A DNA stretch of 64,000 nucleotides, taken from assembly GCF_016599855.1 (NCBI RefSeq), contig NZ_CP067041.1, forward strand, positions 3,968,001-4,032,000. Reading direction: 5' to 3'. Made by a program: the position numbers and the translations under genes. The notes beneath the pieces were generated by a model. The model made no database searches and was not told where the DNA came from. It was given only the letters and a program-made list of their open reading frames with translations. The stretch comes from Bradyrhizobium diazoefficiens. Lineage in GTDB: Bacteria; Pseudomonadota; Alphaproteobacteria; Rhizobiales; Xanthobacteraceae. Positions 1-64,000 of this stretch are shown here, in pieces (position 1 is the stretch's first letter; every line of letters starts with the position of its first letter).

Positions 1-93
1 GGCAACTTTGGCCGTCACCTTCTTGAACGCGGCCTCGGCCTCGGTCCTGGCGTCGCCAAGTGTGCGCGGCCGCCTCGGTGGTTGATCTGCCAT
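1..93 (-). CDS. Small hypothetical protein, 3' end cut by window edge
   Basis: This minus-strand frame opens with ATG at 93 and stays open for 31 codons to the window edge. It lies 3 nt downstream of the cysK stop, and a GAAGGGA stretch inside the cysK end could be its ribosome binding site. The visible N-terminus is basic and proline-rich (MADQPPRRPR), followed by an Ala/Glu/Lys helix-like stretch. The tight spacing suggests co-transcription with cysK. The function is not recognisable from what is visible. Confidence 0.5.
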   Translation of the reverse strand, partial: MADQPPRRPRTLGDARTEAEAAFKKVTAKVA

Positions 94-96
94 GTT

Positions 97-1086
97 CTAG
101 ATCCCTTCAAACAGAACTGTCGAAAGATACCGCTCGGAGAAGGACGGCACGATAGCCAAGATGGTTTTTCCCGCAGCTTCCGGCCGCTTGCCGATCTGAA
201 GCGCTGCGGCGATCGCAGCACCGGAGGAGATGCCGCCCGGGATGCCCTCATGCCGCGCCAACGCGCGCGATATCTCGATCGCGGCGGCGGAGTTGACCTT
301 CACGATCTCGTCGATCACAGAGCGGTCGAGAATCTCGGGCACGAAGCCAGCACCAAGCCCCTGGATCTTGTGCGGCGTGTGCTGGCCACCTGAGAGCACT
401 GCGCTTTCCTCCGGCTCGACCGCGACGACGCGTAAGGACGGCTTGCGAGGCTTCAGAACCTGCCCCACACCGGTGATCGTGCCGCCGGTGCCGACGCCGG
501 CAACGAAAAAGTCGATATTGCCGGCGGTATCGTTCCAGATCTCCTCCGCCGTAGTGCGGCGATGCACCTCGGGATTGGCGAGGTTCTTGAACTGCTGCGG
601 CATCACCGAGTTCGGTGTCGTCTTCAAGAGCTCTTCGGCCGCGGCGATCGCGCCCTTCATGCCTTGGACGGCCGGCGTCAGCACCAGCTCGGCGCCGAGG
701 AAGGCGAGCATCTTGCGCCGCTCGATCGACATGGATTCTGGCATCACCAGCTTCAAGCGGTAACCCCGTGACGCCGCGACGAAGGCGAGCGCAATGCCTG
801 TATTGCCGGAGGTCGGCTCGATCAGCACGGTGTCCGGCTTGACGATGCCCGCCTTCTCCATGGCAATGATCATGGCCGCGCCGATGCGGTCCTTCACGCT
901 CGCGGCCGGATTGAAATATTCAAGCTTTGCCAGAATAGTCGCGTTGACGCCGTGCATGTCCGGCAGCCGGCGCAGGCGCACGACCGGCGTGTCGCCGAAA
1001 GCCTCGACGATCGAGTCATAGATTCGGCCGCGGCCGGGTTGGTGCGCTGCACCCGTGTTTGCACCCGTCTTGGACGATGCCTCCAT
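97..1086 (-). CDS. cysK: Cysteine synthase A (O-acetylserine sulfhydrylase)
   Basis: CysK makes L-cysteine from O-acetyl-L-serine and sulfide in the cytoplasm, using PLP. The 329-aa product has the PLP-lysine motif ASVKDR (Lys65), the phosphate/substrate loop TSGNTG (about residues 92-97), the GTGGTITG loop and a C-terminal PSFSERYLS block, all typical of the fold-type II cysteine synthases. The frame is open further upstream, but ATG at 1086 is chosen because AAGGAG lies 6 nt before it and the protein then has the family's usual length. A small protein gene follows directly on the same strand. No riboswitch or operator was recognised upstream. Confidence 0.95.
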
Positions 1087-1307
1087 GATGAACTCCTTGT
1101 GACAACAATTTGCTTCCAGCGCAGCGCTTGCGCAGTGACGGACAGCTTGTGACGACGCGCAAGCGACAATGCGGCACATGTTAAATACGCTGCATCGCAA
1201 AATCGCGTGAGCTCTAATTAGCAGAAAACCAACGCATTTGTGTTGCGACCTCGTCAACTGATTCGGCTTATGTTAGACTTAGGTCTGGAAGCAGGGAGGT
1301 CACCACG

Positions 1308-1526
1308 ATGTCAGCAATTGCTGAAGTGTTGTCGACCATCGCGCCGAGGCGTGATCCGCGTTGCAGCGAGTTGCCTACCTGTCCCGTGTGCGCCGACTCC
1401 ATGGTCGCCGCCGAAGCCTCTGCCTACGTCTCGGACCACGTGATCAGCTATCTCTGGACCTGCGACACTTGCGGCTACGGCTTCGTCACCAAGCACGCCG
1501 TCAAGCAACGGCTCATCCGTAATTGA
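1308..1526 (+). CDS. Small zinc-ribbon-like protein
   Basis: This 72-aa protein has two Cys-x2-Cys pairs (CPVC near residue 25 and CDTC near residue 52) separated by about 24 residues, the layout of a small zinc ribbon or rubredoxin-like knuckle. A GGGAGGT ribosome binding site stands a short distance before the ATG. It converges on tgt with only 1 nt between the two stop codons. I do not recognise a named family. Zinc binding is inferred from cysteine spacing, and the function is unknown. Confidence 0.75.
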   Translation: MSAIAEVLSTIAPRRDPRCSELPTCPVCADSMVAAEASAYVSDHVISYLWTCDTCGYGFVTKHAVKQRLIRN

Positions 1527-1527
1527 T

Positions 1528-2661
1528 CTAGCGCGGGGCGATGTCGCCCCTCGCCCAGTGCTCGCGCGTACGCTGATAGAATTCGTCGAACCTTCCGTGT
1601 GCGATCGCATCCCTGATGCCCAGCATCAGAGACTGGTAGTAAGCGATATTGATTTCGGACAGCAGCATCGCCCCCAGCGTCTCGCCGGCCTTGACGAGAT
1701 GGTGGAGATAGGCGCGCGCGTAGTTGCGCGCCGACGGCCATGAGCTCTCCTCGTCGAGCGGACGCGAATCGTCGGCGTGACGTGCGTTGCGCAGATTGAC
1801 CTGGCCGAAACGCGTGAAGGCGACGCCGTGACGACCATTGCGTGTGGGCATCACGCAATCGAACATGTCAACGCCGCGCTTCACCGCCTCGAGAATGTCG
1901 TCGGGCGTGCCAACGCCCATCAGATAGCGCGGCCTGTCCGTCGGCAGCGCCGGCGCGGTCTCATCGATCATCGCCAGCATCACCGCCTGCGGCTCGCCGA
2001 CGGCAAGACCGCCGATCGCGTAGCCGTGAAAGCCGATCTCGACGAGGCCCTGCGCGCTGGCGTGGCGCAGCTGCGGAATGTCGCCGCCCTGCACGATGCC
2101 GAACAGCATGTAGCCGTCGGGCGTGCTCTCGAAGGCGCGCTTGCTGCGCTCGGCCCAGCGCAGCGACAGCAGCATCGCCCGCTCGATGTCGTCGCGCTCC
2201 GCCGGCAGCCGCACGCATTCGTCCATCTGCATCGCAATGTCGGAGCCGAGCAAGCGCTGCACCTCGATCGAACGTTCCGGCGACAGCTCGATCTTGGCGC
2301 CGTCGATATGCGAGCGGAAGGTGACAGCGTGCTCGCTGATCTTGCGCAGGTCCGACAGCGACATCACCTGGAAGCCGCCGGAATCCGTCAGCATCGGCCC
2401 GTTCCAGCCGGTAAACCTCTGCAGGCCACCGAGCCCGTTGATCCGCTCCGCGCCGGGACGCAGCATCAGATGATAGGTATTGCCGAGGACGATGTCGGCG
2501 CCGGCGTCACGAACCTCACGCCAGTGCATGCCCTTCATCGCGCCTGCAGTGCCGACCGGCATGAAGGCTGGGGTCCGCACCACGCCATGGGGCGTAGTCA
2601 GGCGGCCCGTGCGCGCTGAACCATCGGTGGCGAGCAGTTCGAAATGATTGGGTAGATTCAT
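1528..2661 (-). CDS. tgt: tRNA-guanine transglycosylase (queuine tRNA-ribosyltransferase)
   Basis: Tgt exchanges guanine-34 for preQ1 in the anticodon of tRNAs with GUN anticodons, as part of queuosine synthesis. The 377-aa product shows the substrate-binding DSGGFQ motif (Asp93) and the nucleophile region [16 protein letters not shown] at 2661 is chosen from the family's N-terminus (FELLATDG) and usual length of about 375 residues; the frame continues upstream only as unlikely sequence. The C-terminal zinc site is unusual: where the family normally has CxCxxC after PLDEE, this protein reads SSWPSA, with the following [11 protein letters not shown] intact. The next queuosine gene, queA, is 3 kb away on the same strand, separated by other genes. 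Confidence 0.93.
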
Positions 2662-2951
2662 GGCGGTGCTTATTGCCTGTCGGGACAACCCGATCAACCC
2701 GCACGATGCCCCGGACCGGGACAGCGTGGCTTCGACAGCGCCTATATGCGGGCGCTCTATCAATACGGATAGGTGAAAGCGGCAGGCGGCCAGCCTGGAC
2801 GACGCGGATGCCGTGAGATCCGCACGGCGGAACGGCGTCGGTCGAAGACCGTTGACGATACGGCCAGTTCGGCCAGATTCGCGATGACGCCCCGGCTGCT
2901 GCGCGTTATAGAGCAATGATCATCGGCACGACCGCGCAGGAATCATTGGGC

Positions 2952-3710
2952 ATGGGATTGGCTGCGACCAGGGCAAAAACGGCAGCACCTCGGCGCGAGG
3001 TATCGAAATCGCGCGGCGGCCGGCCGACGAAAACCGCAGCGATCGAGCGCGATCAGCGCCTGATCGAGGTCGCCACCCGCCTGTTCCTCGATCGCGGTTT
3101 TGACGCGACCTCGCTCGACGCGGTGGCGGAAGCGGCCCGCGTCAGCAAGCCGACCGTCTATTCCCGCTACGGCGACAAGCGCGGGCTGTTCACGGCCGTG
3201 CTGAGGCGCGAGATCGCGCGCTGGCTGGCGCCTCTGTCGGCCGCGGCCGAGACGCAGCTCGGCAGCTCGTCCGACATTTCGGTCGGGCAGCGGCTGGCGG
3301 AGATCGGGCGCGAAATGCTCAATTTCACCTGCGGGCCCGACGCCATGGCCTTCAGCCGCATGATGACGGCACAGGCCATCAATTTCCCTGACGTCGCCAA
3401 GCTCGGCAAGGAAGAAGGCTGGCTCAAGGCCGTCGCCACCACCGCGCGCTTCTTCGATCATCTGGTGGCGCAAGGCGCGCTCGACGTTGACGACACGACG
3501 ATTGCTGCCGAAGTGTTCCTCGACGTCGTCGTCGGCCACACCCACCGCATGGCGACGTTCGGCACCCCGATGGAATTCAAGGTCGCGGAGAAGCGGATGC
3601 GCGCGGCGATCAAGCTGTTCCTGGCCGGCGCGCTCGGACCTGCCGACCGCGTGCAGGAAACTGCAAAAAACACCGCCAAAGTCCCTCAACGACGCCGTCC
3701 TTCCCGCTGA
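2952..3710 (+). CDS. TetR/AcrR family transcriptional regulator
   Basis: This cytoplasmic DNA-binding regulator has an N-terminal TetR helix-turn-helix (TSLDAVAEAARVSKPTVYSR, followed by DKRGLF) preceded by a basic arginine/lysine tail, and an all-helical C-terminal ligand domain resembling the AefR-like group. The product is about 252 aa from ATG 2952; an earlier in-frame ATG at 2916 would add 12 residues and cannot be excluded. No transporter or enzyme is divergently adjacent, so its target is not evident. Confidence 0.85.
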   Translation: MGLAATRAKTAAPRREVSKSRGGRPTKTAAIERDQRLIEVATRLFLDRGFDATSLDAVAEAARVSKPTVYSRYGDKRGLFTAVLRREIARWLAPLSAAAETQLGSSSDISVGQRLAEIGREMLNFTCGPDAMAFSRMMTAQAINFPDVAKLGKEEGWLKAVATTARFFDHLVAQGALDVDDTTIAAEVFLDVVVGHTHRMATFGTPMEFKVAEKRMRAAIKLFLAGALGPADRVQETAKNTAKVPQRRRPSR

Positions 3711-3962
3711 CATTTCCGTGAGGCCGGCGATTTGTCCCCGAGGACTTTCCGTCTTTCCATTGATCAAAATAAAACGATACGGTATGGTTTTGTTGCAAGC
3801 AGATCCGGACCGCTTTTCTTAACCAGCCCCAAAGCGGCCCGGACTACGATCGCTGAGACGGGTACAGCCCGTTGCAGCAATCGGCGGCCGACCGCTGCCC
3901 GTGGTCGGCCGCAACTTCTTTACGATCATCCGGCACACTCGCTTGGCCGAGGGTTTGGGACC
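3711..3962. other. Intergenic region upstream of the PepSY gene
   Basis: This stretch of about 250 bp separates the TetR gene from the PepSY gene. It includes an AT-richer segment with a candidate sigma-70 promoter near its 5' end and then an apparently long leader. I see no RNA gene or convincing terminator in it. Confidence 0.4.
3760..3788 (+). promoter_or_regulatory. Candidate sigma-70 promoter for the PepSY gene
   Basis: TTGATC and TATGGT are separated by exactly 17 nt, in a locally AT-rich stretch. A start about 7 nt after the -10 box would give a 5' leader of roughly 165 nt before the PepSY start codon. The call rests on hexamer match and spacing only. Confidence 0.35.
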
Positions 3963-4568
3963 ATGAGCGCGACGAGACGACGGGTGTACGGGTTACTGGC
4001 GATCGCCCTGTCGGGCTTGCTCATCGCAGCGCCCGCACGCGCAATCGTCTCTGCGGGCAGCACACTCACCGCCCTCCACAGCGAGACAGATGGTGACGCC
4101 GCGGCGGACCGCCAGGCCGTCAGCCGCGAGATCGAGCGCTTCCGCAGCTCGTCGATCTCGATCAGCCAGGCCATGGCGATTGCGGAAGCCCGTCATGCCG
4201 GCGCGACGACTGCGGATGTCAGCTTCGATGGCGGCTCAGGCGTGCCGGTCTACCGCGTCAAGACCCTACACAACGACCGGATCTGGCGCCAGACCATCAA
4301 TGCCGCAACCGGCGAGGTCATAGGCGGCGAAGCCGCCCTGCCCCTGAGCGAGCTGGACCACGAGGATCGCAGCACTCTCGCAGCGCTCGGCACCATCAAA
4401 CACCGCCTTGCGGATGCGGTGCGCGTCGCCGAGCAGGCTGCGTCCGGCAAGGCCATCAGCGGCGGGCTGGTGCGCGAACGCGGCCGGCTCAATTTCGCGA
4501 TCGTCGTCATCAGCGGCAACGACCTCAAGGAGGTCATCCTCCAGCCGCCGGGTGCGCGGGGCAAATAG
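3963..4568 (+). CDS. Secreted PepSY-domain protein
   Basis: The 201-aa product starts with a basic region and a hydrophobic segment ending APARA, a plausible Sec signal peptide. The middle (about residues 60-120) matches PepSY, with a helix SISISQAMAIAEAR followed by strands ending in INAATGEVIGG. PepSY domains are known as periplasmic inhibitory or regulatory modules. ATG 3963 is chosen because it gives the signal peptide; the frame is open upstream without one. The gene ends just before the asd leader promoter on the same strand and appears to be a separate unit. Confidence 0.75.
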   Translation: MSATRRRVYGLLAIALSGLLIAAPARAIVSAGSTLTALHSETDGDAAADRQAVSREIERFRSSSISISQAMAIAEARHAGATTADVSFDGGSGVPVYRVKTLHNDRIWRQTINAATGEVIGGEAALPLSELDHEDRSTLAALGTIKHRLADAVRVAEQAASGKAISGGLVRERGRLNFAIVVISGNDLKEVILQPPGARGK

Positions 4569-4596
4569 CGCAGCCCACAATCCCCACAAAAAGCCA

Positions 4597-4625
4597 TTGA
4601 CGGGTGCGGGACTCTCCCGCATAAG
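4597..4625 (+). promoter_or_regulatory. Sigma-70-type promoter of the asd leader
   Basis: TTGACG (4597-4602) and CATAAG (4620-4625) are separated by exactly 17 nt. A transcription start 6-9 nt after the -10 box falls at or next to the A of the leader ATG at 4634, so the leader peptide mRNA would be leaderless or nearly so. There is no Shine-Dalgarno sequence before that ATG, which agrees with this. Confidence 0.6.
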
Positions 4626-4633
4626 TCGCCGCC

Positions 4634-4705
4634 ATGTTCACGACCACCAAACGCACGACCAAAACCACCACGGCCTTCGGGGCCCGGGGAGGCGTGCGCG
4701 CGTAG
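4634..4705 (+). CDS. Threonine-rich leader peptide upstream of asd
   Basis: This 23-codon ORF (ATG 4634, TAG 4703) has eight threonine codons, at positions 3-5, 8-9 and 11-13, interrupted only by Lys and Arg. It is followed about 30 nt later by an intrinsic terminator and then by asd, a threonine-pathway gene. That is the classic layout of ribosome-mediated attenuation: stalling at Thr codons when charged tRNA-Thr is scarce would let an alternative RNA structure block the terminator. No ribosome binding site is visible, and the promoter position suggests a leaderless transcript, as known for the rhizobial trpE leader. The regulatory role is inferred. Confidence 0.7.
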   Translation: MFTTTKRTTKTTTAFGARGGVRA

Positions 4706-4735
4706 TCGTCGACTAAAACGCATCAGCTCTACCGA

Positions 4736-4766
4736 AGCCCCGCCCTTAGAGGTCCGGGGCTTTTTT
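4736..4766 (+). terminator. Attenuator terminator in the asd leader
   Basis: AGCCCCG (4736-4742) pairs perfectly with CGGGGCT (4755-4761) around a 12-nt loop and is followed by a run of T. The CCCCG arm can alternatively pair with the GGGGC or CGGGG segments at 4679-4689 inside the leader ORF, giving a mutually exclusive antiterminator. The asd start codon follows 32 nt after the T-run. Confidence 0.75.
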
Positions 4767-4797
4767 GTTGTCTCAATCGATCTCAATGGAGGACGTA

Positions 4798-5823
4798 GTG
4801 AGTAACGATCCCGTCGTCGCAATTGTCGGCGTCACCGGTGCGGTGGGCGCCGAATTCATCGCCACCATGGACAAGCGCGGCTTTCGCATCAGTAAGCTCA
4901 AGGCGCTCGCCAGCGCCCGCTCTGCCGGCAAGACGGTGTCGTTCCGGGGCCAGACCATCGTCATCGAGGAACTGACCGAGCGCGCCTTCGAGGGCGTCGA
5001 CATCGCGCTGTTCTCTGCCGGCAGCGGCATCTCGAAGAAGTTCGCGCCAATCGCCGTCAAGGCCGGCGCCGTCGTCGTCGACAACTCCTCCGCCTTCCGC
5101 ATGGATCCGAACGTGCCGCTGGTGATCCCCGAGGTCAACGGCAACCGCATCCGCGATCACAAGGGCATCATTGCCAACCCGAACTGCGCCGCGATCACCG
5201 CGCTGGTGCCGCTCTGGCCGATCCACCAGAAGAACCGCATCAAGCGCGTGATCATCTCGACCTATCAGGCGGCAAGCGGCGCCGGCGCGGCCGCGATGGA
5301 CGAGCTCGTCGAGTCCACCCGCGCCAATCTCAACGGGCAGGTCTATATGCCCAAGGTGATGCCGCATCCCTATGCCTTCAACCTCTTCAACCACAACACG
5401 GCCGTCGACCCCGAGACCGGCTACAACGACGAAGAGACCAAGGTCATCAATGAGACCCGCAAGATTTTCGAGGACGAGAGGATCGCAATCGGCGTCACCT
5501 GTGTTCGCGTGCCCGTGCTGCGCGCGCATTGCGAGGCCATCACCTTCGAATGCGAGAATCCGATCAATGAGGACCAGGTCCGCGCCATCATGGCGCAAGC
5601 GCCCGGCGTGAAGGTCGTCGACGACCGCGTGAAGAACTACTTTCCGATGCCGATCGATGCCTCGGGCCAGGACGATATCCTGGCCGGCCGCATCCGCAAG
5701 GACCTCAGCGACCCCTCCGGCCATTCGATCTCGATGTTCGTGGCGGCCGATCAGCTGCTCAAGGGCGCCGCTCTGAACGCGGTGCAGATCGCGGAGCTGC
5801 TGCCGCAGCGTGTGATGGCGTAA
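4798..5823 (+). CDS. asd: Aspartate-semialdehyde dehydrogenase
   Basis: Asd reduces aspartyl-4-phosphate to aspartate-4-semialdehyde with NADPH, the branch-point step for lysine/diaminopimelate, methionine and threonine. The 341-aa product has the N-terminal Rossmann motif GVTGAVG, the active-site cysteine in NPNC (Cys130) and the histidine region VPVLRAH. GTG 4798 is chosen because GGAGG lies 5-7 nt upstream; an earlier in-frame TTG lies inside the attenuator T-run and would be unusable. Control is probably through the threonine leader just upstream. Confidence 0.95.
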   Translation: MSNDPVVAIVGVTGAVGAEFIATMDKRGFRISKLKALASARSAGKTVSFRGQTIVIEELTERAFEGVDIALFSAGSGISKKFAPIAVKAGAVVVDNSSAFRMDPNVPLVIPEVNGNRIRDHKGIIANPNCAAITALVPLWPIHQKNRIKRVIISTYQAASGAGAAAMDELVESTRANLNGQVYMPKVMPHPYAFNLFNHNTAVDPETGYNDEETKVINETRKIFEDERIAIGVTCVRVPVLRAHCEAITFECENPINEDQVRAIMAQAPGVKVVDDRVKNYFPMPIDASGQDDILAGRIRKDLSDPSGHSISMFVAADQLLKGAALNAVQIAELLPQRVMA

Positions 5824-5836
5824 CACGGACGGTGTC

Positions 5837-5929
5837 GTAGGGTGGGCAAAGGCGCGCAAGCGCCGTGCCCACCACTTTTACCGCACATTCAAGAAAGATG
5901 GTGGGCACGCTTCGCTTTGCCCACCCTAC
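5837..5929. repeat. Dispersed palindromic repeat overlapping the queA 3' end
   Basis: GTAGGGTGGGCAAAG at the left end is the exact inverse of CTTTGCCCACCCTAC at the right end, with inner GTGCCCACCA/TGGTGGGCAC arms. The element lies between convergent asd and queA, and its right arm is read as the last codons and stop of queA. The arrangement matches a high-copy intergenic palindrome I recall from Bradyrhizobium genomes, often seen read as protein ending in VGKAKRAHH or GWAKRSVPT. Copy number cannot be tested here. Confidence 0.75.
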
Positions 5930-6998
5930 GGGACCCCCGAAACAACAAGCACGCATCCCCGTACGAATAAAACCGGTAGCCGCTCGCGATCGCGTGCGCA
6001 TAGGCTTGTTTCATCGTGTCCAGGCCGGCGAACGCCGACACCAGCATGAACAGCGTCGAGCGCGGCAGGTGGAAATTCGTCATCAGAACATCGACGGCGC
6101 GGAAGCTATAGCCGGGCGTGATGAAGATCGAGGTCTCCGCTGCGAACGGCTGGATGGTGCCGTCCTCGCTGGCGGCGCTCTCCAGCAGCCGCAGTGACGT
6201 GGTGCCGACGGCGATAATGCGTCCGCCGTTCTTTCGCGCGGTGTTGAGATTCTCCGCGGTCTCGGCCGAGATCGTGCCCCACTCGGCATGCATCTTGTGG
6301 CCGTCGGTGTCGTCGACCTTGACCGGCAGGAACGTCCCTGGCCCGACATGCAGCGTGATACGGTTGATGCCGACGCCGCGCGCGTACAGCGCCTGCTCCA
6401 GCGAGGGCGTGAAATGCAGGCCCGCGGTCGGCGCAGCGACGGCGCCTTCGTTGGCTGCAAACATGGTCTGGTAATCGGCGAGGTCCTGATCGTCGGGCGT
6501 ACGTTTCGAGGCAATGTAGGGCGGCAGCGGCGGATTGCCGAGATCGGCGATCGCCTGATCCAGCGTCGGGCCATGGAACGAGAATGACAGCGTCACCTCG
6601 CCTTCCGCTCCCTTGGCCTCAACCTCGGCGTCGAGATGGCCGAGGAGGCAGACCTTGCCTTCATTGCCGAAGCGGATGCGGTCGCCCGCTGTGAGCTTCT
6701 TCGCCGGCTTCACCAGCGCCTGCCAACGCGAGCCGTCGAGACGCTTGATCAGCGTCGCCTCGATCTTCGGCTCGGTCTCGCGGCCGATGCGGCGGCCTTT
6801 GAGCTGCGCCGCAATCACCTTGGTGTCGTTGACGACGAGCTGGTCGCCCGGCTTCAGCCATTGCGGCAAATCCGCGATGGTCTGGTCGCGCAGCGCGCCG
6901 TTCTCGACGACCAGCATCTTGGCGGAGTCGCGCGGCTGCGCGGGGCGCAACGCAATGCGCTCGGGCGGTAGATCGAAATCGAAGAGGTCGGTGCGCAT
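5889..6998 (-). CDS. queA: S-adenosylmethionine:tRNA ribosyltransferase-isomerase
   Basis: QueA transfers and isomerises the ribosyl moiety of SAM onto preQ1-34 in tRNA, giving epoxyqueuosine, in the step after Tgt. The 369-aa product has the family N-terminus [45 protein letters not shown] and [17 protein letters not shown]. The normal C-terminus of the family is reached at YGDACLLF; the remaining 15 or so residues (ending [12 protein letters not shown]) are encoded by a dispersed palindrome that also supplies the stop codon. The start ATG 6998 matches the family. Confidence 0.95.
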
Positions 6999-7021
6999 TT
7001 AGCCATTGCGCCTAGGTTTGC

Positions 7022-7099
7022 GTCATTCCGGGGCGATGCGCAGCATCGAACCCGGAATCTCGAGATTCCGGGTCCGCGCTTCGCGCGTCCCGGAATGAC
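7022..7099. repeat. Dispersed palindromic repeat between ppiB and queA
   Basis: GTCATTCCGGG at the left end is the exact inverse of CCCGGAATGAC at the right end, with a perfect 22-bp palindrome (7051-7072) at the centre, so the transcript would fold into one or two strong hairpins. It fills the gap between a cyclophilin gene and queA, both on the minus strand, and could act as a transcription or mRNA-stability boundary. It resembles a common Bradyrhizobium intergenic repeat. Confidence 0.7.
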
Positions 7100-7107
7100 C
7101 GCTGCGA

Positions 7108-7572
7108 TCACTCCTTGTCAGCCGCCATCCGCGCCTTGACGATCTTGTCGGGGTTCTGCACCGGCTCGCCGCGCTTGATCTTGTCGACGTTCTCCATGCC
7201 CTCGGTGACCTTGCCCCACACCGTGTACTGGTTGTCGAGGAAACGGGCGTCGTCGAAGCAGATGAAGAACTGGCTGTCGCCGGAATCGGGACTGGCGGCG
7301 CGCGCCATCGAGGTGGTACCGCGCACATGCGGCTCTTTGTTGAATTCGGCCTTCAGCTTCTGGCCGGAGCCGCCGGTGCCGGTGCCTTGCGGGCAGCCGG
7401 TCTGCGCCATGAAGCCGTCGATCACGCGGTGGAACACGATCCCGTCGTAGAAGCCTTCGCGGACCAGCTCCTTGATGCGCGCGACATGGCCGGGGGCAAG
7501 ATCCGGCCGCATCTCGATGGTGACGGGGCCCTGCGTGGTCTCGAGGATCAATGTGTTTTCGGTGACGCTCAT
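7108..7572 (-). CDS. ppiB: Cytoplasmic peptidyl-prolyl cis-trans isomerase (cyclophilin)
   Basis: A 154-aa cyclophilin without a signal peptide, so probably a cytoplasmic prolyl isomerase acting on folding proteins. It carries the catalytic FHRVIDGFMAQ motif, TGTGGSG, the ARAASPDSGDSQFFI core and the YTVWGKV region. The start overlaps the stop of the upstream secreted protein gene by 4 nt (ATGA), so the two genes are translationally coupled. A paralogous secreted cyclophilin lies just upstream, giving a three-gene run on the minus strand. Confidence 0.92.
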   Translation of the reverse strand: MSVTENTLILETTQGPVTIEMRPDLAPGHVARIKELVREGFYDGIVFHRVIDGFMAQTGCPQGTGTGGSGQKLKAEFNKEPHVRGTTSMARAASPDSGDSQFFICFDDARFLDNQYTVWGKVTEGMENVDKIKRGEPVQNPDKIVKARMAADKE

Positions 7573-7979
7573 GCTCGTCTCTCTTGCGTTGGGGGTGAAG
7601 TCTTCCGGTTACGGAACTGGATCGCAAATGGACGTCCCGCGGCGGCGCCGGCCATGGCATCGGTAAATGGCATCGGCGTGCAGCGTTGCAACGCCTCCAT
7701 CACCGCGATCCGGTATTGCAGCCGGTCATTGTCGGAGGCCTCCGCGGATTCATAGCTAATCCTTGGACGGCCCAGAATGTTTCCGGACCGGTTAAAGCTC
7801 ACGACGACCGTGATGTCGATAGGGCGAGCCTTGGCCGGCGACGGCGGCTTCCAGCAGGTCCGCAGGTGCTGGAAGACGTCCTGGATGGTGTTGACCTGTG
7901 CGTCCTCTGCGGCCGCACTGGTGATGCCGAACAGCAGCACCGCAGCAGCCAGCCGAAGCGTGTTGCTGCAATGCGCCAT
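7569..7979 (-). CDS. Secreted TonB/TolA C-terminal-like protein
   Basis: The 136-aa product has a signal peptide (hydrophobic stretch ending SAAAE) and one compact domain. Its pattern, a strand ITVVVSFNRSGNILG then a strand, a helix with AVMEALQRCTPMPF and a last strand AGRPFAIQF, resembles the C-terminal fold of TonB/TolA proteins. It has no N-terminal TonB membrane helix or proline linker, so a periplasmic role is inferred. Two cysteines (in LRTCW and LQRCTP) could form a disulfide. It lies between two cyclophilin genes, overlapping the downstream one by 4 nt and 10 nt from the upstream one. Confidence 0.65.
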   Translation of the reverse strand: MAHCSNTLRLAAAVLLFGITSAAAEDAQVNTIQDVFQHLRTCWKPPSPAKARPIDITVVVSFNRSGNILGRPRISYESAEASDNDRLQYRIAVMEALQRCTPMPFTDAMAGAAAGRPFAIQFRNRKTSPPTQERRA

Positions 7980-7989
7980 GACCCTTCTC

Positions 7990-8544
7990 CTATTTGATGT
8001 CGGAGGCGACCTGAACCTTCACCATCTTGTCGGGATCGGTGACCGGCTCACCGCGCTTGATCTTGTCGACGACATCCATGCCCTGCACGACCTCGCCGAT
8101 CACCGTGTACTTGCCGTTCAGGAACGAGCCGTCGCCGAACATGATGAAGAACTGCGAATTGGCCGAATCGTTGCTGGCCGACCGCGCCATGCCGACGATG
8201 CCGCGCTTGAACGGCACGTTGGAGAACTCGGCCTTGAGGTTGGGATATTTCGAGCCGCCGGTGCCGTTGAAATTCTTGCCGTCCCCGGTCTGCGCCATGA
8301 ACCCTTCGATGACGCGGTGGAACGGCACGTTGTTGTAGTAGCCCTCGCGTGCGAGCAGCTTGAGGCGCTCGGCGTGCTCTGGCGCGATGTCGGTGCGCAG
8401 CTTGATGACGATGCGGCCCTTGGTGGTGTCGATGACGAGCGCGTTGGCCTTGTCGAGGCCTGCCGGCAGCTGCTGCGCCAGCGCCGGGACTGCGCCAAGC
8501 AGCGCGACAAACAGCATGGCAAGAATTGCGAGACGACGGATCAT
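7990..8544 (-). CDS. ppiA: Periplasmic peptidyl-prolyl cis-trans isomerase (cyclophilin)
   Basis: A 184-aa cyclophilin with a clear signal peptide (basic MIRR, hydrophobic core, ALAQ cleavage site), so exported to the periplasm. The domain contains FHRVIEGFMAQTGD, the ARSASNDSANSQFFI core and the conserved ending KIKRGEPVTDPDKMVK, which is nearly the same as in the cytoplasmic paralogue downstream; the two probably arose by local duplication. It probably assists folding of exported proteins, in line with the many envelope genes around it. Confidence 0.92.
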   Translation of the reverse strand: MIRRLAILAMLFVALLGAVPALAQQLPAGLDKANALVIDTTKGRIVIKLRTDIAPEHAERLKLLAREGYYNNVPFHRVIEGFMAQTGDGKNFNGTGGSKYPNLKAEFSNVPFKRGIVGMARSASNDSANSQFFIMFGDGSFLNGKYTVIGEVVQGMDVVDKIKRGEPVTDPDKMVKVQVASDIK

Positions 8545-8584
8545 GAAAACTCCGGATCAGGTGAGGTGAAGATGCGCGCCGTTT

Positions 8585-9079
8585 TCAGGCGAATCTGGCC
8601 TTGAGCAGGGATGCAACGAGCGGCGGCACGAATGTCGAAACATCGCCGCGCATGGCTGCGATCTGGCGCACCAGTGTGGCGGTGATCGGGCGGACCATCG
8701 GAGAGGCGGGCAGGAACACCGTCAGCACCTCCGGCGCCATGGCCTCGTTCATGCCGGCAAGCTGCATCTCGTAGTCGAGGTCGGTGCCGTCGCGAAGGCC
8801 GCGGATCATGATGGTCGCGCTGTGCTTGCGCGCCGCCGTCACGGAGAGGTCGTCGAAGGTGGTGGCTTCGAGGACGCAGCCAGCCTTGGCTGCCACCGGC
8901 CCGCAGACGTCATGCAGCATTTTCAGCCGCTCCTCGGTCGAGAACAGCGGCTTCTTGCCCGGATGGACGCCGATCGCGACAACAAGCCTGTCGCACAGGG
9001 GAACGGCGTGCCGGACCACGTCCAGATGGCCATTGGTGATGGGGTCGAAGGAACCCGGGTAAAAAGCGATGCGCGGCAT
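8585..9079 (-). CDS. coaD: Phosphopantetheine adenylyltransferase
   Basis: CoaD transfers AMP from ATP to 4'-phosphopantetheine to give dephospho-CoA, the penultimate step of coenzyme A synthesis. The 164-aa product is of normal family length and has the nucleotidyltransferase motif [14 protein letters not shown] at the N-terminus, the [13 protein letters not shown] block in the middle and the TATLVRQIA motif near the C-terminus. It is followed 40 nt later by the secreted cyclophilin gene on the same strand and may share its transcript. Confidence 0.95.
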
Positions 9080-9326
9080 GGCTCCGTCCTACCGCGCCGG
9101 GGCCGGGCGGGCAAGCCGGGCAGTTCCCTGCCGGTTTTCCGGACAATCCATGTCGGAGGCCGCTGGTTTGTTTCGTCCTTCGGGCAACGACGAAACAAAG
9201 AGAGCGCGAACGAAACCATTTCCCGTATCCGCGAAGACGTCCGGAAACTGGCCATGGTTACTAATCCAGCCAACGAAAGACGGACCGCACACTGGGCGTA
9301 GCGGCCGCAATCACAGGGGACCGTCA

Positions 9327-9584
9327 ATGATCAAGGCTCTTTCAGCGATCGCCATTGCCGCGTGTGTTGCCACAGCCCTCACCCTCCTGCCCGGCTTTGC
9401 TCCCACGGTCGAAGCCAGCGTGCCGCAGCCGCTTGCCAAGGGCGACCGGCTCGACATCAAGGCCATCGGCAGGGATTGCTCGCAGCAGGCCTGGCCGAAC
9501 TTCGAGGCCTCCTGCCTGCGCCGGGCCGGCACCAAGACCGACGTCCGCGTCGCTCGCCTCGTGACGGCGGACCGCACTCCATAG
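9327..9584 (+). CDS. Small secreted protein with two cysteines
   Basis: An 85-aa product with a signal peptide (MIKALSAIAIAACVATALTL) and a mature part of about 55 residues holding two cysteines, in GRDCSQQAW and ASCLRR, a pair that could form a disulfide. ATG 9327 is chosen because AGGGGA lies 6 nt before it; the frame is open upstream but without features. It belongs to no family I can name. The kup gene follows on the same strand after about 130 nt. Confidence 0.65.
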   Translation: MIKALSAIAIAACVATALTLLPGFAPTVEASVPQPLAKGDRLDIKAIGRDCSQQAWPNFEASCLRRAGTKTDVRVARLVTADRTP

Positions 9585-9715
9585 ACGTCTGTCAGCTCAG
9601 CGTCATAAACCCCGCGATAAACCCCATAGATATTTGCGACGTCTCGTCGCAGACTGGATGACGCTCGCGTCCCTCGGAATGGCCCGACGGGCGCGATCCC
9701 ATTGAGGGGTCGCAG

Positions 9716-11626
9716 TTGTCCAGTACGCCCGCAGTCGCTTCCGGCCATCATCCTGATCCTCTGCCGCTTGCCATGACCATGGGCGCCCTCGGGGTGGTCT
9801 ATGGCGATATCGGCACCAGCCCCCTCTATGCCCTGAAGGAAGCCGCCAAGGCGGCGGCCCATGGCGGCACGGTGACTCCCGACGCTGTCCTCGGGGTTGC
9901 CTCGCTGATCCTGTGGGCGCTGCTGCTCATCATCTCTCTGAAATATGCGCTCCTGATTCTGCGCGCGGACAACCGGGGCGAAGGCGGCATCGTCGCGCTA
10001 CTGGCGGTGCTGCATGCCCGCCACGCGCAACCCGGGACCTGGCGCGCACATCTGCTCGTCGTCGGTCTCGTCGGCGCGGCGTTGCTCTACGGCGATGGCG
10101 CGATCACGCCGGCGATCTCGGTGCTCTCAGCCATCGAGGGCCTCAAGGTGGATGCGCCCTCGCTTGCCCCGGCAGTGGTGCCCATCACCATCGTCATCCT
10201 GGTCGGCCTGTTCATGATGCAGAAGCAGGGCACCGGCTTCATCGGCCGCATCTTCGGACCGGTAATGCTGGCGTGGTTCGTCGTGCTGGCCGCACTCGGC
10301 ATCCACGGCATCGTCAAGGCGCCGGCGGTGCTGGCGGCGCTGAGCCCGCTCTATGCCTTCGACTTCCTGATCCACCAGGATTTTCACGTCTCCTTCGCGA
10401 TCCTCGGCGCGGCCTTCCTCGCGGTCACCGGCGGCGAAGCCATGTATGCCGACATGGGGCATTTCGGTCGCCTGCCGATCCGGCTTGCCTGGTTCGCAAT
10501 CTGCCTGCCCGCGCTGGTGCTGAACTATTTCGGCCAGGCCGCGCTGCTGATCACCGATCCCACGACGATCGAGAACCCATTCTTCCAGCTCTGCCCCGAC
10601 GCCCTGCATTACGTGCTGGTCGCGTTCTCGGCGGTCGCAACCGTGATCGCTTCGCAGGCGATCATCTCCGGCGTGTTCTCGCTGACCCAGCAGTCGATTC
10701 AGCTCGGTTTCCTGCCGCGTATGCAGATCCGCCACACCACGAGCGCCGCGATCGGTCAGATCTACGTGCCGCTGGTGAACTGGCTGCTCGCAGCGGCAAC
10801 GCTCGGCGCGGTCTTGAGCTTCGGCACGTCCGATGCGCTGGCCGGCGCCTATGGCATTGCGGTGTCGCTCCTGATGGCGATCACCACGCTGCTCGCAGCC
10901 CTGGTTGCGATCCAGTGGGGCTATTCGCCCTGGCTCGTGGTGACCGTGAACGGATTCTTCTTCGTGATCGATGTGATCTTCTTCTCGGCCAACTCGATCA
11001 AGCTGTTCGAGGGCGGCTGGTTTCCGCTGCTGCTCGCTGGCCTCGTCGCCTTCCTGATGCTGACCTGGCGCGCCGGCGTGAAGCTGGTCGAGGCCGCGCG
11101 CGGAAAGCTACGTCAACCCGAGGAAGATTTGATCGAGACCGCGGTGAACAAGTGCAGCGCAAGGCTGCCTGGGACTGCGGTATTCCTGGCGTCCGCGCCG
11201 AAAGGCGTGCCGCTCGCGCTGACGCAATTCGTCAAGCACAACCACGTCCTGCACGAACGGATCATCCTCGTCACCGTGCTGATCGAGGAGCTGCCTCACA
11301 TCGCCGAACAGGACCGCACCGAAATCATCGAAATCATCCCCGGCATCACCCGCGTGATCCTGCATTACGGTTTCATGCAGAACCCGACGATCTTTGAGGG
11401 ACTGACCCTCGCCTGCCGCCAGGGCAAGCTGCCCGGCATCGATCTCGACGACATCACCTATTATGTCGGCCGCGAGACCATCATCCCGCGCGAGGACATT
11501 CCGGGCATGTGGGTCTGGCGCGAAGGCCTGTTCGCCTTCCTGCAGCGCAACGCCGAACGCTCGGCCGCGTTCTTCGGCGTTCCGACCAAGCAGGTGGTGG
11601 AGTTCGGCACGGAGCTGGAGATTTGA
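9716..11626 (+). CDS. kup: Kup-type low-affinity potassium transporter
   Basis: A 636-aa inner-membrane K+ uptake protein, probably a K+/H+ symporter, with about twelve membrane segments in the first 440 residues and a cytoplasmic C-terminal domain. The family signature VYGDIGTSPLYALKEA is near the N-terminus, followed by YGDGAITPAISVLSA and GGEAMYADMGHFG. The start is taken as TTG 9716, with AGGGG 8 nt before it; the first ATG in frame would be 19 codons later and would leave almost no N-terminal tail. Convergent with gyrA. Confidence 0.93.
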   Translation: MSSTPAVASGHHPDPLPLAMTMGALGVVYGDIGTSPLYALKEAAKAAAHGGTVTPDAVLGVASLILWALLLIISLKYALLILRADNRGEGGIVALLAVLHARHAQPGTWRAHLLVVGLVGAALLYGDGAITPAISVLSAIEGLKVDAPSLAPAVVPITIVILVGLFMMQKQGTGFIGRIFGPVMLAWFVVLAALGIHGIVKAPAVLAALSPLYAFDFLIHQDFHVSFAILGAAFLAVTGGEAMYADMGHFGRLPIRLAWFAICLPALVLNYFGQAALLITDPTTIENPFFQLCPDALHYVLVAFSAVATVIASQAIISGVFSLTQQSIQLGFLPRMQIRHTTSAAIGQIYVPLVNWLLAAATLGAVLSFGTSDALAGAYGIAVSLLMAITTLLAALVAIQWGYSPWLVVTVNGFFFVIDVIFFSANSIKLFEGGWFPLLLAGLVAFLMLTWRAGVKLVEAARGKLRQPEEDLIETAVNKCSARLPGTAVFLASAPKGVPLALTQFVKHNHVLHERIILVTVLIEELPHIAEQDRTEIIEIIPGITRVILHYGFMQNPTIFEGLTLACRQGKLPGIDLDDITYYVGRETIIPREDIPGMWVWREGLFAFLQRNAERSAAFFGVPTKQVVEFGTELEI

Positions 11627-11649
11627 TGTCGCGCATAGCGAGTGGCGAC

Positions 11650-11680
11650 TAGCGAATGGAGTAGCAAGCTCTATTCGCTA
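11650..11680. repeat. Inverted repeat at the convergent kup/gyrA ends
   Basis: TAGCGAATGGAG (11650-11661) pairs with CTCTATTCGCTA (11669-11680) with one mismatch. The neighbouring sequence continues with GCTATTC and CCATTCGCC variants, so the whole 11634-11700 stretch looks like a dispersed repeat built on GCGAATxG units. It covers the last codons and stop of gyrA and could serve as a bidirectional terminator hairpin. Confidence 0.5.
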
Positions 11681-14409
11681 TTCCCTTCGCCATTCGCCCC
11701 GTTCCCGCTCTCGGCCTCTTCCGTGATGTGCTCGACCGAGACCACGTGCTCATCCTGGGCGGTGTCGAACACGATCACGCCTTGGGTCGACCGTCCGGCG
11801 ATACGGATGCCTTCGACCGGGCAGCGGATCAGCTGGCCCTTGTCCGTCACCAGCATGATCTGGTCGGCGTCTTCCACCGGGAACGAGGCCACCAGATTGC
11901 CGTTGCGGTTGTTGACGCTCATGGCGACGATGCCTTTGCCACCGCGCCCCGTGGTGCGGTACTCGTAGGACGAGGTCCGTTTGCCGTAGCCGTTGACGGA
12001 GACGGTCAGCACGACCTGCTCGGCCGCCGACATCTCCGCATAGCGTTCTTGCGGGAGCTGGAAGCTGCCGGAGGTCTCCTCGACATCGGCTGGCGCCTCT
12101 TCCGCCGCGGCTTCGCCGGCAACCGCGCGGCGCATCTTCAGGTATGCCGAGCGCTCGTCCGAGGTGGTCTCGACATGGCGCAGGATCGCCAGCGAAATCA
12201 CCTTGTCGCCTTCGCCGAGCGCAATGCCGCGCACGCCCATCGAGGTGCGCCCGGTGAACACGCGCACATCGGTGACGGGGAAGCGGATGCACTGGCCGCC
12301 GGCGGCGGTCAGCAGCACGTCGTCATGCTCGGTGCAGATCTGCACGTCGACGATCGCTTCATTATCGTCGAGCTTCATCGCGATGATGCCGGAGCGGCGG
12401 ACGTCGACGAAGTCGGACAGCTTGTTGCGCCTGACGTTGCCGCCGGTGGTCGCGAACATCACGTCGAGATTGCCCCAGGTGGACTCATCCTCGGGCAGCG
12501 GCATGATGGTGGTGATGCGCTCGCCTTGCTCCAGCGGCAGGATGTTGATCATCGCCTTGCCGCGCGCGTTCGGAGCAGCCATCGGCAGGCGCCAGACCTT
12601 CTCCTTGTAGACCTGGCCGCGGGACGAGAAGAACAGCACCGGGGTGTGCGTGGAGGCCACGAACAGGCGGCTGACGAAATCCTCGTCGCGGGTCTGCATG
12701 CCGGCACGGCCCTTGCCGCCGCGGCGTTGCGCCCGGTAAGCCGACAGCGGCACGCGCTTGACATAGCCGGCATGCGAGACGGTGACGACCATGTCCTCGC
12801 GCTGGATCAGGTCCTCGTCCTCGACCTCGCCTTCCTGCTCCATGATCACGGTGCGGCGCGGAGTCGCGAACTCGGCCTTTACCTCGGCAAGCTCGGACTT
12901 GATGATGTCGAGGATGCGGGCACGCGAGTGCAGGATCTCGAGATACTCGCCGATCTCGCCCGCCAGCTTGGAAAGTTCGTCGCCGATCTCGTCGCGGCCG
13001 AGCGCCGTGAGCCGCGCCAGGCGCAGTTCCAGGATGGCCCTCGCTTGATCCAGCGACAAGCGGATGGTGCCGTCGGCATTGAGCCGATGACGGGGATCGT
13101 CGATCAGCGTGACGATGTCCTCGACGTCGCGGGCCGGCCAATCCCGCGTCATCAGGGTGTCGCGCGCAGCCGCCGGAGTCGGCGAGGTCCGGATCACGCG
13201 GATGATCTCGTCGATATTGGCGACCGCGATCGCAAGTCCGACCTGCTCATGCGCCCGTTCGCGCGCCTTGCGCAGCTTGTACTTGGTGCGGCGGGTGACG
13301 ACCTGCTCGCGGAAGCCGACGAAGATCGTCAGCATGTCCTTCAGGTTCATCGTCTGCGGACGGCCGCTGTCGAGCGCGACGGCATTGACGCCGAAGCTCG
13401 TCTGCAACGGTGTGAACTTGTAGAGCTGGTTGAGCACCACGTCGGGCACGGCATCGCGCTTGAGCTCGACGACGACGCGGTAGCCGTCGCGATCGGATTC
13501 GTCGCGCAGATCGGAGATGCCCTCGATCTTCTTTTCCTTGTAGAGTTCGGCGATACGCTCGACCATCGTCGCCTTGTTCACCTGATACGGGATCTCGGTG
13601 ATGACGATCGCTTCGCGCTCTTTCCGGATCGTCTCGAACGCGACCTTGCCGCGCATCACGATGGAACCGCGGCCGAGATGATAGGCGCTGCGGATGCCCT
13701 GGCGTCCAAGAATAATGCCGCCGGTCGGGAAATCCGGGCCCGGGATGATGTTGTTGAGTTCGTCGATCGCCAGCGACGGATTGTCGACTAGCGCCAGGCA
13801 GGCGTCGATGACTTCGCCCAGGTTGTGCGGCGGAATGTTAGTGGCCATGCCGACCGCGATGCCGCCGGCACCGTTGACCAGCAGGTTGGGGAACCGCGCC
13901 GGCAGAACCACCGGCTCCTTGGTGGAGCCGTCATAGTTGTCCTGGAAGTCGACCGTCTCATTATCGATGTCGTCGAGCAGCTTGAGCGCGATCTTGGTCA
14001 GGCGCGACTCGGTGTAGCGCATCGCCGCCGGCGGATCGCCGTCGACCGAGCCGAAATTGCCCTGCCCGTCCACCAGCAGATCGCGCATCGAGAAGGGCTG
14101 CGCCATACGTACCAACGCGTCATAGATCGCCTGGTCGCCATGCGGATGGTATTGGCCCATGACGTCACCGACGATGCCGGCCGACTTCTTGTGCTTCTTG
14201 TCGGGTGTGTAGCCTTCCTCGTTCATCGAGAACAGGATGCGGCGATGCACTGGCTTCAACCCGTCGCGCGCATCGGGCAGCGCACGCGACACGATCACGC
14301 TCATGGCGTAATCGAGATAGGACTTCTTCATCTCCTCGTAGATCGAAACGGGGCGAATGTCCGAGGGTTGCGCCGGCTGGTCGCCGGGCTTGTTGTCGTC
14401 GTCAGCCAA
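11671..14409 (-). CDS. gyrA: DNA gyrase subunit A
   Basis: GyrA is the DNA-breaking and rejoining subunit of gyrase, which introduces negative supercoils. The 912-aa product has the N-terminal breakage-reunion domain, with the motif [13 protein letters not shown], the catalytic tyrosine region AMRYTESRL and [11 protein letters not shown], then a C-terminal domain with the GyrA box QRRGGKG and repeated blades. The frame begins with TTG at 14409, directly before residues matching the family N-terminus; no better ATG exists upstream. At the position equivalent to E. coli Ser83 there is Gln. The last few residues (ANGEGNSE) and the stop lie in repeat-like DNA. Confidence 0.96.
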
Positions 14410-14575
14410 GGGGGAATCCGGTGAAATTTATCTGGGAATCATATAGCGCATTGGCCTCCTGATAACCACCCTTGCGAGGTCCTGGGAAGCGCTTTTTCCG
14501 ACTGTTTTTCCAGAGACTTACGCCTTCCCGGCAGCGCCTGTGGCACGGCCGGAACAGGCCGGGCGGAAGCACCCG

Positions 14576-14974
14576 TTAGGCCCCGAAAAACACCTGGTGC
14601 ATGATGCGCCCGGGCACCAGCGTGAACAGTCCCGCCACGACCAGCGCACCGGTAAAGAGCAGGATCATGATGCGACGGTGATCGGCCACGCGATGTATGT
14701 GCGCCCGCCAGACCGCGAGCGGCAGCATCACCAGCGTGAAGATCGACAGCAGATGAATCGGGCTGAACGGCCCGACCAGGCGGATCTGGTGGATCCAGAA
14801 CGACGAGGCGGCCACCACGAGCATCAGCGCGACCCAGATCCAGCCGACCGTCCGGTGGGGTAGCGTGCCCTTGGGCGCGGCGAATTGGATGAGACCGAGC
14901 ACGAAGGCCGCCATCGCCGCGAAGGCATGCAGCGGGATCGCCGGCGCGGCGTCAAGCAGTGGCGCGAAGCTCAT
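14576..14974 (-). CDS. DUF2306-like four-helix membrane protein
   Basis: A 132-aa integral membrane protein with about four hydrophobic segments and conserved histidines in the loops (PLHAFAAMAAF, HRTVGWIW, IHRVADHRR), the arrangement of the DUF2306 group. ATG 14974 is used because GAAGGA lies about 10 nt upstream and the product then starts directly before the first helix; an upstream in-frame start would add an unlikely cysteine-rich tail. Function unknown; histidines in such small membrane proteins may bind haem or metal, which is only a guess here. Confidence 0.65.
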   Translation of the reverse strand: MSFAPLLDAAPAIPLHAFAAMAAFVLGLIQFAAPKGTLPHRTVGWIWVALMLVVAASSFWIHQIRLVGPFSPIHLLSIFTLVMLPLAVWRAHIHRVADHRRIMILLFTGALVVAGLFTLVPGRIMHQVFFGA

Positions 14975-15177
14975 GTGACGCGTCCTTCGATCGGAACCGG
15001 CCATGTGAATAGGATTAACATAAAGCCAACACCATTCACATGCCACCTCCGTCAAAGACTTGAGGCAGCACATGAGGCCAGCCCGGAAATCCGAACCTGG
15101 GCCGTTGATTGGTGAAAAATCCTGCCGCTTTACCCGAACAAGGCAAAGTCAGGAACGAAGCCCGCGCGCGCTTCGCC

Positions 15178-15672
15178 TCAGAACGGGATGTCGTCGTCCA
15201 TGTCGTTGTTGCGGCTACCGCCAGCGGCGACCGGACGCCGCGGTGCGCTGCTGACGGGACCGGAAGAGCCGAAATCGCCGCCCGGCTCATCACCGAAGCT
15301 GCCGCCTCCTCCGCCCCCACCGCGGCCGTCGAGCATCGTCAGTGTCGAGTTGAAGCCCTGGAGCACGACCTCCGTCGAGTACTTCTCGACGCCGGCCTGG
15401 TCGGTCCATTTGCGGGTCTGCAGCGCACCCTCGATGTAAACCTTGGCGCCCTTCTTCAGGTACTGCTCGGCGACCTTGCAGAGCCCTTCGTTGAAGATCA
15501 CGACGCGATGCCACTCGGTCTTTTCCTTGCGCTCGCCGCTGTTCTTGTCGCGCCAGGTCTCCGAGGTGGCGATGCTTAGATTCGCGATCGGCCGCCCGTC
15601 CTGGGTGCGGCGGATTTCCGGGTCCTTACCGAGATTTCCAACCAGAATGACCTTGTTGACGCTTCCCGCCAT
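15178..15672 (-). CDS. ssb: Single-stranded DNA-binding protein
   Basis: SSB coats single-stranded DNA in replication, recombination and repair. The 164-aa product has the OB fold in residues 1-110 ([20 protein letters not shown], then WHRVVIFNE and [11 protein letters not shown]), a glycine-rich linker and the acidic C-terminal tip DDDIPF that recruits partner proteins. ATG 15672 is the family start; GTGGAG upstream would serve as the ribosome binding site. A LexA-type box lies about 155 nt upstream, so SOS induction is likely. Confidence 0.96.
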
Positions 15673-16107
15673 CGCCGCTCTCCACTCCAAATGCCATTGA
15701 ATTTCGAAAGGCCGAGCTCGCGCGTCCGCGCCACCCGCCGCCTGTTGGCCGACCCTATACGCTTACAAGCACGCATCGGCCCCGCCACGTCCTTGTTATC
15801 CCCACATATAGCATCGACCGACCATTTGTTCCAGATTTGTTCCAGCCGAAATCCACGCCGACTTTGCACGAAGGCCGGCACTCCATGCCGCTGTTCACTG
15901 CGCGATGAATTGGAACCCGGACCAGCTCTCCAAACCAAGAAAAGGCATTAACATTCATCAAGTTGCACCCGGTGCAGTTCTCCGCGACTGTTGCATTTCG
16001 GAGACGGACACTGCCGCGCGATCGGACTACGTTGGTTCACATGGGCATCGCGCCTGATTGACCGCTTCGGGGGGACTTCTGAAGCGGACAAAACTGGGGA
16101 GATTGCA
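15673..16107. other. Divergent intergenic region between ssb and the first barrel gene
   Basis: About 435 bp without a convincing gene. It contains an SOS box for ssb and AT-richer stretches toward the barrel gene (around 15940-15965) that probably hold its promoter. No hexamer pair with good spacing was found for the barrel gene, and no RNA gene was recognised. Confidence 0.4.
15828..15842 (-). promoter_or_regulatory. SOS (LexA) box upstream of ssb
   Basis: The sequence GTTC-N7-GTTC is exact (15828-15831 and 15839-15842). This direct repeat is the LexA operator known for Alphaproteobacteria. It lies in the ssb promoter region, about 155 nt before the start codon, and ssb is a known SOS regulon member. 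Confidence 0.7.
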
Positions 16108-16868
16108 ATGAAGAAAATTCTGTTCGCTACAATTGGCTCGGTTGCGTTGGGCCTTTCGGCTCCTGCGAGTGCTGCGGATCTTGCGGCGCGTCCTTACACC
16201 AAGGCGCCACCGCCGATGGTCGCCGCCATGTACGACTGGAGCGGCTTCTACATCGGCGTCAACGGCGGCTGGGGTTCGAGCCGCAATTGCTGGGATTTCG
16301 TGACGCCGGTCACCGGCACGCTGGTCAATGATGGCTGCCATGACGCGTCGGGCGGCACGGTTGGTGGTCAGATCGGCTATCGCTGGCAATCCTCGAACTG
16401 GGTGTTTGGCTTCGAAGGCCAAGGCAACTGGGCGGACTTCAGGGGTAACAACATCAGCCCGACTGCCCTGGGCCAGCAGAACCGCACGCGGATCGATGCT
16501 TTCGGCCTGATTACCGGCCAGATCGGCTATGCATGGAATAAGTCTTGTTCTACGTAAAGGGCGGCGGTGCGGTCGTGGGCGACCGGTATGACCTTATCGT
16601 CGCTCCGGGCTTCGTCGGTGCAGGCACTGTCTTCGGTTCGGCCAGCGAAACCCGCTGGGGCGGCACGGTCGGTGCGGGTCTCGAAGTTGGCTTTGCGCCG
16701 AACTGGTCGGTGGGCGTCGAATACGATCACATCTTCCTCGGCAATCGTAACGTCGACTTCACCTCGGCCGGCGCTTTCGTCCAGACCGAACGCATCCGCC
16801 AGGACGTCGATATGGGTCTCGTCCGCCTCAACTATCGCTTTGGCGGCCCGTTGATCGCGAAGTACTGA
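16108..16868 (+). pseudogene. Omp25-like outer-membrane barrel gene broken by a 1-nt deletion
   Basis: The first frame runs from ATG 16108 (ribosome binding site GGGGAG) and encodes a signal peptide ending ASAADLAARPYTKAP and the first strands of an 8-stranded-type barrel, then stops at 16557. The barrel continues in the next frame from about 16545 (FYVKGGGAVVGDRYD) and ends with FGGPLIAKY, the usual family C-terminus. Comparison with the two paralogues downstream, which read VNNVLFYG and VNSLLFYG at this point, shows that one base is missing after AATAA at about 16541. Otherwise the reading frame is intact, so the lesion is recent or a sequencing error. A terminator follows. Confidence 0.8.
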
Positions 16869-16897
16869 TCATCCCGACATCATTCATTGGGGAATCG

Positions 16898-16924
16898 AAG
16901 GCCGGCCTCGCGCCGGCCTTTTTG
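16898..16924 (+). terminator. Rho-independent terminator after the first barrel gene
   Basis: AAGGCCGGC and GCCGGCCTT form a perfect 9-bp stem with a 5-nt loop, followed by a run of T. The same hairpin with the same loop length recurs after the second barrel gene, consistent with duplication of gene plus terminator. Confidence 0.85.
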
Positions 16925-17104
16925 CTGCGCGTTACCGCCCGGAACGAAAGGTAAGAGATCGTTACATTTTGCGTTTTTGTTGCTTTTGGGAGACACAACT
17001 TGCGGCTTCACTGGTGTAAGCACGACATCAGTTGGACCAAAGCGTCCGATGCTCTTCCGAGGCACGGAAGGCAAAACAGAAACTGGGACTGGGATTTGTT
17101 AAAA

Positions 17105-17779
17105 ATGAAAAAGATTTTGTTGGCTTCGGCCTGTCTGCTCGCTCTCACTGGCGCCGCCTCGGCTGCCGATCTGGCGGCTCGCCCCTACACCAAGGCCCCG
17201 GTCGCTGTTGCCTCGGTCTACAACTGGACCGGCTTCTACCTCGGTCTCGTCGGTGGCGGCGCCTGGGAAGATTCGGGCAGCCCGCGGATGCAGGGCGGCT
17301 TCGTCGGCGGCACCGCCGGCTACAACTGGCAGACTGGCAACGTCGTGTTCGGTGTTGAAGCCGATGGCGCCTGGGCCGACGTCAGCGCCTCCGCTTCAGC
17401 CACTGTTCCCGGCTTCGGTGTCGTGACTGCGAGCTCGAAGACCGATGCGCTGGGCACCGTCCGCGGCCGCATCGGCTATGCCGTCAACAACGTGCTGTTC
17501 TACGGCACCGGTGGTTACGCCTGGATCGACAACAAGATCACCCTCTCCGCGCTCGGCGTGAGCATCTCCGACAGCAAGTTCCACTCGGGCTGGACCGTCG
17601 GCGCGGGCGTCGAAGCGTTCATTGCTCCGCAGTGGTCGATCAAGGGCGAGTACCTCTATCGCAGCCTCGGCGGCGAGACCTACTTCACCGGCGCCCTGCC
17701 GACCGGCACGCTCAACCTCCACACCGTGCAGCTCGGCGTGAACTATCACTTCAACGGCCCGGTCGTCGCCAAGTACTAA
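17105..17779 (+). CDS. Outer-membrane beta-barrel protein (Omp25/RopB-like porin family)
   Basis: The 224-aa product has a signal peptide (MKKILLASACLLALTG, cleaved after ASA) and a mature start ADLAARPYTKAP typical of the rhizobial Omp25 group, followed by alternating strands with glycine-rich turns (YNWTGFYLGLVGGG, IGYAVNNVLFYGTGGYAW, GAGVEAFIAPQWSIKGEY) and the C-terminal strand NYHFNGPVVAKY. It would sit in the outer membrane as a small barrel that anchors the envelope or forms a pore. It is the second of three tandem paralogues, with its own terminator. The central part differs from its neighbours and lacks their cysteine pair. Confidence 0.88.
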   Translation: MKKILLASACLLALTGAASAADLAARPYTKAPVAVASVYNWTGFYLGLVGGGAWEDSGSPRMQGGFVGGTAGYNWQTGNVVFGVEADGAWADVSASASATVPGFGVVTASSKTDALGTVRGRIGYAVNNVLFYGTGGYAWIDNKITLSALGVSISDSKFHSGWTVGAGVEAFIAPQWSIKGEYLYRSLGGETYFTGALPTGTLNLHTVQLGVNYHFNGPVVAKY

Positions 17780-17820
17780 GTCAGGTACTGAGCTTCGGCT
17801 CCAACGCTATCGCATTACGA

Positions 17821-17847
17821 AAGGCCGGCCTCGTGCCGGCCTTTTTG
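17821..17847 (+). terminator. Rho-independent terminator after the second barrel gene
   Basis: AAGGCCGGC and GCCGGCCTT form a perfect 9-bp stem around a 5-nt loop, followed by TTTTTG. It is nearly identical to the terminator after the first barrel gene. A degraded version without the T-run follows the third gene at about 18719-18742. Confidence 0.85.
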
Positions 17848-17935
17848 TTTTCGCGGCCCGGCGCGCCGAACCGTCATGGAGTCGTGGGCGCGCAGATCAC
17901 CCACGCGAATTGGCTCGGTGAGTTGGGGACGTGAG

Positions 17936-18703
17936 ATGAAGATAACGGCGCTGAAGATTTGGGCGCTGGCCACGATCAGCCCGCTGGCACTCGGCGCGCT
18001 CGCGCCAGCAAATGGCGCTGATCTTCCGCTCTATGGCAAGGCGCCGCTGGCGCCCATCCTCGCCTACGACTGGACTGGAATCTATGGCGGCATCAACGGC
18101 GGCGGCGGCCTCGCTCATGCCTGCTGGAGCATTGTCGGCGTCGCCGGTGTTCCGATCGACCCACCCGTTGGCGAAGGCTGCCACAATGCAAGCGGCGGCA
18201 CAGTCGGCGGACAGCTCGGCTATCGCTGGCAGAAGGCGCACTGGGTGCTCGGCATGGAAGGCCAGGGCAACTGGGCCGACTTCAAGGGCAGCAATGTCAG
18301 CCTGGCACTGGCGCCGCTAGACAACCGGACCAAGATCGACAGCTTCGGTTTGTTCACCGGCCAGTTCGGCTACACCGTGAACAGTCTGCTGTTCTACGGC
18401 AAAGCCGGCGCCGCCGTCGCGCAGGACAAATACGACATGTTCATTCCCGGCGTTGCAGGGGTGGTGTCTAGTACCCTCAGTCAGACCCGCTGGGGCTACA
18501 GCGCGGGCTTTGGTGTGGAATACGCCTTTGCGGAGAACTGGTCTGTCGGCGGTGAATACGACCACCTGTTCCTCGGACATCACGGCGGCGACTTCGCCGC
18601 CATCATCGGACCACCTGTGCGCACCGATCGGATCGGCCAGGACATCGACATCGGGCTGATCCGTCTGAACTATCGTTGGGGCGGCCCGATCGTCGCCAAA
18701 TGA
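17936..18703 (+). CDS. Outer-membrane beta-barrel protein (Omp25-like), third tandem copy
   Basis: The 255-aa product has a signal peptide (ending PANGADLPLYGKAP) and the same barrel repeats as its neighbours: YDWTGIYGGINGGGG, GGTVGGQLGYRW, QFGYTVNSLLFYGKAG, SVGGEYDHLFLG and the C-terminal LNYRWGGPIVAK. It is closest to the broken first copy, sharing an extracellular-loop-like segment with two cysteines (ACWSI and EGCHNAS). The start ATG 17936 follows GGGGACGTGAG. The final aromatic residue usual in barrel C-termini is missing: the protein ends AK rather than AKY. Confidence 0.85.
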   Translation: MKITALKIWALATISPLALGALAPANGADLPLYGKAPLAPILAYDWTGIYGGINGGGGLAHACWSIVGVAGVPIDPPVGEGCHNASGGTVGGQLGYRWQKAHWVLGMEGQGNWADFKGSNVSLALAPLDNRTKIDSFGLFTGQFGYTVNSLLFYGKAGAAVAQDKYDMFIPGVAGVVSSTLSQTRWGYSAGFGVEYAFAENWSVGGEYDHLFLGHHGGDFAAIIGPPVRTDRIGQDIDIGLIRLNYRWGGPIVAK

Positions 18704-18843
18704 TACTAAGCGGCATCGAAGACCGGCCTTGCGCCGGCCTTGTGCTGTTCCTTCCGCCAGTATGATGGAATCCTGCTGCCAAGTCCCGCCAGCGCGCCAA
18801 CAATCCGTTGACGATTCGCAAGTCGCACTGGAAATCCGTCCTC

Positions 18844-18858
18844 GTTCTTCCTACGTTC
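18844..18858 (+). promoter_or_regulatory. SOS (LexA) box upstream of uvrA
   Basis: GTTC-N7-GTTC is exact (18844-18847 and 18855-18858), the alphaproteobacterial LexA operator. It lies about 100 nt before the uvrA start codon, a normal position for a promoter-overlapping repressor site. Confidence 0.75.
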
Positions 18859-18955
18859 GCTGACAACCCCATTGGCGCCGATCCCGGTTCCGGGCGAAGC
18901 GCGCCCGAACGTTGGCGCGATCGCTCGCACATGGGATTCCTTGAGGACGACTCGG

Positions 18956-21934
<2,979 letters not shown>

Positions 21935-22031
21935 AAGCGAGCCTTCGCCCGGGCGATAAACCGGGTGAACGGCTTGCCTTAGCTGGGGTATGATGGCATG
22001 ATATCGCTGGGGATCCAGGCAGGAGCATCCC

Positions 22032-22328
22032 ATGAGCGCCAGAACGCAAGTTACGCTCGATCCGGAAACTCAGCGGCGGGCGCAAGCAAAAGCCGCCGAG
22101 CAAAAGATATCGTTTGCTGAATATGTCCGACGGCTTGTCGTCGAAGACTTGGGCGAACCGAAACGAAAGCTCGACATCTCGACGGTTTTCGATCTCGCCG
22201 AGGATGGCCCTGAAACGGACGTTGCTCGGCGCAAGGATGAGATGATCGCTGAAGCGATATTGGACGTGCATTCGGCTAAACCGGGCCGCAGCAAAACGAG
22301 ACTCAAGCTCAAGTCTCGCCGCCGTTGA
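22032..22328 (+). CDS. VapB-like ribbon-helix-helix antitoxin
   Basis: The 98-aa product starts with a ribbon-helix-helix pattern (RTQVTLDPETQRRAQAKAAE, then SFAEYVRRLVVEDL), expected to bind operator DNA as a dimer, and continues with a charged C-terminal tail that in this class wraps the toxin. AGGAG stands 7 nt before the ATG. Its stop overlaps the toxin start by 4 nt (TTGA), the usual coupled layout of type II toxin-antitoxin pairs. The pair has visibly lower GC than the flanking uvrA, which suggests acquisition by transfer. Confidence 0.8.
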   Translation: MSARTQVTLDPETQRRAQAKAAEQKISFAEYVRRLVVEDLGEPKRKLDISTVFDLAEDGPETDVARRKDEMIAEAILDVHSAKPGRSKTRLKLKSRRR

Positions 22329-23089
22329 GTGTCTTTGTCGACACATCGGTGTGGTTCGCTGCGGTTGCGCAGCACGACCGAAACAATGCTGTCGCGAAAG
22401 CAATTCTCCAGAGTTTCCCCGATCCGCTAATGACGGACCATATTCTGGCCGAGACATGGATTCTGCTTAGAAGTCGATTTGATCGGAACGTGGCCGAGAC
22501 CTTCTGGGATCGTATTCGCAACAGTGCCGTGGAGATTGAACCGGTGACCAGCGCAGATCTTGAAGCAGCCTGGGCGATCGGAGTTTCATTTCGAGACCAG
22601 GATTTTTCGTTGGTCGATCGGACGAGCTTTGCCGTGATGGAGCGGCTTGGGATCACGCGAGCGGCGAGCTTCGACGAAGACTTCTCTGTTTATCGCTATG
22701 GTCGTACACGTGACAGGGCCTTCGAGATTGTCCGATCCAGCCATAGCGCGGCGTTTGAGAAACTCGCTCAAGCGATATTGAATCGTACGCCGGTCTCTTT
22801 GAATTACAACGGCGTTCGTCGTGAGGTATGCCCTTACATTCTCGGCCATACGAACGGGCAAGAACGAGCCCTGGTCTTTCAGTTTGGCGGGCAAAGCCGA
22901 AGCAAGCTGCCGGCCGGCGGTGAATGGCGCTGCCTGACGGTGGCACAGGTCAGTGATGTGGAAGTCCGCGAGGGCGAATGGCGCGGCGGAAGCTATCATC
23001 GTGCCGTACAACGCTGTGTCGACAAGGTTTATCTCGACGTGAACGAAGCCGTGCCCAACCAACCCGGTCGCCGGATGAGCTATGACTGA
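22325..23089 (+). CDS. VapC-like PIN-domain toxin fused to a WYL-like C-terminal domain
   Basis: Residues 1-136 of the 254-aa product form a PIN RNase domain with the expected acidic residues (Asp6 in VDTSVW, Glu43 in LAETW, Asp98 in LVDRTSF, Asp117/119 in SFDEDF); PIN toxins normally end there. A further domain of about 105 residues (137-242) follows, with a helix SAAFEKLAQAILNRTPVSLNY and strands including REVCPYILGH, ALVFQFGG and GGEWRCL, resembling small WYL-like ligand-binding proteins. The start is TTG inside the antitoxin stop; no ATG is available. The extra domain makes the protein nearly twice normal length. Its role (sensing, targeting or autoinhibition) is unknown. Confidence 0.75.
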   Translation: MSVFVDTSVWFAAVAQHDRNNAVAKAILQSFPDPLMTDHILAETWILLRSRFDRNVAETFWDRIRNSAVEIEPVTSADLEAAWAIGVSFRDQDFSLVDRTSFAVMERLGITRAASFDEDFSVYRYGRTRDRAFEIVRSSHSAAFEKLAQAILNRTPVSLNYNGVRREVCPYILGHTNGQERALVFQFGGQSRSKLPAGGEWRCLTVAQVSDVEVREGEWRGGSYHRAVQRCVDKVYLDVNEAVPNQPGRRMSYD

Positions 23090-23149
23090 TCCACTTGGAC
23101 CCGTAGCCGCGTCGCCGCTTGCTCCCATCTACATCGCGCCCTCCGAGTG

Positions 23150-23806
23150 ATGCCCTACTCCCTCGTCATCTTCGATCTCGACGGCACCCTCGTCGACAGC
23201 TTTCCATGGTTTCTGCGCACCATCAACGACGTCGCCGATCGCTTTGGCTTTCGCCGTGTTCGGGATGAGGATGTCGAAGAGCTGCGCCACGCCTCGACGC
23301 GCGAGATCCTCAGCCGGCTCGAGGTGCCAGCGTGGAAGCTGCCGGCGATCGCGCGGCACGCGCGCCGGCTGAAGGGCGAAGCGGCTGCGGAGATTTCGCT
23401 GTTTGCGGGCGCCGAGGCGATGCTGCGAACGCTGGCCGGGAACGGTGTACAGCTCGCGCTGGTCACCTCCGACAGCGAGGCTAATGCGCGTGAGAAGCTT
23501 GGCGAGGCGGTCGCGCTGTTCTCGCATTTCGACTGCGCGGCGTCGGTGTTCGGCAAGCCAGCAAAATTCCGCCGGGTCATGCGGCGCGCAAATGTGGCCC
23601 CTGCGCGGGCGATTGCCATCGGCGACGAGCTACGCGACATCGAGGCCGCTCGCGCGGTGGGTATCGCGTGCGGCGCAGTCTGCTGGGGCTACGCGGCGCC
23701 GGCCGCGTTGCGGGCGCACGAGCCCGACGTTGTGTTCGAGCGGATCGACGATATTGTGCGTATGTTGTGCCGGCCTGAGATCGTAGGGCGGATTAGCGAA
23801 GCGTAA
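23150..23806 (+). CDS. HAD-superfamily phosphatase (phosphoglycolate phosphatase-like)
   Basis: A cytoplasmic hydrolase of about 218 aa with all four HAD motifs: FDLDGT at the N-terminus (nucleophile aspartate), TSD in the middle, Lys in GKPAKF and GDELRDIEAA near the C-terminus; a helical cap lies between motifs I and II. The substrate is not evident; Gph-like phosphatases act on phosphoglycolate or nucleotides. GTG 23147 and ATG 23150 are adjacent alternative starts. The last residues (about VGRISEA) and the stop are encoded by a dispersed palindrome that an IS701-family element has split. Confidence 0.85.
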   Translation: MPYSLVIFDLDGTLVDSFPWFLRTINDVADRFGFRRVRDEDVEELRHASTREILSRLEVPAWKLPAIARHARRLKGEAAAEISLFAGAEAMLRTLAGNGVQLALVTSDSEANAREKLGEAVALFSHFDCAASVFGKPAKFRRVMRRANVAPARAIAIGDELRDIEAARAVGIACGAVCWGYAAPAALRAHEPDVVFERIDDIVRMLCRPEIVGRISEA

Positions 23807-23851
23807 TCCGCCGACCGGTCTCGACGAAGGCGGCGGGTTACGCTTCGCTAA
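23783..23851. repeat. Left part of a dispersed palindrome interrupted by an IS
   Basis: GTAGGGCGGATTAGCGAAGC begins the repeat and GGCGGGTTACGCTTCGCTAA ends this part. The missing right end, ACCCGCCCTAC, lies on the other side of the insertion element (25356-25367 with the duplicated target). Joined across the element, the two pieces form a palindrome with matching GTAGGGCGG and CCGCCCTAC ends, a type common in Bradyrhizobium intergenic DNA. Confidence 0.75.
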
Positions 23852-25353
23852 TCTTACTGCGTCACGGGCGTCGACGTCCATTGGATGCTGCGCCGACGCC
23901 ACAGCATGGACATCTCGGCAAGGTTTTGATGAGCGCGCGGAGCAATCGGGCGCGCATGGTTGCGATCGAGTTCGGGATGTGGCGTTCAGGCCGCGCGGGC
24001 GGAGCCTCTGGGTCGATAATCGTCGGGTAAGCGAGGTATCGGGATTGGCGTGGCGGAACGAGGTCCTGAGGGGGGAATCGTCGCCTGCTCGGCGATCAAG
24101 AAGCCGTAGGCGGCGATGCACAGAGTTGCGTGGTGATGGAAGCCGCGCCAGCCGCGTCCCTCGTAGTGACCGAGCCCGACCTCCTGCTTGAGCTCCTGAT
24201 AATCACGCTCGATGCGCCAACGCAGCTTGGCGAGATCGACAAGTCGCTCAAAGCTGATGGTCTCCGGCAGCGTTGAGAGCCAGTATTTGGTGGGCTCCGT
24301 TTCTCCCTCCGGCCATTCGATCAGCAACCACTCCGGCGACAGCTTCTCGGGGATCAGTTTGTTGTGACCAACAGCAACGCGCACACGTGCGAAGCGCGAG
24401 GACAGCCAGTCGGCCGAACCTTCCCGCCACGTCACCGTGCGCCAGGCTTGCTTCGGTAGAGCAAGCATCACTTCCTTGGCCGAGACCAGATCTGGCTCGT
24501 CGCGTCGGCCGGTATTGTTCAGCGGCCTGTCCTTGCGGCGCGGGCCGGTGCCGGGTCGCCACATCAATGTGTTCGGCAAGATGCCGGCTACGTAGAGCAC
24601 GCCCAAAGCTGTCATTCCCGCGCGTAACCGCGAGTCATTGCCGTAGGCCGCATCCATCAATCCGACACCGCGCGGCAGTCCGGCCTCGCAAGCCCGGCGT
24701 ATCTGCTCCAGCGCGATCTCCGGTTTGGTCCTGAACTTGATCTCCTTCGGGACACCCGCCTTCTTCCGGCGTGCGCGGTCCTTTGCCCAGGTTTCCGGCA
24801 GATACAGCCGATAAGCCACCGGAAGACTTGCGGCATGGTTGGCAATCGACAAAGATACTGCCACCTGGCAATTGGCCTGCTTGCCGAGCTGACCGCAATA
24901 TTGGTGGTGAACGCCGACCGAATGCTTGCCTTGCTTGGGGAATGACGTGTCGTCGATGATCCATGCCTCGATCGGTCCGCTCCTCTCGATCGCCGGCAAT
25001 ACCATCTCCCGGACCTTGGCCAGCACGTCCGCGTCCGACCAGGTCGCGTTACCGACAAAATGCAACAGTGATTGGTGCTGGGCTGCCGTCCGCGCGGGGG
25101 CCGTCCGCGCAGCCATCGGCTCGACGCTCTTGCGTTCACCCGGTAGTATCAAGCCAGTACAATAGTCACGCAGCGGCCTCATCCGCACCGCCGGACCGAT
25201 TACGCTTCCAAGCCCAGCTACATACGCCGCAAATCGTGCCTCGCTGCCTTCACCATGATTGAGATTCATCTGGCCCTCCGCGTGCCAAATATTGAATCCC
25301 TTCAAATATTTGATTCTCCGCCCTCGCGGGCGCGACCAAATGACTCAGTAAGA
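23852..25353. mobile_element. IS701-family insertion sequence, 1502 bp, apparently intact
   Basis: The left end TCTTACTGCGTCA and right end TGACTCAGTAAGA are inverted repeats with 12 of 13 matches. Both ends are flanked by CTAA (23848-23851 and 25354-25357), a 4-bp target duplication of the YTAR type known for IS701. One transposase ORF on the minus strand fills most of the element. The uninterrupted ORF, matching ends and exact duplication suggest a recent and possibly active insertion. Confidence 0.9.
23986..25269 (-). CDS. IS701-family DDE transposase
   Basis: The 427-aa protein has the DDE triad in the expected order: Asp in IIDDTSFPKQGKHSVG, Asp in GLMDAAYGNDSRLR and Glu in RIERDYQELKQEVGLGHYEGR, the last being the IS4/IS701 YREK-like region. 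It would cut and rejoin the element's ends. ATG 25269 is chosen because GGAGGG precedes it closely; an upstream TTG would add 12 residues. No frameshift or internal stop is seen. Confidence 0.9.
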   Translation of the reverse strand: MNLNHGEGSEARFAAYVAGLGSVIGPAVRMRPLRDYCTGLILPGERKSVEPMAARTAPARTAAQHQSLLHFVGNATWSDADVLAKVREMVLPAIERSGPIEAWIIDDTSFPKQGKHSVGVHHQYCGQLGKQANCQVAVSLSIANHAASLPVAYRLYLPETWAKDRARRKKAGVPKEIKFRTKPEIALEQIRRACEAGLPRGVGLMDAAYGNDSRLRAGMTALGVLYVAGILPNTLMWRPGTGPRRKDRPLNNTGRRDEPDLVSAKEVMLALPKQAWRTVTWREGSADWLSSRFARVRVAVGHNKLIPEKLSPEWLLIEWPEGETEPTKYWLSTLPETISFERLVDLAKLRWRIERDYQELKQEVGLGHYEGRGWRGFHHHATLCIAAYGFLIAEQATIPPSGPRSATPIPIPRLPDDYRPRGSARAA

Positions 25354-25421
25354 CTAACCCGCCCTACGCATTGCGTACTTGTCCACCATCACTTGCGCTG
25401 CCCGACGGGCAAAACACGCTA
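25354..25421. repeat. Right remnant of the split palindrome plus repeat DNA between two IS elements
   Basis: These 68 bp hold the duplicated CTAA, the ACCCGCCCTAC end of the palindrome split by the IS701 element, and a further segment (TGCCCGACGGGCAAAACAC) that recurs in repeat-rich Bradyrhizobium intergenic regions as I recall them. The last two bases, TA, form one side of the IS630 target duplication. Confidence 0.5.
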
Positions 25422-26482
25422 GAGGAGCAGATTCCGATCAGATTGAACGATATCCTGCGGCCAGGAAATAGTTGGCGCATTCATTAGGGGTGAATGCTCG
25501 GTAGGCGTCGGCGATTGCGACTTGGAGGGTGTCGACGGTCCTGGCGGCGGCTTTGCGCAGGCTCGATTTGAGTTTGGCAAAAGCGTTCTCGATCGGATTG
25601 AAGTCGGGCGAGTATGGCGGCAGCAGCAGAAGACTGGCGCCGCAGGCCTCGATTGCGGCCTGGACGGCGGCACCTTTATGTGCCGGCAGATTGTCCATTA
25701 CGACGATGTCGTCGGGATTGAGAGTAGGTACCAACACCTGTTCGACATAGGCGAGGAAGGCGACGGCGTTCATCGGTCCGTCGAGGGTCATCGGCGCAGT
25801 CAGGGCGGTGCAGCGCAAAGCCGCGGTAAAAGTCGTAGTCAGCCAATGACCATGCGGGACCGCGGCGCGACATCGTTGGCCGCGTTTTGAGCGGCCGTGA
25901 AGCCGCGCCATTTTGGTCGAGGCCCCGGTCTCGTCGATGAAGACCAGCTTGTCGGGGTCAAGCTGCGGCGCGAGTTCGCGCCAGGCCTGGCGCGCCGCCG
26001 CAACATCAGGCCTATCCTGCTCGGCTGCGTGCGCGCTTTTTTTTGAAGGTTATGCCGTGACGGTCCGAGAAAGCGCCAAATCGAGCTCGGCGCAAACGAG
26101 GCCCCAAATTCCGATTTGAGCATCTCGGCAATCTCAACCAGGTCATATCCGGCTTGGCCTCGATCGCCCCCATGATCGCATCATGGTACTCTTCGATGCG
26201 CTGCGAGCGCTGGTCGCCGCCTTGCCGCTTGGCCTTCGTCGTCCCGCTCTCGCGCCAGTCCCGGACAAAGCGCACCGCGCTCGCAACCGAGATGCCGAAC
26301 CGCTCCGCCGCCGCGCGGCGGGACATCCCGCCCTCAACCGCCCGAACTGTCCTGATCCGCAAGTCCTCCGACAAAGGTTTGGCCATGCGTGCCGGCCTCC
26401 TTGTCCAGCACACGGGGTGAATCAGAATTTGAGCTCTATGGGAATCCCTCCCGATTCAAATCGGTCAGATTTTGCTCTCCTC
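25422..26482. mobile_element. IS630-family insertion sequence, about 1061 bp, decayed
   Basis: The ends begin GAGGAGCA and, inverted, GAGGAGAGCA and continue with imperfect similarity (14 of 21 positions after the first GAGGAG); both are flanked by TA, the target dinucleotide duplicated by IS630/Tc1-type elements. The transposase lies on the minus strand and is spread over several frames, so the element is probably inactive unless slippage rescues it. It sits 68 bp from the IS701 element. Confidence 0.8.
25438..26386 (-). pseudogene. IS630-family transposase, frameshifted
   Basis: From ATG 26386 (MAKPLSEDLRIRTVRAVEGG) the N-terminal helix-turn-helix region reads normally to DMT. A missing base near 26135 then moves the natural continuation (VEIAEMLKSEFGAS..WRFL) to another frame. 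An extra base near 26066 returns it to the first frame (DRHGITFKKK), and at a run of eight A (about 26037-26044) it shifts again into the catalytic frame, with SAHAAEQDRPD, Asp in VFIDETGAS, Asp in VMDNLPAHK and Glu in NPIENAF. The A8 run could be a slippage site as in some IS630 members, but the two other shifts argue for decay. Confidence 0.75.
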
Positions 26483-27134
26483 TAGATCGCAGTCAAGCTG
26501 CCTCGCCAAAATAATTCGCTTTTCTAGAATTCGGAAATATCGCATGTTGCGGCCATCCCAACCCGACCGAGGGGGATCGCGATCGTCACGAACGCGGGAT
26601 GGGACGTGGTGGCCGCGGGCGGCGTCGGCGCGAAGGTGGTTGCAGGGCGGGGTCACTCCGTGAGCGAACGCCAGCGCGCACACGACCGGTGCAGCCTGCG
26701 TACGGCAAAATCGTGTGGTCCTGACGCCCGGGGTCTGTGCGTCAAGCGTTGCGGTGATGCGGCGGCCCGACCGGGTTCGCGCATCAGTTATCCGCGAGGC
26801 GACGGGGGCAATAGTGCATCGCTCCCCGGGAGAGCGCGACATAAGCCGTCAACCCACTGCGCAGGGAAGGCCGGATGTTTGGCTTCACCTGTATGCCGCT
26901 GTGCAGATTTTGTAGCGCAACTTTCGCACAGTGGACCGCGGGTCCCAGCCGGCACCCGGCCTTCCCTGCGCCCTCGGCACCTTCGAGGGCGGCAGCTGCC
27001 GCAAAGCTCGGGCACGGACGTGCCGCGAGAACGCGAAGACTTACCGCGATTTCGAGCGCGAAATGAAGGACGAAGCATGTAGCTACGAGCTGTCATTGCG
27101 AGTGCGGAGAGAGCGAATGTCAATCCGCCCTCGC
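26483..27134. repeat. Gene-free repeat-like region next to the IS630 element
   Basis: About 650 bp with no convincing gene in either strand. It holds a perfect 15-bp inverted repeat, CGCAGGGAAGGCCGG (26860-26874) and CCGGCCTTCCCTGCG (26955-26969), and near its end a GTCATTGCGAG-type segment. The overall text resembles a long dispersed sequence I remember from many Bradyrhizobium and Rhodopseudomonas intergenic regions; this is recollection rather than alignment. Short ORFs in it have no recognisable domains. Confidence 0.55.
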
Positions 27135-27932
27135 CTATTCCGTCAGCGTCGCCTTCACGAACCCGCGCGGGTCGTCACAGAATTCGCGCATCACCCGGTA
27201 GTGATCCGTCTGCTCCACCGTCGTCGGTTCGAGGCCGTATTTCCCCAGCCGCAGCAGCTGCGCGTTGGGATAGGCCATCAGCATCGGCGAATGGGTTGCC
27301 ATGATGACCTGGCAATTGCCGGAGAGATCCATCCGATGCAGAAGTTTTAAGAAATCCATCTGCCGCGCCGGCGACAACGCCGATTCCGGCTCGTCGAAGA
27401 TGTAAATGCCCTGCTTCTGGCAACGCTCCTCGAAAAAAACCAGGAAGCCTTCGCCATGGGAAAAGGAGAGATAGTCCGGCGCCTGCTGAACGCTCGCACC
27501 AAACACGCCTTCCATAGCTTGCGCGGCGCTCACGGCCGAGCGGTCCAGATAGCGCGCGACGGAAAAGAACGTCTCGGCGCGGAAGAACCAGCCGTCGGTC
27601 ACTTTCGGCACCCACGCAGCCCGCAAGGCGGACGACAGCTCTTCACCGGTCGTTTCGATGCCGCCGCCGTCGATCTCCTGAAAACCCTTGCGGCCGCCGG
27701 TGCTGGCAAAGCCCGCCATCCCGGCAATGCCTTCGAGAATGGTCGACTTCCCGGTGCCGTTCTCGCCGACGATGATCGTTACCGCGGCGTCGAAGTTGTG
27801 ATCGAACTCATCCCTGAACACCGGAAGGCAGAACGGATAGGCCTCCCAGTCGTCAACCCGTGCGCGATCGAGCCAGACGCGTCTGAGATAAGGCGCACGC
27901 AGCGTGGTCTGACGGCGTCGTGTCCTGCTCAT
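27135..27932 (-). CDS. AAA/ABC-like predicted ATPase (COG3910 type)
   Basis: A single-domain ATPase of about 265 aa with Walker A GENGTGKST, an ABC-like signature region LSFSHGEGF, Walker B IYIFDEPESALSP and the switch histidine in ATHSPML. These features match the stand-alone predicted ATPases of the SMC/Rad50-like class, which have no membrane domain. The start is uncertain: ATG 27932 lies very close to a GGGAG, while in-frame starts at 27950 and 27968 are possible. No partner gene, such as a nuclease, is adjacent, so the function cannot be inferred. Confidence 0.8.
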   Translation of the reverse strand: MSRTRRRQTTLRAPYLRRVWLDRARVDDWEAYPFCLPVFRDEFDHNFDAAVTIIVGENGTGKSTILEGIAGMAGFASTGGRKGFQEIDGGGIETTGEELSSALRAAWVPKVTDGWFFRAETFFSVARYLDRSAVSAAQAMEGVFGASVQQAPDYLSFSHGEGFLVFFEERCQKQGIYIFDEPESALSPARQMDFLKLLHRMDLSGNCQVIMATHSPMLMAYPNAQLLRLGKYGLEPTTVEQTDHYRVMREFCDDPRGFVKATLTE

Positions 27933-28037
27933 CTCCCTTCCCCACTCCATCCCAACTGAAACTCGCAATGGAACATATCAGGAACGCAGGCTCCATGAAA
28001 GTGGTATCCGCAGGACGCGGCAAGCTTCGGTCGTGCC

Positions 28038-28895
28038 CTAGCCCAACACCTCCAGCACCAGCTCCATCGTCATCAGCACGGGATTTTCGCCGCGAACCAG
28101 GCGGCCCTCGGCGATGCCGCCGGTGTAGTCGATCAGGGCCACGTCGAGCGCAGCTTCGAGTGCGCGGGACGCGCCCGGCGCGATCGTCCCGGCGGTTATC
28201 GCGAGCTCCGTGGCAAACGGCTCGGTGACGCCATCGGTGAAGCGCGCGCCGATGGTCGAACCGACGCCGCCGTGGATTTTCGCGCGCGCGATGCCATGCG
28301 CGCGGCAGAACGCTTCCAGGCAGTGGCTGAAATCCTGGTTGGGGCGCAGCCGGAGCGCAAAGGCGCGGCTCGTTGTGCGCGCATCGGTGCTCGCGGCGAC
28401 GACCGGCCCGAACAGCTTGAAATTCGTCTCGGGGTCTGGCTCGGCGGCGAACGTCGCACCGTCGATGCCGAAGGCCTCGACCTCGAACGGCTCGGCGACA
28501 ACAGTTTCGTCCGGAAGCATGTGGCCGCCGCTCGCCTTGCCATCCGCCTCGGTCCAAAGCCCGTGGCAATGATAGAACGGCGCACCATCACGCGTGCCCA
28601 GCGTCATGCTGCCGAGCCGGGTGCGCGTCACGCCCGCGGGCCGGTACGTGTCACTGTAGAACGCCGCGTTCTTGCCGGTCTTCGACAGCGCCGGCATGAC
28701 GTAGCCGAACGGTCCGAGCGCGCCACGGCCGAAATTCAGCACGCCGCCGGCAAAGCCCTCCGCGACAAAACCGCGGCGCGCGGCTTCGAGCAACGGCAGA
28801 CCAGCTTGAAGCGTGAACGCGAAGGCGCGCCCCCTCGCCTCCACCCATTGGATGCGTTCTGCGGCTGGCGCGCCCGGCTGCTTGATGCTCCGCAT
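28038..28895 (-). CDS. Protein with two PPC/DUF296-like domains
   Basis: The 285-aa product contains two similar halves. The first (about residues 10-135) has GGVLNFGRGALGPFGYVMPAL and a histidine pair in YHCHGLW; the second (about 150-285) has SHCLEAFCRAHGIARAKIHGGVGS. Both match the plant-and-prokaryote-conserved (PPC, DUF296) fold, known in plants as part of AT-hook proteins and of unclear role in bacteria. It starts 9 nt after the acyl-CoA synthetase stop, so the two are probably one operon and may act on a common metabolite. Confidence 0.75.
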   Translation of the reverse strand: MRSIKQPGAPAAERIQWVEARGRAFAFTLQAGLPLLEAARRGFVAEGFAGGVLNFGRGALGPFGYVMPALSKTGKNAAFYSDTYRPAGVTRTRLGSMTLGTRDGAPFYHCHGLWTEADGKASGGHMLPDETVVAEPFEVEAFGIDGATFAAEPDPETNFKLFGPVVAASTDARTTSRAFALRLRPNQDFSHCLEAFCRAHGIARAKIHGGVGSTIGARFTDGVTEPFATELAITAGTIAPGASRALEAALDVALIDYTGGIAEGRLVRGENPVLMTMELVLEVLG

Positions 28896-28904
28896 GCCGC
28901 GCGC

Positions 28905-30512
28905 TCAGCCCGTCTTGGTCTTGTCGAGATCGAGCAGCCCGCGCGCCTCGAGCTCGTCGCGCACCATGCGCTTCGGCACCTTGCCATAGCCGGATTTCGG
29001 CAGCGCCTCCCAGAAGAAGAACCGCTTCGGCATTTTGTAGCGCGGCACTTTCGGCGACAGGAACGCAGTCATCTCGGCTTCGCTCACCGGCTTCTCGCCC
29101 TCGCGCGCAACGCAGACGGCGACACCGATCTCGCCCCAGGTCGCATCGGGCACGCCGAGCACGGCGACCTCGCCGACCGCGGGATGCGTCAAGATCTTCT
29201 CCTCGATCTCGCGCGGATAGATGTTGGAGCCGCCGGAGATATACATGTCGGAGGCACGTCCCGTGATGTAGACGAACCCCTCCTCGTCCATATGGCCGAG
29301 ATCGCCGGTCCGAAACCAGCCGTTGCGGAACGCCTTCGCATTGGCCTCGGGATTGTCGTAATAGCCGGCGTGCACGGCAGGGCCGATCACGCAGATCTCG
29401 CCGCTCTGGTTCGCTTTGAGTTCGCGGCCCTCCTCGTCCTGGATCGAGACCTGCATGTCCGTCCGCTCGAAGCCGCAAGTGCCGATCTTCGCATGGGGCC
29501 CGTCCTCGAGATCGTGCAGCGCCGCCGGCAGGACCGTAATGTTACCCGTGACTTCGCCGAGGCCAAAATACTGCACGATGACCTTGCCGAGCTTCTTCAG
29601 CGCGGCCTTCTGGTCCTCGCGATACATCGGCGCGCCGGCATAGATCACGTGACGCAGCGAGGAATGATCGTATTTGTCGGCGGCGGGGTGCTCCACCATC
29701 ATCTTGAGGATGGTCGGCACCGTGAAGAGATTGCTCACCCGATGCTTCTCGATCAGGCGGAACGCCTCGTCGATATCGAATTTCTCGGTCGGCAGCAGCA
29801 CGGTGCGTACGCCGCGCGCGGCCTGCACCAATTGATGCACGCCGGCGCCATGCGACAGCGGCGCCACCACCAGCGAGGCATCGGCTTCCGTCACGCCGGG
29901 CGTGAGATCGGCGAGATGGTTGGTGACGACAAAACCCATCTGGCCGTGGGTCAGCACCGCGGCCTTGGAGCGGCCGGTGGTGCCGGAGGTGAAGAAGAAC
30001 CAGCAGGGATCATCGTGCTCGACAGCAACGTTCTCGACCACTTGCCCGGCCTGCGAGGCGATCGCATCGGCAACCGACGTCTCGGCAAACGCTGCCTTGC
30101 CGTCGACACTCCAGGTGAATTCCAGCGCGTTTCCCTTGACCGCCGCGACATGATCGGGAAAATCGACGTGGCACAGAAACGCCTTCGCGCCGGACGCCTG
30201 CGCGAGATAGGCGACCTCATCGGGCATCAGGCGGAAATTGGTGGGCACCCAAACCGCGCCGAGCCGGAACGCTGCGAACATCGAGAAGAACATCTCGTCG
30301 CCATTCTTGGAATGGACGAGGATGCGATCGCCCTTGGTGATGCCGCGCGCAGCAAGTGCCGCAGCGAGAGCGGAGACCCGCGCGTCGATTTCGCGCCAGG
30401 TCCAGGATTTGTCACCCCAGACGAAACCTGGGCGCGCTCCATGCCGCCGCGCGTTCTGGGTCAGCATGTAAGCGAGATTCATGACGCGGCGGGACATGCG
30501 GAGCGGCTGCAT
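28905..30512 (-). CDS. Acyl-CoA synthetase (AMP-forming, ANL superfamily)
   Basis: A 535-aa enzyme that activates a carboxylic acid with ATP and ligates it to CoA. It shows the P-loop FFTSGTTGRSKAAVLTHG, the YFGLGEVTG motif, the hinge region TGDLGHMDEEGFVYITGR, SGGSNIYPREIEE and the C-terminal lysine motif in LPKSGYGKVPKR. The substrate (fatty or aromatic acid) is not evident. ATG 30512 is the first start; a second at 30482 (MNLAYML) fits the family equally well. The PPC-domain gene follows directly. Confidence 0.92.
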   Translation of the reverse strand: MQPLRMSRRVMNLAYMLTQNARRHGARPGFVWGDKSWTWREIDARVSALAAALAARGITKGDRILVHSKNGDEMFFSMFAAFRLGAVWVPTNFRLMPDEVAYLAQASGAKAFLCHVDFPDHVAAVKGNALEFTWSVDGKAAFAETSVADAIASQAGQVVENVAVEHDDPCWFFFTSGTTGRSKAAVLTHGQMGFVVTNHLADLTPGVTEADASLVVAPLSHGAGVHQLVQAARGVRTVLLPTEKFDIDEAFRLIEKHRVSNLFTVPTILKMMVEHPAADKYDHSSLRHVIYAGAPMYREDQKAALKKLGKVIVQYFGLGEVTGNITVLPAALHDLEDGPHAKIGTCGFERTDMQVSIQDEEGRELKANQSGEICVIGPAVHAGYYDNPEANAKAFRNGWFRTGDLGHMDEEGFVYITGRASDMYISGGSNIYPREIEEKILTHPAVGEVAVLGVPDATWGEIGVAVCVAREGEKPVSEAEMTAFLSPKVPRYKMPKRFFFWEALPKSGYGKVPKRMVRDELEARGLLDLDKTKTG

Positions 30513-30690
30513 CGGGCTTCCTCTTCGACGGCGAACGGCGCGCGAGCCGCCCGCTCATTGCCGCCCATTTATCGCGATCAAGAACGGCCTCGCAAGGCCG
30601 CCAGCCGGGTGCCATCCATGCGCTCGTTCAAGGAATTTTAAACATGATCGAGGCAATCTCAGTCCGTATCCGCGTACAGAGTGTCGCATC

Positions 30691-30996
30691 ATGGTCAAAG
30701 CGCCCGCCGTTCTCCTGTTGTCGCTGGCGCTTACCGGCTGCGCGATGGCGCCACAAGCGAGCCTCGCCCCGGATCCCACCCTCAGGCCCGCACGCTACGC
30801 CTGGGACGGCGCCGGAGAAAACCCCAATCAGCCGCATTCCGCGGCGCGGTCAAGCCACGCCGCTGTCCGCCCCCAGAGCGACCGCGTTGACGCCGACCAG
30901 GACGCCAAGGTCAACCGCTTGCTGGTCATCTGCCAGCGCTGCCTCCCGGCAAAACCCCAGCCCGAAGATTCGCGGCTCGCCAGGGCAGCCGATTGA
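30691..30996 (+). CDS. Small lipoprotein
   Basis: A 101-aa product with a type II signal peptide: MVKAPAVLLLSLALTGCAM, with the lipobox LTGC and Ala at +2, which would direct outer-membrane sorting by the usual +2 rule. The mature part is rich in Pro, Ala and Asp and contains one CQRC pair near the C-terminus. The gene is divergent from the acyl-CoA synthetase. The family is not recognised; ATG 30691 is chosen because it yields the lipobox. Confidence 0.7.
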   Translation: MVKAPAVLLLSLALTGCAMAPQASLAPDPTLRPARYAWDGAGENPNQPHSAARSSHAAVRPQSDRVDADQDAKVNRLLVICQRCLPAKPQPEDSRLARAAD

Positions 30997-31087
30997 ACCG
31001 AACCACGCTTGCGCCTGTCTACGTGATACGCCGCTGACGCCGGTCATTCAGGCCTGTCGTCGCGCGCCATCATCCCAGGGACGATCC

Positions 31088-31603
31088 ATGCTCACCCGCC
31101 GCAGCCTCCTTGCCGCCTCTCTATTCGCCGCCGCCACGCCCGCCTTCGCTCAGGCTCCCACCGCCGGTGTTCCCGGGGCCATCCTGACCGCGATCTATAC
31201 CCGCGCCGCCAAAGGCAAGGGCGATGGCGGCGCTGCCTTCGTCACTGAGAACAAGGCGGCGAAAGCAAGATACCTCTCGAAGGCGCTGGTCGCGCTGTGG
31301 GCCAAGGCGGACGCGCATACGCCGAAGGGCGACGTCGGACCGATCGATTTCGATCCCGTGACCAATTCGCAGGAACCGGACGTGAAGTCGTTCAAGATTG
31401 ACGAGGAGAAGATGGAGGCCGACAAGGCGACGCTCGCGGTAACCATCGCCGGCCACCACAACGACCGCAAACCCGCCGACCAGATCGTGCGTTACGATTT
31501 CGTGCGCGAAGCCAACAGTTGGAAGATCGACAACATCAAGGGCTCCTCCGACGGCGAGACCTGGTCGATCCGCAAGATACTGGCGGACGCGCTGAAGAGC
31601 TGA
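31088..31603 (+). CDS. Secreted protein with a Tat-like signal peptide
   Basis: The 171-aa product starts MLTRRSLLAASLFAAATPAFAQ, with twin arginines followed by Ser-Leu-Leu, a possible Tat signal; the tat genes are in this window. The mature part is an alpha/beta protein with FDPVTNSQEPDVKSFKI and VRYDFVREANSWKIDNI, the look of a nuclear-transport-factor-2-like or DUF3828-type fold. The family assignment is tentative. A GNAT-like gene follows after 11 nt and may be co-transcribed. Confidence 0.7.
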   Translation: MLTRRSLLAASLFAAATPAFAQAPTAGVPGAILTAIYTRAAKGKGDGGAAFVTENKAAKARYLSKALVALWAKADAHTPKGDVGPIDFDPVTNSQEPDVKSFKIDEEKMEADKATLAVTIAGHHNDRKPADQIVRYDFVREANSWKIDNIKGSSDGETWSIRKILADALKS

Positions 31604-31614
31604 CCGGAGACATC

Positions 31615-31890
31615 ATGAGCGAAATCATCAACAACAAGGCCCATCATCGCTACGAACTGCAGGTGGAGGGCCATCTTGCGACCGAGCACTACAAGCTCGA
31701 CGGCAACGTCATTACATTCGAGCATACCGACGTGCCAAAGGAACTCGGCGGCAAGGGGGTCGGCTCAAAGCTGGTGCAAGGCGCGCTCGACCAGGTCCGC
31801 GCTAACGGCCTGGAGCTGATCCCGGAATGTCCGTTCGTGAAGGCGTGGATCGAAAAGCATCCGGACTATGCAGAGCTTGTGAAGAAATGA
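31615..31890 (+). CDS. Small GNAT-like N-acetyltransferase (YidJ/YjdJ type)
   Basis: The 91-aa protein is a minimal GCN5-related fold: strands RYELQVEGHLATEHYKLDG and VITFEHTDVPKELGG, the CoA-binding loop GGKGVGSKLVQGAL and the ending CPFVKAWIEKHPDYAELV. This group of about 90 residues acetylates unknown substrates. CGGAGA precedes ATG 31615. A paralogue of the same length lies 0.8 kb downstream. Confidence 0.85.
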   Translation: MSEIINNKAHHRYELQVEGHLATEHYKLDGNVITFEHTDVPKELGGKGVGSKLVQGALDQVRANGLELIPECPFVKAWIEKHPDYAELVKK

Positions 31891-31894
31891 GAGC

Positions 31895-31924
31895 CCAGGC
31901 CCGCCGGTAGCCTGGCGGGCCTGG
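31895..31924. terminator. Hairpin between convergent genes
   Basis: CCAGGCCCGCC and GGCGGGCCTGG form a perfect 11-bp stem with an 8-nt loop, 5 nt after the GNAT stop and before the convergent SPW gene. No clear T-run follows on either strand, so it may act as a Rho-assisted or mRNA-stabilising hairpin for both genes. Confidence 0.45.
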
Positions 31925-31940
31925 CTATAGCTGCGGCCTA

Positions 31941-32339
31941 TTATCCGTGCCTCAGCATATCCTGGTCGCTCAGATCCCAGTCCTGCCAGAGCTGGAGCAC
32001 CCCGAGCAGCAGCACCACCGCGCCGAGGCTCGTATGGTAGATGCGGAGAAAGCCTTCACCAGAATAGCCGAGGACATAGGGCGAGGCGATGAGCCACAGT
32101 CCGACGACGATTGTCGTCACCTCTTGCCACCGCTGCAGCGCTACATATTCGAGCTGGCTAAGGCCAAACACGACCAAGCCGATGGCCACCGTGTTCAAGA
32201 CGACCGCCTGGTGTCCGGCCGTCGTCACCATACCTTCCTGGACCGGAAACCATGGCGAGGCGACGATCAGCGCCCCGAGCAGCATGCCGCACCAGTCTTC
32301 CCATGTTCGATGAGTATTCAAGAAACCAAAGTCAGACAT
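31941..32339 (-). CDS. SPW-repeat membrane protein
   Basis: A 132-aa inner-membrane protein with four hydrophobic segments arranged as two repeats, each containing a Ser-Pro-Trp or Ser-Pro-Tyr motif (LIVASPWFPV and LIASPYVLGY), the mark of the SPW family. The N-terminus TWEDWCGMLLG is also typical. Its function is unknown. It converges with the small GNAT gene and is separated from it by a hairpin. Confidence 0.85.
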   Translation of the reverse strand: MSDFGFLNTHRTWEDWCGMLLGALIVASPWFPVQEGMVTTAGHQAVVLNTVAIGLVVFGLSQLEYVALQRWQEVTTIVVGLWLIASPYVLGYSGEGFLRIYHTSLGAVVLLLGVLQLWQDWDLSDQDMLRHG

Positions 32340-32485
32340 CGTACCCTCCTACAAAAGAGGCATACGTCAGCGGCTGGCGATCATGATGCTTCCGAATGTC
32401 TAGCGACCCGCCGGCCGCATCCGGGGCGTATGTCTAATAGGGGACGTGGGAACCGCGTTGGAACTTGCAAGAGCGGCCCTGAGCA

Positions 32486-32641
32486 TTATTTCAAGCAGCC
32501 GCAGGATGATAACTCCTCCGGCGCTACAGCGCGCCCGGCTTCTGGAGCCGCATCGCGCGCCGTCTGCAAGGCCGGCTTCAATTCCAGCGCCTTCTTGAAA
32601 TCGGCGGCGGCGGATTCAGGCGCCTGGATCAGGGAATAAGC
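32486..32641 (-). pseudogene. Remnant of a TPR-like protein C-terminus
   Basis: The reading frame contains one tetratricopeptide-like helix pair (AYSLIQAPESAAADFKKALELKP, ending LQTARD) and then a short tail. The frame upstream has no further repeats, and the opposite-strand GNAT gene begins just beyond it, so only the end of a longer TPR protein seems to remain. Confidence 0.45.
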
Positions 32642-32673
32642 ATGGTTTCGAAATGATTTCGGAAGTATCTGGC

Positions 32674-32949
32674 ATGGCGGCATCGGTACGCGACAACAAG
32701 GGCAGGAGCCGCTTCGAGCTCGATGTCGGCAGCGAGCTGGCCTTCGCCAATTACCGGCTGACGCCTTCGGGCGTCATCATCACCCATACCGAGACGCCGC
32801 GCGCGCTGCGCGGCCGTGGCATTGCGTCCGAGCTGATCAAAGGCGCGCTCGAGCTGATCCGTCGCGACGGCAGGAAGGTGATCGCGGGCTGCGGCTTCGT
32901 CGTCGACTACCTCGACAGGCATCCGGAGGATGCCGATCTCGTCGCCTGA
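32674..32949 (+). CDS. Small GNAT-like N-acetyltransferase, second copy
   Basis: The 91-aa product resembles the neighbour at 31.6 kb: FELDVGSELAFANYRL, VIITHTETPRALRGRG, the CoA loop RGRGIASELIKGALELI and the C-terminal CGFVVDYLDRHPEDADLV. ATG 32674 is preferred to ATG 32653 because GGAAG precedes it and the length then equals that of the paralogue. The substrate is unknown. Confidence 0.82.
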   Translation: MAASVRDNKGRSRFELDVGSELAFANYRLTPSGVIITHTETPRALRGRGIASELIKGALELIRRDGRKVIAGCGFVVDYLDRHPEDADLVA

Positions 32950-32990
32950 ATGCACAAGGGCCCGCCCTTCGCATTGACCGATGCTGTCGG

Positions 32991-33404
32991 TCAGTGCTTG
33001 ATTTCCGGCGGCAGCTTGCCGCCACTGGCGGCGAGCTTCGACATCACCTGCTTGTGCAGCCACACGTTCATGGTGGCGGAGTCGTTCATGTCGCCGGTGT
33101 AGCCGAGCTCCTTGGCGAGATCCTTGCGCGCAGCAAGGCTCGAATCGACGTCGAGCGCCTTCATGAGGTCGACGATCGAGGTGCGCCATTCCAGCTTCTC
33201 GCCCTTGTGCGCAGCGACGGCCGCATCGACGATCGCAGCGACATCCACCGTTGCTGCAGGCGCGGCAGCAGGCGTGGACGCCGTCGCCGATCCGCTCGGT
33301 GCGGCTCCTGCAGGCGCGCTGCCCGCGGGGGCGCCGCCGGGAGGCGCAGCGGAAGCCGGATGGCTGCCGAAGATTGCGCCCATGATTTTCCCGAAAATGC
33401 TCAT
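32991..33404 (-). CDS. DUF3597 protein
   Basis: The 137-aa product begins MSIFGKIMGAIFG, followed by a low-complexity Ala/Pro/Gly/Ser linker (about residues 15-50) and a compact helical domain of about 85 residues (VDVAAIVDAAVAAHKGEKLEWRTSIVDLMKALDVDSSLAARKDLAKELGYTGD), cut here into its known parts only for identification: it matches DUF3597. There is no signal peptide. The frame is open upstream, but ATG 33404 gives the conserved N-terminus. Function unknown. Confidence 0.8.
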   Translation of the reverse strand: MSIFGKIMGAIFGSHPASAAPPGGAPAGSAPAGAAPSGSATASTPAAAPAATVDVAAIVDAAVAAHKGEKLEWRTSIVDLMKALDVDSSLAARKDLAKELGYTGDMNDSATMNVWLHKQVMSKLAASGGKLPPEIKH

Positions 33405-33737
33405 GTCTGCTCCCCGAAAAGGATCCCGTTGGAAGGCCCTGAATGGGCACTTATAGACGAAGTTACGTCGTTGCGCCCGCCTAGTTCCGCGAACCGCAAA
33501 CAGCATGAGCTTATCTGCGGCGAAATGACGACCGGATGACGTGATCGAGGTTGCACTGCGGCATCGAATCTCACCCAAGCGTGAGGGACAGGACTCTGGA
33601 ATAGGCGTACGCTTCTCGCTCAGCTCGCGATGCCATCCGGAATTCACGTCTGGTTGGACTCGCGTAACTCAGAAAAGCGGCCGCTTGCGCCGTTGTCGGC
33701 GCCAAATTCGGCTGCATGGCAAGGGAGCAAGCCGACC
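33405..33737. other. Divergent intergenic region without recognised features
   Basis: About 330 bp between the DUF3597 gene and the DUF2189 gene, which point away from each other. It must contain both promoters, but no hexamer pair with convincing spacing, repeat or RNA gene was found in it. Confidence 0.4.
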
Positions 33738-34646
33738 ATGACCACACTGTACCAAGGCAATGTCCCCAGGATGGGCCAGACCGCAGACGCGGCTGGACCG
33801 GTGATCCGAACCATCCAACTTTCCGATCTGCATGACGCGCTCAAGCGCGGCTGGGAGGATTTCGAGGCGGTTCCGAGCCACGCCATCATCCTCTGCGTGA
33901 TCTATCCTGTGCTGGGCCTCGTGCTCGCCCGCGCGGTGATGGGCTATTCGGTGCTGCCGCTGCTGTTCCCGCTGGCCGCGGGCTTCGCCCTGATCGGCCC
34001 GTTCGCGGCGCTCGGCCTGTATGAGCTCTCCAGCCGGCGCGAGCGCCACGAAGAGGCTACCGCCTGGGACGCCATGGAGGTGCTGCGCTCGCCCTCCTTC
34101 GGCGCCATGCTCGGCCTCGGCACGCTGCTGCTCGCGCTGTTCGTGACCTGGGTCGCGACCGCACAGGCAATCTACGTGGCGGCGTTCGGCTATGAGGGCG
34201 TGACTGGAATCTCGGATTTCGTGACGCGCGTGCTGACGACGTCGCAGGGCTGGTGGCTGATCGTGATCGGCTGCGGCACAGGCTTCCTGTTTGCGCTCGC
34301 CGCGCTCTGCATCAGCGCCGTCTCATTCCCGCTGATGCTTGATCGTCACGCCGGCGCGCTGGAGGCGATGGTCACCTCGCTCCGCGTCGTCGCCAGGAAC
34401 CCGGTGCCGATGGCGGCCTGGGGCCTGATCGTGGCAGTGCTGCTCGCACTCGGCACGATCCCCGCCTTCCTCGGGCTTGCCGTCGTGATCCCCCTGCTCG
34501 GCCACGCCACCTGGCATCTCTACCGCAAGGTCATCGTCTCCGAACCCGGTGCACGGCCGGTGCCGCCTCCGTCGCACCGCCCGCGCAAGCCGGCGGCCGA
34601 TTTCCCCGCCAATCTCTTCCCGTGGCGGAATAGGTCGGACGTCTGA
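33738..34646 (+). CDS. DUF2189 integral membrane protein
   Basis: The 302-aa product has a soluble N-terminus (to about residue 50, with LSDLHDALKRGWEDFEAVPS) and about six hydrophobic segments, including FPLAAGFALIGPFAALGLYELS, which is characteristic of DUF2189, and a proline- and arginine-rich cytoplasmic C-terminus. Inner-membrane location is clear; the function is unknown. ATG 33738 follows GGGAGC. A hairpin lies shortly after the stop. Confidence 0.8.
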   Translation: MTTLYQGNVPRMGQTADAAGPVIRTIQLSDLHDALKRGWEDFEAVPSHAIILCVIYPVLGLVLARAVMGYSVLPLLFPLAAGFALIGPFAALGLYELSSRRERHEEATAWDAMEVLRSPSFGAMLGLGTLLLALFVTWVATAQAIYVAAFGYEGVTGISDFVTRVLTTSQGWWLIVIGCGTGFLFALAALCISAVSFPLMLDRHAGALEAMVTSLRVVARNPVPMAAWGLIVAVLLALGTIPAFLGLAVVIPLLGHATWHLYRKVIVSEPGARPVPPPSHRPRKPAADFPANLFPWRNRSDV

Positions 34647-34657
34647 CGATCTTGTTA

Positions 34658-34694
34658 CAGCCGATCCCACCCGGGCCCCGGGCGGGATCGGCTG
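34658..34694 (+). terminator. Hairpin after the DUF2189 gene
   Basis: CAGCCGATCCC and GGGATCGGCTG are perfect inverse repeats (11 bp) with an inner GC-rich loop that can extend the stem. Only a short pyrimidine-rich tail follows, so intrinsic termination is plausible but not certain. Confidence 0.5.
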
Positions 34695-34776
34695 CTGTCA
34701 TACGCCTTGCTTTGGCCGCGGTTACAATCGACATTGCGCCGCCGATGATGCCAATTCACGGAATCAATTTACTCGA

Positions 34777-35601
34777 ATGACCTTGACGATTTCTCGTCTC
34801 GCTCTCGCAGCCCTCGCCCTCTCAGCGTCAATCATGTCCGTCGAGCCCGCTGTGGCCGCAGTCGCCTGCGGTTCGGGCAATTTCGACGCCTGGCTTGCCG
34901 ATTTCAAAAACGAGGCCGCAGCCAAAGGCATCTCGCAACAGGCCATCACCGCCGGACTTGCCGGCGTCACGTTGGACCAGAGCGTGCTCAACCGCGACCA
35001 TTCGCAAAAGGTCTTCAACCAGACCTTTGAGGAGTTTTCAGGCCGCATGGTGCCGCCGCGGATGACGCGCGGCTCCAACATGATGAAGCAGTACGGCTCT
35101 GTGCTATCGCGCATCGAGCAGACCTATGGCGTGCCGGGCGAGATCCTGGTCGCGATCTGGGGTCTCGAGACCGATTTTGGCGTCAACACCGGCAAGTTCG
35201 CGACGATCCGCTCGCTGGCGACGCTCGCCTATGATTGTCGGCGCGCCGAGCAGTTTCGCGGCGAGCTGATGGATGCGCTGCGTATCATCCAGCGCGGCGA
35301 TCTCTCGCCCGCCGAGATGAAAGGCGCTTGGGCCGGCGAACTGGGCCAGACCCAGTTCATGCCATCGGCCTGGATGAAATTCGCCGTCGATTTCGACGGC
35401 AACGGCAAGCGCGACCTGCTGCACAACGCGCCCGACGTGCTCGCCTCCACCGCCAACTATCTCGCGGGCTATGGCTGGCAGAAGGGCAAGGATTGGCAAC
35501 CGGGCAGTCCGAACTTCGCAGTGCTCCAGCAGTGGAACAAGAGCGAGGTCTATTCCAGGACGGTGGCCCATTTTGCCACCCAGCTCGCGCACGCCCCTTA
35601 A
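34777..35601 (+). CDS. Lytic murein transglycosylase (MltB family)
   Basis: The enzyme cleaves peptidoglycan between MurNAc and GlcNAc in the periplasm, leaving 1,6-anhydro ends. The 274-aa product has a signal peptide (ending VAAVACGSG) and one SLT_2-type domain with the catalytic glutamate in IWGLETDFG, then GELGQTQFMPSAW and a calcium-loop-like DFDGNGKRDL. There is no C-terminal peptidoglycan-binding domain, so it is shorter than many homologues. No lipobox is obvious, so it may be soluble in the periplasm. Confidence 0.9.
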   Translation: MTLTISRLALAALALSASIMSVEPAVAAVACGSGNFDAWLADFKNEAAAKGISQQAITAGLAGVTLDQSVLNRDHSQKVFNQTFEEFSGRMVPPRMTRGSNMMKQYGSVLSRIEQTYGVPGEILVAIWGLETDFGVNTGKFATIRSLATLAYDCRRAEQFRGELMDALRIIQRGDLSPAEMKGAWAGELGQTQFMPSAWMKFAVDFDGNGKRDLLHNAPDVLASTANYLAGYGWQKGKDWQPGSPNFAVLQQWNKSEVYSRTVAHFATQLAHAP

Positions 35602-35649
35602 GACTTGCACAGCGACCGGCCCTCTCTTGGGTTGCGTTTACCTGCCCGC

Positions 35650-35901
35650 TTACTTGCCCATGGTGGCGTGCATCACCTTGTTTAGGTGCGTGCCGCAGGT
35701 ACCCATTTTGCCGTTGAGCAGCGAGTCCTGCGCGGAAGCGATCTCCTTTTGCGCGACCAACTTGCCGTCGCCATGTGGCATCGCTTCGATCGCGGTTTCC
35801 GTCTTCGCCAGATTGTCCGAGAGGGATCGGCAGGCCCTTCCATCACTGCGAACTGCCTGAACCTCGCTGGAGGACTCATGACCCTTCCGCTCGAGGAGCA
35901 C
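35650..35901 (-). CDS. Small hypothetical protein, possibly 5'-truncated
   Basis: The 83-aa frame begins with GTG 35901. Its last 55 residues (LSDNLAKTETAIEAMPHGD and GKMGTCGTHLNKVMHATMGK) look like a compact helical domain with two cysteines, of a kind usually found in small secreted proteins. The N-terminus here (LLERKGHESSSEVQ) is not a signal peptide, and no ribosome binding site is visible, so the original start may have been lost. Confidence 0.45.
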   Translation of the reverse strand: MLLERKGHESSSEVQAVRSDGRACRSLSDNLAKTETAIEAMPHGDGKLVAQKEIASAQDSLLNGKMGTCGTHLNKVMHATMGK

Positions 35902-36277
35902 ACAACTAACGCAATGATATGAATATCAGTTCATTAGAAACAAATCTGCCTTATGCGAAGCACGCATGTGGAACTTGGGCCTACAAGCTGGTCCGACGGC
36001 TTGTAGGTCACCGAAGTGTCACTTATCTCCGCAACTGTTAGAACTACAGATCGACACTTAAATCTCTGATTTATCTGATATTTATCGCCCGTTGTAGCAA
36101 CTTGCGCCCAGCCGTAGGAAGGGATCGCCGACAGGTTAACCGCTTCTTACCGGTGCTATGCATTGTTCGCCTAGCTGCATCGCAACATCGGAACTATCGC
36201 ACCGCACTACTCTCACCTATATTCATTTCAACGATGACGCCCGGGCAAGGGCTGAATCGAACTACAGGAGACTACCA
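35902..36277. other. AT-rich intergenic region before the DUF1127 gene
   Basis: About 375 bp, clearly poorer in GC than the surroundings. It contains a 9-bp hairpin, CCTACAAGC/GCTTGTAGG (35980-36007), without a T-run, and an AT-rich patch near 36055-36090 that may be a promoter region for the DUF1127 gene. No gene or named RNA was recognised. Confidence 0.4.
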
Positions 36278-36430
36278 ATGCTGCTCTCGCTTATCCGCAT
36301 GATCCAAGCTTTCCGGGACTATCAGCGCAACGTTGCCGAGCTGTCCCAGCTCAGCGATCGCGAACTGGCCGACATCGGCCTCGATCGCTCTGACATCCCG
36401 CGCGTTGCCGCCGGTCAGTTTCAGGGCTGA
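36278..36430 (+). CDS. DUF1127 small protein (YjiS-like)
   Basis: A 50-aa protein with a short N-terminal helix (LLSLIRMIQAFRDYQRN) and the DUF1127 block LSQLSDRELADIGLDRSDI. Small arginine-rich proteins of this type are known in Alphaproteobacteria, where members influence phosphate and small-RNA metabolism; the role of this one is unknown. AGGAG stands 8 nt before ATG 36278. A hairpin, CGCCCGC/GCGGGCG (36464-36482), follows and may terminate transcription. Confidence 0.88.
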   Translation: MLLSLIRMIQAFRDYQRNVAELSQLSDRELADIGLDRSDIPRVAAGQFQG

Positions 36431-36555
36431 TATCGTTCAGCCCTTCACCGGACGAACCGATAGCGCCCGCCTCGTGCGGGCGTTGTCGCATCCGGTGGCA
36501 GAAAACTCGATTTCGACGATTCCACTGACCGCCGAAAAGCGCTACCTGTCCGCCC

Positions 36556-37983
36556 ATGACAGGACCCCTATCCAATATTGTGCACGTCATCGGCGCCGGC
36601 CTTGCCGGTTCGGAAGCCGCCTGGCAGGTGGCCAAATCAGGCGTGCCCGTGGTGCTGCACGAGATGCGGCCGGACCGCATGACCGAGGCGCATCGCACCG
36701 ACGGGCTTGCTGAGCTCGTCTGCTCCAATTCATTCCGCTCGGACGACGCCGCCAACAACGCGGTCGGTCTCCTGCACGCTGAGATGCGCCGGCTCGACTC
36801 GTTGATCATGCGCGCGGCCGATGCCAACCAGGTGCCCGCCGGGGGCGCGCTGGCAGTCGACCGCGAGGGCTTCTCCGCGGCCGTGACCAAGGCGCTGGAC
36901 GACCATCCGCTCATCGAGATCGCCCGCGGCGAGATCGCAGGCCTGCCTCCGGCCGACTGGAGCAACGTCATCGTTGCGACCGGTCCCCTCACCTCTGCAT
37001 CGCTGGCCGATGCCATCCGCGAACTCACCGACGAAAGCGCGCTCGCCTTCTTCGACGCGATCGCGCCGATCGTGCACCGCGAGTCCATCGACATGTCGGT
37101 GGCCTGGTTCCAGTCGCGCTACGACAAGGTCGGCCCGGGCGGCAACGGCGCCGATTACATCAACTGCCCCATGACCAAGGAGCAGTATGACGGGTTCGTC
37201 GCGGCGCTCATCGCCGGCGAAAAGACCGAATTCAAGGAATGGGAGACCAACACGCCCTACTTCGACGGCTGCCTGCCGATCGAGGTGATGGCGGAGCGCG
37301 GCCCCGAAACGCTGCGCCACGGCCCGATGAAGCCGGTCGGCCTCACCAATCCGCATGATCCCACCACGAAAGCCTACGCGATCGTGCAGCTGCGGCAGGA
37401 CAACAAGTTCGGCACGCTCTACAACATCGTCGGCTTTCAGACGAAGCTCAAATACGGCGAGCAGCAGCGCATCTTCCGCACCATTCCAGGGCTCGAGAAG
37501 GCCGAGTTCGCCCGCCTCGGCGGCCTGCATCGCAACACCTTTCTCAACTCGCCAAAGCTGCTCGACAGCCAGTTGCGGCTGCGCGCGCAGCCACGGCTGC
37601 GTTTTGCCGGCCAGATGACGGGCTGCGAAGGCTACGTGGAATCCGCCAGCGTCGGCCTGATCGCCGGCCTCTATGCGGCAGCCGACGCACGCGGCGAGCG
37701 GCTTGCGAGCCCGCCGGCCACGACGGCGCTCGGATCCCTGCTCGGCCACATCACCGGAGGCCATATCGAGACCATTGAGCCGGGCACGCGCTCGTTCCAG
37801 CCGATGAACATCAATTTCGGCCTGTTCCCGCCGCTCGCGAGCGTGCCGACGAAGAAGCCCGACGGCACGCGCCTGCGCGGCAACGAGAAGACGGTGGCGA
37901 AGAAGCAGGCCATGAGCGCGCTGGCGCTCGCCGATCTCGATCGCTGGATCGCCGATCATTTGCACATTGCCGCAGCTGCGTGA
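36556..37983 (+). CDS. trmFO: Methylenetetrahydrofolate-tRNA-(uracil-54-C5)-methyltransferase
   Basis: TrmFO makes ribothymidine-54 in the T-loop of tRNA using methylene-THF and FADH2, instead of SAM. The 475-aa product begins with the FAD-binding [13 protein letters not shown], contains the conserved cysteine in [18 protein letters not shown] near residue 55, the second cysteine in [11 protein letters not shown], and the C-terminal [13 protein letters not shown] and [10 protein letters not shown] motifs. The kinase-like gene follows 7 nt later on the same strand and is probably co-transcribed. Confidence 0.95.
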
Positions 37984-37990
37984 GTTTTGG

Positions 37991-39085
37991 ATGAGTCTCC
38001 CGAAAGACGACGCCGCGGTGCTCTCGGCGCGCTGGACCGAGGGCGTGTTGCTCAAGCGCGACGTGTTCTCGACCGTCGAACGCGGCCGCTTCTGCAATGA
38101 CAGCGGTGAGGTCGAGGCAGTGCTGCGCCGGCTCGATGAAGTCCCGTGGTGGTCGTTCCTGCTGGCGCGCCATCTGTTCGCGCGTGAGAAGCACGCGCTG
38201 GCGCTTGCCAAGGGCCTCAATGTCGGGCCCGAGTTGCTCTGGGCCGGCCGCCGTGCACTGGTGCGCGGCTTCGTCGACGGCGTCGCGCTGCATCTGGCGA
38301 AGCCCCATGGCGATCTCGCCTATTTCCGCTCGGCCAAGGCGACGCTGCGCCGGCTGCGCCGCGCTGGCATCTGCCACAACGATCTCGCCAAGGAGCAGAA
38401 CTGGCTGGTTGGTCGCGACGGGCGCGCCTATGTGACAGACTTTCAGCTTGCGGCCTGCTTCAACCGACGCGGCCGGCTCTATCGCATCCTCGCTTATGAA
38501 GACCTCCGGCATCTGCTCAAGCACAAGCGCTCCTACGCGCCCGAGGCGCTGACGCCGCGCGAGCGAAAGATCCTGGCGAAGAAATCGTTCGCCGCGAGCC
38601 TGTGGCTCGCCACCGGCAAGAAGGTCTACCGCGCGGTCACCCGTGGCCTGTTCAACTTCACCGACCGCGAGGGTGGTGGCCGCCGTCTTGTCAACGACGC
38701 GCCGGTGCTGACTGCGCTGATCCGCAAGAACCCGGCCGTGCGGGACACTGCCATCGTCGCCTTTGCCGACCGGCGCTCCGGCGTCGGGCTCTATGCGTTC
38801 GTGGAAGCGGATCAGGCCGCGCTGGAAAGTCAGCTCCGCAACGAGCTCACCGCCGCGAAGGGTCCCAAACCGCCGGAACACATCCAGATCGTCCACGCGC
38901 TGCCGCGCGATACCAGCGGCAAGCCGCGCACCGAGATCCTGCAGTTGGTCGCCATGAACCAGCTCGACCTGATCGAGCCGATGATCAAGAACGACCGGGA
39001 CCGCGCTTTCCTCAAGGACATCTTGGAGCAGCGCAAGAACCTGCGCGACCGCTTCAACTTCGAGGCGGACCTGCCGACGAGCTAG
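37991..39085 (+). CDS. Protein-kinase-like domain fused to an ANL-type C-terminal domain
   Basis: In the 364-aa product, residues 80-180 hold a kinase-like catalytic loop HNDLAKEQN (His129, Asp131, Asn137) and a metal-binding TDFQLA (Asp150), the layout of small atypical kinases such as the RIO and LPS-kinase groups, but no glycine-rich loop is obvious. Residues 236-322 match the C-terminal subdomain of acyl-CoA synthetases, ending in LPRDTSGKPRTEIL with the catalytic-type Lys311; the large adenylation domain is absent. ATG 37991 is chosen; the frame is open 24 nt upstream within trmFO. It lies 7 nt after trmFO. Enzymatic activity and substrate are unknown. Confidence 0.75.
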   Translation: MSLPKDDAAVLSARWTEGVLLKRDVFSTVERGRFCNDSGEVEAVLRRLDEVPWWSFLLARHLFAREKHALALAKGLNVGPELLWAGRRALVRGFVDGVALHLAKPHGDLAYFRSAKATLRRLRRAGICHNDLAKEQNWLVGRDGRAYVTDFQLAACFNRRGRLYRILAYEDLRHLLKHKRSYAPEALTPRERKILAKKSFAASLWLATGKKVYRAVTRGLFNFTDREGGGRRLVNDAPVLTALIRKNPAVRDTAIVAFADRRSGVGLYAFVEADQAALESQLRNELTAAKGPKPPEHIQIVHALPRDTSGKPRTEILQLVAMNQLDLIEPMIKNDRDRAFLKDILEQRKNLRDRFNFEADLPTS

Positions 39086-39156
39086 CGCAAACAGTGCCTT
39101 GAAGCGTCCACATTGGCGATAGAGAAGCAGGTTGACAATTCGGGCATGACGGGGTC

Positions 39157-39729
39157 ATGGGCACTCGGGGGACGTTGATAAATCGTGTGGTTGGCGGGTT
39201 GATCGCTGGCCTGCTGCTGGCGGTTGCACCGGCGATGGCCGAGTCCCCGGCCGAGCAGATCTCCGGTTTCCGCCTCAAGCATGGTGAGCGGCGCGTCGTA
39301 CGCGATGCCACCCTCGACCGTATTGCGATGGAGCAGGCCCGCGCGATGGCGGCCAAGGACGATCTCAGCCACGAGACGCTCGGCCCGTTCAACAGGCGCA
39401 TTGCGCCGGCTGGCGCAGGCCGTGCCGCCGAGAACATCGCTTACGGCTACGACAACTTCGAGAAGACGCTGGGCCAGTGGATCGACTCCTCTGGCCACCG
39501 CAAGAACCTGCTGCTGCACAACGCCTCCCGCGTGGGGATCGCGAGCGCGAAGAACGCCAGCGGCAAGCGTACCTACTGGGCCATGGAGATCGCCGGCGAC
39601 TATGAGCCGAAGCGGGGCAAGGGCAAGAAGGACAGCGAGCCGCTGGTGGCTGTGAAACGAGACATCACGCCCGCCGGCAACCCCAAATCCGGCAACTGCC
39701 ATTTCAAGCTGCTCGGCCTCTGCATCTGA
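39157..39729 (+). CDS. Secreted CAP-domain (SCP/PR1-like) protein
   Basis: The 190-aa product has a signal peptide (hydrophobic core ending APAMAE) and a CAP fold of about 120 residues with LDRIAMEQARAMAAKDDLSH, AENIAYGYDNFEKTLGQW, SSGHRKNLLLHNASRVGIA and a final strand with TYWAMEIAG. CAP proteins are extracytoplasmic; bacterial members have no settled function. A short basic tail with one cysteine pair at the end (GNCHFKLLGLC) follows. Confidence 0.85.
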   Translation: MGTRGTLINRVVGGLIAGLLLAVAPAMAESPAEQISGFRLKHGERRVVRDATLDRIAMEQARAMAAKDDLSHETLGPFNRRIAPAGAGRAAENIAYGYDNFEKTLGQWIDSSGHRKNLLLHNASRVGIASAKNASGKRTYWAMEIAGDYEPKRGKGKKDSEPLVAVKRDITPAGNPKSGNCHFKLLGLCI

Positions 39730-39815
39730 GGCAAGTCTTAGCTTCGTTCGTTGCTTGCTCGCGTTCTCGAGCGCGTTTAGTTCATGCACGGAGATTCCGT
39801 GCCGCGGAGGGGCGA

Positions 39816-40994
39816 GTGATCGACATCGAGCGAATACGAACCGACACGCCGGCCACCTCCCGGCTTGCTTACCTGCACAATGCCGGCGCCGCGCTTATGC
39901 CAACCATCGTTGTAGCGACGATGAAGTCGCATATCGATTTGGAGAGCGAGATCGGAGGCTATGCCGCTGCCGACCGCGAGTCCGAGCGCCTTGACTCGGT
40001 CTACGGCTCGGTGGCGCGACTGCTGAATGCCTCGCCGGACGAGATCGCGCTCATGGAGAACGCGACCGTTGCCTGGCAGATGGCGTTCTATGCACTGCAA
40101 TTTCGCGCCGGCGACCGGATCCTGACTGCAGAGGCGGAATACGCCGCCAACTATGTCGCCTTTCTTCAGGTCGCCAAGAGAACGGGCGCGATCGTCGAAA
40201 TCGTACCGAGTGATGCCAGTGGCGAGCTCGACATCCACGCGCTCGAACGCATGATCGACGAGCGTGTCAAGGTGATCGCCATCACCTGGGTCCCGACCAA
40301 TGGCGGACTGGTCAATCCCGCCGCAGCCGTTGGCAAAATCGCACGCGCGCACGGCATTCCATACCTGCTCGACGCCTGCCAGGCGGTCGGCCAGATGCAG
40401 GTTGATGTCGAAGCCATCGGTTGTGACATGCTATCCGCTACAGGGCGCAAATTCCTGCGCGGCCCGCGCGGCACCGGCTTCCTTTACGTCCGCCGGCCAC
40501 TGCTGCAACGGCTCGAACCGCCGATGATCGACCACTTCGCGGCGCCTTGGGTCTCACGGGACCACTATCAGCTCCGCGACGATGCGCGCCGGTTCGAGAC
40601 CTGGGAGAACAATTACGCGGCGCGTCTCGGGCTTGGAGCTGCCGTCGACTACGCCCTCGCGATCGGTCTCGGCCCGATCGAGCGACGCTGCCGCCTGCTG
40701 GCGGACCGTCTCCGGAGCGGCCTCGCCTCGGTTCGCGGCGTCACCATTCGCGATCTCGGCCGTGCGCCTGGCGCGATCGTCAGCTTCACGATGCAGGGCT
40801 ACGAGGCCGACGCAATTGTCAGCAGCGCCGCTGCGGCCGGCATTACGATTGGCGCCTCGCATCCGTCGAGCACCCGCATTGATGCCGAAGTCCGCGCGCT
40901 GCCAGTGGTCGTACGGGCGTCGCCACATTACTACAACACTGAAGCCGAGATCGATTGGCTGATCGCCCACCTCGCAGGTCTGGCGCAGCGATAA
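39816..40994 (+). CDS. Class V aminotransferase-fold PLP enzyme (EgtE/cysteine desulfurase-like)
   Basis: The 392-aa enzyme has the class V layout: substrate loop NAGAALMP near the N-terminus, the PLP-aspartate region LLDACQAVGQMQ and the Schiff-base lysine in SATGRKFLRGPRGTGFLYV. The last block is typical of the EgtE/hercynylcysteine-lyase and isopenicillin-epimerase-like branch, rather than IscS, and the long cysteine loop of NifS-type enzymes is not seen. The start is GTG 39816 after GGGGCGA. No ergothioneine partner genes are adjacent, so the substrate stays open. Confidence 0.82.
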   Translation: MIDIERIRTDTPATSRLAYLHNAGAALMPTIVVATMKSHIDLESEIGGYAAADRESERLDSVYGSVARLLNASPDEIALMENATVAWQMAFYALQFRAGDRILTAEAEYAANYVAFLQVAKRTGAIVEIVPSDASGELDIHALERMIDERVKVIAITWVPTNGGLVNPAAAVGKIARAHGIPYLLDACQAVGQMQVDVEAIGCDMLSATGRKFLRGPRGTGFLYVRRPLLQRLEPPMIDHFAAPWVSRDHYQLRDDARRFETWENNYAARLGLGAAVDYALAIGLGPIERRCRLLADRLRSGLASVRGVTIRDLGRAPGAIVSFTMQGYEADAIVSSAAAAGITIGASHPSSTRIDAEVRALPVVVRASPHYYNTEAEIDWLIAHLAGLAQR

Positions 40995-41000
40995 CGTCCT

Positions 41001-42245
41001 TTACGTACAGCGCGCGCTCAATCCGGACGCACTTAGCCTCGCCATCACCTCGTCGAGATGGGCGCTGTCGCGGGTCTCGATGACGAGTTGCAGCAGTGTC
41101 GCCTTGGCCGGCAGGTCGGAGAAGGTCCGTTGGTGCGAGACCTCGATGATGTTGGCGCCGGCTTCGGCGAGAAGTGCAGCCACCGCGGCCAACTGGCCCG
41201 GCCTGTCAGGAATATCGAGCGAGAGCTGCGTCAGCCGCCCCTCGCGCGCGAGCTCGCGTGTCAGCACCGAGGCGATCAGCCTGGTGTCGATGTTGCCGCC
41301 GCTCAGCACCAGACCAACCTTCTCGCCGGCGAAGCGCGAGGGATCGGACATGATCGCCGCAAGGCCCGCGGCACCAGCTCCCTCGACGACCGTCTTCTCG
41401 ATCGAGATCAGGGTCGCGGCCGCGCGCTCGAGCTCGGCTTCATTGACGAGCGCGATGTCATCGACGAGGCGGCGGACGATTTCGGTCGTGATCTTGCCGG
41501 GTGATTTGACCGCGATGCCTTCGGCCAGCGTATCGCCCCGCGCGGGCAGATTGCCGCCATGGATGGCGTTGTACATCGAGGGATAGAGCCAGGCTTCGAC
41601 GCCGAGGATCCGCAGCGACGGCTTGAGCGACTTCGCGGCAATGGCGATGCCGCTGATCAGGCCGCCCCCGCCGATCGGGACAACCAGCGTGTCGAGCTCC
41701 GGCACCGCCTTAAGCATCTCAAGCCCGACCGTGCCCTGCCCCGCGATGACGAGCGGGTCGTCATAGGGGTGGACGAAGATCATGCCGCGGGCTTCGCCGT
41801 GGCTCCGCGCAAACGCAGCCGCCTCCTCCAGCGTCGCGCCTGTCACGACCACCTCGGCGCCATGATGCCTGGTGTTCTCGATCTTCACCATCGGCGTGCC
41901 CACGGGCATGACGATGGTGGCGGGAATGCCGAGCCGCTTGGCATGATAGGCAACGCCCTGCGCGTGGTTGCCCGCCGACATCGCGACCACACCGCGCGCA
42001 CGCTCCTCCGGGGTGAGCGCCGTGAGCCGGTTCAGCGCACCGCGCTCCTTGAACGAGGACGTGAACTGGAGGTTCTCGAATTTGAGCCAGAGCTCGCAGC
42101 CGCAGATGCTGCTCAGCGTCCGGCTGTAGTTACAGGGCGTCTCGACAACGGCACCCCGGATCGTCTCCGCGGCGGCATGAATGTCGGCGGGCGCGACCGG
42201 AAAGCCGCTCAGATCGGGGGATACGGTTTGGGACAAGTCGGCCAT
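41001..42245 (-). CDS. ilvA: Threonine ammonia-lyase
   Basis: The enzyme deaminates threonine to 2-oxobutyrate, feeding isoleucine synthesis or catabolism. The 414-aa product has the PLP lysine in SSFKERGA, the glycine loop SAGNHAQGVA and, in the last 80 residues or so, a single ACT-type regulatory domain (LSLDIPDRPGQLAAVAALLAEAGANI, described by its ends only). The single ACT domain and the length fit the shorter threonine deaminase class. It runs convergent to the aminotransferase gene with 6 nt between them. Confidence 0.92.
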   Translation of the reverse strand: MADLSQTVSPDLSGFPVAPADIHAAAETIRGAVVETPCNYSRTLSSICGCELWLKFENLQFTSSFKERGALNRLTALTPEERARGVVAMSAGNHAQGVAYHAKRLGIPATIVMPVGTPMVKIENTRHHGAEVVVTGATLEEAAAFARSHGEARGMIFVHPYDDPLVIAGQGTVGLEMLKAVPELDTLVVPIGGGGLISGIAIAAKSLKPSLRILGVEAWLYPSMYNAIHGGNLPARGDTLAEGIAVKSPGKITTEIVRRLVDDIALVNEAELERAAATLISIEKTVVEGAGAAGLAAIMSDPSRFAGEKVGLVLSGGNIDTRLIASVLTRELAREGRLTQLSLDIPDRPGQLAAVAALLAEAGANIIEVSHQRTFSDLPAKATLLQLVIETRDSAHLDEVMARLSASGLSARCT

Positions 42246-42290
42246 AGGACAGCATAGTGCATTTGGCCGGGCCCGGCGATAAGCCAGCCG

Positions 42291-43154
42291 CTATTTGGTA
42301 AATTCCCGAGAACGTGAAGCCCGCCACAGCGTCCATAGTGTGCGCAGCCGCGACGCCGGCTGCGGCGCGAAGGGATTGCGCCCCGGGCGCGACAGGCGCT
42401 TGAGATCGGCTCGTGCCTGGCTCAGGGGTAGGAACGCCGGCCGCACCGAGGGCGGCACGTGCGCCAGCAGTGACGAGGCCGTCTCCAGATGCTGCCGCGC
42501 CTCGCGGATGAGCTGGTCCAGCACGGCATGGAGATTGGGCGTCTCCTTGCCGGCGAACACCTCCTCCGTGGCGCAGCCATGGCTGGTCAGGAATTGCTGC
42601 GGCAGGAACAATTGCCGGTGAGCAGAATCCCGCGGCAGGTTCGCAATCACCTGCGCGATGCCCTGGGCCAGCCCGGCGTGCCGCGCGAGATGCTCGGCCT
42701 CATCCGAAGGTCCGCCCATGATCCGCGCCGCGAACCCGAACAAGGCCGAACAGGTCGCGTCGAGATAGCCTTCTAGCGCCGTCATGGTCGGCATCGGATC
42801 GTTGTAGAGATCGAACTGGTGCTCGTCGACGAGCAGCGACAACGGCTCGACCGGGAGCTCAAAATCACGAATGGTCCGCAGCAGCTCCGCCGCCACCGGA
42901 TTACCCTCGACGCTGCCATGGGCATGGCCCGACAACATGTCAGTCCACCATTGCAGGCGGATCTCGCCCGGCAAGGGCTGGCTCACCTGATCGCGGACGC
43001 GGACGATCTCCACATTGAAGGCATAGAGCGCCAGCAGCGCGCGACGCTCGGCAGCAGGCACGAACAGCGTTGCGACATAGCGTGGAAAGTCATGGCTGCG
43101 CACGAGGTCGGCGCAGAATGCGGCGGTGTCGGGCGGCGTCGCAGCACTGCTCAT
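42291..43154 (-). CDS. Squalene/phytoene synthase-fold protein (NDUFAF6-like)
   Basis: The 287-aa protein has the all-helical isoprenoid synthase fold (FVPAAERRALLALYAFNVEI, GEIRLQWWTDML, DEHQFDLYND, QGIAQVIANLPRD). The aspartate-rich motifs of true squalene synthases are degenerate: the first reads RVRDQVS. It is therefore probably not a classical prenyl-transferring enzyme and instead belongs to the group of the mitochondrial complex I assembly factor NDUFAF6. Its start overlaps the stop of the upstream Mth938-like gene by 4 nt (ATGA). Confidence 0.82.
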   Translation of the reverse strand: MSSAATPPDTAAFCADLVRSHDFPRYVATLFVPAAERRALLALYAFNVEIVRVRDQVSQPLPGEIRLQWWTDMLSGHAHGSVEGNPVAAELLRTIRDFELPVEPLSLLVDEHQFDLYNDPMPTMTALEGYLDATCSALFGFAARIMGGPSDEAEHLARHAGLAQGIAQVIANLPRDSAHRQLFLPQQFLTSHGCATEEVFAGKETPNLHAVLDQLIREARQHLETASSLLAHVPPSVRPAFLPLSQARADLKRLSRPGRNPFAPQPASRLRTLWTLWRASRSREFTK

Positions 43155-43543
43155 GGTACGGCAATCAGCGCGGCTGCGACGCGGCGCCGTTCGCCGATCA
43201 TGATGTTGTAAGTGCGCACGGCGGGGCCGGTCTGCATGGTGTCCAGCACCACCCTCACCGCCTTCAGGGCCTGGCGCAGCTCCGGCGGCGGCAGCCAGAC
43301 GCCGGTTCCAGTACCAACCAGAAGCGTGTCGATGCTGTTGGCGGCCGCGAACACCCGATACAGCGAATAGCGGTCGATTTTGATGGGATCGGTCACATCC
43401 CAGGCCCAGATCGCATCGGGCAGGCAGAGCAGCGAGCCCCGGTGTGACATGCCGGCGAAGGCGAAGCCGCCCTTGCCATAGGCATCGATCGGCGCCGAGC
43501 GCGGGAAATGGGGAGCGTCGGGATCGCCGGCCATGAGCTTCAT
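43151..43543 (-). CDS. Mth938-domain protein (NDUFAF3-like)
   Basis: A 130-aa single-domain protein with the Mth938 (DUF498) fold: AYGKGGFAFAGMSHRGSLL, VFAAANSIDTLLVGTGTGV and LRQALKAVRVVLDTMQTGPA followed by YNIMIGERRRVAAALI. The mitochondrial homologue NDUFAF3 helps assemble complex I. Lying between secF and the NDUFAF6-like gene and overlapping the latter, it probably belongs to the same transcript as yajC-secD-secF. The start may be ATG 43543 or the ATG 3 codons later. Confidence 0.85.
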   Translation of the reverse strand: MKLMAGDPDAPHFPRSAPIDAYGKGGFAFAGMSHRGSLLCLPDAIWAWDVTDPIKIDRYSLYRVFAAANSIDTLLVGTGTGVWLPPPELRQALKAVRVVLDTMQTGPAVRTYNIMIGERRRVAAALIAVP

Positions 43544-43594
43544 CCGAATGAGCAGACTACCCTCGCAAACTCTTGCGAAGGCATGCGGTTCGGA

Positions 43595-44620
43595 TCATGC
43601 CTTGCTTTTCTTTGCCGGCGCAGCCTTTTCGACCGCATCTTCGCGATGCTCGCCGACGCCGAGATAGATCAGGATCGGCGCCGCGATGAAGATCGAGGTG
43701 TAGGTGCCGACCAGCACCACGCCGAACATCATGACCGCCGTGAAGCTGTGGATGGCGTGACCGCCGAACAGCAGCAGCGCCAGCAGCGCCAGCGTCACCG
43801 TGAAGTGGGTGATGATGGAACGCGACAGCGTTGAGTTGATGGACTCGTTCAGCAGTTGCGGCATCGGCATCTTCTTGTAGCGCCGCAGCATTTCACGGAT
43901 ACGGTCATAGATGACGACGGTGTCGTTGAGCGAATAGCCCAAAATGGTCAGGAGCGCCGCGATGCTGGTCAGGTCGAAGTCGACTTGGCTGATCGACATG
44001 AAGCCGATGGTCAGCACGATGTCGTGCACGTTGGCGATCATGGCGCCGAGCGCGAACTGCCATTCGAAGCGGAACCAGAGATAGATCAGGATCGCGCCGA
44101 TCGCGAGCATCAGGCCGGCCATGCCCCAACCCAGCAGCTCGCCGGAGACACGCGGGCCCACCACCTCGACGCGGCGATACTCCACGGACTCGCCGAGGGC
44201 GCCGCGAACCTTGTCGACGGCTGCCTGCTGCGCCTTGTCGCCGCCCGGCTGCTCGGCAACACGGAGCAGCACGTCGGCGGGGCCGCCGAATTGCTGCAGC
44301 TGAACCTCACCAAGGCCCAGGCTGCCGAGAGTGCTACGCATCTGCGCGAGGTCGGCCGTGCCTGACTTGGCGCGCACCTCCATCAAGGTACCGCCCTTGA
44401 AGTCGATGCCGAAGTTCAGGCCGTGGGTGAAGAACAGTGTGATGGCGACGATCGACAGCACGGCCGAGATTGGAAAGCTGATGCGGCGGAAGCGCGTGAA
44501 GTCGAAATGCGTGTTGTCCGGGACGATGCGCAGCGACGGCAGGAGGCCGAGCACGCTGACCACGGTCAGCACGGCAATCAGAACGCCGAGAGAGATGAGA
44601 ACGAGTTGAGTAGTGGTCAC
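43595..44620 (-). CDS. secF: Protein translocase subunit SecF
   Basis: SecF works with SecD and YajC at the SecYEG channel, using proton flow to complete export. The 341-aa product has six membrane segments, the first followed by a periplasmic domain of about 100 residues with GLNFGIDFKGGTLMEV, and the conserved block IGYSLNDTVVIYDRIRE after the fourth. GTG 44620 is the start. It lies 16 nt after secD. The C-terminus has a short lysine-rich tail. Confidence 0.95.
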   Translation of the reverse strand: MTTTQLVLISLGVLIAVLTVVSVLGLLPSLRIVPDNTHFDFTRFRRISFPISAVLSIVAITLFFTHGLNFGIDFKGGTLMEVRAKSGTADLAQMRSTLGSLGLGEVQLQQFGGPADVLLRVAEQPGGDKAQQAAVDKVRGALGESVEYRRVEVVGPRVSGELLGWGMAGLMLAIGAILIYLWFRFEWQFALGAMIANVHDIVLTIGFMSISQVDFDLTSIAALLTILGYSLNDTVVIYDRIREMLRRYKKMPMPQLLNESINSTLSRSIITHFTVTLALLALLLFGGHAIHSFTAVMMFGVVLVGTYTSIFIAAPILIYLGVGEHREDAVEKAAPAKKSKA

Positions 44621-44636
44621 AGCCGGCCTCGAATTG

Positions 44637-46235
44637 TCAAATCGGCACAGTCTTCGGCCGCTTCCACTGCACCCACCATGCCACGATCAGGCGGGTCATG
44701 GTGAATGCGGTGAACACAGTGGTGATGATGCCGATACCGAGCGTTACAGCGAAGCCGCGCACCGGTCCGGTGCCGATCATGAACAGCACGGCAGCGGCAA
44801 TGAAGGTCGTAATGTTGGAATCGAGAATGGTCGCAAGCGCCCGCTTGAAGCCTGCGTCGATCGCCGAGATCGGGCTTCTCCCGCCGCGCAACTCCTCGCG
44901 GATGCGCTCATAGATCAGCACGTTGGAGTCGACCGCGATGCCGACCGTGAGCACGATGCCGGCGATGCCAGGCAGGGTCAGCGTGGCGCTGAGCAACGAC
45001 AACAGGCCGAAGATCATTGCGACGTTGATACACACGGCGATATTGGCGAACACGCCGAACAGCCGGTAGGTCAACAGCATGAACACGACGACCATGATCG
45101 AGCCGACATAGGCCGCAAGCTCGCCCTTCTCGATCGAGTCCTGACCGAGGCCCGGACCGACCGTGCGCTCTTCCACGACAGTCAGCGGCGCCGGTAGCGC
45201 GCCAGCGCGCAAGAGGATCGCGAGGTCGTTGGCCGACTGCACGGTGAAGCTGCCGGAGATCTGCCCCTGCCCGCCGGTGATCGGCTCGCGAATGACCGGC
45301 GCCGAGATCACCTTATTGTCGAGGATGATCGCGAAGGGAAGCCCGACATTCTCCTGCGTGGCCTGCGCGAACTTGCGCGCGCCCGAGGTATTGAACTTGA
45401 AGCTGACGACCGGCTCATTGGTACGCTGGTCGAAGGTCGCCTGGGCGTCGGTCAGATCGCCGCCCGCAACCAGCACCTGCTTCTTGACCACGTAGCTGGG
45501 CGGCGGCGGCGTGGCGGCCGGCAGGACCTCAGAGTCCGGCGGCAACCTGCCCTGCTGCGCTTGGTCCGGCGGCACCGAGGGATCGACCATGCGGAATTCC
45601 ATCTTCGCGGTCTTGCCCAGCAGTTCCTTCAAATGGGTGGGATCCTGCAAACCCGGCACCTGCACCAGGATGCGGTCGTTACCCTGACGCTGGATGATAG
45701 GCTCGACGGTGCCGAGCTCGTTGACGCGCTTCTCGACGATCTGGATCGACTGCTCGATGGTCTTGCGCAAACGCTCGATCATCGCGGACTCAGGAATACT
45801 GAGGCGGATCAATCCGCCACCAGCATCAGCGACATCAAGGTCGCGCTGACCGCTGGACCCTATAAGGCCGCCAATCGGCTGCGCAAGCTCGCGCAGCTTG
45901 GCCAGCACCGTCTGGACGTCCGCGTCCTTGACGCGCACCTCGACGGCATCGCCCTTGGTTACGAGACCGGTGTAAACGATCTTGGCCTCGCGCAGCACGC
46001 GACGGACGTCGTCGCGGATCTGGTCGAGCCTTTCCTTCTTCACATAATTGGAGTCGACCTCGAGCTGCAGAGAGGAGCCGCCCTGAAGGTCGAGGCCGAG
46101 CACGAGCCTGCGCTGCGCCCAGGCGGGCCAGGTCTTCACCTGCGCCTCGGGGAAGAAGTTCGGGACCGCGCAGAGGCACACGATCAGCGCCGTTAGGATG
46201 ATCCCGAGCGCCTTCCACCGCGTGAAATACAACAT
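44637..46235 (-). CDS. secD: Protein translocase subunit SecD
   Basis: SecD is the larger of the two Sec accessory membrane proteins. The 532-aa product has one N-terminal membrane segment, the motif RLVLGLDLQGGSSLQLEVD, a large periplasmic part with the P1 domains (up to about residue 340) and five C-terminal membrane segments containing TLPGIAGIVLTVGIAVDSNVLIYERIREEL. It follows yajC by about 45 nt and precedes secF by 16 nt, the standard order. Confidence 0.96.
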   Translation of the reverse strand: MLYFTRWKALGIILTALIVCLCAVPNFFPEAQVKTWPAWAQRRLVLGLDLQGGSSLQLEVDSNYVKKERLDQIRDDVRRVLREAKIVYTGLVTKGDAVEVRVKDADVQTVLAKLRELAQPIGGLIGSSGQRDLDVADAGGGLIRLSIPESAMIERLRKTIEQSIQIVEKRVNELGTVEPIIQRQGNDRILVQVPGLQDPTHLKELLGKTAKMEFRMVDPSVPPDQAQQGRLPPDSEVLPAATPPPPSYVVKKQVLVAGGDLTDAQATFDQRTNEPVVSFKFNTSGARKFAQATQENVGLPFAIILDNKVISAPVIREPITGGQGQISGSFTVQSANDLAILLRAGALPAPLTVVEERTVGPGLGQDSIEKGELAAYVGSIMVVVFMLLTYRLFGVFANIAVCINVAMIFGLLSLLSATLTLPGIAGIVLTVGIAVDSNVLIYERIREELRGGRSPISAIDAGFKRALATILDSNITTFIAAAVLFMIGTGPVRGFAVTLGIGIITTVFTAFTMTRLIVAWWVQWKRPKTVPI

Positions 46236-46278
46236 CGACTGGACCTGTCAGATCAGGAGATTTGAGATGCTCGCGCGC

Positions 46279-46647
46279 TCACTTCGCCGCGGCGTCGTCC
46301 TTGGCGCTTTCCTTCGCGCTGTCCTTGGCCGGCTCGCCCTTGGCGCGCACGCCCGAGATCATCGACCGCATCTGGCGTACCCGCACGCCGTCGGAAATCT
46401 CGAACTCGATCTGGTCGTCGTCGACGACCTTGGTGACCTTGCCGACGAGACCGCCCGAGGTCACGACGGTGTCGCCGCGGCGGATGTTCTTCACGAGCTC
46501 GGCATGATCCTTCACCTTCTTCTGCTGCGGGCGCAGAATCAGGAAGTACATGATCACGAAGATCAGCGCGAACGGCAGCAGCGACATCAACATGCTGTTG
46601 GTGTCACCGGCGCCCGCAGCCTGGGCATACGCAGGGGTAATCAGCAT
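46279..46647 (-). CDS. yajC: Preprotein translocase subunit YajC
   Basis: A 122-aa membrane protein with one N-terminal helix (LLPFALIFVIMYFLILRPQQ) followed by the conserved cytoplasmic KKVKDHAELVKNIRRGDTVVTSGGLVGKV. It belongs to the SecDF-YajC complex. The C-terminal tail is rich in Lys, Ala and Asp. It is the first gene of the minus-strand Sec cluster and probably carries its promoter in the 180 bp separating it from the divergent DUF815 ATPase gene. Confidence 0.95.
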   Translation of the reverse strand: MLITPAYAQAAGAGDTNSMLMSLLPFALIFVIMYFLILRPQQKKVKDHAELVKNIRRGDTVVTSGGLVGKVTKVVDDDQIEFEISDGVRVRQMRSMISGVRAKGEPAKDSAKESAKDDAAAK

Positions 46648-46826
46648 TCGGACGATCCTCGTGGAAACGGGGGAAGCCGGTCAGGCCCTTGCGGCGACCG
46701 GTTCGGTCAAATTCGCGCGGACTATAGCGACCACCGCCCCAATTGCAACGCTGCCAGACCGCCCTTTTGGCCACCTTGCGGCGCGCCGTCAGGCCCGATA
46801 AGGCTGCATTCTCAGGAACTTCGGAC

Positions 46827-47819
46827 ATGCCCAAAAAACCAAGCAAAAGCCCGGCCGGCAAAGGCCGCCCTACCCCTGTCACGAAGCGCGCCCAGGTCGC
46901 GGCAAAACGCCCCAATGTGGTCTCAAAAGCCGCCCTCAAGGCGGCCCCGGAGCTCCCCCAGGATCGCATCGTCCGCGCGCTGGAGACCATTGCGGCGCAC
47001 CTCGCAGCCCAGGGCAAGCCGGCCGTCGAACGCGAGTCATTCCAACGGGCGGACGCCTATGTCTGGCACCCGGAAGGCCGCTTGGCGGCGGTGCCCCGGG
47101 TCAGCCGCGTCGAGCTGTTCCTCCTGAAGGGCGTCGACCGGATGCGCGACATCTTGATTGAGAACACAGAGCGCTTCGCCAACGGCCTGCCCGCCAACAA
47201 CGCCTTGCTCTGGGGCGCGCGCGGCATGGGCAAGTCGTCGCTGGTGAAGGCGGTGCACGCCAGCATCAATGCGGACCGCAAACCCGCTGACAGACTGAAG
47301 CTGATCGAGATCCACCGCGAGGACATCGAGAGCCTGCCGGCGCTGATGGAGCAGCTCCGCGACTCGTCCTTCCGCTTCATCGTGTTCTGCGACGACCTCT
47401 CCTTCGACGGCAATGATGCGTCCTACAAGTCGCTCAAAGCCGTGCTCGAAGGCGGCATCGAGGGCCGGCCCGAGAACGTCATCCTCTATGCCACCTCCAA
47501 CCGCCGCCATCTGCTCGCGCGAGAGATGATCGAGAACGAGCGCTCGACGGCGATCAATCCGGGCGAAGCCGTCGAGGAAAAAGTCTCGCTGTCGGATCGC
47601 TTCGGCCTCTGGCTCGGTTTCCACCGCTGCAGCCAGGACGAATATCTCGCTATGGTGCGCGGCTATTGCAACCATTTCGGCATCAACGTCGCCGATGAGG
47701 CGCTGGAGCGCGAGGCGCTGGAATGGTCGACCACGCGCGGCTCGCGCTCGGGCCGCGTCGCCTGGCAGTTCGTCCAGGAGTTGGCGGGACGGCTCGGCGT
47801 GAAGCTGATGGCGACGTAG
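46827..47819 (+). CDS. DUF815 family AAA-type ATPase
   Basis: The 330-aa product has a lysine/alanine/proline-rich N-terminus of about 60 residues and an ATPase domain with Walker A WGARGMGKSSLVKA and Walker B FIVFCDDLSFD, then YKSLKAVLEGG and YATSNRRHLLAR, all signatures of DUF815. The function is not established. AGGAACTT precedes ATG 46827. It is divergent from yajC. Confidence 0.88.
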   Translation: MPKKPSKSPAGKGRPTPVTKRAQVAAKRPNVVSKAALKAAPELPQDRIVRALETIAAHLAAQGKPAVERESFQRADAYVWHPEGRLAAVPRVSRVELFLLKGVDRMRDILIENTERFANGLPANNALLWGARGMGKSSLVKAVHASINADRKPADRLKLIEIHREDIESLPALMEQLRDSSFRFIVFCDDLSFDGNDASYKSLKAVLEGGIEGRPENVILYATSNRRHLLAREMIENERSTAINPGEAVEEKVSLSDRFGLWLGFHRCSQDEYLAMVRGYCNHFGINVADEALEREALEWSTTRGSRSGRVAWQFVQELAGRLGVKLMAT

Positions 47820-47844
47820 CGGGAGCTGTTGCCGCACTCAAAAC

Positions 47845-47947
47845 TGTCGTCGCCCGCGAAAGCGGGCGATCCAGTATTCCAGAGACGATTGTGACCGATC
47901 GAGAGGCCGCGGCGTACTGGGTCGCCCGGTCAAGCCGGACGACGACA
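47845..47947. repeat. Dispersed palindromic repeat between DUF815 and nlpD-like genes
   Basis: TGTCGTCG opens and CGACGACA closes this stretch, with inner GCCCGC/GCGGGC and CCAGTA/TACTGG pairs, so it can fold into nested hairpins. It fills the gap between two convergent genes. The text matches a high-copy Bradyrhizobium intergenic repeat as I recall it. Confidence 0.65.
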
Positions 47948-47973
47948 CCGTCCTTATGGAAGCAGAGTACGCC

Positions 47974-49350
47974 TCACGCCCCGTTCAGGAATTGAAGCGG
48001 GTCAACCGGGCTCGATCCCTTGCGGATTTCGAAGTGGAGCTGCGGCGACGCCACCTCCCCGGATTGACCCGACTTGGCAATGACCTGGCCGCGCTTGATG
48101 GTATCGCCGCGCTTCACCAACAGCTCACTCGCATGGGCATATGCGGTGACGTAGCCGTTGGCGTGCCGAACCAGGACCAGATTGCCGTAACCTTTCAGCT
48201 CGTTGCCGGAATAGGCAACCACACCATCTTCAGCCGCCTTGATCGGCGTACCCTCGGGCACCGCAACGTTGATGCCATCGTTAGACTTGCCGTTGGTCTT
48301 GGCACCGTAGCTCGTGATCACCTTGCCGCGCACCGGCCAGCGGAAGGTCGGCAGCGAGCTGGTGGTCTCTGCCGGCTTCGCCGGCGTCTCAGCGGGCTTC
48401 TCGTCGATATTGGCGGTGGCCTGCGCCAGGCGCGCGCTCTGCGCCGGCGCGGCGACCGCGGCCATCTTGGTCGTCGATGCGGGAGCTGCTGCAACCGGCT
48501 GCAGCGCAGCCGCCACGGGGGCCGCGCCGACAGGTGCCGGAGCAAGGGGGGCCGCAACTGCCGCGGTTCTGGCGCCCGGGACGGTCAGCTTGGTGCCGAG
48601 CTTGAGCTTTGCGGACGGATCGAGACCATTGGCATGAGCAAGCTCGGCCGCGGAGATATGGTTCTTGCGCGCGATGCTGGTGAGCGTGTCGCCATGATTG
48701 ACGAAGTGGAAGCTGGACGGGGCGGCCGCAACCGCCTTCGGCGCCACGACGGGAGCAGCAGCTGGAGCCATGACCGGCGCAGGAGCAGCAGCCGTTGCAC
48801 CCGGATGCGGGATGATCAGCTGCTGGCCGGGCGAAAGCGCGCGCGGGCCCTTGTAGCCGTTAGCGGCCATGATCGCGTGCGGCGTGACGTGGTAGCGCTT
48901 GGCGAGCACGTCGAGCGTGTCGCTGGTGCCGACGATGATCTTGGTCCCACCGACCGGCTGGGCGGTTGCGACGGAGCGCGGCGGCACGGTGCCGGTGGTT
49001 TCAAGATGTGGCTGGGCCGGCGGCGTGTAGGACCCAAGCCCACGACCGCCTCCGGAAACACCCCCACCCGCTGCGACGGGATAGGATTGCGGCGCAGCGA
49101 CTGCCGGCGGCGGCAAGGGCTGGGACTGATACTGGGCCTGCGGCCGCGCATATTGCGGCAGCTCACGCTGCGCCGGCGGGGCCTGCTGAACCGAACCGGT
49201 CTGCTCGGAAGCGAAGGGATTTGAGAAGTTCGACTGGGACAGCCGCGACGACATGTCGGCACTGCACCCGGCGAAGCTGAAGGAAATCAGCGCCAGCACC
49301 GCGACCTGCGGTACGCGGCGCGAGTAAAGCAACTCGGCGACAACAGACAT
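47974..49350 (-). CDS. NlpD-like LysM/LytM lipoprotein (probable amidase activator)
   Basis: The 458-aa product has a lipobox-like SFAGCSAD, two LysM domains (starting TSDTLDVLAKRYHVTP and HGDTLTSIARKNHIS) joined by Ala/Pro-rich linkers, and a C-terminal M23/LytM domain of about 110 residues. In this domain the zinc ligands are replaced: NDGIN stands where catalytic enzymes have HxGxD, and QLHFEIR where they have HxH. It therefore resembles NlpD/EnvC, which activate septal amidases rather than cut peptidoglycan. It lies downstream of pcm and surE, the classic nlpD neighbourhood. Confidence 0.88.
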   Translation of the reverse strand: MSVVAELLYSRRVPQVAVLALISFSFAGCSADMSSRLSQSNFSNPFASEQTGSVQQAPPAQRELPQYARPQAQYQSQPLPPPAVAAPQSYPVAAGGGVSGGGRGLGSYTPPAQPHLETTGTVPPRSVATAQPVGGTKIIVGTSDTLDVLAKRYHVTPHAIMAANGYKGPRALSPGQQLIIPHPGATAAAPAPVMAPAAAPVVAPKAVAAAPSSFHFVNHGDTLTSIARKNHISAAELAHANGLDPSAKLKLGTKLTVPGARTAAVAAPLAPAPVGAAPVAAALQPVAAAPASTTKMAAVAAPAQSARLAQATANIDEKPAETPAKPAETTSSLPTFRWPVRGKVITSYGAKTNGKSNDGINVAVPEGTPIKAAEDGVVAYSGNELKGYGNLVLVRHANGYVTAYAHASELLVKRGDTIKRGQVIAKSGQSGEVASPQLHFEIRKGSSPVDPLQFLNGA

Positions 49351-49378
49351 GGTTACTCACTCGTACGCAACAGAACTG

Positions 49379-49395
49379 GTGTTTTAAGTAAACAC
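49379..49395. promoter_or_regulatory. Short palindrome in the nlpD-like promoter region
   Basis: GTGTTT and AAACAC are inverse repeats with a 5-nt spacer, about 30 nt upstream of the nlpD-like start codon in an AT-rich stretch. It may be a regulator binding site; I cannot assign a protein to it. Confidence 0.25.
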
Positions 49396-49459
49396 GCGCC
49401 GAGTAAATAACGGCTTAACCCTCCCAATAAGATGTTGGCAGCACAGCCGATCCGGAATT

Positions 49460-50110
49460 CTACAGCTCCCGCGCTACGCCAGGTAGCGCCGGCACGAAAC
49501 GGACCTCGACCAGTTCCTTGCGCTCAATCCCGGTTTCGGTCCGGCTGAGGCGGGTCAGCGTCTGCACGCCCTGATGCGGGCCGACCGGCGCGATCAGGAT
49601 GCCGCCGATCTCGAGCCGTTCGATCAGGTTCTCCGGAATTTGCTCCACCGCGGCGGTGACGATGATGCGGTCGAACGGGCCGATGTTCGGGGGCAAATTG
49701 AGACCGTCGCCGAGCATCACCTCGACATTGTGACAGTCCAGCTTTTCAAGTCTGGCGCGCGCGGCGTCAGCAAGCCTGCGGTAGCGCTCGACCGTCAGCA
49801 CCTCACGCGCCAGGCGCGACAGCACGGCAGCCTGGTAGCCGGATCCGGCGCCGATCTCGAGTACGCGGTGCTGCTTCTGAAGCTGAAGCTGCTCGGTCAT
49901 GTAGGCGACAACGAAGGGCTGGCTGATCGTCTGCCCGCAGGCGATCGGCAGCGCGGTGTCACGATAAGCGGCGTCGCGATCGGCCTCCTCGACGAACAGA
50001 TCGCGCGGCACCTCCTCCATCGTTCGCAGCACGGTCTGATCGCTGATGCCGCGACGCCTCAGCGTGAGCTGAAACATCATCTTTTCCGGCGGGGGCTGAT
50101 TGGAGATCAT
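49460..50110 (-). CDS. pcm: Protein-L-isoaspartate O-methyltransferase
   Basis: Pcm methylates isoaspartyl residues in aged proteins using SAM, starting their repair. The 216-aa product has the SAM-binding motif [19 protein letters not shown], the preceding [17 protein letters not shown] and the post-motif region [14 protein letters not shown]. The first ATG at 50110 gives normal family length. It is on the same strand as surE, but a response regulator gene on the opposite strand lies between them. Confidence 0.95.
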
Positions 50111-50342
50111 CGCTGCTTATGCCGCCTCGTCCGGTCGATGGTTATGACGCCGATGCCCAGAGCCAGAACCTTGTTCCCACTGAGGAACCCATGATAGTCT
50201 TTAGGCTTGGCATTTGACTACAAAACGGCTTGCAGCGGAGGAGCGCTCCAGCCATTTTCAAGTGCCAGTTGGCCGAAACGTACATTGCGCCGATTCGTGT
50301 TATCTGCGAACGTTTTCGGGAATGGGCAAGGACTCAACGATA

Positions 50343-50714
50343 ATGACCGCGACGGGGCTTTCCGGCCGCTCTGTATTCCTCGTCGAGGACGAGGTGATGA
50401 TCCGAATGATGGTTGCGGATATGCTGGAAGAGCTCGGCTACAAGATCGCGGCCGAAGCAGGCGACATCACCGAAGCGATGCGGCTCGCCCAGGCCATCGA
50501 GTTCGACATCGCCATTCTCGACGTCAACGTCAACGGCAAGGTCATCTCGCCGGTCGCCGACGTCATCAAGGCGAAGGGTTGCCCCTTCATCTTTGCGACC
50601 GGCTACGGCTCCTCGGGCCTGCCCGAGCAATACCGCGATCGGCCGGCGCTTCAGAAGCCGTTCCAGCTCGACGCGCTCGGCAGGACCATCGAAGCCGCAC
50701 TTCGCGGCAGCTAG
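50343..50714 (+). CDS. Single-domain response regulator
   Basis: The 123-aa product is a receiver domain alone: acidic pair in VEDEVMIRMM, phosphoacceptor aspartate in DIAILDVNVNG, Thr in IFATGYGSSG and the conserved lysine in LQKPFQL. There is no output domain, so it probably signals by protein contact, like the many single-domain receivers of Alphaproteobacteria. Two earlier in-frame starts exist (50214 and 50322), but AAGGA sits 10 nt before ATG 50343. No kinase gene is adjacent. It converges with surE. Confidence 0.88.
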   Translation: MTATGLSGRSVFLVEDEVMIRMMVADMLEELGYKIAAEAGDITEAMRLAQAIEFDIAILDVNVNGKVISPVADVIKAKGCPFIFATGYGSSGLPEQYRDRPALQKPFQLDALGRTIEAALRGS

Positions 50715-50722
50715 ACTAGCTT

Positions 50723-51490
50723 CTACTTCAGCATCGCGCTCAACTCTTCGGAAAACGCTTCGTTGGTGCGGTCGAGCCGCAGCGGCGTGACCGAGACGTA
50801 GCGCGCGCGCAGCGCTGCGAGATCTGTGCCCTCGGCCGGCGTGTCCATCATTGCTGCACGCTCGAATCCGATCCAGAAATAGGGATTGTTGCGCCCGTCC
50901 CTCCGTTCGTCGATGCGAAGAAAGCCGAGGTTGCGCTTGCCCTGCCGCGTGACTCGAATGCCGAGCACATCCTCCGGCGCACAGGACGGGAAGTTGACGT
51001 TGATGACGGTGTCCTTCGGGATGCCGGCCTTGATCACCTTGCGCAGGATGTCGGGACCGAACTTGCGCGCGGTGTCCCACGGCGGCCGCTCGCGCGTCTC
51101 GACGCTGAATTCCTGCGACAGCGCGAATGACGGGATGCCCAGAATGGTGCCTTCGAGCGCGCCGGCGATGGTGCCGGAATAGACCACATCCTCGGCAACG
51201 TTGCGGCCCTTGTTGACGCCGGAGAGCACGACATCGGGCAGCTTGGCGCCGAGGATATGGCGCGCGCCCATGATGACGCAGTCGGTCGGCGTGCCGCGCA
51301 CCGCGAAGTGCCGCGGCCCGACTTCGCGCAGGCGCAGGGGATCGTTTAGCGACAGCGAATGCGACACGCCGGACTGATCGAGCTCTGGTGCCACCACCCA
51401 GACTTCGTCGGACAGCGCGCGTGCGATCTCTTCCACGACCTTGAGGCCGGAAGCGTGGATGCCGTCGTCATTGGTGCAGAGAATGCGCAT
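50723..51490 (-). CDS. surE: 5'-nucleotidase / stationary-phase survival protein SurE
   Basis: SurE is a metal-dependent nucleotidase that dephosphorylates nucleoside monophosphates. The 255-aa product starts with the metal-binding MRILCTNDDGIHASG, followed by APELDQSGVSHSLSL, the serine/asparagine site in SGVNKGRNVAEDVVYSGTIAGALEG, given here in parts, and INVNFPS. Its neighbours serS and pcm are typical. The ATG at 51490 is the family start. Confidence 0.95.
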   Translation of the reverse strand: MRILCTNDDGIHASGLKVVEEIARALSDEVWVVAPELDQSGVSHSLSLNDPLRLREVGPRHFAVRGTPTDCVIMGARHILGAKLPDVVLSGVNKGRNVAEDVVYSGTIAGALEGTILGIPSFALSQEFSVETRERPPWDTARKFGPDILRKVIKAGIPKDTVINVNFPSCAPEDVLGIRVTRQGKRNLGFLRIDERRDGRNNPYFWIGFERAAMMDTPAEGTDLAALRARYVSVTPLRLDRTNEAFSEELSAMLK

Positions 51491-51595
51491 GCCGGAGGTC
51501 GATTCCTGAGCTGGGATGAGGCCGTCTTATCCGGCTATGGCCGATCAGGCAAACCGGCCAAAAGCGGCCTGCGGCAGGTTCCGGGCCTAGTCCTG

Positions 51596-51958
51596 TCACC
51601 GCCGAACTCGCCATAGCGGCAGAAAACGCGCAAGGCGCCCCTCCGCATGCAACGTCATCGCCGACACGTCCGGGCTCACAACGGGAGCTACGATCACGCC
51701 GAGCGCCGCCAATTGCGCAACGATAGGGTCGGAGTCCGGTGTCTGCGGAAAGCGATCACGCGCGACCGTCAGCGCCTTATCAAAATCCGCGGCATTGACG
51801 CCGGGCTTGGCTCGCCGGCTTTGCACATGCGCGTCGTCCCAGAGCCGCGCGATCTCGATGTCCAAAACGCCGCGCAGGCGCTGGTCGACGGCCTGGATGC
51901 CGGCACCGGTCACCGCCCATTGTCGGCCGACCCAGAAGATGTCGCGGTGCAAGGCCAT
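51596..51958 (-). CDS. Hypothetical protein between serS and surE
   Basis: The 120-aa frame starts at ATG 51958 (MALHRDIFWVGRQWAVTG). It has no signal peptide; an alpha/beta pattern with VLDIEIARLWDDAHV and LAALGVIVAPVV can be seen. The frame is open further upstream without features. I do not recognise a family. It lies in line with serS and surE on the minus strand and may be in their operon. Confidence 0.6.
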   Translation of the reverse strand: MALHRDIFWVGRQWAVTGAGIQAVDQRLRGVLDIEIARLWDDAHVQSRRAKPGVNAADFDKALTVARDRFPQTPDSDPIVAQLAALGVIVAPVVSPDVSAMTLHAEGRLARFLPLWRVRR

Positions 51959-52054
51959 GAACGGTGGTTTCGCGTTGTCGGTTGGCCGGCAGGATAGCCG
52001 GCCAACCGATCTTCGCAACCAAACGTTTCTGCGTTTCAGACGGGCAATCGCGTT

Positions 52055-53644
<1,590 letters not shown>

Positions 53645-53686
53645 GAATCATGGGCTGAGCGGCGATATGATAGAGCGAAAAGCGCC

Positions 53687-54496
53687 CTACTCCGCCGGAT
53701 TGGTGCTCGACGACGCGTTCGTGCTGGAGGCCCGGGAGGCCGCCGCCTTCTTCTCCACCATCGAGACCGAGATGATCGAGCCCTCGTAGAGCGCGAGCAA
53801 GGGCAGCGCGAGCGAGCACTGGCTGAGCACGTCGGGCGGTGTCAGCACGGCTGCAATGATGAAGGCGACCACGATGAAATAACGGCGCTTCTCGCGCAGC
53901 ATCTTTGACGTGATGATGCCGACCCGTCCGAGCAGAGTCAGGATCACCGGAAGCTGGAAGGCGATGCCGAAGGCGAAGATCAGCGACATCATCAGCGACA
54001 GATATTCGCCGACCTTGGGCAGCAGCTGGATCTGCGCGGTCTCGTCGCCGCCCATCTGCTGCATGCCGAGCGAGAAACGGACCAGCATCGGCAGCACGAC
54101 GAAATAGACCAGCATAGCGCCCAGCACGAAGAAGAACGGGGTCGCGACCAGATATGGCAGGAAGGCCTGCTTCTCGTGCTTGTAGAGTCCGGGCGCCACG
54201 AACTTGTAGATCTGTGTGGCGACGATCGGGAATGAGATGAAGCCGGCACCGAACAGCGCCAGCTTGAGCTGGGTGATGAAATATTCCAGCAGCGCCGTGT
54301 AGATAAATTTCGAGTTCTCGGCGCCGGCGACCCACACGAACGGCCAGACCAGAACGTTGTAGATCTGCTTGGCGAAGAAGAAGCAGAAGATGAAGGCCAC
54401 CCCGAAGCCGAGCAGCGCCTTGATCAGCCGCGAGCGCAGCTCGATCAGGTGGTCCATCAGCGGGGCTTTGCTGGCCTCGATATCGGCGTCGCTCAT
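53687..54496 (-). CDS. tatC: Sec-independent protein translocase TatC
   Basis: TatC is the receptor for twin-arginine signal peptides in the inner membrane. The 269-aa product has six membrane segments; the conserved N-terminal [17 protein letters not shown], the periplasmic [17 protein letters not shown] and [14 protein letters not shown] blocks are clear. Its start overlaps the tatB stop by 4 nt (ATGA). The C-terminus is a short Ser/Ala-rich tail. Confidence 0.96.
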
Positions 54497-55011
54497 GACG
54501 CTTTGGCGTCCTTGATCGCTTCGGATGGCGCGGTGTCTTGAGCAACAGTGTCCTGCGCAACCGGCGTCTGCCCGAGTTCGTGGGTGATGGCGAGCGGCTC
54601 GTTCACCGCCGCATGCGCCTCGGCTTCCACGAAGGTCTCTGGCGTCGGCGCTTCAGGCGTGGTCGGACTTGCCGGCGGTTCAACAGCAGTCGCCGTTGGC
54701 GTCTCGGCCGGCTTGTCGAGCGCATCGACGCGCAGCGCGTCGCTGACGTCCTTCTGAAGCGAGGTCATCAGACCGCCGCCCGTGAAGCCGGAGGCGGCTT
54801 CCTTGACCTCGTCAAAGCTCTTCTTGAGGTCGGCCATTTCAGCCTCGCGCATGGCTTCCTGGAACTGGCCCTGGAATTCGGCGGCCATCTTGCGGGCCTT
54901 GCCCATCCATTGGCCAACCATGCGCAGCACGCCCGGCAGCTCTTTCGGGCCGATGGCGACCAGGGCCACGACCCCGATCAGGACCAGTTCACTCCACCCG
55001 ATGTCGAACAT
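54493..55011 (-). CDS. tatB: Sec-independent protein translocase TatB
   Basis: TatB cooperates with TatC in substrate binding. The 172-aa product has the N-terminal membrane helix with [27 protein letters not shown], given by its start and end only, an amphipathic helix after the GPKELP hinge and a long Pro/Thr/Ala/Glu-rich cytoplasmic tail. It is coupled to tatC by a 4-nt overlap and lies about 90 nt after tatA. Confidence 0.95.
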
Positions 55012-55099
55012 GACGTCTTCCGTTCACGCGAAGCCACGACCGGCCCAATCCCTCACGCGCAGGATCGGGTCCGCTTCCCGCGTCTCGCGTGCTCCTGGC

Positions 55100-55336
55100 T
55101 CAGACGGCCTTGCTGCCGACGTCGGACCGCGCCGCAGTCGGCGCCGCATTATTGTGCTCGATGGACTTGGACGGCTCGGGCTTGTCGGCGACCTTGTCGT
55201 CGTCCTGCATGCCCTTCTTGAAGGCCTTGATGCCCTGCGCCACGTCGCCCATCAGATCCGAAATCTTGCCGCGGCCGAACAGCAGCAGGACCACTGCGAT
55301 CACCAGGATCCAGTGCCAAATGCTAAGCGAACCCAT
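55100..55336 (-). CDS. tatA: Sec-independent protein translocase TatA
   Basis: TatA forms the size-variable part of the Tat translocase. The 78-aa product has the membrane helix [15 protein letters not shown] followed by the hinge and amphipathic helix [20 protein letters not shown]. The tail is short and charged. ATG 55336 (MGSLSIWHW) is chosen over the longer upstream frame because it places the helix directly at the N-terminus, as in all TatA proteins. Confidence 0.95.
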
Positions 55337-55504
55337 CCTGCAACCCTCCAAACGCATATGGCCGGGGACCCGGCCGATCTTCACCGAAACCTAGGCTTCG
55401 CAGGTGTCAAAAACAAGGACCAAGGCAGCGCCAATTCGCTGTTGGCACTACGTAATCTTGCTAGTGTTAACTGGTCGCAGGGGGTCCGTCGAAGAGCCGG
55501 AGGA

Positions 55505-56257
55505 TCACTCCTCGCTTCCGCCCTCGCCGCCCTCGTTGCCACCTTCCGGCGGTGTTTCGGGCTCGACCGCCGGCGCCAGCGCCAGATCGAGGTCCTCGCC
55601 GGGTTCCAGCGGATCCTCGTCCTCGCGCAGCTGCGGGTCATCCGACGGCGTCGGCACGCTGAAGCCGGTCGGCAGGCGCGAATCCAGCAGGCCCGTGCCC
55701 TTCAGCTCCTCCAGCCCCGGCAGATCGCCAAGCTGTTCCAAGGTGAATTGCGACAGGAAGTCCTCGGTGGTTCCGAAGGTCAAGGGACGGCCGGGCGTCT
55801 TGCGGCGCCCGCGCGGTTTGATCCAGCCGGTCTCCAGGAGCACGTCGAGCGTACCCTTGGAGGTGACGACACCACGGATCTCTTCGATCTCGGCACGCGT
55901 CACCGGCTGGTGATAGGCGATGATCGCCAACACCTCGATTGCGGCGCGCGACAGCCGCTTGGTCTCGGTGCTCTCGCGCGTCATCAGCCAGGCGAGGTCG
56001 CCGGCGGTGCGGAAGGTCCATTTGTTGGCGACCCGCACGAGGTTCACGCCACGCGAGGCGTAGTCAGCCTGGAGCTGCACGAGCGCGGCCTTCACGTCCA
56101 CACCCTCGGGCATGCGCTTGGCCAGCGTCGCGGTATCCAGCGGTTCACTCGAGGCGAACAGCAGCGCTTCCAGCAGCCGCAATTCTTCAGGACGTGCCTG
56201 GGATTCGTTCTCCATCGGCTCGGCCTCTTCTACCCGCACTTCAGCCAGGCTTGCCAT
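55505..56257 (-). CDS. scpB: Segregation and condensation protein ScpB
   Basis: ScpB dimers bind the kleisin ScpA in the bacterial SMC condensin. The 250-aa product has two winged-helix domains (LRLLEALLFASSEPLD and LSRAAIEVLAIIAYHQPVTRAEIEEIRG, shown by their most typical parts) and an acidic, Gly/Glu-rich C-terminal tail. ATG 56257 has AAGGAG 9 nt before it; the frame extends a few codons upstream to the scpA stop. It follows scpA with about 20 nt between them. Confidence 0.93.
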   Translation of the reverse strand: MASLAEVRVEEAEPMENESQARPEELRLLEALLFASSEPLDTATLAKRMPEGVDVKAALVQLQADYASRGVNLVRVANKWTFRTAGDLAWLMTRESTETKRLSRAAIEVLAIIAYHQPVTRAEIEEIRGVVTSKGTLDVLLETGWIKPRGRRKTPGRPLTFGTTEDFLSQFTLEQLGDLPGLEELKGTGLLDSRLPTGFSVPTPSDDPQLREDEDPLEPGEDLDLALAPAVEPETPPEGGNEGGEGGSEE

Positions 56258-56278
56258 GGCAGCTTCTCCTTCTTGCAC

Positions 56279-57118
56279 TTAACCGACCGGCGCGTCAGGC
56301 GCAGGAGCTGCGTCCACGACCGGTTTAGGGCGCCCCTTCCGGAAATAGATGGGCGCAAACGCCTCTTTCTGGTTCAGCTCGAGCTGACCTTCACGCACCA
56401 GCTCGAGCGCGGCGGCGAAGCTCGAGGCGAACACCGTCGCGCGCTGCGTCGGATCGGCGACGTGACGGATCAGGAAATCGTCGAGAACGCCCCAGTCGTC
56501 TTGTTCGGTGATGCTGCCAACCAGCCGCTCCAGCGTGGCGCGGGCTTCGGCCAGCGACCACACCGTGCGCTTGGCCAGATGCACGCTCGCCAGCACGCGC
56601 GACTGGCGCTGCGAGGCATAAGCCGTGAGCAAATCGTACAGCGTCGCCGTGTATTTCGGATGCCGGATCTCGGCTATTTGCTCGGGCTCGCCGCGCGGAA
56701 AAATGTCGCGCAGCAATTGCTGCCGGTTCATCAGCCGGTTGGCGGCTTCGCGAATGGCTTCGAGACGGCGCAGACGGTTGGCGAGCGCGGTTGCCATTTG
56801 CTCGGCGCTCGGACCTTCCGCACTGGGCGGCTCCGGCAGCAGCAGGCGCGACTTCAGGAAGGCAAGCCAGGCTGCCATCACGAGATAGTCGGCGGCAAGC
56901 TCCAGCCGGATTTTTCGTGCGGCTTCGATGAAGTGGAGATATTGATCGGCGAGCGCGAGGATCGAGATCTTGGCAAGGTCGACCTTCTGCTGCCGCGCCA
57001 GCGCGAGCAACAGATCGAGCGGGCCTTCATAGCCCTCGACGTCGACCACCAAAGCCGGCTCACCCTCGGCGAGCTCTGCGGGCCGCCCGGTTTCAAACGA
57101 TAGGATTTCTGCGGTCAT
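56279..57118 (-). CDS. scpA: Segregation and condensation protein ScpA
   Basis: ScpA is the kleisin that bridges SMC heads. The 279-aa product has the N-terminal VDVEGYEGPLDLLLALARQQKVDLAKISI block, named here by the core EGPLDLLL, the middle LVMAAWLAFLKSRLLLP and a C-terminal winged helix with VASSFAAALELVREGQLEL. The start overlaps the stop of the nagZ remnant by 4 nt (ATGA), so the old translational coupling to nagZ is still in place. Confidence 0.94.
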   Translation of the reverse strand: MTAEILSFETGRPAELAEGEPALVVDVEGYEGPLDLLLALARQQKVDLAKISILALADQYLHFIEAARKIRLELAADYLVMAAWLAFLKSRLLLPEPPSAEGPSAEQMATALANRLRRLEAIREAANRLMNRQQLLRDIFPRGEPEQIAEIRHPKYTATLYDLLTAYASQRQSRVLASVHLAKRTVWSLAEARATLERLVGSITEQDDWGVLDDFLIRHVADPTQRATVFASSFAAALELVREGQLELNQKEAFAPIYFRKGRPKPVVDAAPAPDAPVG

Positions 57119-57553
57119 GCGTATGCCGTGTTTGCGGTCAATGCGTCCAGTTCCGCATTGTCGTTGCTGTGAAGCGGCGTGCCGGCCGCGAACATAGCGC
57201 GACTTCGCTCACAGACGCTTCCCGCCAGCGCCTTCATCGGCACGTCATTACTCATTAACAAACCCTGGAACCCGATAGTGCTGCGAATCACCTGAGCAAT
57301 CATTGTCGCAGAAGTCGTCGCCGGATGGGCGGGGTCGGAGGCGCCATCCACGGGGAATGCTGAGACCGGCGAGATTGGCCGCAATCAGCCGCACCGATAC
57401 CAATTCCCTAAATAGCACCGTGGCTTGGGTCGAAATCTCGATGCTAAGTCTGAAGGGAATGAAGTCCCATGAGCCTGCGGCACGGACAAGCGCCCGCTCA
57501 GCGGCGGTCAATTCCGTTCCGGATACGCCGGTAATGAAGGCCCGCGTGCTCAT
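57115..57553 (-). pseudogene. nagZ: nagZ remnant with large internal deletion
   Basis: NagZ is the cytoplasmic beta-N-acetylglucosaminidase of peptidoglycan recycling and normally has about 340 residues. Here the N-terminus (MSTRAFITGVSGTELTAAERAL) starts at 57553 and runs to about LIAANLAGLSI. The C-terminal part (DPAHPATTSATMIAQVIRS, then GFQGLLMSNDVPMKALAGS) continues in another frame to the stop at 57115. The central catalytic region is missing, including the active-site loop, and a frameshift joins the two pieces near 57360. Position between the SPOR gene and scpA is the conserved place of nagZ. Confidence 0.85.
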
Positions 57554-57598
57554 AGGGCCGATTAACCCTGCCCCGGGAGGGGGTCAAGGAAACCGCCG

Positions 57599-59119
57599 CT
57601 AATTCCTCTGGACGAAGCAGGACGGCAGGCCGGCGGACTTGAGATTGTTGCAGGCCTGCACCGCCTCGTCGGCCGAGGCGTATGGTCCGGCGAAGGCGCG
57701 GTAGACGATACCCTTGCCCTTATCGGTCAGATCGACCCGCTTGATAACGGGAGACCGCGAGCCGAGCACGCTGCCATATTTGCTCCGAAGCACCCGGTAG
57801 GACGCGGCGGCGCTATCCTCGCTCTGCTGCGAGGAGACTTGAACGACATAGCCGCCACCGCCGCTGCTCGCGGGGGCAATTTGCGTCGGATTGGTCGCGG
57901 CCATGCGCTGCGACGGTTCGGAGGACGCGGCTTGCGGCGCCAGCGAGAGCGGCTGGTTGACACTGGCGTTGGCCGACGTCGGCGGCGTGCGCGGCGCGGC
58001 CGGTGCCGCGACGGGCTTCGGCGGCGCGGCTGGCTTGGCCGGTGATGGAGCGGCGGCCTGCGGCGAGGTGCTGTCGGTTTGATCCCCCTTCACAACCACG
58101 ACCTTGACCGTGCGCGGCGCACTGTTCGGCATTGTCCCGTTGCTCGGCAAAGGACCGGCGCTCGGCGGCGGAACGCTGGACGGTGACACGCTCGCAACCG
58201 GCGGCGGATTCGCGTTCGGATTCAGCGGCGGAAACACGACGCGAGGACCTGCCGCCTTGGCGTTGACGTCGACGGGCGCCTCTTCGCGCGGCACGATCTT
58301 CTCGCTGCCATCGCCGCTCACCATGCGGTCCGGCAGCTTGACCGAGGAGACCGACGGCGTCGGCACGATCTTGGTCGGCGTGTTGTCGGCCTTGATGATC
58401 GGTGGCTCGCCGCTACGGGGCGATCCGATATAGGTTTTGTAGGCGAAGGCAGCGCCAGTTCCGACCACAGCCAGGGCCAAGATCGCTGCGACAGTCATCA
58501 TGCCGCCGCGCGATTTCCTGGGCTCGTCGAGATCCGCCTCGGGATAGTCGCTCTGGAACGCATATGGATCGTCGGGATAGGCCGGCTCACGCTGGAATTC
58601 CTGCTCGCCCGACTCGAGCCGCCCGTAGAGCGCATCATCGTAGCGCGCCGGATCGGGCTGCTCGTAAGGCGCCTCGTGAGCCTGTTCCTGTTGGTAGGCT
58701 TGATCCTGATAAGCCTGATCCTGATAGGCGCGGCCCTGATGAAATTGAGGCTCGGGCGCAGCCGGCTGAGCTGCATACCGATGCAACGGATGAACGGGAT
58801 TCACGGTAACGGGATCGTCAGGCTCGGGCGCCGGCTGCGGTTGCACGTTGGCGCGGCGCATCCACGAGGGCGGCCCCGGCTGGGGCGGGGCGGCCTGCTC
58901 CGCATAGTCCTGCTGATAGTCGTCCTGCGGATAATGGTCGTCCTGATAGGTCGCCGTGGGCGCAGGCGCTCCCGGCCGTCCCTGCGCTGCGAACGGATCG
59001 GTCTGTCCGATCAGGCGGGCGAGCTCGGCCAGGGGATCGTTTTCCACTTTCCCATGCTGATCGCCACCGCGACCATAGTCATCGGAGGGAAACGGTCTGT
59101 CGTGATATCGATCGGCCAT
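57599..59119 (-). CDS. SPOR-domain envelope protein
   Basis: The 506-aa product has a long, low-complexity cytoplasmic part rich in Asp, Tyr, Gln and Pro (to about residue 220, with short repeats such as YQDQA), one membrane segment (MTVAAILALAVVGTGAAFAY), a Pro/Ala-rich periplasmic linker and a C-terminal SPOR domain of about 75 residues (YVVQVSSQQSEDSAAASYRVL, ending FAGPYASADEAVQACNNLKSAGLPSCFV in pieces). SPOR domains bind denuded glycan at division sites. It lies between argS and the nagZ remnant. Confidence 0.88.
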   Translation of the reverse strand: MADRYHDRPFPSDDYGRGGDQHGKVENDPLAELARLIGQTDPFAAQGRPGAPAPTATYQDDHYPQDDYQQDYAEQAAPPQPGPPSWMRRANVQPQPAPEPDDPVTVNPVHPLHRYAAQPAAPEPQFHQGRAYQDQAYQDQAYQQEQAHEAPYEQPDPARYDDALYGRLESGEQEFQREPAYPDDPYAFQSDYPEADLDEPRKSRGGMMTVAAILALAVVGTGAAFAYKTYIGSPRSGEPPIIKADNTPTKIVPTPSVSSVKLPDRMVSGDGSEKIVPREEAPVDVNAKAAGPRVVFPPLNPNANPPPVASVSPSSVPPPSAGPLPSNGTMPNSAPRTVKVVVVKGDQTDSTSPQAAAPSPAKPAAPPKPVAAPAAPRTPPTSANASVNQPLSLAPQAASSEPSQRMAATNPTQIAPASSGGGGYVVQVSSQQSEDSAAASYRVLRSKYGSVLGSRSPVIKRVDLTDKGKGIVYRAFAGPYASADEAVQACNNLKSAGLPSCFVQRN

Positions 59120-59259
59120 CGTGATGATGCGTCCCTTCGGGAAAGCCGCGCGCCCCCTCGACCAAGGCACGACTTTCGTCCCACAAGGCTTTCAACCAAG
59201 TCTAAGCGATCCGGCTTCTGCCAGTACCCCAATATTCCCCTTAAGTAGTTCGCCCCAAA

Positions 59260-61050
59260 CTACCGCATCTCGTCCGGAGCATGAACGCCGAGGATGGCGA
59301 GGCCCGATGCCAGGACAGAGACGACGCCCTGGACCATGGCCAGCCGCGCCTTTGTAAGATCTGCATCATTATTGATAATGAAGCGTAAATAGGGCAAATC
59401 GCGCCCCTTGGTCCAAAGTGCATGAAATTCGCTGGCTAAATCATAGAGATAAAAGGCAATTCGGTGCGGCTCATGGGCTCCGGCGGCCGCTTCCAGCATG
59501 CGCGGATAAATTGCGAGGCGCTTGAGAAGGTCGAGCTCGAGGGGGTCCGACAGCCGTTCCACCGCCGACTCACTGAGCCAGGTGATCCGCTTGTCCGAAT
59601 CCTCCGGCAGTTCCGGGAAGACCTCGGCCCGTGCGTTGCGAAAGATCGAGTGGCCACGGGCGTGGCCGTACTGCACGTAGAACACCGGGTTGTCGCGCGA
59701 CTGTTCCATGACCTTGGCGAGGTCGAAGTCGAGCACCGCGTCGTTCTTGCGGTAAAGCATCATGAAGCGGACGGCGTCCTGGCCGACTTCATCCACCACC
59801 TCACGCAAGGTGACGAAGTCCCCGCTCCGCTTGGACATTTTCACCGGCTCGCCGTTGCGCAGCAGCTTCACGAGCTGGACGATCTTGACGTCGAGGGCAC
59901 CCCTGCCCGAGGTCGTGGCCTTCACCGCCGCCTGCATGCGCTTGATGTAGCCGCCATGGTCGGCGCCCCAGACGTCGATCATCTCCGGAAAACCACGGTC
60001 GAACTTGTTCTTGTGGTAGGCGATGTCGGAGGCGAAGTAGGTGTAGGAATTGTCCGACTTGATCAGCGGACGATCGACGTCGTCGCCGTAAGCGGTCGCC
60101 TTGAACAGGAGCTGCTCGCGATCTTCCCAATCCTCGACCGGCGCGCCCTTCGGCGGCGGCAGCCGACCCTCGTAGATATCGCCCTTGGCCTTCAGGAATT
60201 CGATGGTCTCGGCAACCTTGTTGTTGCCGGTCTCGATCAGCGAGCTTTCCGAGAAAAACACATCGTGACGGATGTTGAGAGCGGCGAGATCGTCCTTGAT
60301 CTCGTCCATCATCATCGCGATCGCCTTGGCGCGAACCGTCGGCAGCCATTGCGCTTCGTTCATCGCGAGCAGCTTGTCGCCGTGCTCCTTGGCCAGCGCC
60401 GCGCCCACCGGCTTCAGATAGTCGCCGGGATAGAGCCCTTCCGGAATCGCACCGATGTCCTCGCCGAGCGCCTCGCGATACCGGAGAAACGCAGAGCGCG
60501 CGAGCACGTCGACCTGGGCGCCGGCGTCGTTGATGTAGTATTCGCGCGTAACGTCGTGGCCGCCAAACTGCAGCAGGCTTGCCAACGCGTCGCCGAACAC
60601 GGCGCCGCGGCAGTGGCCGACATGCATAGGTCCGGTCGGATTGGCCGAGACGTATTCGACATTGACCTTGGACCCGCCGCGGACGCGGCCGTAATCGGCG
60701 CCCTCGCGCAGCACTGTCCGCAGCGCCTCGGCCCAGGCGGCGGGCTTCAGCGTCAGATTGATGAAGCCGGGACCGGCGACGTCGACCTTCTCGATCAGCG
60801 CATCGGCGCGGAGCCGCTGCGCGATCTGCTCGGCGAGGTCATGGGGCTTGGCCTTTGCCTCTTTCGCAAGCACCATGGCGGCGTTGGTCGCCATGTCGCC
60901 ATGGGAGGCATCGCGCGGCGGCTCGACCACCACGCGCGAGAGGTCGATGCCCTCGGGCCAGTTGGCCTCCGTCGCCAGCGCGCGGCAGGCGGCGTGCACG
61001 CGTGCGAGCACGTCGGCGAACAAATGCGGTGCTGAGGATGTGTCGGGCAT
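59260..61050 (-). CDS. argS: Arginyl-tRNA synthetase
   Basis: ArgS charges tRNA-Arg with arginine. The 596-aa product has the N-terminal Add1 domain, the class I HIGH-type motif in [22 protein letters not shown] (HVGH), the KMSKS-type motif KMSKRSG and a C-terminal anticodon domain ending [16 protein letters not shown] and [11 protein letters not shown]. The start ATG 61050 follows the dgt stop by 9 nt, so dgt and argS are probably one transcript. Confidence 0.96.
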
Positions 61051-61059
61051 GGCCGCCGC

Positions 61060-62268
61060 CTAACGCAAATCCGGGGTCGAGTCAAAGAGCCGCTGGTGCT
61101 CGGTCAGGGCGAAACGGTCGGTCATTCCGGCGATGAAATTGCCGATCCGGCGGGCCCGCTCGCCCTCATGGTCCGCCTCGGCCCCCAGCAGCCATTCCGG
61201 CGGCAGCTCGTCCGGCGATGTCAAGTATTTCGCGAACAGGTCGAACACGATCTGCTCCGCCTCCGCCATCACCCGCATCACCCGCTTGTGACGGTACATG
61301 TGCTGGTAGAGAAACGCCTTGATGGCGGCCTCCTCCTCGGCGACCTCGACGGGGAATGCGATCAGCGCCCGACTCTGCTGGCGCACGTCCTGGGCCGATT
61401 GCGGCCTGGCGGCGGCGATGTTCTTCTGCGCCTCCGCGAACACCGCACTGATCAGATGCGAGATCAGCTCGCGCACCAGTTCAGCCCCGCGCCTGACGTC
61501 TTCGAGGTCAGGGTAATGCGCCGAGGTCTCCGCGATGATCTCCGCGGTGAGCGACATCACCTTGAGATCATCGAGATGAAACAGCCCCGCGCGCAGGCCG
61601 TCATCGATGTCGTGGGCGTCATAGGCGATGTCGTCGGCGATCGCCGCGACCTGCGCCTCCAGCGAGGCGAAGCTCCAGAGTTCGAGGTCGTAGCTCTTGA
61701 CGTAGTCGGCGATGCCGACGGGAACGCCATGCTCGCGATAGCGCCCGACCGGCGCGCCGCTGCGATCGGTCAGCGGGCCGTTGTGCTTGACGATGCCCTC
61801 GAGCGACTCCCAGGTCAGGTTCAGCCCGTCGAACTCGGGATAGCGGTGCTCCAGCGAGCCGACGACGCGGAGGGCCTGGGCGTTGTGGTCGAAGCCGCCG
61901 AACTCCTTCAGGCAGGCATCCAGCGCCCGCTCGCCGGCATGACCGAACGGCGGATGGCCGAGATCATGGGCCAACGCCAGGGTTTCCGTGAGATCCTCGT
62001 CGAGCCCGAGCTGCCGCGCCAGCGCGCGGGCGATCTGCGCCACCTCCAGCGAATGGGTCAGCCGGGTGCGGTAGTGGTCGCCTTCGTGGAACACGAACAC
62101 CTGGGTCTTGTACTTCAGGCGGCGGAACGCAGTGGAATGGATTACCCGGTCACAATCTCGCCGGAACGGGCTTCGGGTCCGGCTTGGCGGCTCGGCGACC
62201 AGCCGGCCGCGACTGCGATCGGGGTCGCAGGCATAGGGCGCGCGGGGGGCTGCCATTCCGACGGACAC
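61060..62268 (-). CDS. dgt: dGTPase-like HD-domain triphosphohydrolase
   Basis: The enzyme splits dGTP (or other dNTPs) into deoxynucleoside and triphosphate and thereby controls dNTP pools. The 402-aa product has the metal-binding HD residues in [13 protein letters not shown], an upstream [20 protein letters not shown] and the later [14 protein letters not shown]. The start is GTG 62268 or ATG 62256; neither has a strong ribosome binding site. It is first in the minus-strand run dgt-argS-SPOR-scpA and is divergent from the Fe-S gene. Confidence 0.93.
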
Positions 62269-62393
62269 GACGAATTTAGTCCCTATCCATTTGATTCTGC
62301 GTATCCTTGCACTTAACTATGCCGGACGCGGGATACCAAATGAATTGGCCAAGTGAATTTGGTGTGACCGCGGACGACGACCGGAGACGAGCC

Positions 62394-62723
62394 ATGACGA
62401 CTGCCGTAACCATCAGTGACCGGGCCGCGCGCCGGATTGGAGAAATCCTCAAGGGCGAAGGCACAGGCGCGATGCTGCGCATCTCCGTCGAGGGCGGCGG
62501 CTGCTCCGGCTTCCAGTACAAGTTCGATATCGACCGCGACCGCACCGACGACGATCTCGTCATCGAGCAGGAGAATGCGGTGGTGCTGGTCGATTCCGCC
62601 TCCCAGCCGTTTCTGGCGGGATCGCAAGTGGATTTCGTCGACGACCTGATCGGCGCCTCGTTCCGCGTCAACAATCCCAACGCGACGGCGTCCTGCGGCT
62701 GCGGCACCAGTTTCTCGATCTAG
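62394..62723 (+). CDS. erpA: Iron-sulfur cluster insertion protein (ErpA/IscA type)
   Basis: An A-type Fe-S carrier of 109 aa that delivers clusters to apo-proteins. It has the typical start VTISDRAARRIGEIL, the first cysteine in EGGGCSGFQY and the C-terminal CGCG pair in TASCGCGTSF, giving the three ligand cysteines. ATG 62394 has GGAGA 8 nt upstream; the frame is open further upstream without family sequence. Divergent from dgt. Confidence 0.92.
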   Translation: MTTAVTISDRAARRIGEILKGEGTGAMLRISVEGGGCSGFQYKFDIDRDRTDDDLVIEQENAVVLVDSASQPFLAGSQVDFVDDLIGASFRVNNPNATASCGCGTSFSI

Positions 62724-62730
62724 CCCAAGT

Positions 62731-62826
62731 CAGAATCTGAAAAACAACCCCATGCAAAGTAGCCGGCAAGCCTGCATAGCGCACTTCGGATTTCGCGAAA
62801 AACACTTGAAGCGTCGGGCAAAACAG
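62731..62826. repeat. Repeat-like segment after the Fe-S gene
   Basis: The segment with AAAAACAACCCCATGCAAAG, then ACACTTGAAGCG and TCGGGCAAAACA, resembles a dispersed repeat that I recall from many Bradyrhizobium intergenic regions; part of it (GGGCAAAACA) also occurs at 25407-25416. There is no gene in it. Identity as a repeat is from memory. Confidence 0.4.
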
Positions 62827-62889
62827 GGATAGATCATCGCGAGGTCCCAAGGGGGAGCTCGACCGCACACACACCGCGGCGATGATTCC

Positions 62890-64000
62890 TCAGGTTCGCA
62901 ACGGCGCACGATACTCGGTTGCGAGGGTCTCGTCGCCCGAAGAAGTGCCGCTCACGAGATTGAACAGCGGCGTGAGGACAAGGGTCAGAACGAGGTTGAC
63001 GATCACGGCGTACAGCGCGGAATAGCCGGGGAAAGTGAAGGCGCCGACCGCAAGAGCGTAGGTCGGGGTGAGGTTTGCGGCGACGAACATTGCGCTCCCG
63101 GCGACAATTCCCGCCGCCCATCCAATAAGTAGCGCCCACTCGTTGAACCAGCGCGTGTAGACGCCAAGCATCACGGCAGGCAACGTCTGAATAATCCAGA
63201 TTCCGCCGAGGAGCTGCAGGTAGATCGCATATTTCGATGGCACGATGACGATGAAGGCCAGCGCGCCGAACTTGACGATGAGCGACACCCATTTGGCCAT
63301 CTGCGCTTCCTGCTTATCGGTGGGCGCGCCGTTGATGAACTCGCGGTGAATGTTGCGCGTGTAGAGATTGGCGGCAGCGATCGACATGATCGCGGCAGGC
63401 ACGAGCGCTCCGATGCCGATGGCAGCAAAGGCAATGCCGACAAACCATGACGGGAAGCTGTGGAGGAACAGGGCCGGCACCGCAAAATTGTTGCCGAACT
63501 GTTTGAAGCCCGCCGCATATTCGGGGAGCTGGCCGACGCCCGCAGCAATGGCGAAGAACCCGACAAGCGCGAGCAGGCCAAGCATGAAAGAATAGGCTGG
63601 CAGAAGTGCCGCGTTCCGACGAACGGCGTGTCCGCTGCTGGCACTCAGGATACCCGTGATCGAATGGGGATAAAGAAAGAGCGCAAGCGCCGATCCAAGC
63701 GCCAGCGTGGCGTAGGCTCCGTACGCGCCGGTCGTATCGGCGCCCGGAACAGCCAGCAAGAGCTTCGGCGCCGGTACGGCTGCGAAGATCTTTTCAAAGC
63801 CGCCAAGCTGTAAGGGAATGAAAATAATGGCGGCGAACGCCGTGAGATAGATGAGGATGTCCTTGACGATGGCGATCGACGCAGGCGCCCGCAGCCCGCT
63901 CGAATAGGTGAAAGCGGCGAGAATGATGAAGGCTAAGAGCAGCGGCAGGTCCCCGGTGTAGCCTTCGCCGGAAACGCCCATCCCCCCAATCACGACCTGT
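62890..64000 (-). CDS. Sodium:solute symporter (MctP-like), 5' end beyond the window
   Basis: The visible 370 residues are the C-terminal two thirds of an SSS-family inner-membrane transporter with about nine membrane segments, including AAFTYSSGLRAPASIAIVKD, LALFLYPHSITGILSA and AIGIGALVPAAIMSIAAANLYTRNI, shown by short parts. The sequence resembles rhizobial monocarboxylate permease MctP, which imports lactate, pyruvate and similar acids, but the substrate is not proven. The frame is open to the window edge, so the start codon is missing. Confidence 0.85.
   Translation of the reverse strand, partial: QVVIGGMGVSGEGYTGDLPLLLAFIILAAFTYSSGLRAPASIAIVKDILIYLTAFAAIIFIPLQLGGFEKIFAAVPAPKLLLAVPGADTTGAYGAYATLALGSALALFLYPHSITGILSASSGHAVRRNAALLPAYSFMLGLLALVGFFAIAAGVGQLPEYAAGFKQFGNNFAVPALFLHSFPSWFVGIAFAAIGIGALVPAAIMSIAAANLYTRNIHREFINGAPTDKQEAQMAKWVSLIVKFGALAFIVIVPSKYAIYLQLLGGIWIIQTLPAVMLGVYTRWFNEWALLIGWAAGIVAGSAMFVAANLTPTYALAVGAFTFPGYSALYAVIVNLVLTLVLTPLFNLVSGTSSGDETLATEYRAPLRT

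Follow-up and report, generated by a model that had tools for sequence, protein, structure and literature searches.

Our analysis of a 64,000-nucleotide window of the Bradyrhizobium diazoefficiens genome (the whole stretch of DNA examined here) points to a ribosome-mediated transcription attenuator that would sense threonine and lysine together, in front of a second gene for aspartate-semialdehyde dehydrogenase, asd-2. We consider this reading quite probable, and the Thr/Lys leader most likely switches asd-2 on under shortage of these two amino acids. Mechanisms of this class are already known; new are the combination of Thr and Lys codons, the controlled gene, how widely such leaders occur, and a paired lysine leader. 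More broadly, we lean slightly towards the view that Alphaproteobacteria employ Thr/Lys leader peptides to control asd, with two or more forms of output, among them one with an intrinsic terminator (in Bradyrhizobium asd-2 and a small number of further asd genes) and one terminator-free (in most of the Hyphomicrobiales leaders sampled), and that a separate lysine-only, ribosome-mediated attenuator acts on a second, dapA-like gene in Bradyrhizobium. Such a regulatory system, at the lysine/threonine/methionine branch point in a large bacterial class, would be testable, and it would combine a dual-amino-acid sensor, nearly leaderless translation of the leader, and a paired lysine leader in one genome.

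The leader element and its conservation

The putative attenuator comprises the following parts, with coordinates counted from the first letter of the window.

4597..4625, + strand: predicted sigma-70-type promoter TTGACG-17-CATAAG, from sequence and conserved spacing (-35 TTGACG at 4597-4602, 17-nt spacer, -10 CATAAG at 4620-4625)
4634..4705, + strand: leader ORF MFTTTKRTTKTTTAFGARGGVRA, 23 codons, no Shine-Dalgarno, stop codon at 4703-4705; candidate control codons Thr3-5, Lys6, Thr8-9, Lys10 and Thr11-13
4672..4675, + strand: candidate region 1 (GGCC), suggested by the sequence, which may pair with part of region 2 to give a small hairpin
4679..4689, + strand: region 2 (GGGGCCCGGGG), the antiterminator strand within the leader ORF, from recoding and permutation tests
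4732..4742, + strand: region 3 (CCGAAGCCCCG), common to antiterminator and terminator, from alignment and a permutation test
4736..4766, + strand: intrinsic terminator with T-run, from sequence, folding and conservation (AGCCCCG at 4736-4742, 12-nt loop, CGGGGCT at 4755-4761, T-run at 4761-4766)
4788..4792, + strand: Shine-Dalgarno GGAGG of asd, from sequence
4798..5823, + strand: asd (second paralogue, asd-2), aspartate-semialdehyde dehydrogenase, GTG start, from NCBIfam profiles

The element includes a short ORF rich in codons for end products of the pathway, with eight Thr codons and two Lys codons (6 and 10). The window has 455 ORFs of 15-40 codons that start with ATG (both strands, each nested start counted separately), and this one ranks first among them in Thr richness (8 of 23 codons; the next has 7 of 28). 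The terminator, a perfect 7-bp stem, lies between leader and gene, and the promoter that conservation predicts lies upstream of the ORF, its last base 8 nt from the leader ATG. Both promoter and terminator were absent from the list that a built-in scan returned for the window, because the scan accepts only -10 boxes that finish with T (this one has G) and hairpin loops up to 8 nt long (this one has 12). The case for the promoter rests on its conservation, in 121 of 122 loci. As a whole, the leader RNA is not unusually stable (z -1.64; 10 of 200 shuffles were equally good). No Rfam family, including the threonine leader of the thr operon, reached its gathering score in the window, where a search at E up to 5 gave only a weak match to asX2 on the opposite strand.

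The gene downstream had been called asd from its sequence, and the NCBIfam profiles uphold this (TIGR01296, 400.7 bits against a cut-off of 324.2; NF011456, 429.3 against 223). It is, more exactly, the second, genus-typical paralogue, whereas the family-wide asd lies elsewhere and lacks a leader. In the own genome, which is one contig of 7.1 Mb, this other asd is found at 335574, is 46% identical to the one in the window, and has no such leader upstream. Both types occurred in all seven genus genomes drawn (own included) in a family search of 149 genomes, 142 of which had any match. Outside the genus, that search returned a single asd-2 match above 60% (G075, 82%), with G037 at 51%; an order search of 249 genomes added one more (G595, 62%), and a class search of 115 genomes yielded seven with asd-2 matches of 55-77%, of which that in G754 carries an internal stop. 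This scattered spread suggests transfer or repeated loss. Contig JAUEPE010000002.1 (locus L034), titled Frankia sp. RB7, carries a Bradyrhizobium asd at 96% identity, and is probably from a mislabelled or mixed assembly. Directly after asd, at 5837-5929 of the window, lies an inverted repeat (GTAGGGTGGGCAAAG...CTTTGCCCACCCTAC), and a similar sequence adjoins asd in two other loci (L005 and L007).

Within Bradyrhizobium, the region was matched in 186 of 195 genomes. Leaders were read from the best 80 of 574 matching stretches and from loci of further genomes; some genomes occur twice. With the leader required to have 20-26 codons, five or more of them Thr or Lys, a search found the TTGA, the 17-nt spacing, the -10 and a Thr/Lys leader in 121 of 122 Bradyrhizobium-type loci; the exception, L165, is an extra leader-like stretch without a -35, in which tblastn reported no asd. 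Among the 121, TTGACG and CATAAG were each present in 119, and the distance from -10 to ATG was 8 nt in 108 loci, 9 in six, 7 in five and 10 in two. In the stretch 5-15 nt ahead of the leader ATG, none had an SD-like tetramer (GGAG, GAGG, AGGA or GGGG); 120 kept the T-run terminator. The sequence-only reading had described the Thr-rich 23-codon ORF, this promoter beside its ATG, the missing Shine-Dalgarno, and the 7-bp hairpin with its T-run, all of which recur across the genus; the leaderless arrangement that it proposed gains support from the narrow -10-to-ATG spacing.

Not in the count of 122 are five extra asd-2 copies (L162, L163, L164, L166 and L167), which retain the -10, leader and terminator but have a different sequence upstream of these, and a sixth copy that is degraded (L168). 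Near the six copies, ORFs resembling a transposase, HemN and a TlpA-like protein were seen by eye, and the surroundings are perhaps a mobile or symbiosis region. A sigma-54 promoter was considered for these extra copies and rejected: the apparent GG-N10-GC varies among them, and a motif scan found none.

A plainer account would make the hairpin an ordinary terminator of the upstream transcript and the small ORF a product of chance, with no regulation at all. Intrinsic terminators are common, and a PepSY-domain gene does end at 4568, 28 nt before the -35. However, the conserved promoter sits between that gene and the terminator, Thr/Lys ORFs before asd far exceed controls, and leader and region 3 co-vary in their pairing (both treated below), which leaves this account very improbable. 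As the promoter follows the end of the upstream gene and the terminator stands 31 nt before asd, transcripts from this promoter must cross the terminator.

Candidate control codons and a proposed pairing switch

An attenuator at asd-2 would work through the coupling of leader translation to RNA folding. RNA polymerase would start at, or a few bases from, the leader ATG, and a ribosome would initiate on this nearly leaderless RNA. If charged tRNA-Thr or charged tRNA-Lys runs low, the ribosome would stall in the Thr/Lys run and free region 2, the GGGG-rich end of the ORF, to pair with region 3 (CCGAAGCCCC); this pairing would block the terminator (3:4), and asd would be transcribed. With threonine and lysine plentiful, the ribosome would reach the stop codon and mask region 2, so that the terminator could form and termination would release a leader RNA of about 130 nt.

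Two aspects of this model are open to comparison among relatives, the first being the codons. Of 127 loci tried, 125 gave leader regions (108 distinct), while L085 and L168 failed to fit the pattern. The ORF has 23 codons in 120 loci, 24 in three (L091, L147 and L157, the first two sharing one identical sequence) and 22 in two (L073 and L009), and the leader of L085, read by eye, is longer by one codon; every length change outside the degraded copy is therefore a multiple of three. The distinct 23-codon leaders number 69 and include four from extra copies. Of these 69, 68 have Thr11, 67 have Lys6, 65 Lys10, 64 Thr8 and 63 Thr5, and in the four leaders without Lys10 it is replaced by Thr. The third codon position accounts for 45% of pairwise differences in codons 2-12. 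Over the whole ORF its share is 34%, which is no excess and, taken alone, no argument for coding; we attribute this to RNA pairing in the 3' part.

Conservation of the Thr codons had been set as a check on control of asd by threonine. The codons are conserved, so that this part of the proposal stands; threonine as the sole signal is unlikely, given the equal conservation of Lys6 and Lys10. Since these are conserved as strongly as Thr, the attenuator most likely senses both amino acids, and control by the two together is the most likely arrangement at a gene that feeds both. Joint control also eases the puzzle of threonine alone governing asd. The Lys codons might nonetheless be kept for some different reason, and threonine alone could be the signal with the two Lys codons incidental. 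The codon balance speaks for this, at eight Thr to two Lys in the leader of the window and 52% Thr to 20% Lys in the 12-codon windows of 57 order-level leaders described below. We find it unlikely, however: Lys6 and Lys10 equal the best Thr codons in conservation, each of the 57 order-level windows (selected by Thr plus Lys) holds at least one Lys, a Lys-Lys pair is present at 30 of 30 loci of the dapA-like leader type found in the own genome, and asd precedes the lysine branch.

The second aspect is the pairing. The terminator arm had been proposed to pair with GGGG-rich sequence inside the leader ORF, and two statistics favour this. First, the pairing of the leader end with region 3 beats the mean of 500 synonymous recodings in all 19 representatives, with 7 of 19 single tests at p ≤0.05 and 14 of 19 at p ≤0.1; the 1:2 hairpin within the leader was no stronger than in recodings in the same 19 (median p 0.58). 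Second, we paired each of 24 leaders, five of them from non-family loci (L374, L376, L378, L379 and L241), with every region 3. The own pairs sum lower than permuted ones (20,000 permutations, p 0.0008, relatedness uncorrected). For the five non-family leaders, 0, 0, 0, 6% and 6% of foreign partners beat the own one. In L073, 94% of foreign region 3 partners pair better than its own, and in the remaining 18 leaders, among which region 3 hardly varies, the own partner is beaten by 6-71%. Consensus folding gave almost no covariation (term -0.4), because terminator and leader are nearly invariant.

We also modelled the switch in seven sequences by removing the RNA up to the front edge of the ribosome. 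With the A-site at codon 7, 9, 10 or 11, and before region 4 is made, the predicted pairing of region 3 with the leader is 0.46-0.88 (0.74 for the window), and an A-site at codon 12 gives 0.49 for the window. With the A-site at codon 19 or later, it falls to 0-0.03 in the seven sequences and the terminator reaches 0.94-0.99. Once the RNA is complete, a stalled ribosome still leaves the terminator at 0.22-0.99 in the window's sequence, and complete RNAs with a stalled ribosome often favour the terminator among the seven; the switch must therefore rely on timing, with the antiterminator forming first. In the absence of a ribosome, the model gives the window RNA a terminator at 0.99 and an antiterminator at 0.02. 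Untranslated RNA is predicted to pair region 3 with the leader first in L043, L173 and L172 (0.80-0.88), with L170 at 0.48, and behaviour without translation may differ between species. By these statistics and by the model, antiterminator and terminator would be mutually exclusive.

The 3' codons of the leader bear on another alternative, that the leader yields a functional small peptide or a trans-acting RNA, like rnTrpL/peTrpL of Sinorhizobium, with attenuation secondary. The peptide ends in GGVRA, which is strongly conserved across the genus, and the leaderless trp leader provides a precedent for functions in trans (PMC10117765, PMC7298713). Yet the conserved 3' codons overlap the pairing strand, and beyond the family the C-terminus varies (SVIARA in L374, EACAR in L376, LVLAG in L379) while the Thr/Lys content and the pairing stay. 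We rate this alternative as improbable, a little more so than sensing of threonine alone. Under attenuation by Thr and Lys, the released leader RNA and peptide would still be candidates for roles in trans, by analogy with the trp leader of a relative.

Related leaders in other lineages and at a dapA-like gene

To cover a wider range, up to 450 nt before asd were scanned for ORFs with a 12-codon window containing at least seven Thr plus Lys. In an order-level sample, made up of the better-scoring asd matches and not random (L241 is asd-2-type and L312 comes from the own family), such a leader ORF precedes 57 of 102 asd genes, against 1 of 102 on the reverse strand and 2 of 1020 dinucleotide shuffles. 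Among own-family asd genes other than the Bradyrhizobium-type asd-2, one of 23 has a Thr/Lys leader. The order-level leaders end, for example, in AKKTTKTTTKTV, TTKTTTT or FKTTTKTTPAAKGGTAG, each followed by the stop codon, and 53 of the 57 lack the GG..TTTTT signal. Sequestration of the Shine-Dalgarno was considered as their output and found no support: pairing between the 60 nt past the leader stop and the last 38 nt of the upstream stretch reached p 0.05 against shuffled letters in 2 of 57.

At the class level, ordinary asd genes have a leader in 4 of 33 cases (reverse strand, 0 of 33) and asd-2-type genes in three of seven; a fourth of these (L378) scores 6, and the scanned upstream stretches of L375, L377 and L380 hold none. 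Among the non-family asd-2-type leaders, L374 and L376 have a T-run terminator, and L378, L379 and L241 a similar hairpin without a T-run; L374 shares both the terminator sequence and the leader design of Bradyrhizobium. Judged by sequence, the arrangement in the window appears to be part of a wider alphaproteobacterial pattern.

A covariance model built from the asd-2 leaders matched 189 of 391 family genomes at E 0.01, and also picked up leader-terminator units before a dapA-like gene. Among 20 weaker matches opened, an in-frame unit precedes a dapA-like gene in L223, L228, L229, L230 and L233, and similar leaders occur in L219, L220, L224 and L236, with the next gene unconfirmed as dapA-like. 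The gene of the own genome, at 6295705, scores 184.9 bits with TIGR00674, below the cut-off of 206.15, and is for this reason called dapA-like. Its leader is laid out as follows.

From about 6295502 (locus L239 from 1298): TTGACA-17-CATCAT, 6 nt, ATG, leader MITKSCAIVSKKGPHPGTSDFCAR and stop codon

The dapA-like gene is present in 57 of 60 genus genomes. In all 30 of the best-scoring dapA-like loci (L344-L373), the leader contains AAA-AAA and is followed by a terminator, and in most of eight loci inspected a GC-rich hairpin begins within about two bases of AAA-AAA. Here too, leaders pair with their own region 3 better than under permutation (p 0.005). This apparently leaderless unit is a candidate lysine attenuator. 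Related leaders in other genera (L219, L224, L228, L229, L230, L233 and L236) have a single Lys codon each, as in MIIRIAHLASKYRGRFGAGDARAR, and often a GAGDARAR-like end.

The model search for homologous leaders elsewhere in the own genome gave seven weaker matches, none accepted: L183 is a different small ORF with a terminator, and L184-L189 seem to be the ends of genes or other sequence with terminator-like hairpins. The genome's own dapA-like leader was absent from these seven and was found via a relative. In the own genome, hom lies close behind another gene and lacks a leader. The L183-type unit, another apparently leaderless small ORF with a terminator, recurs among weak model matches in L221, L227 (MIKSSRTFNRNHMTRFGWAVGGVAR), L232 and L235. 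In the own genome it occupies 5218289-5218429 on the minus strand, before a small gene that presumably resembles DUF1127.

Comparison with known systems

A near counterpart in mechanism is the thrL attenuator of the E. coli thrABC operon, in which a leader with Thr codons is coupled to a mutually exclusive antiterminator and intrinsic terminator. The asd-2 leader is like it in its Thr codons and in the predicted antiterminator and terminator. It differs in the gene controlled and in the start of the leader, as thrL, which carries Thr and Ile codons, is led by a Shine-Dalgarno and the asd-2 leader has none. Our searches of open literature gave no description of a lysine leader-peptide attenuator, and older attenuation surveys may hold one. 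Those of Vitreschak et al. 2004 and Lopatovskaya et al. 2010 reportedly deal with attenuation and may already list such leaders.

The passages available from four further papers name no asd leader (PMC5082802, PMC1273637, PMC4833913, PMC4117421). Leaderless mRNAs are not rare in Bradyrhizobium, since its start-site map has, in the portion consulted, 320 start sites that lie 0-10 nt ahead of a start codon; the main text of that paper, so far as consulted, does not mention asd (PMC4842269). A close counterpart in initiation is rnTrpL/peTrpL of Sinorhizobium meliloti, whose leader RNA begins with the AUG of the leader ORF at an established start site, according to the sections consulted (PMC10117765). 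Both would be attenuators before a biosynthetic gene, trpE there and asd-2 here, where the start site is only inferred. The distance of 7-10 nt between -10 and ATG, seen in 121 loci, fits this trp-type start, and a Shine-Dalgarno precedes the leader ATG in none of them.

The one close precedent in the literature searched is the SEP5 sORF of the same species, in which six Thr codons and three Lys codons lie close to the 3' end and for which translation was shown (PMC10117765). It lies in the 5'-UTR of a gene termed aspartate dehydrogenase-encoding, was suggested by the authors to be a leader peptide, and is reported as conserved only in Sinorhizobium (PMC10117765). Two loci of our own set (L261 and L263) probably resemble SEP5 loci and would be Sinorhizobium-like; unlike the asd-2 leader, their ORF closes with the Thr/Lys run, and they have no T-run. 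SEP5 and the asd-2 leader are alike as small Thr/Lys-rich ORFs upstream of a gene with a suggested leader peptide, and they differ in that the asd-2 leader has a terminator, whereas the sections consulted describe neither terminator nor structure for SEP5 (PMC10117765).
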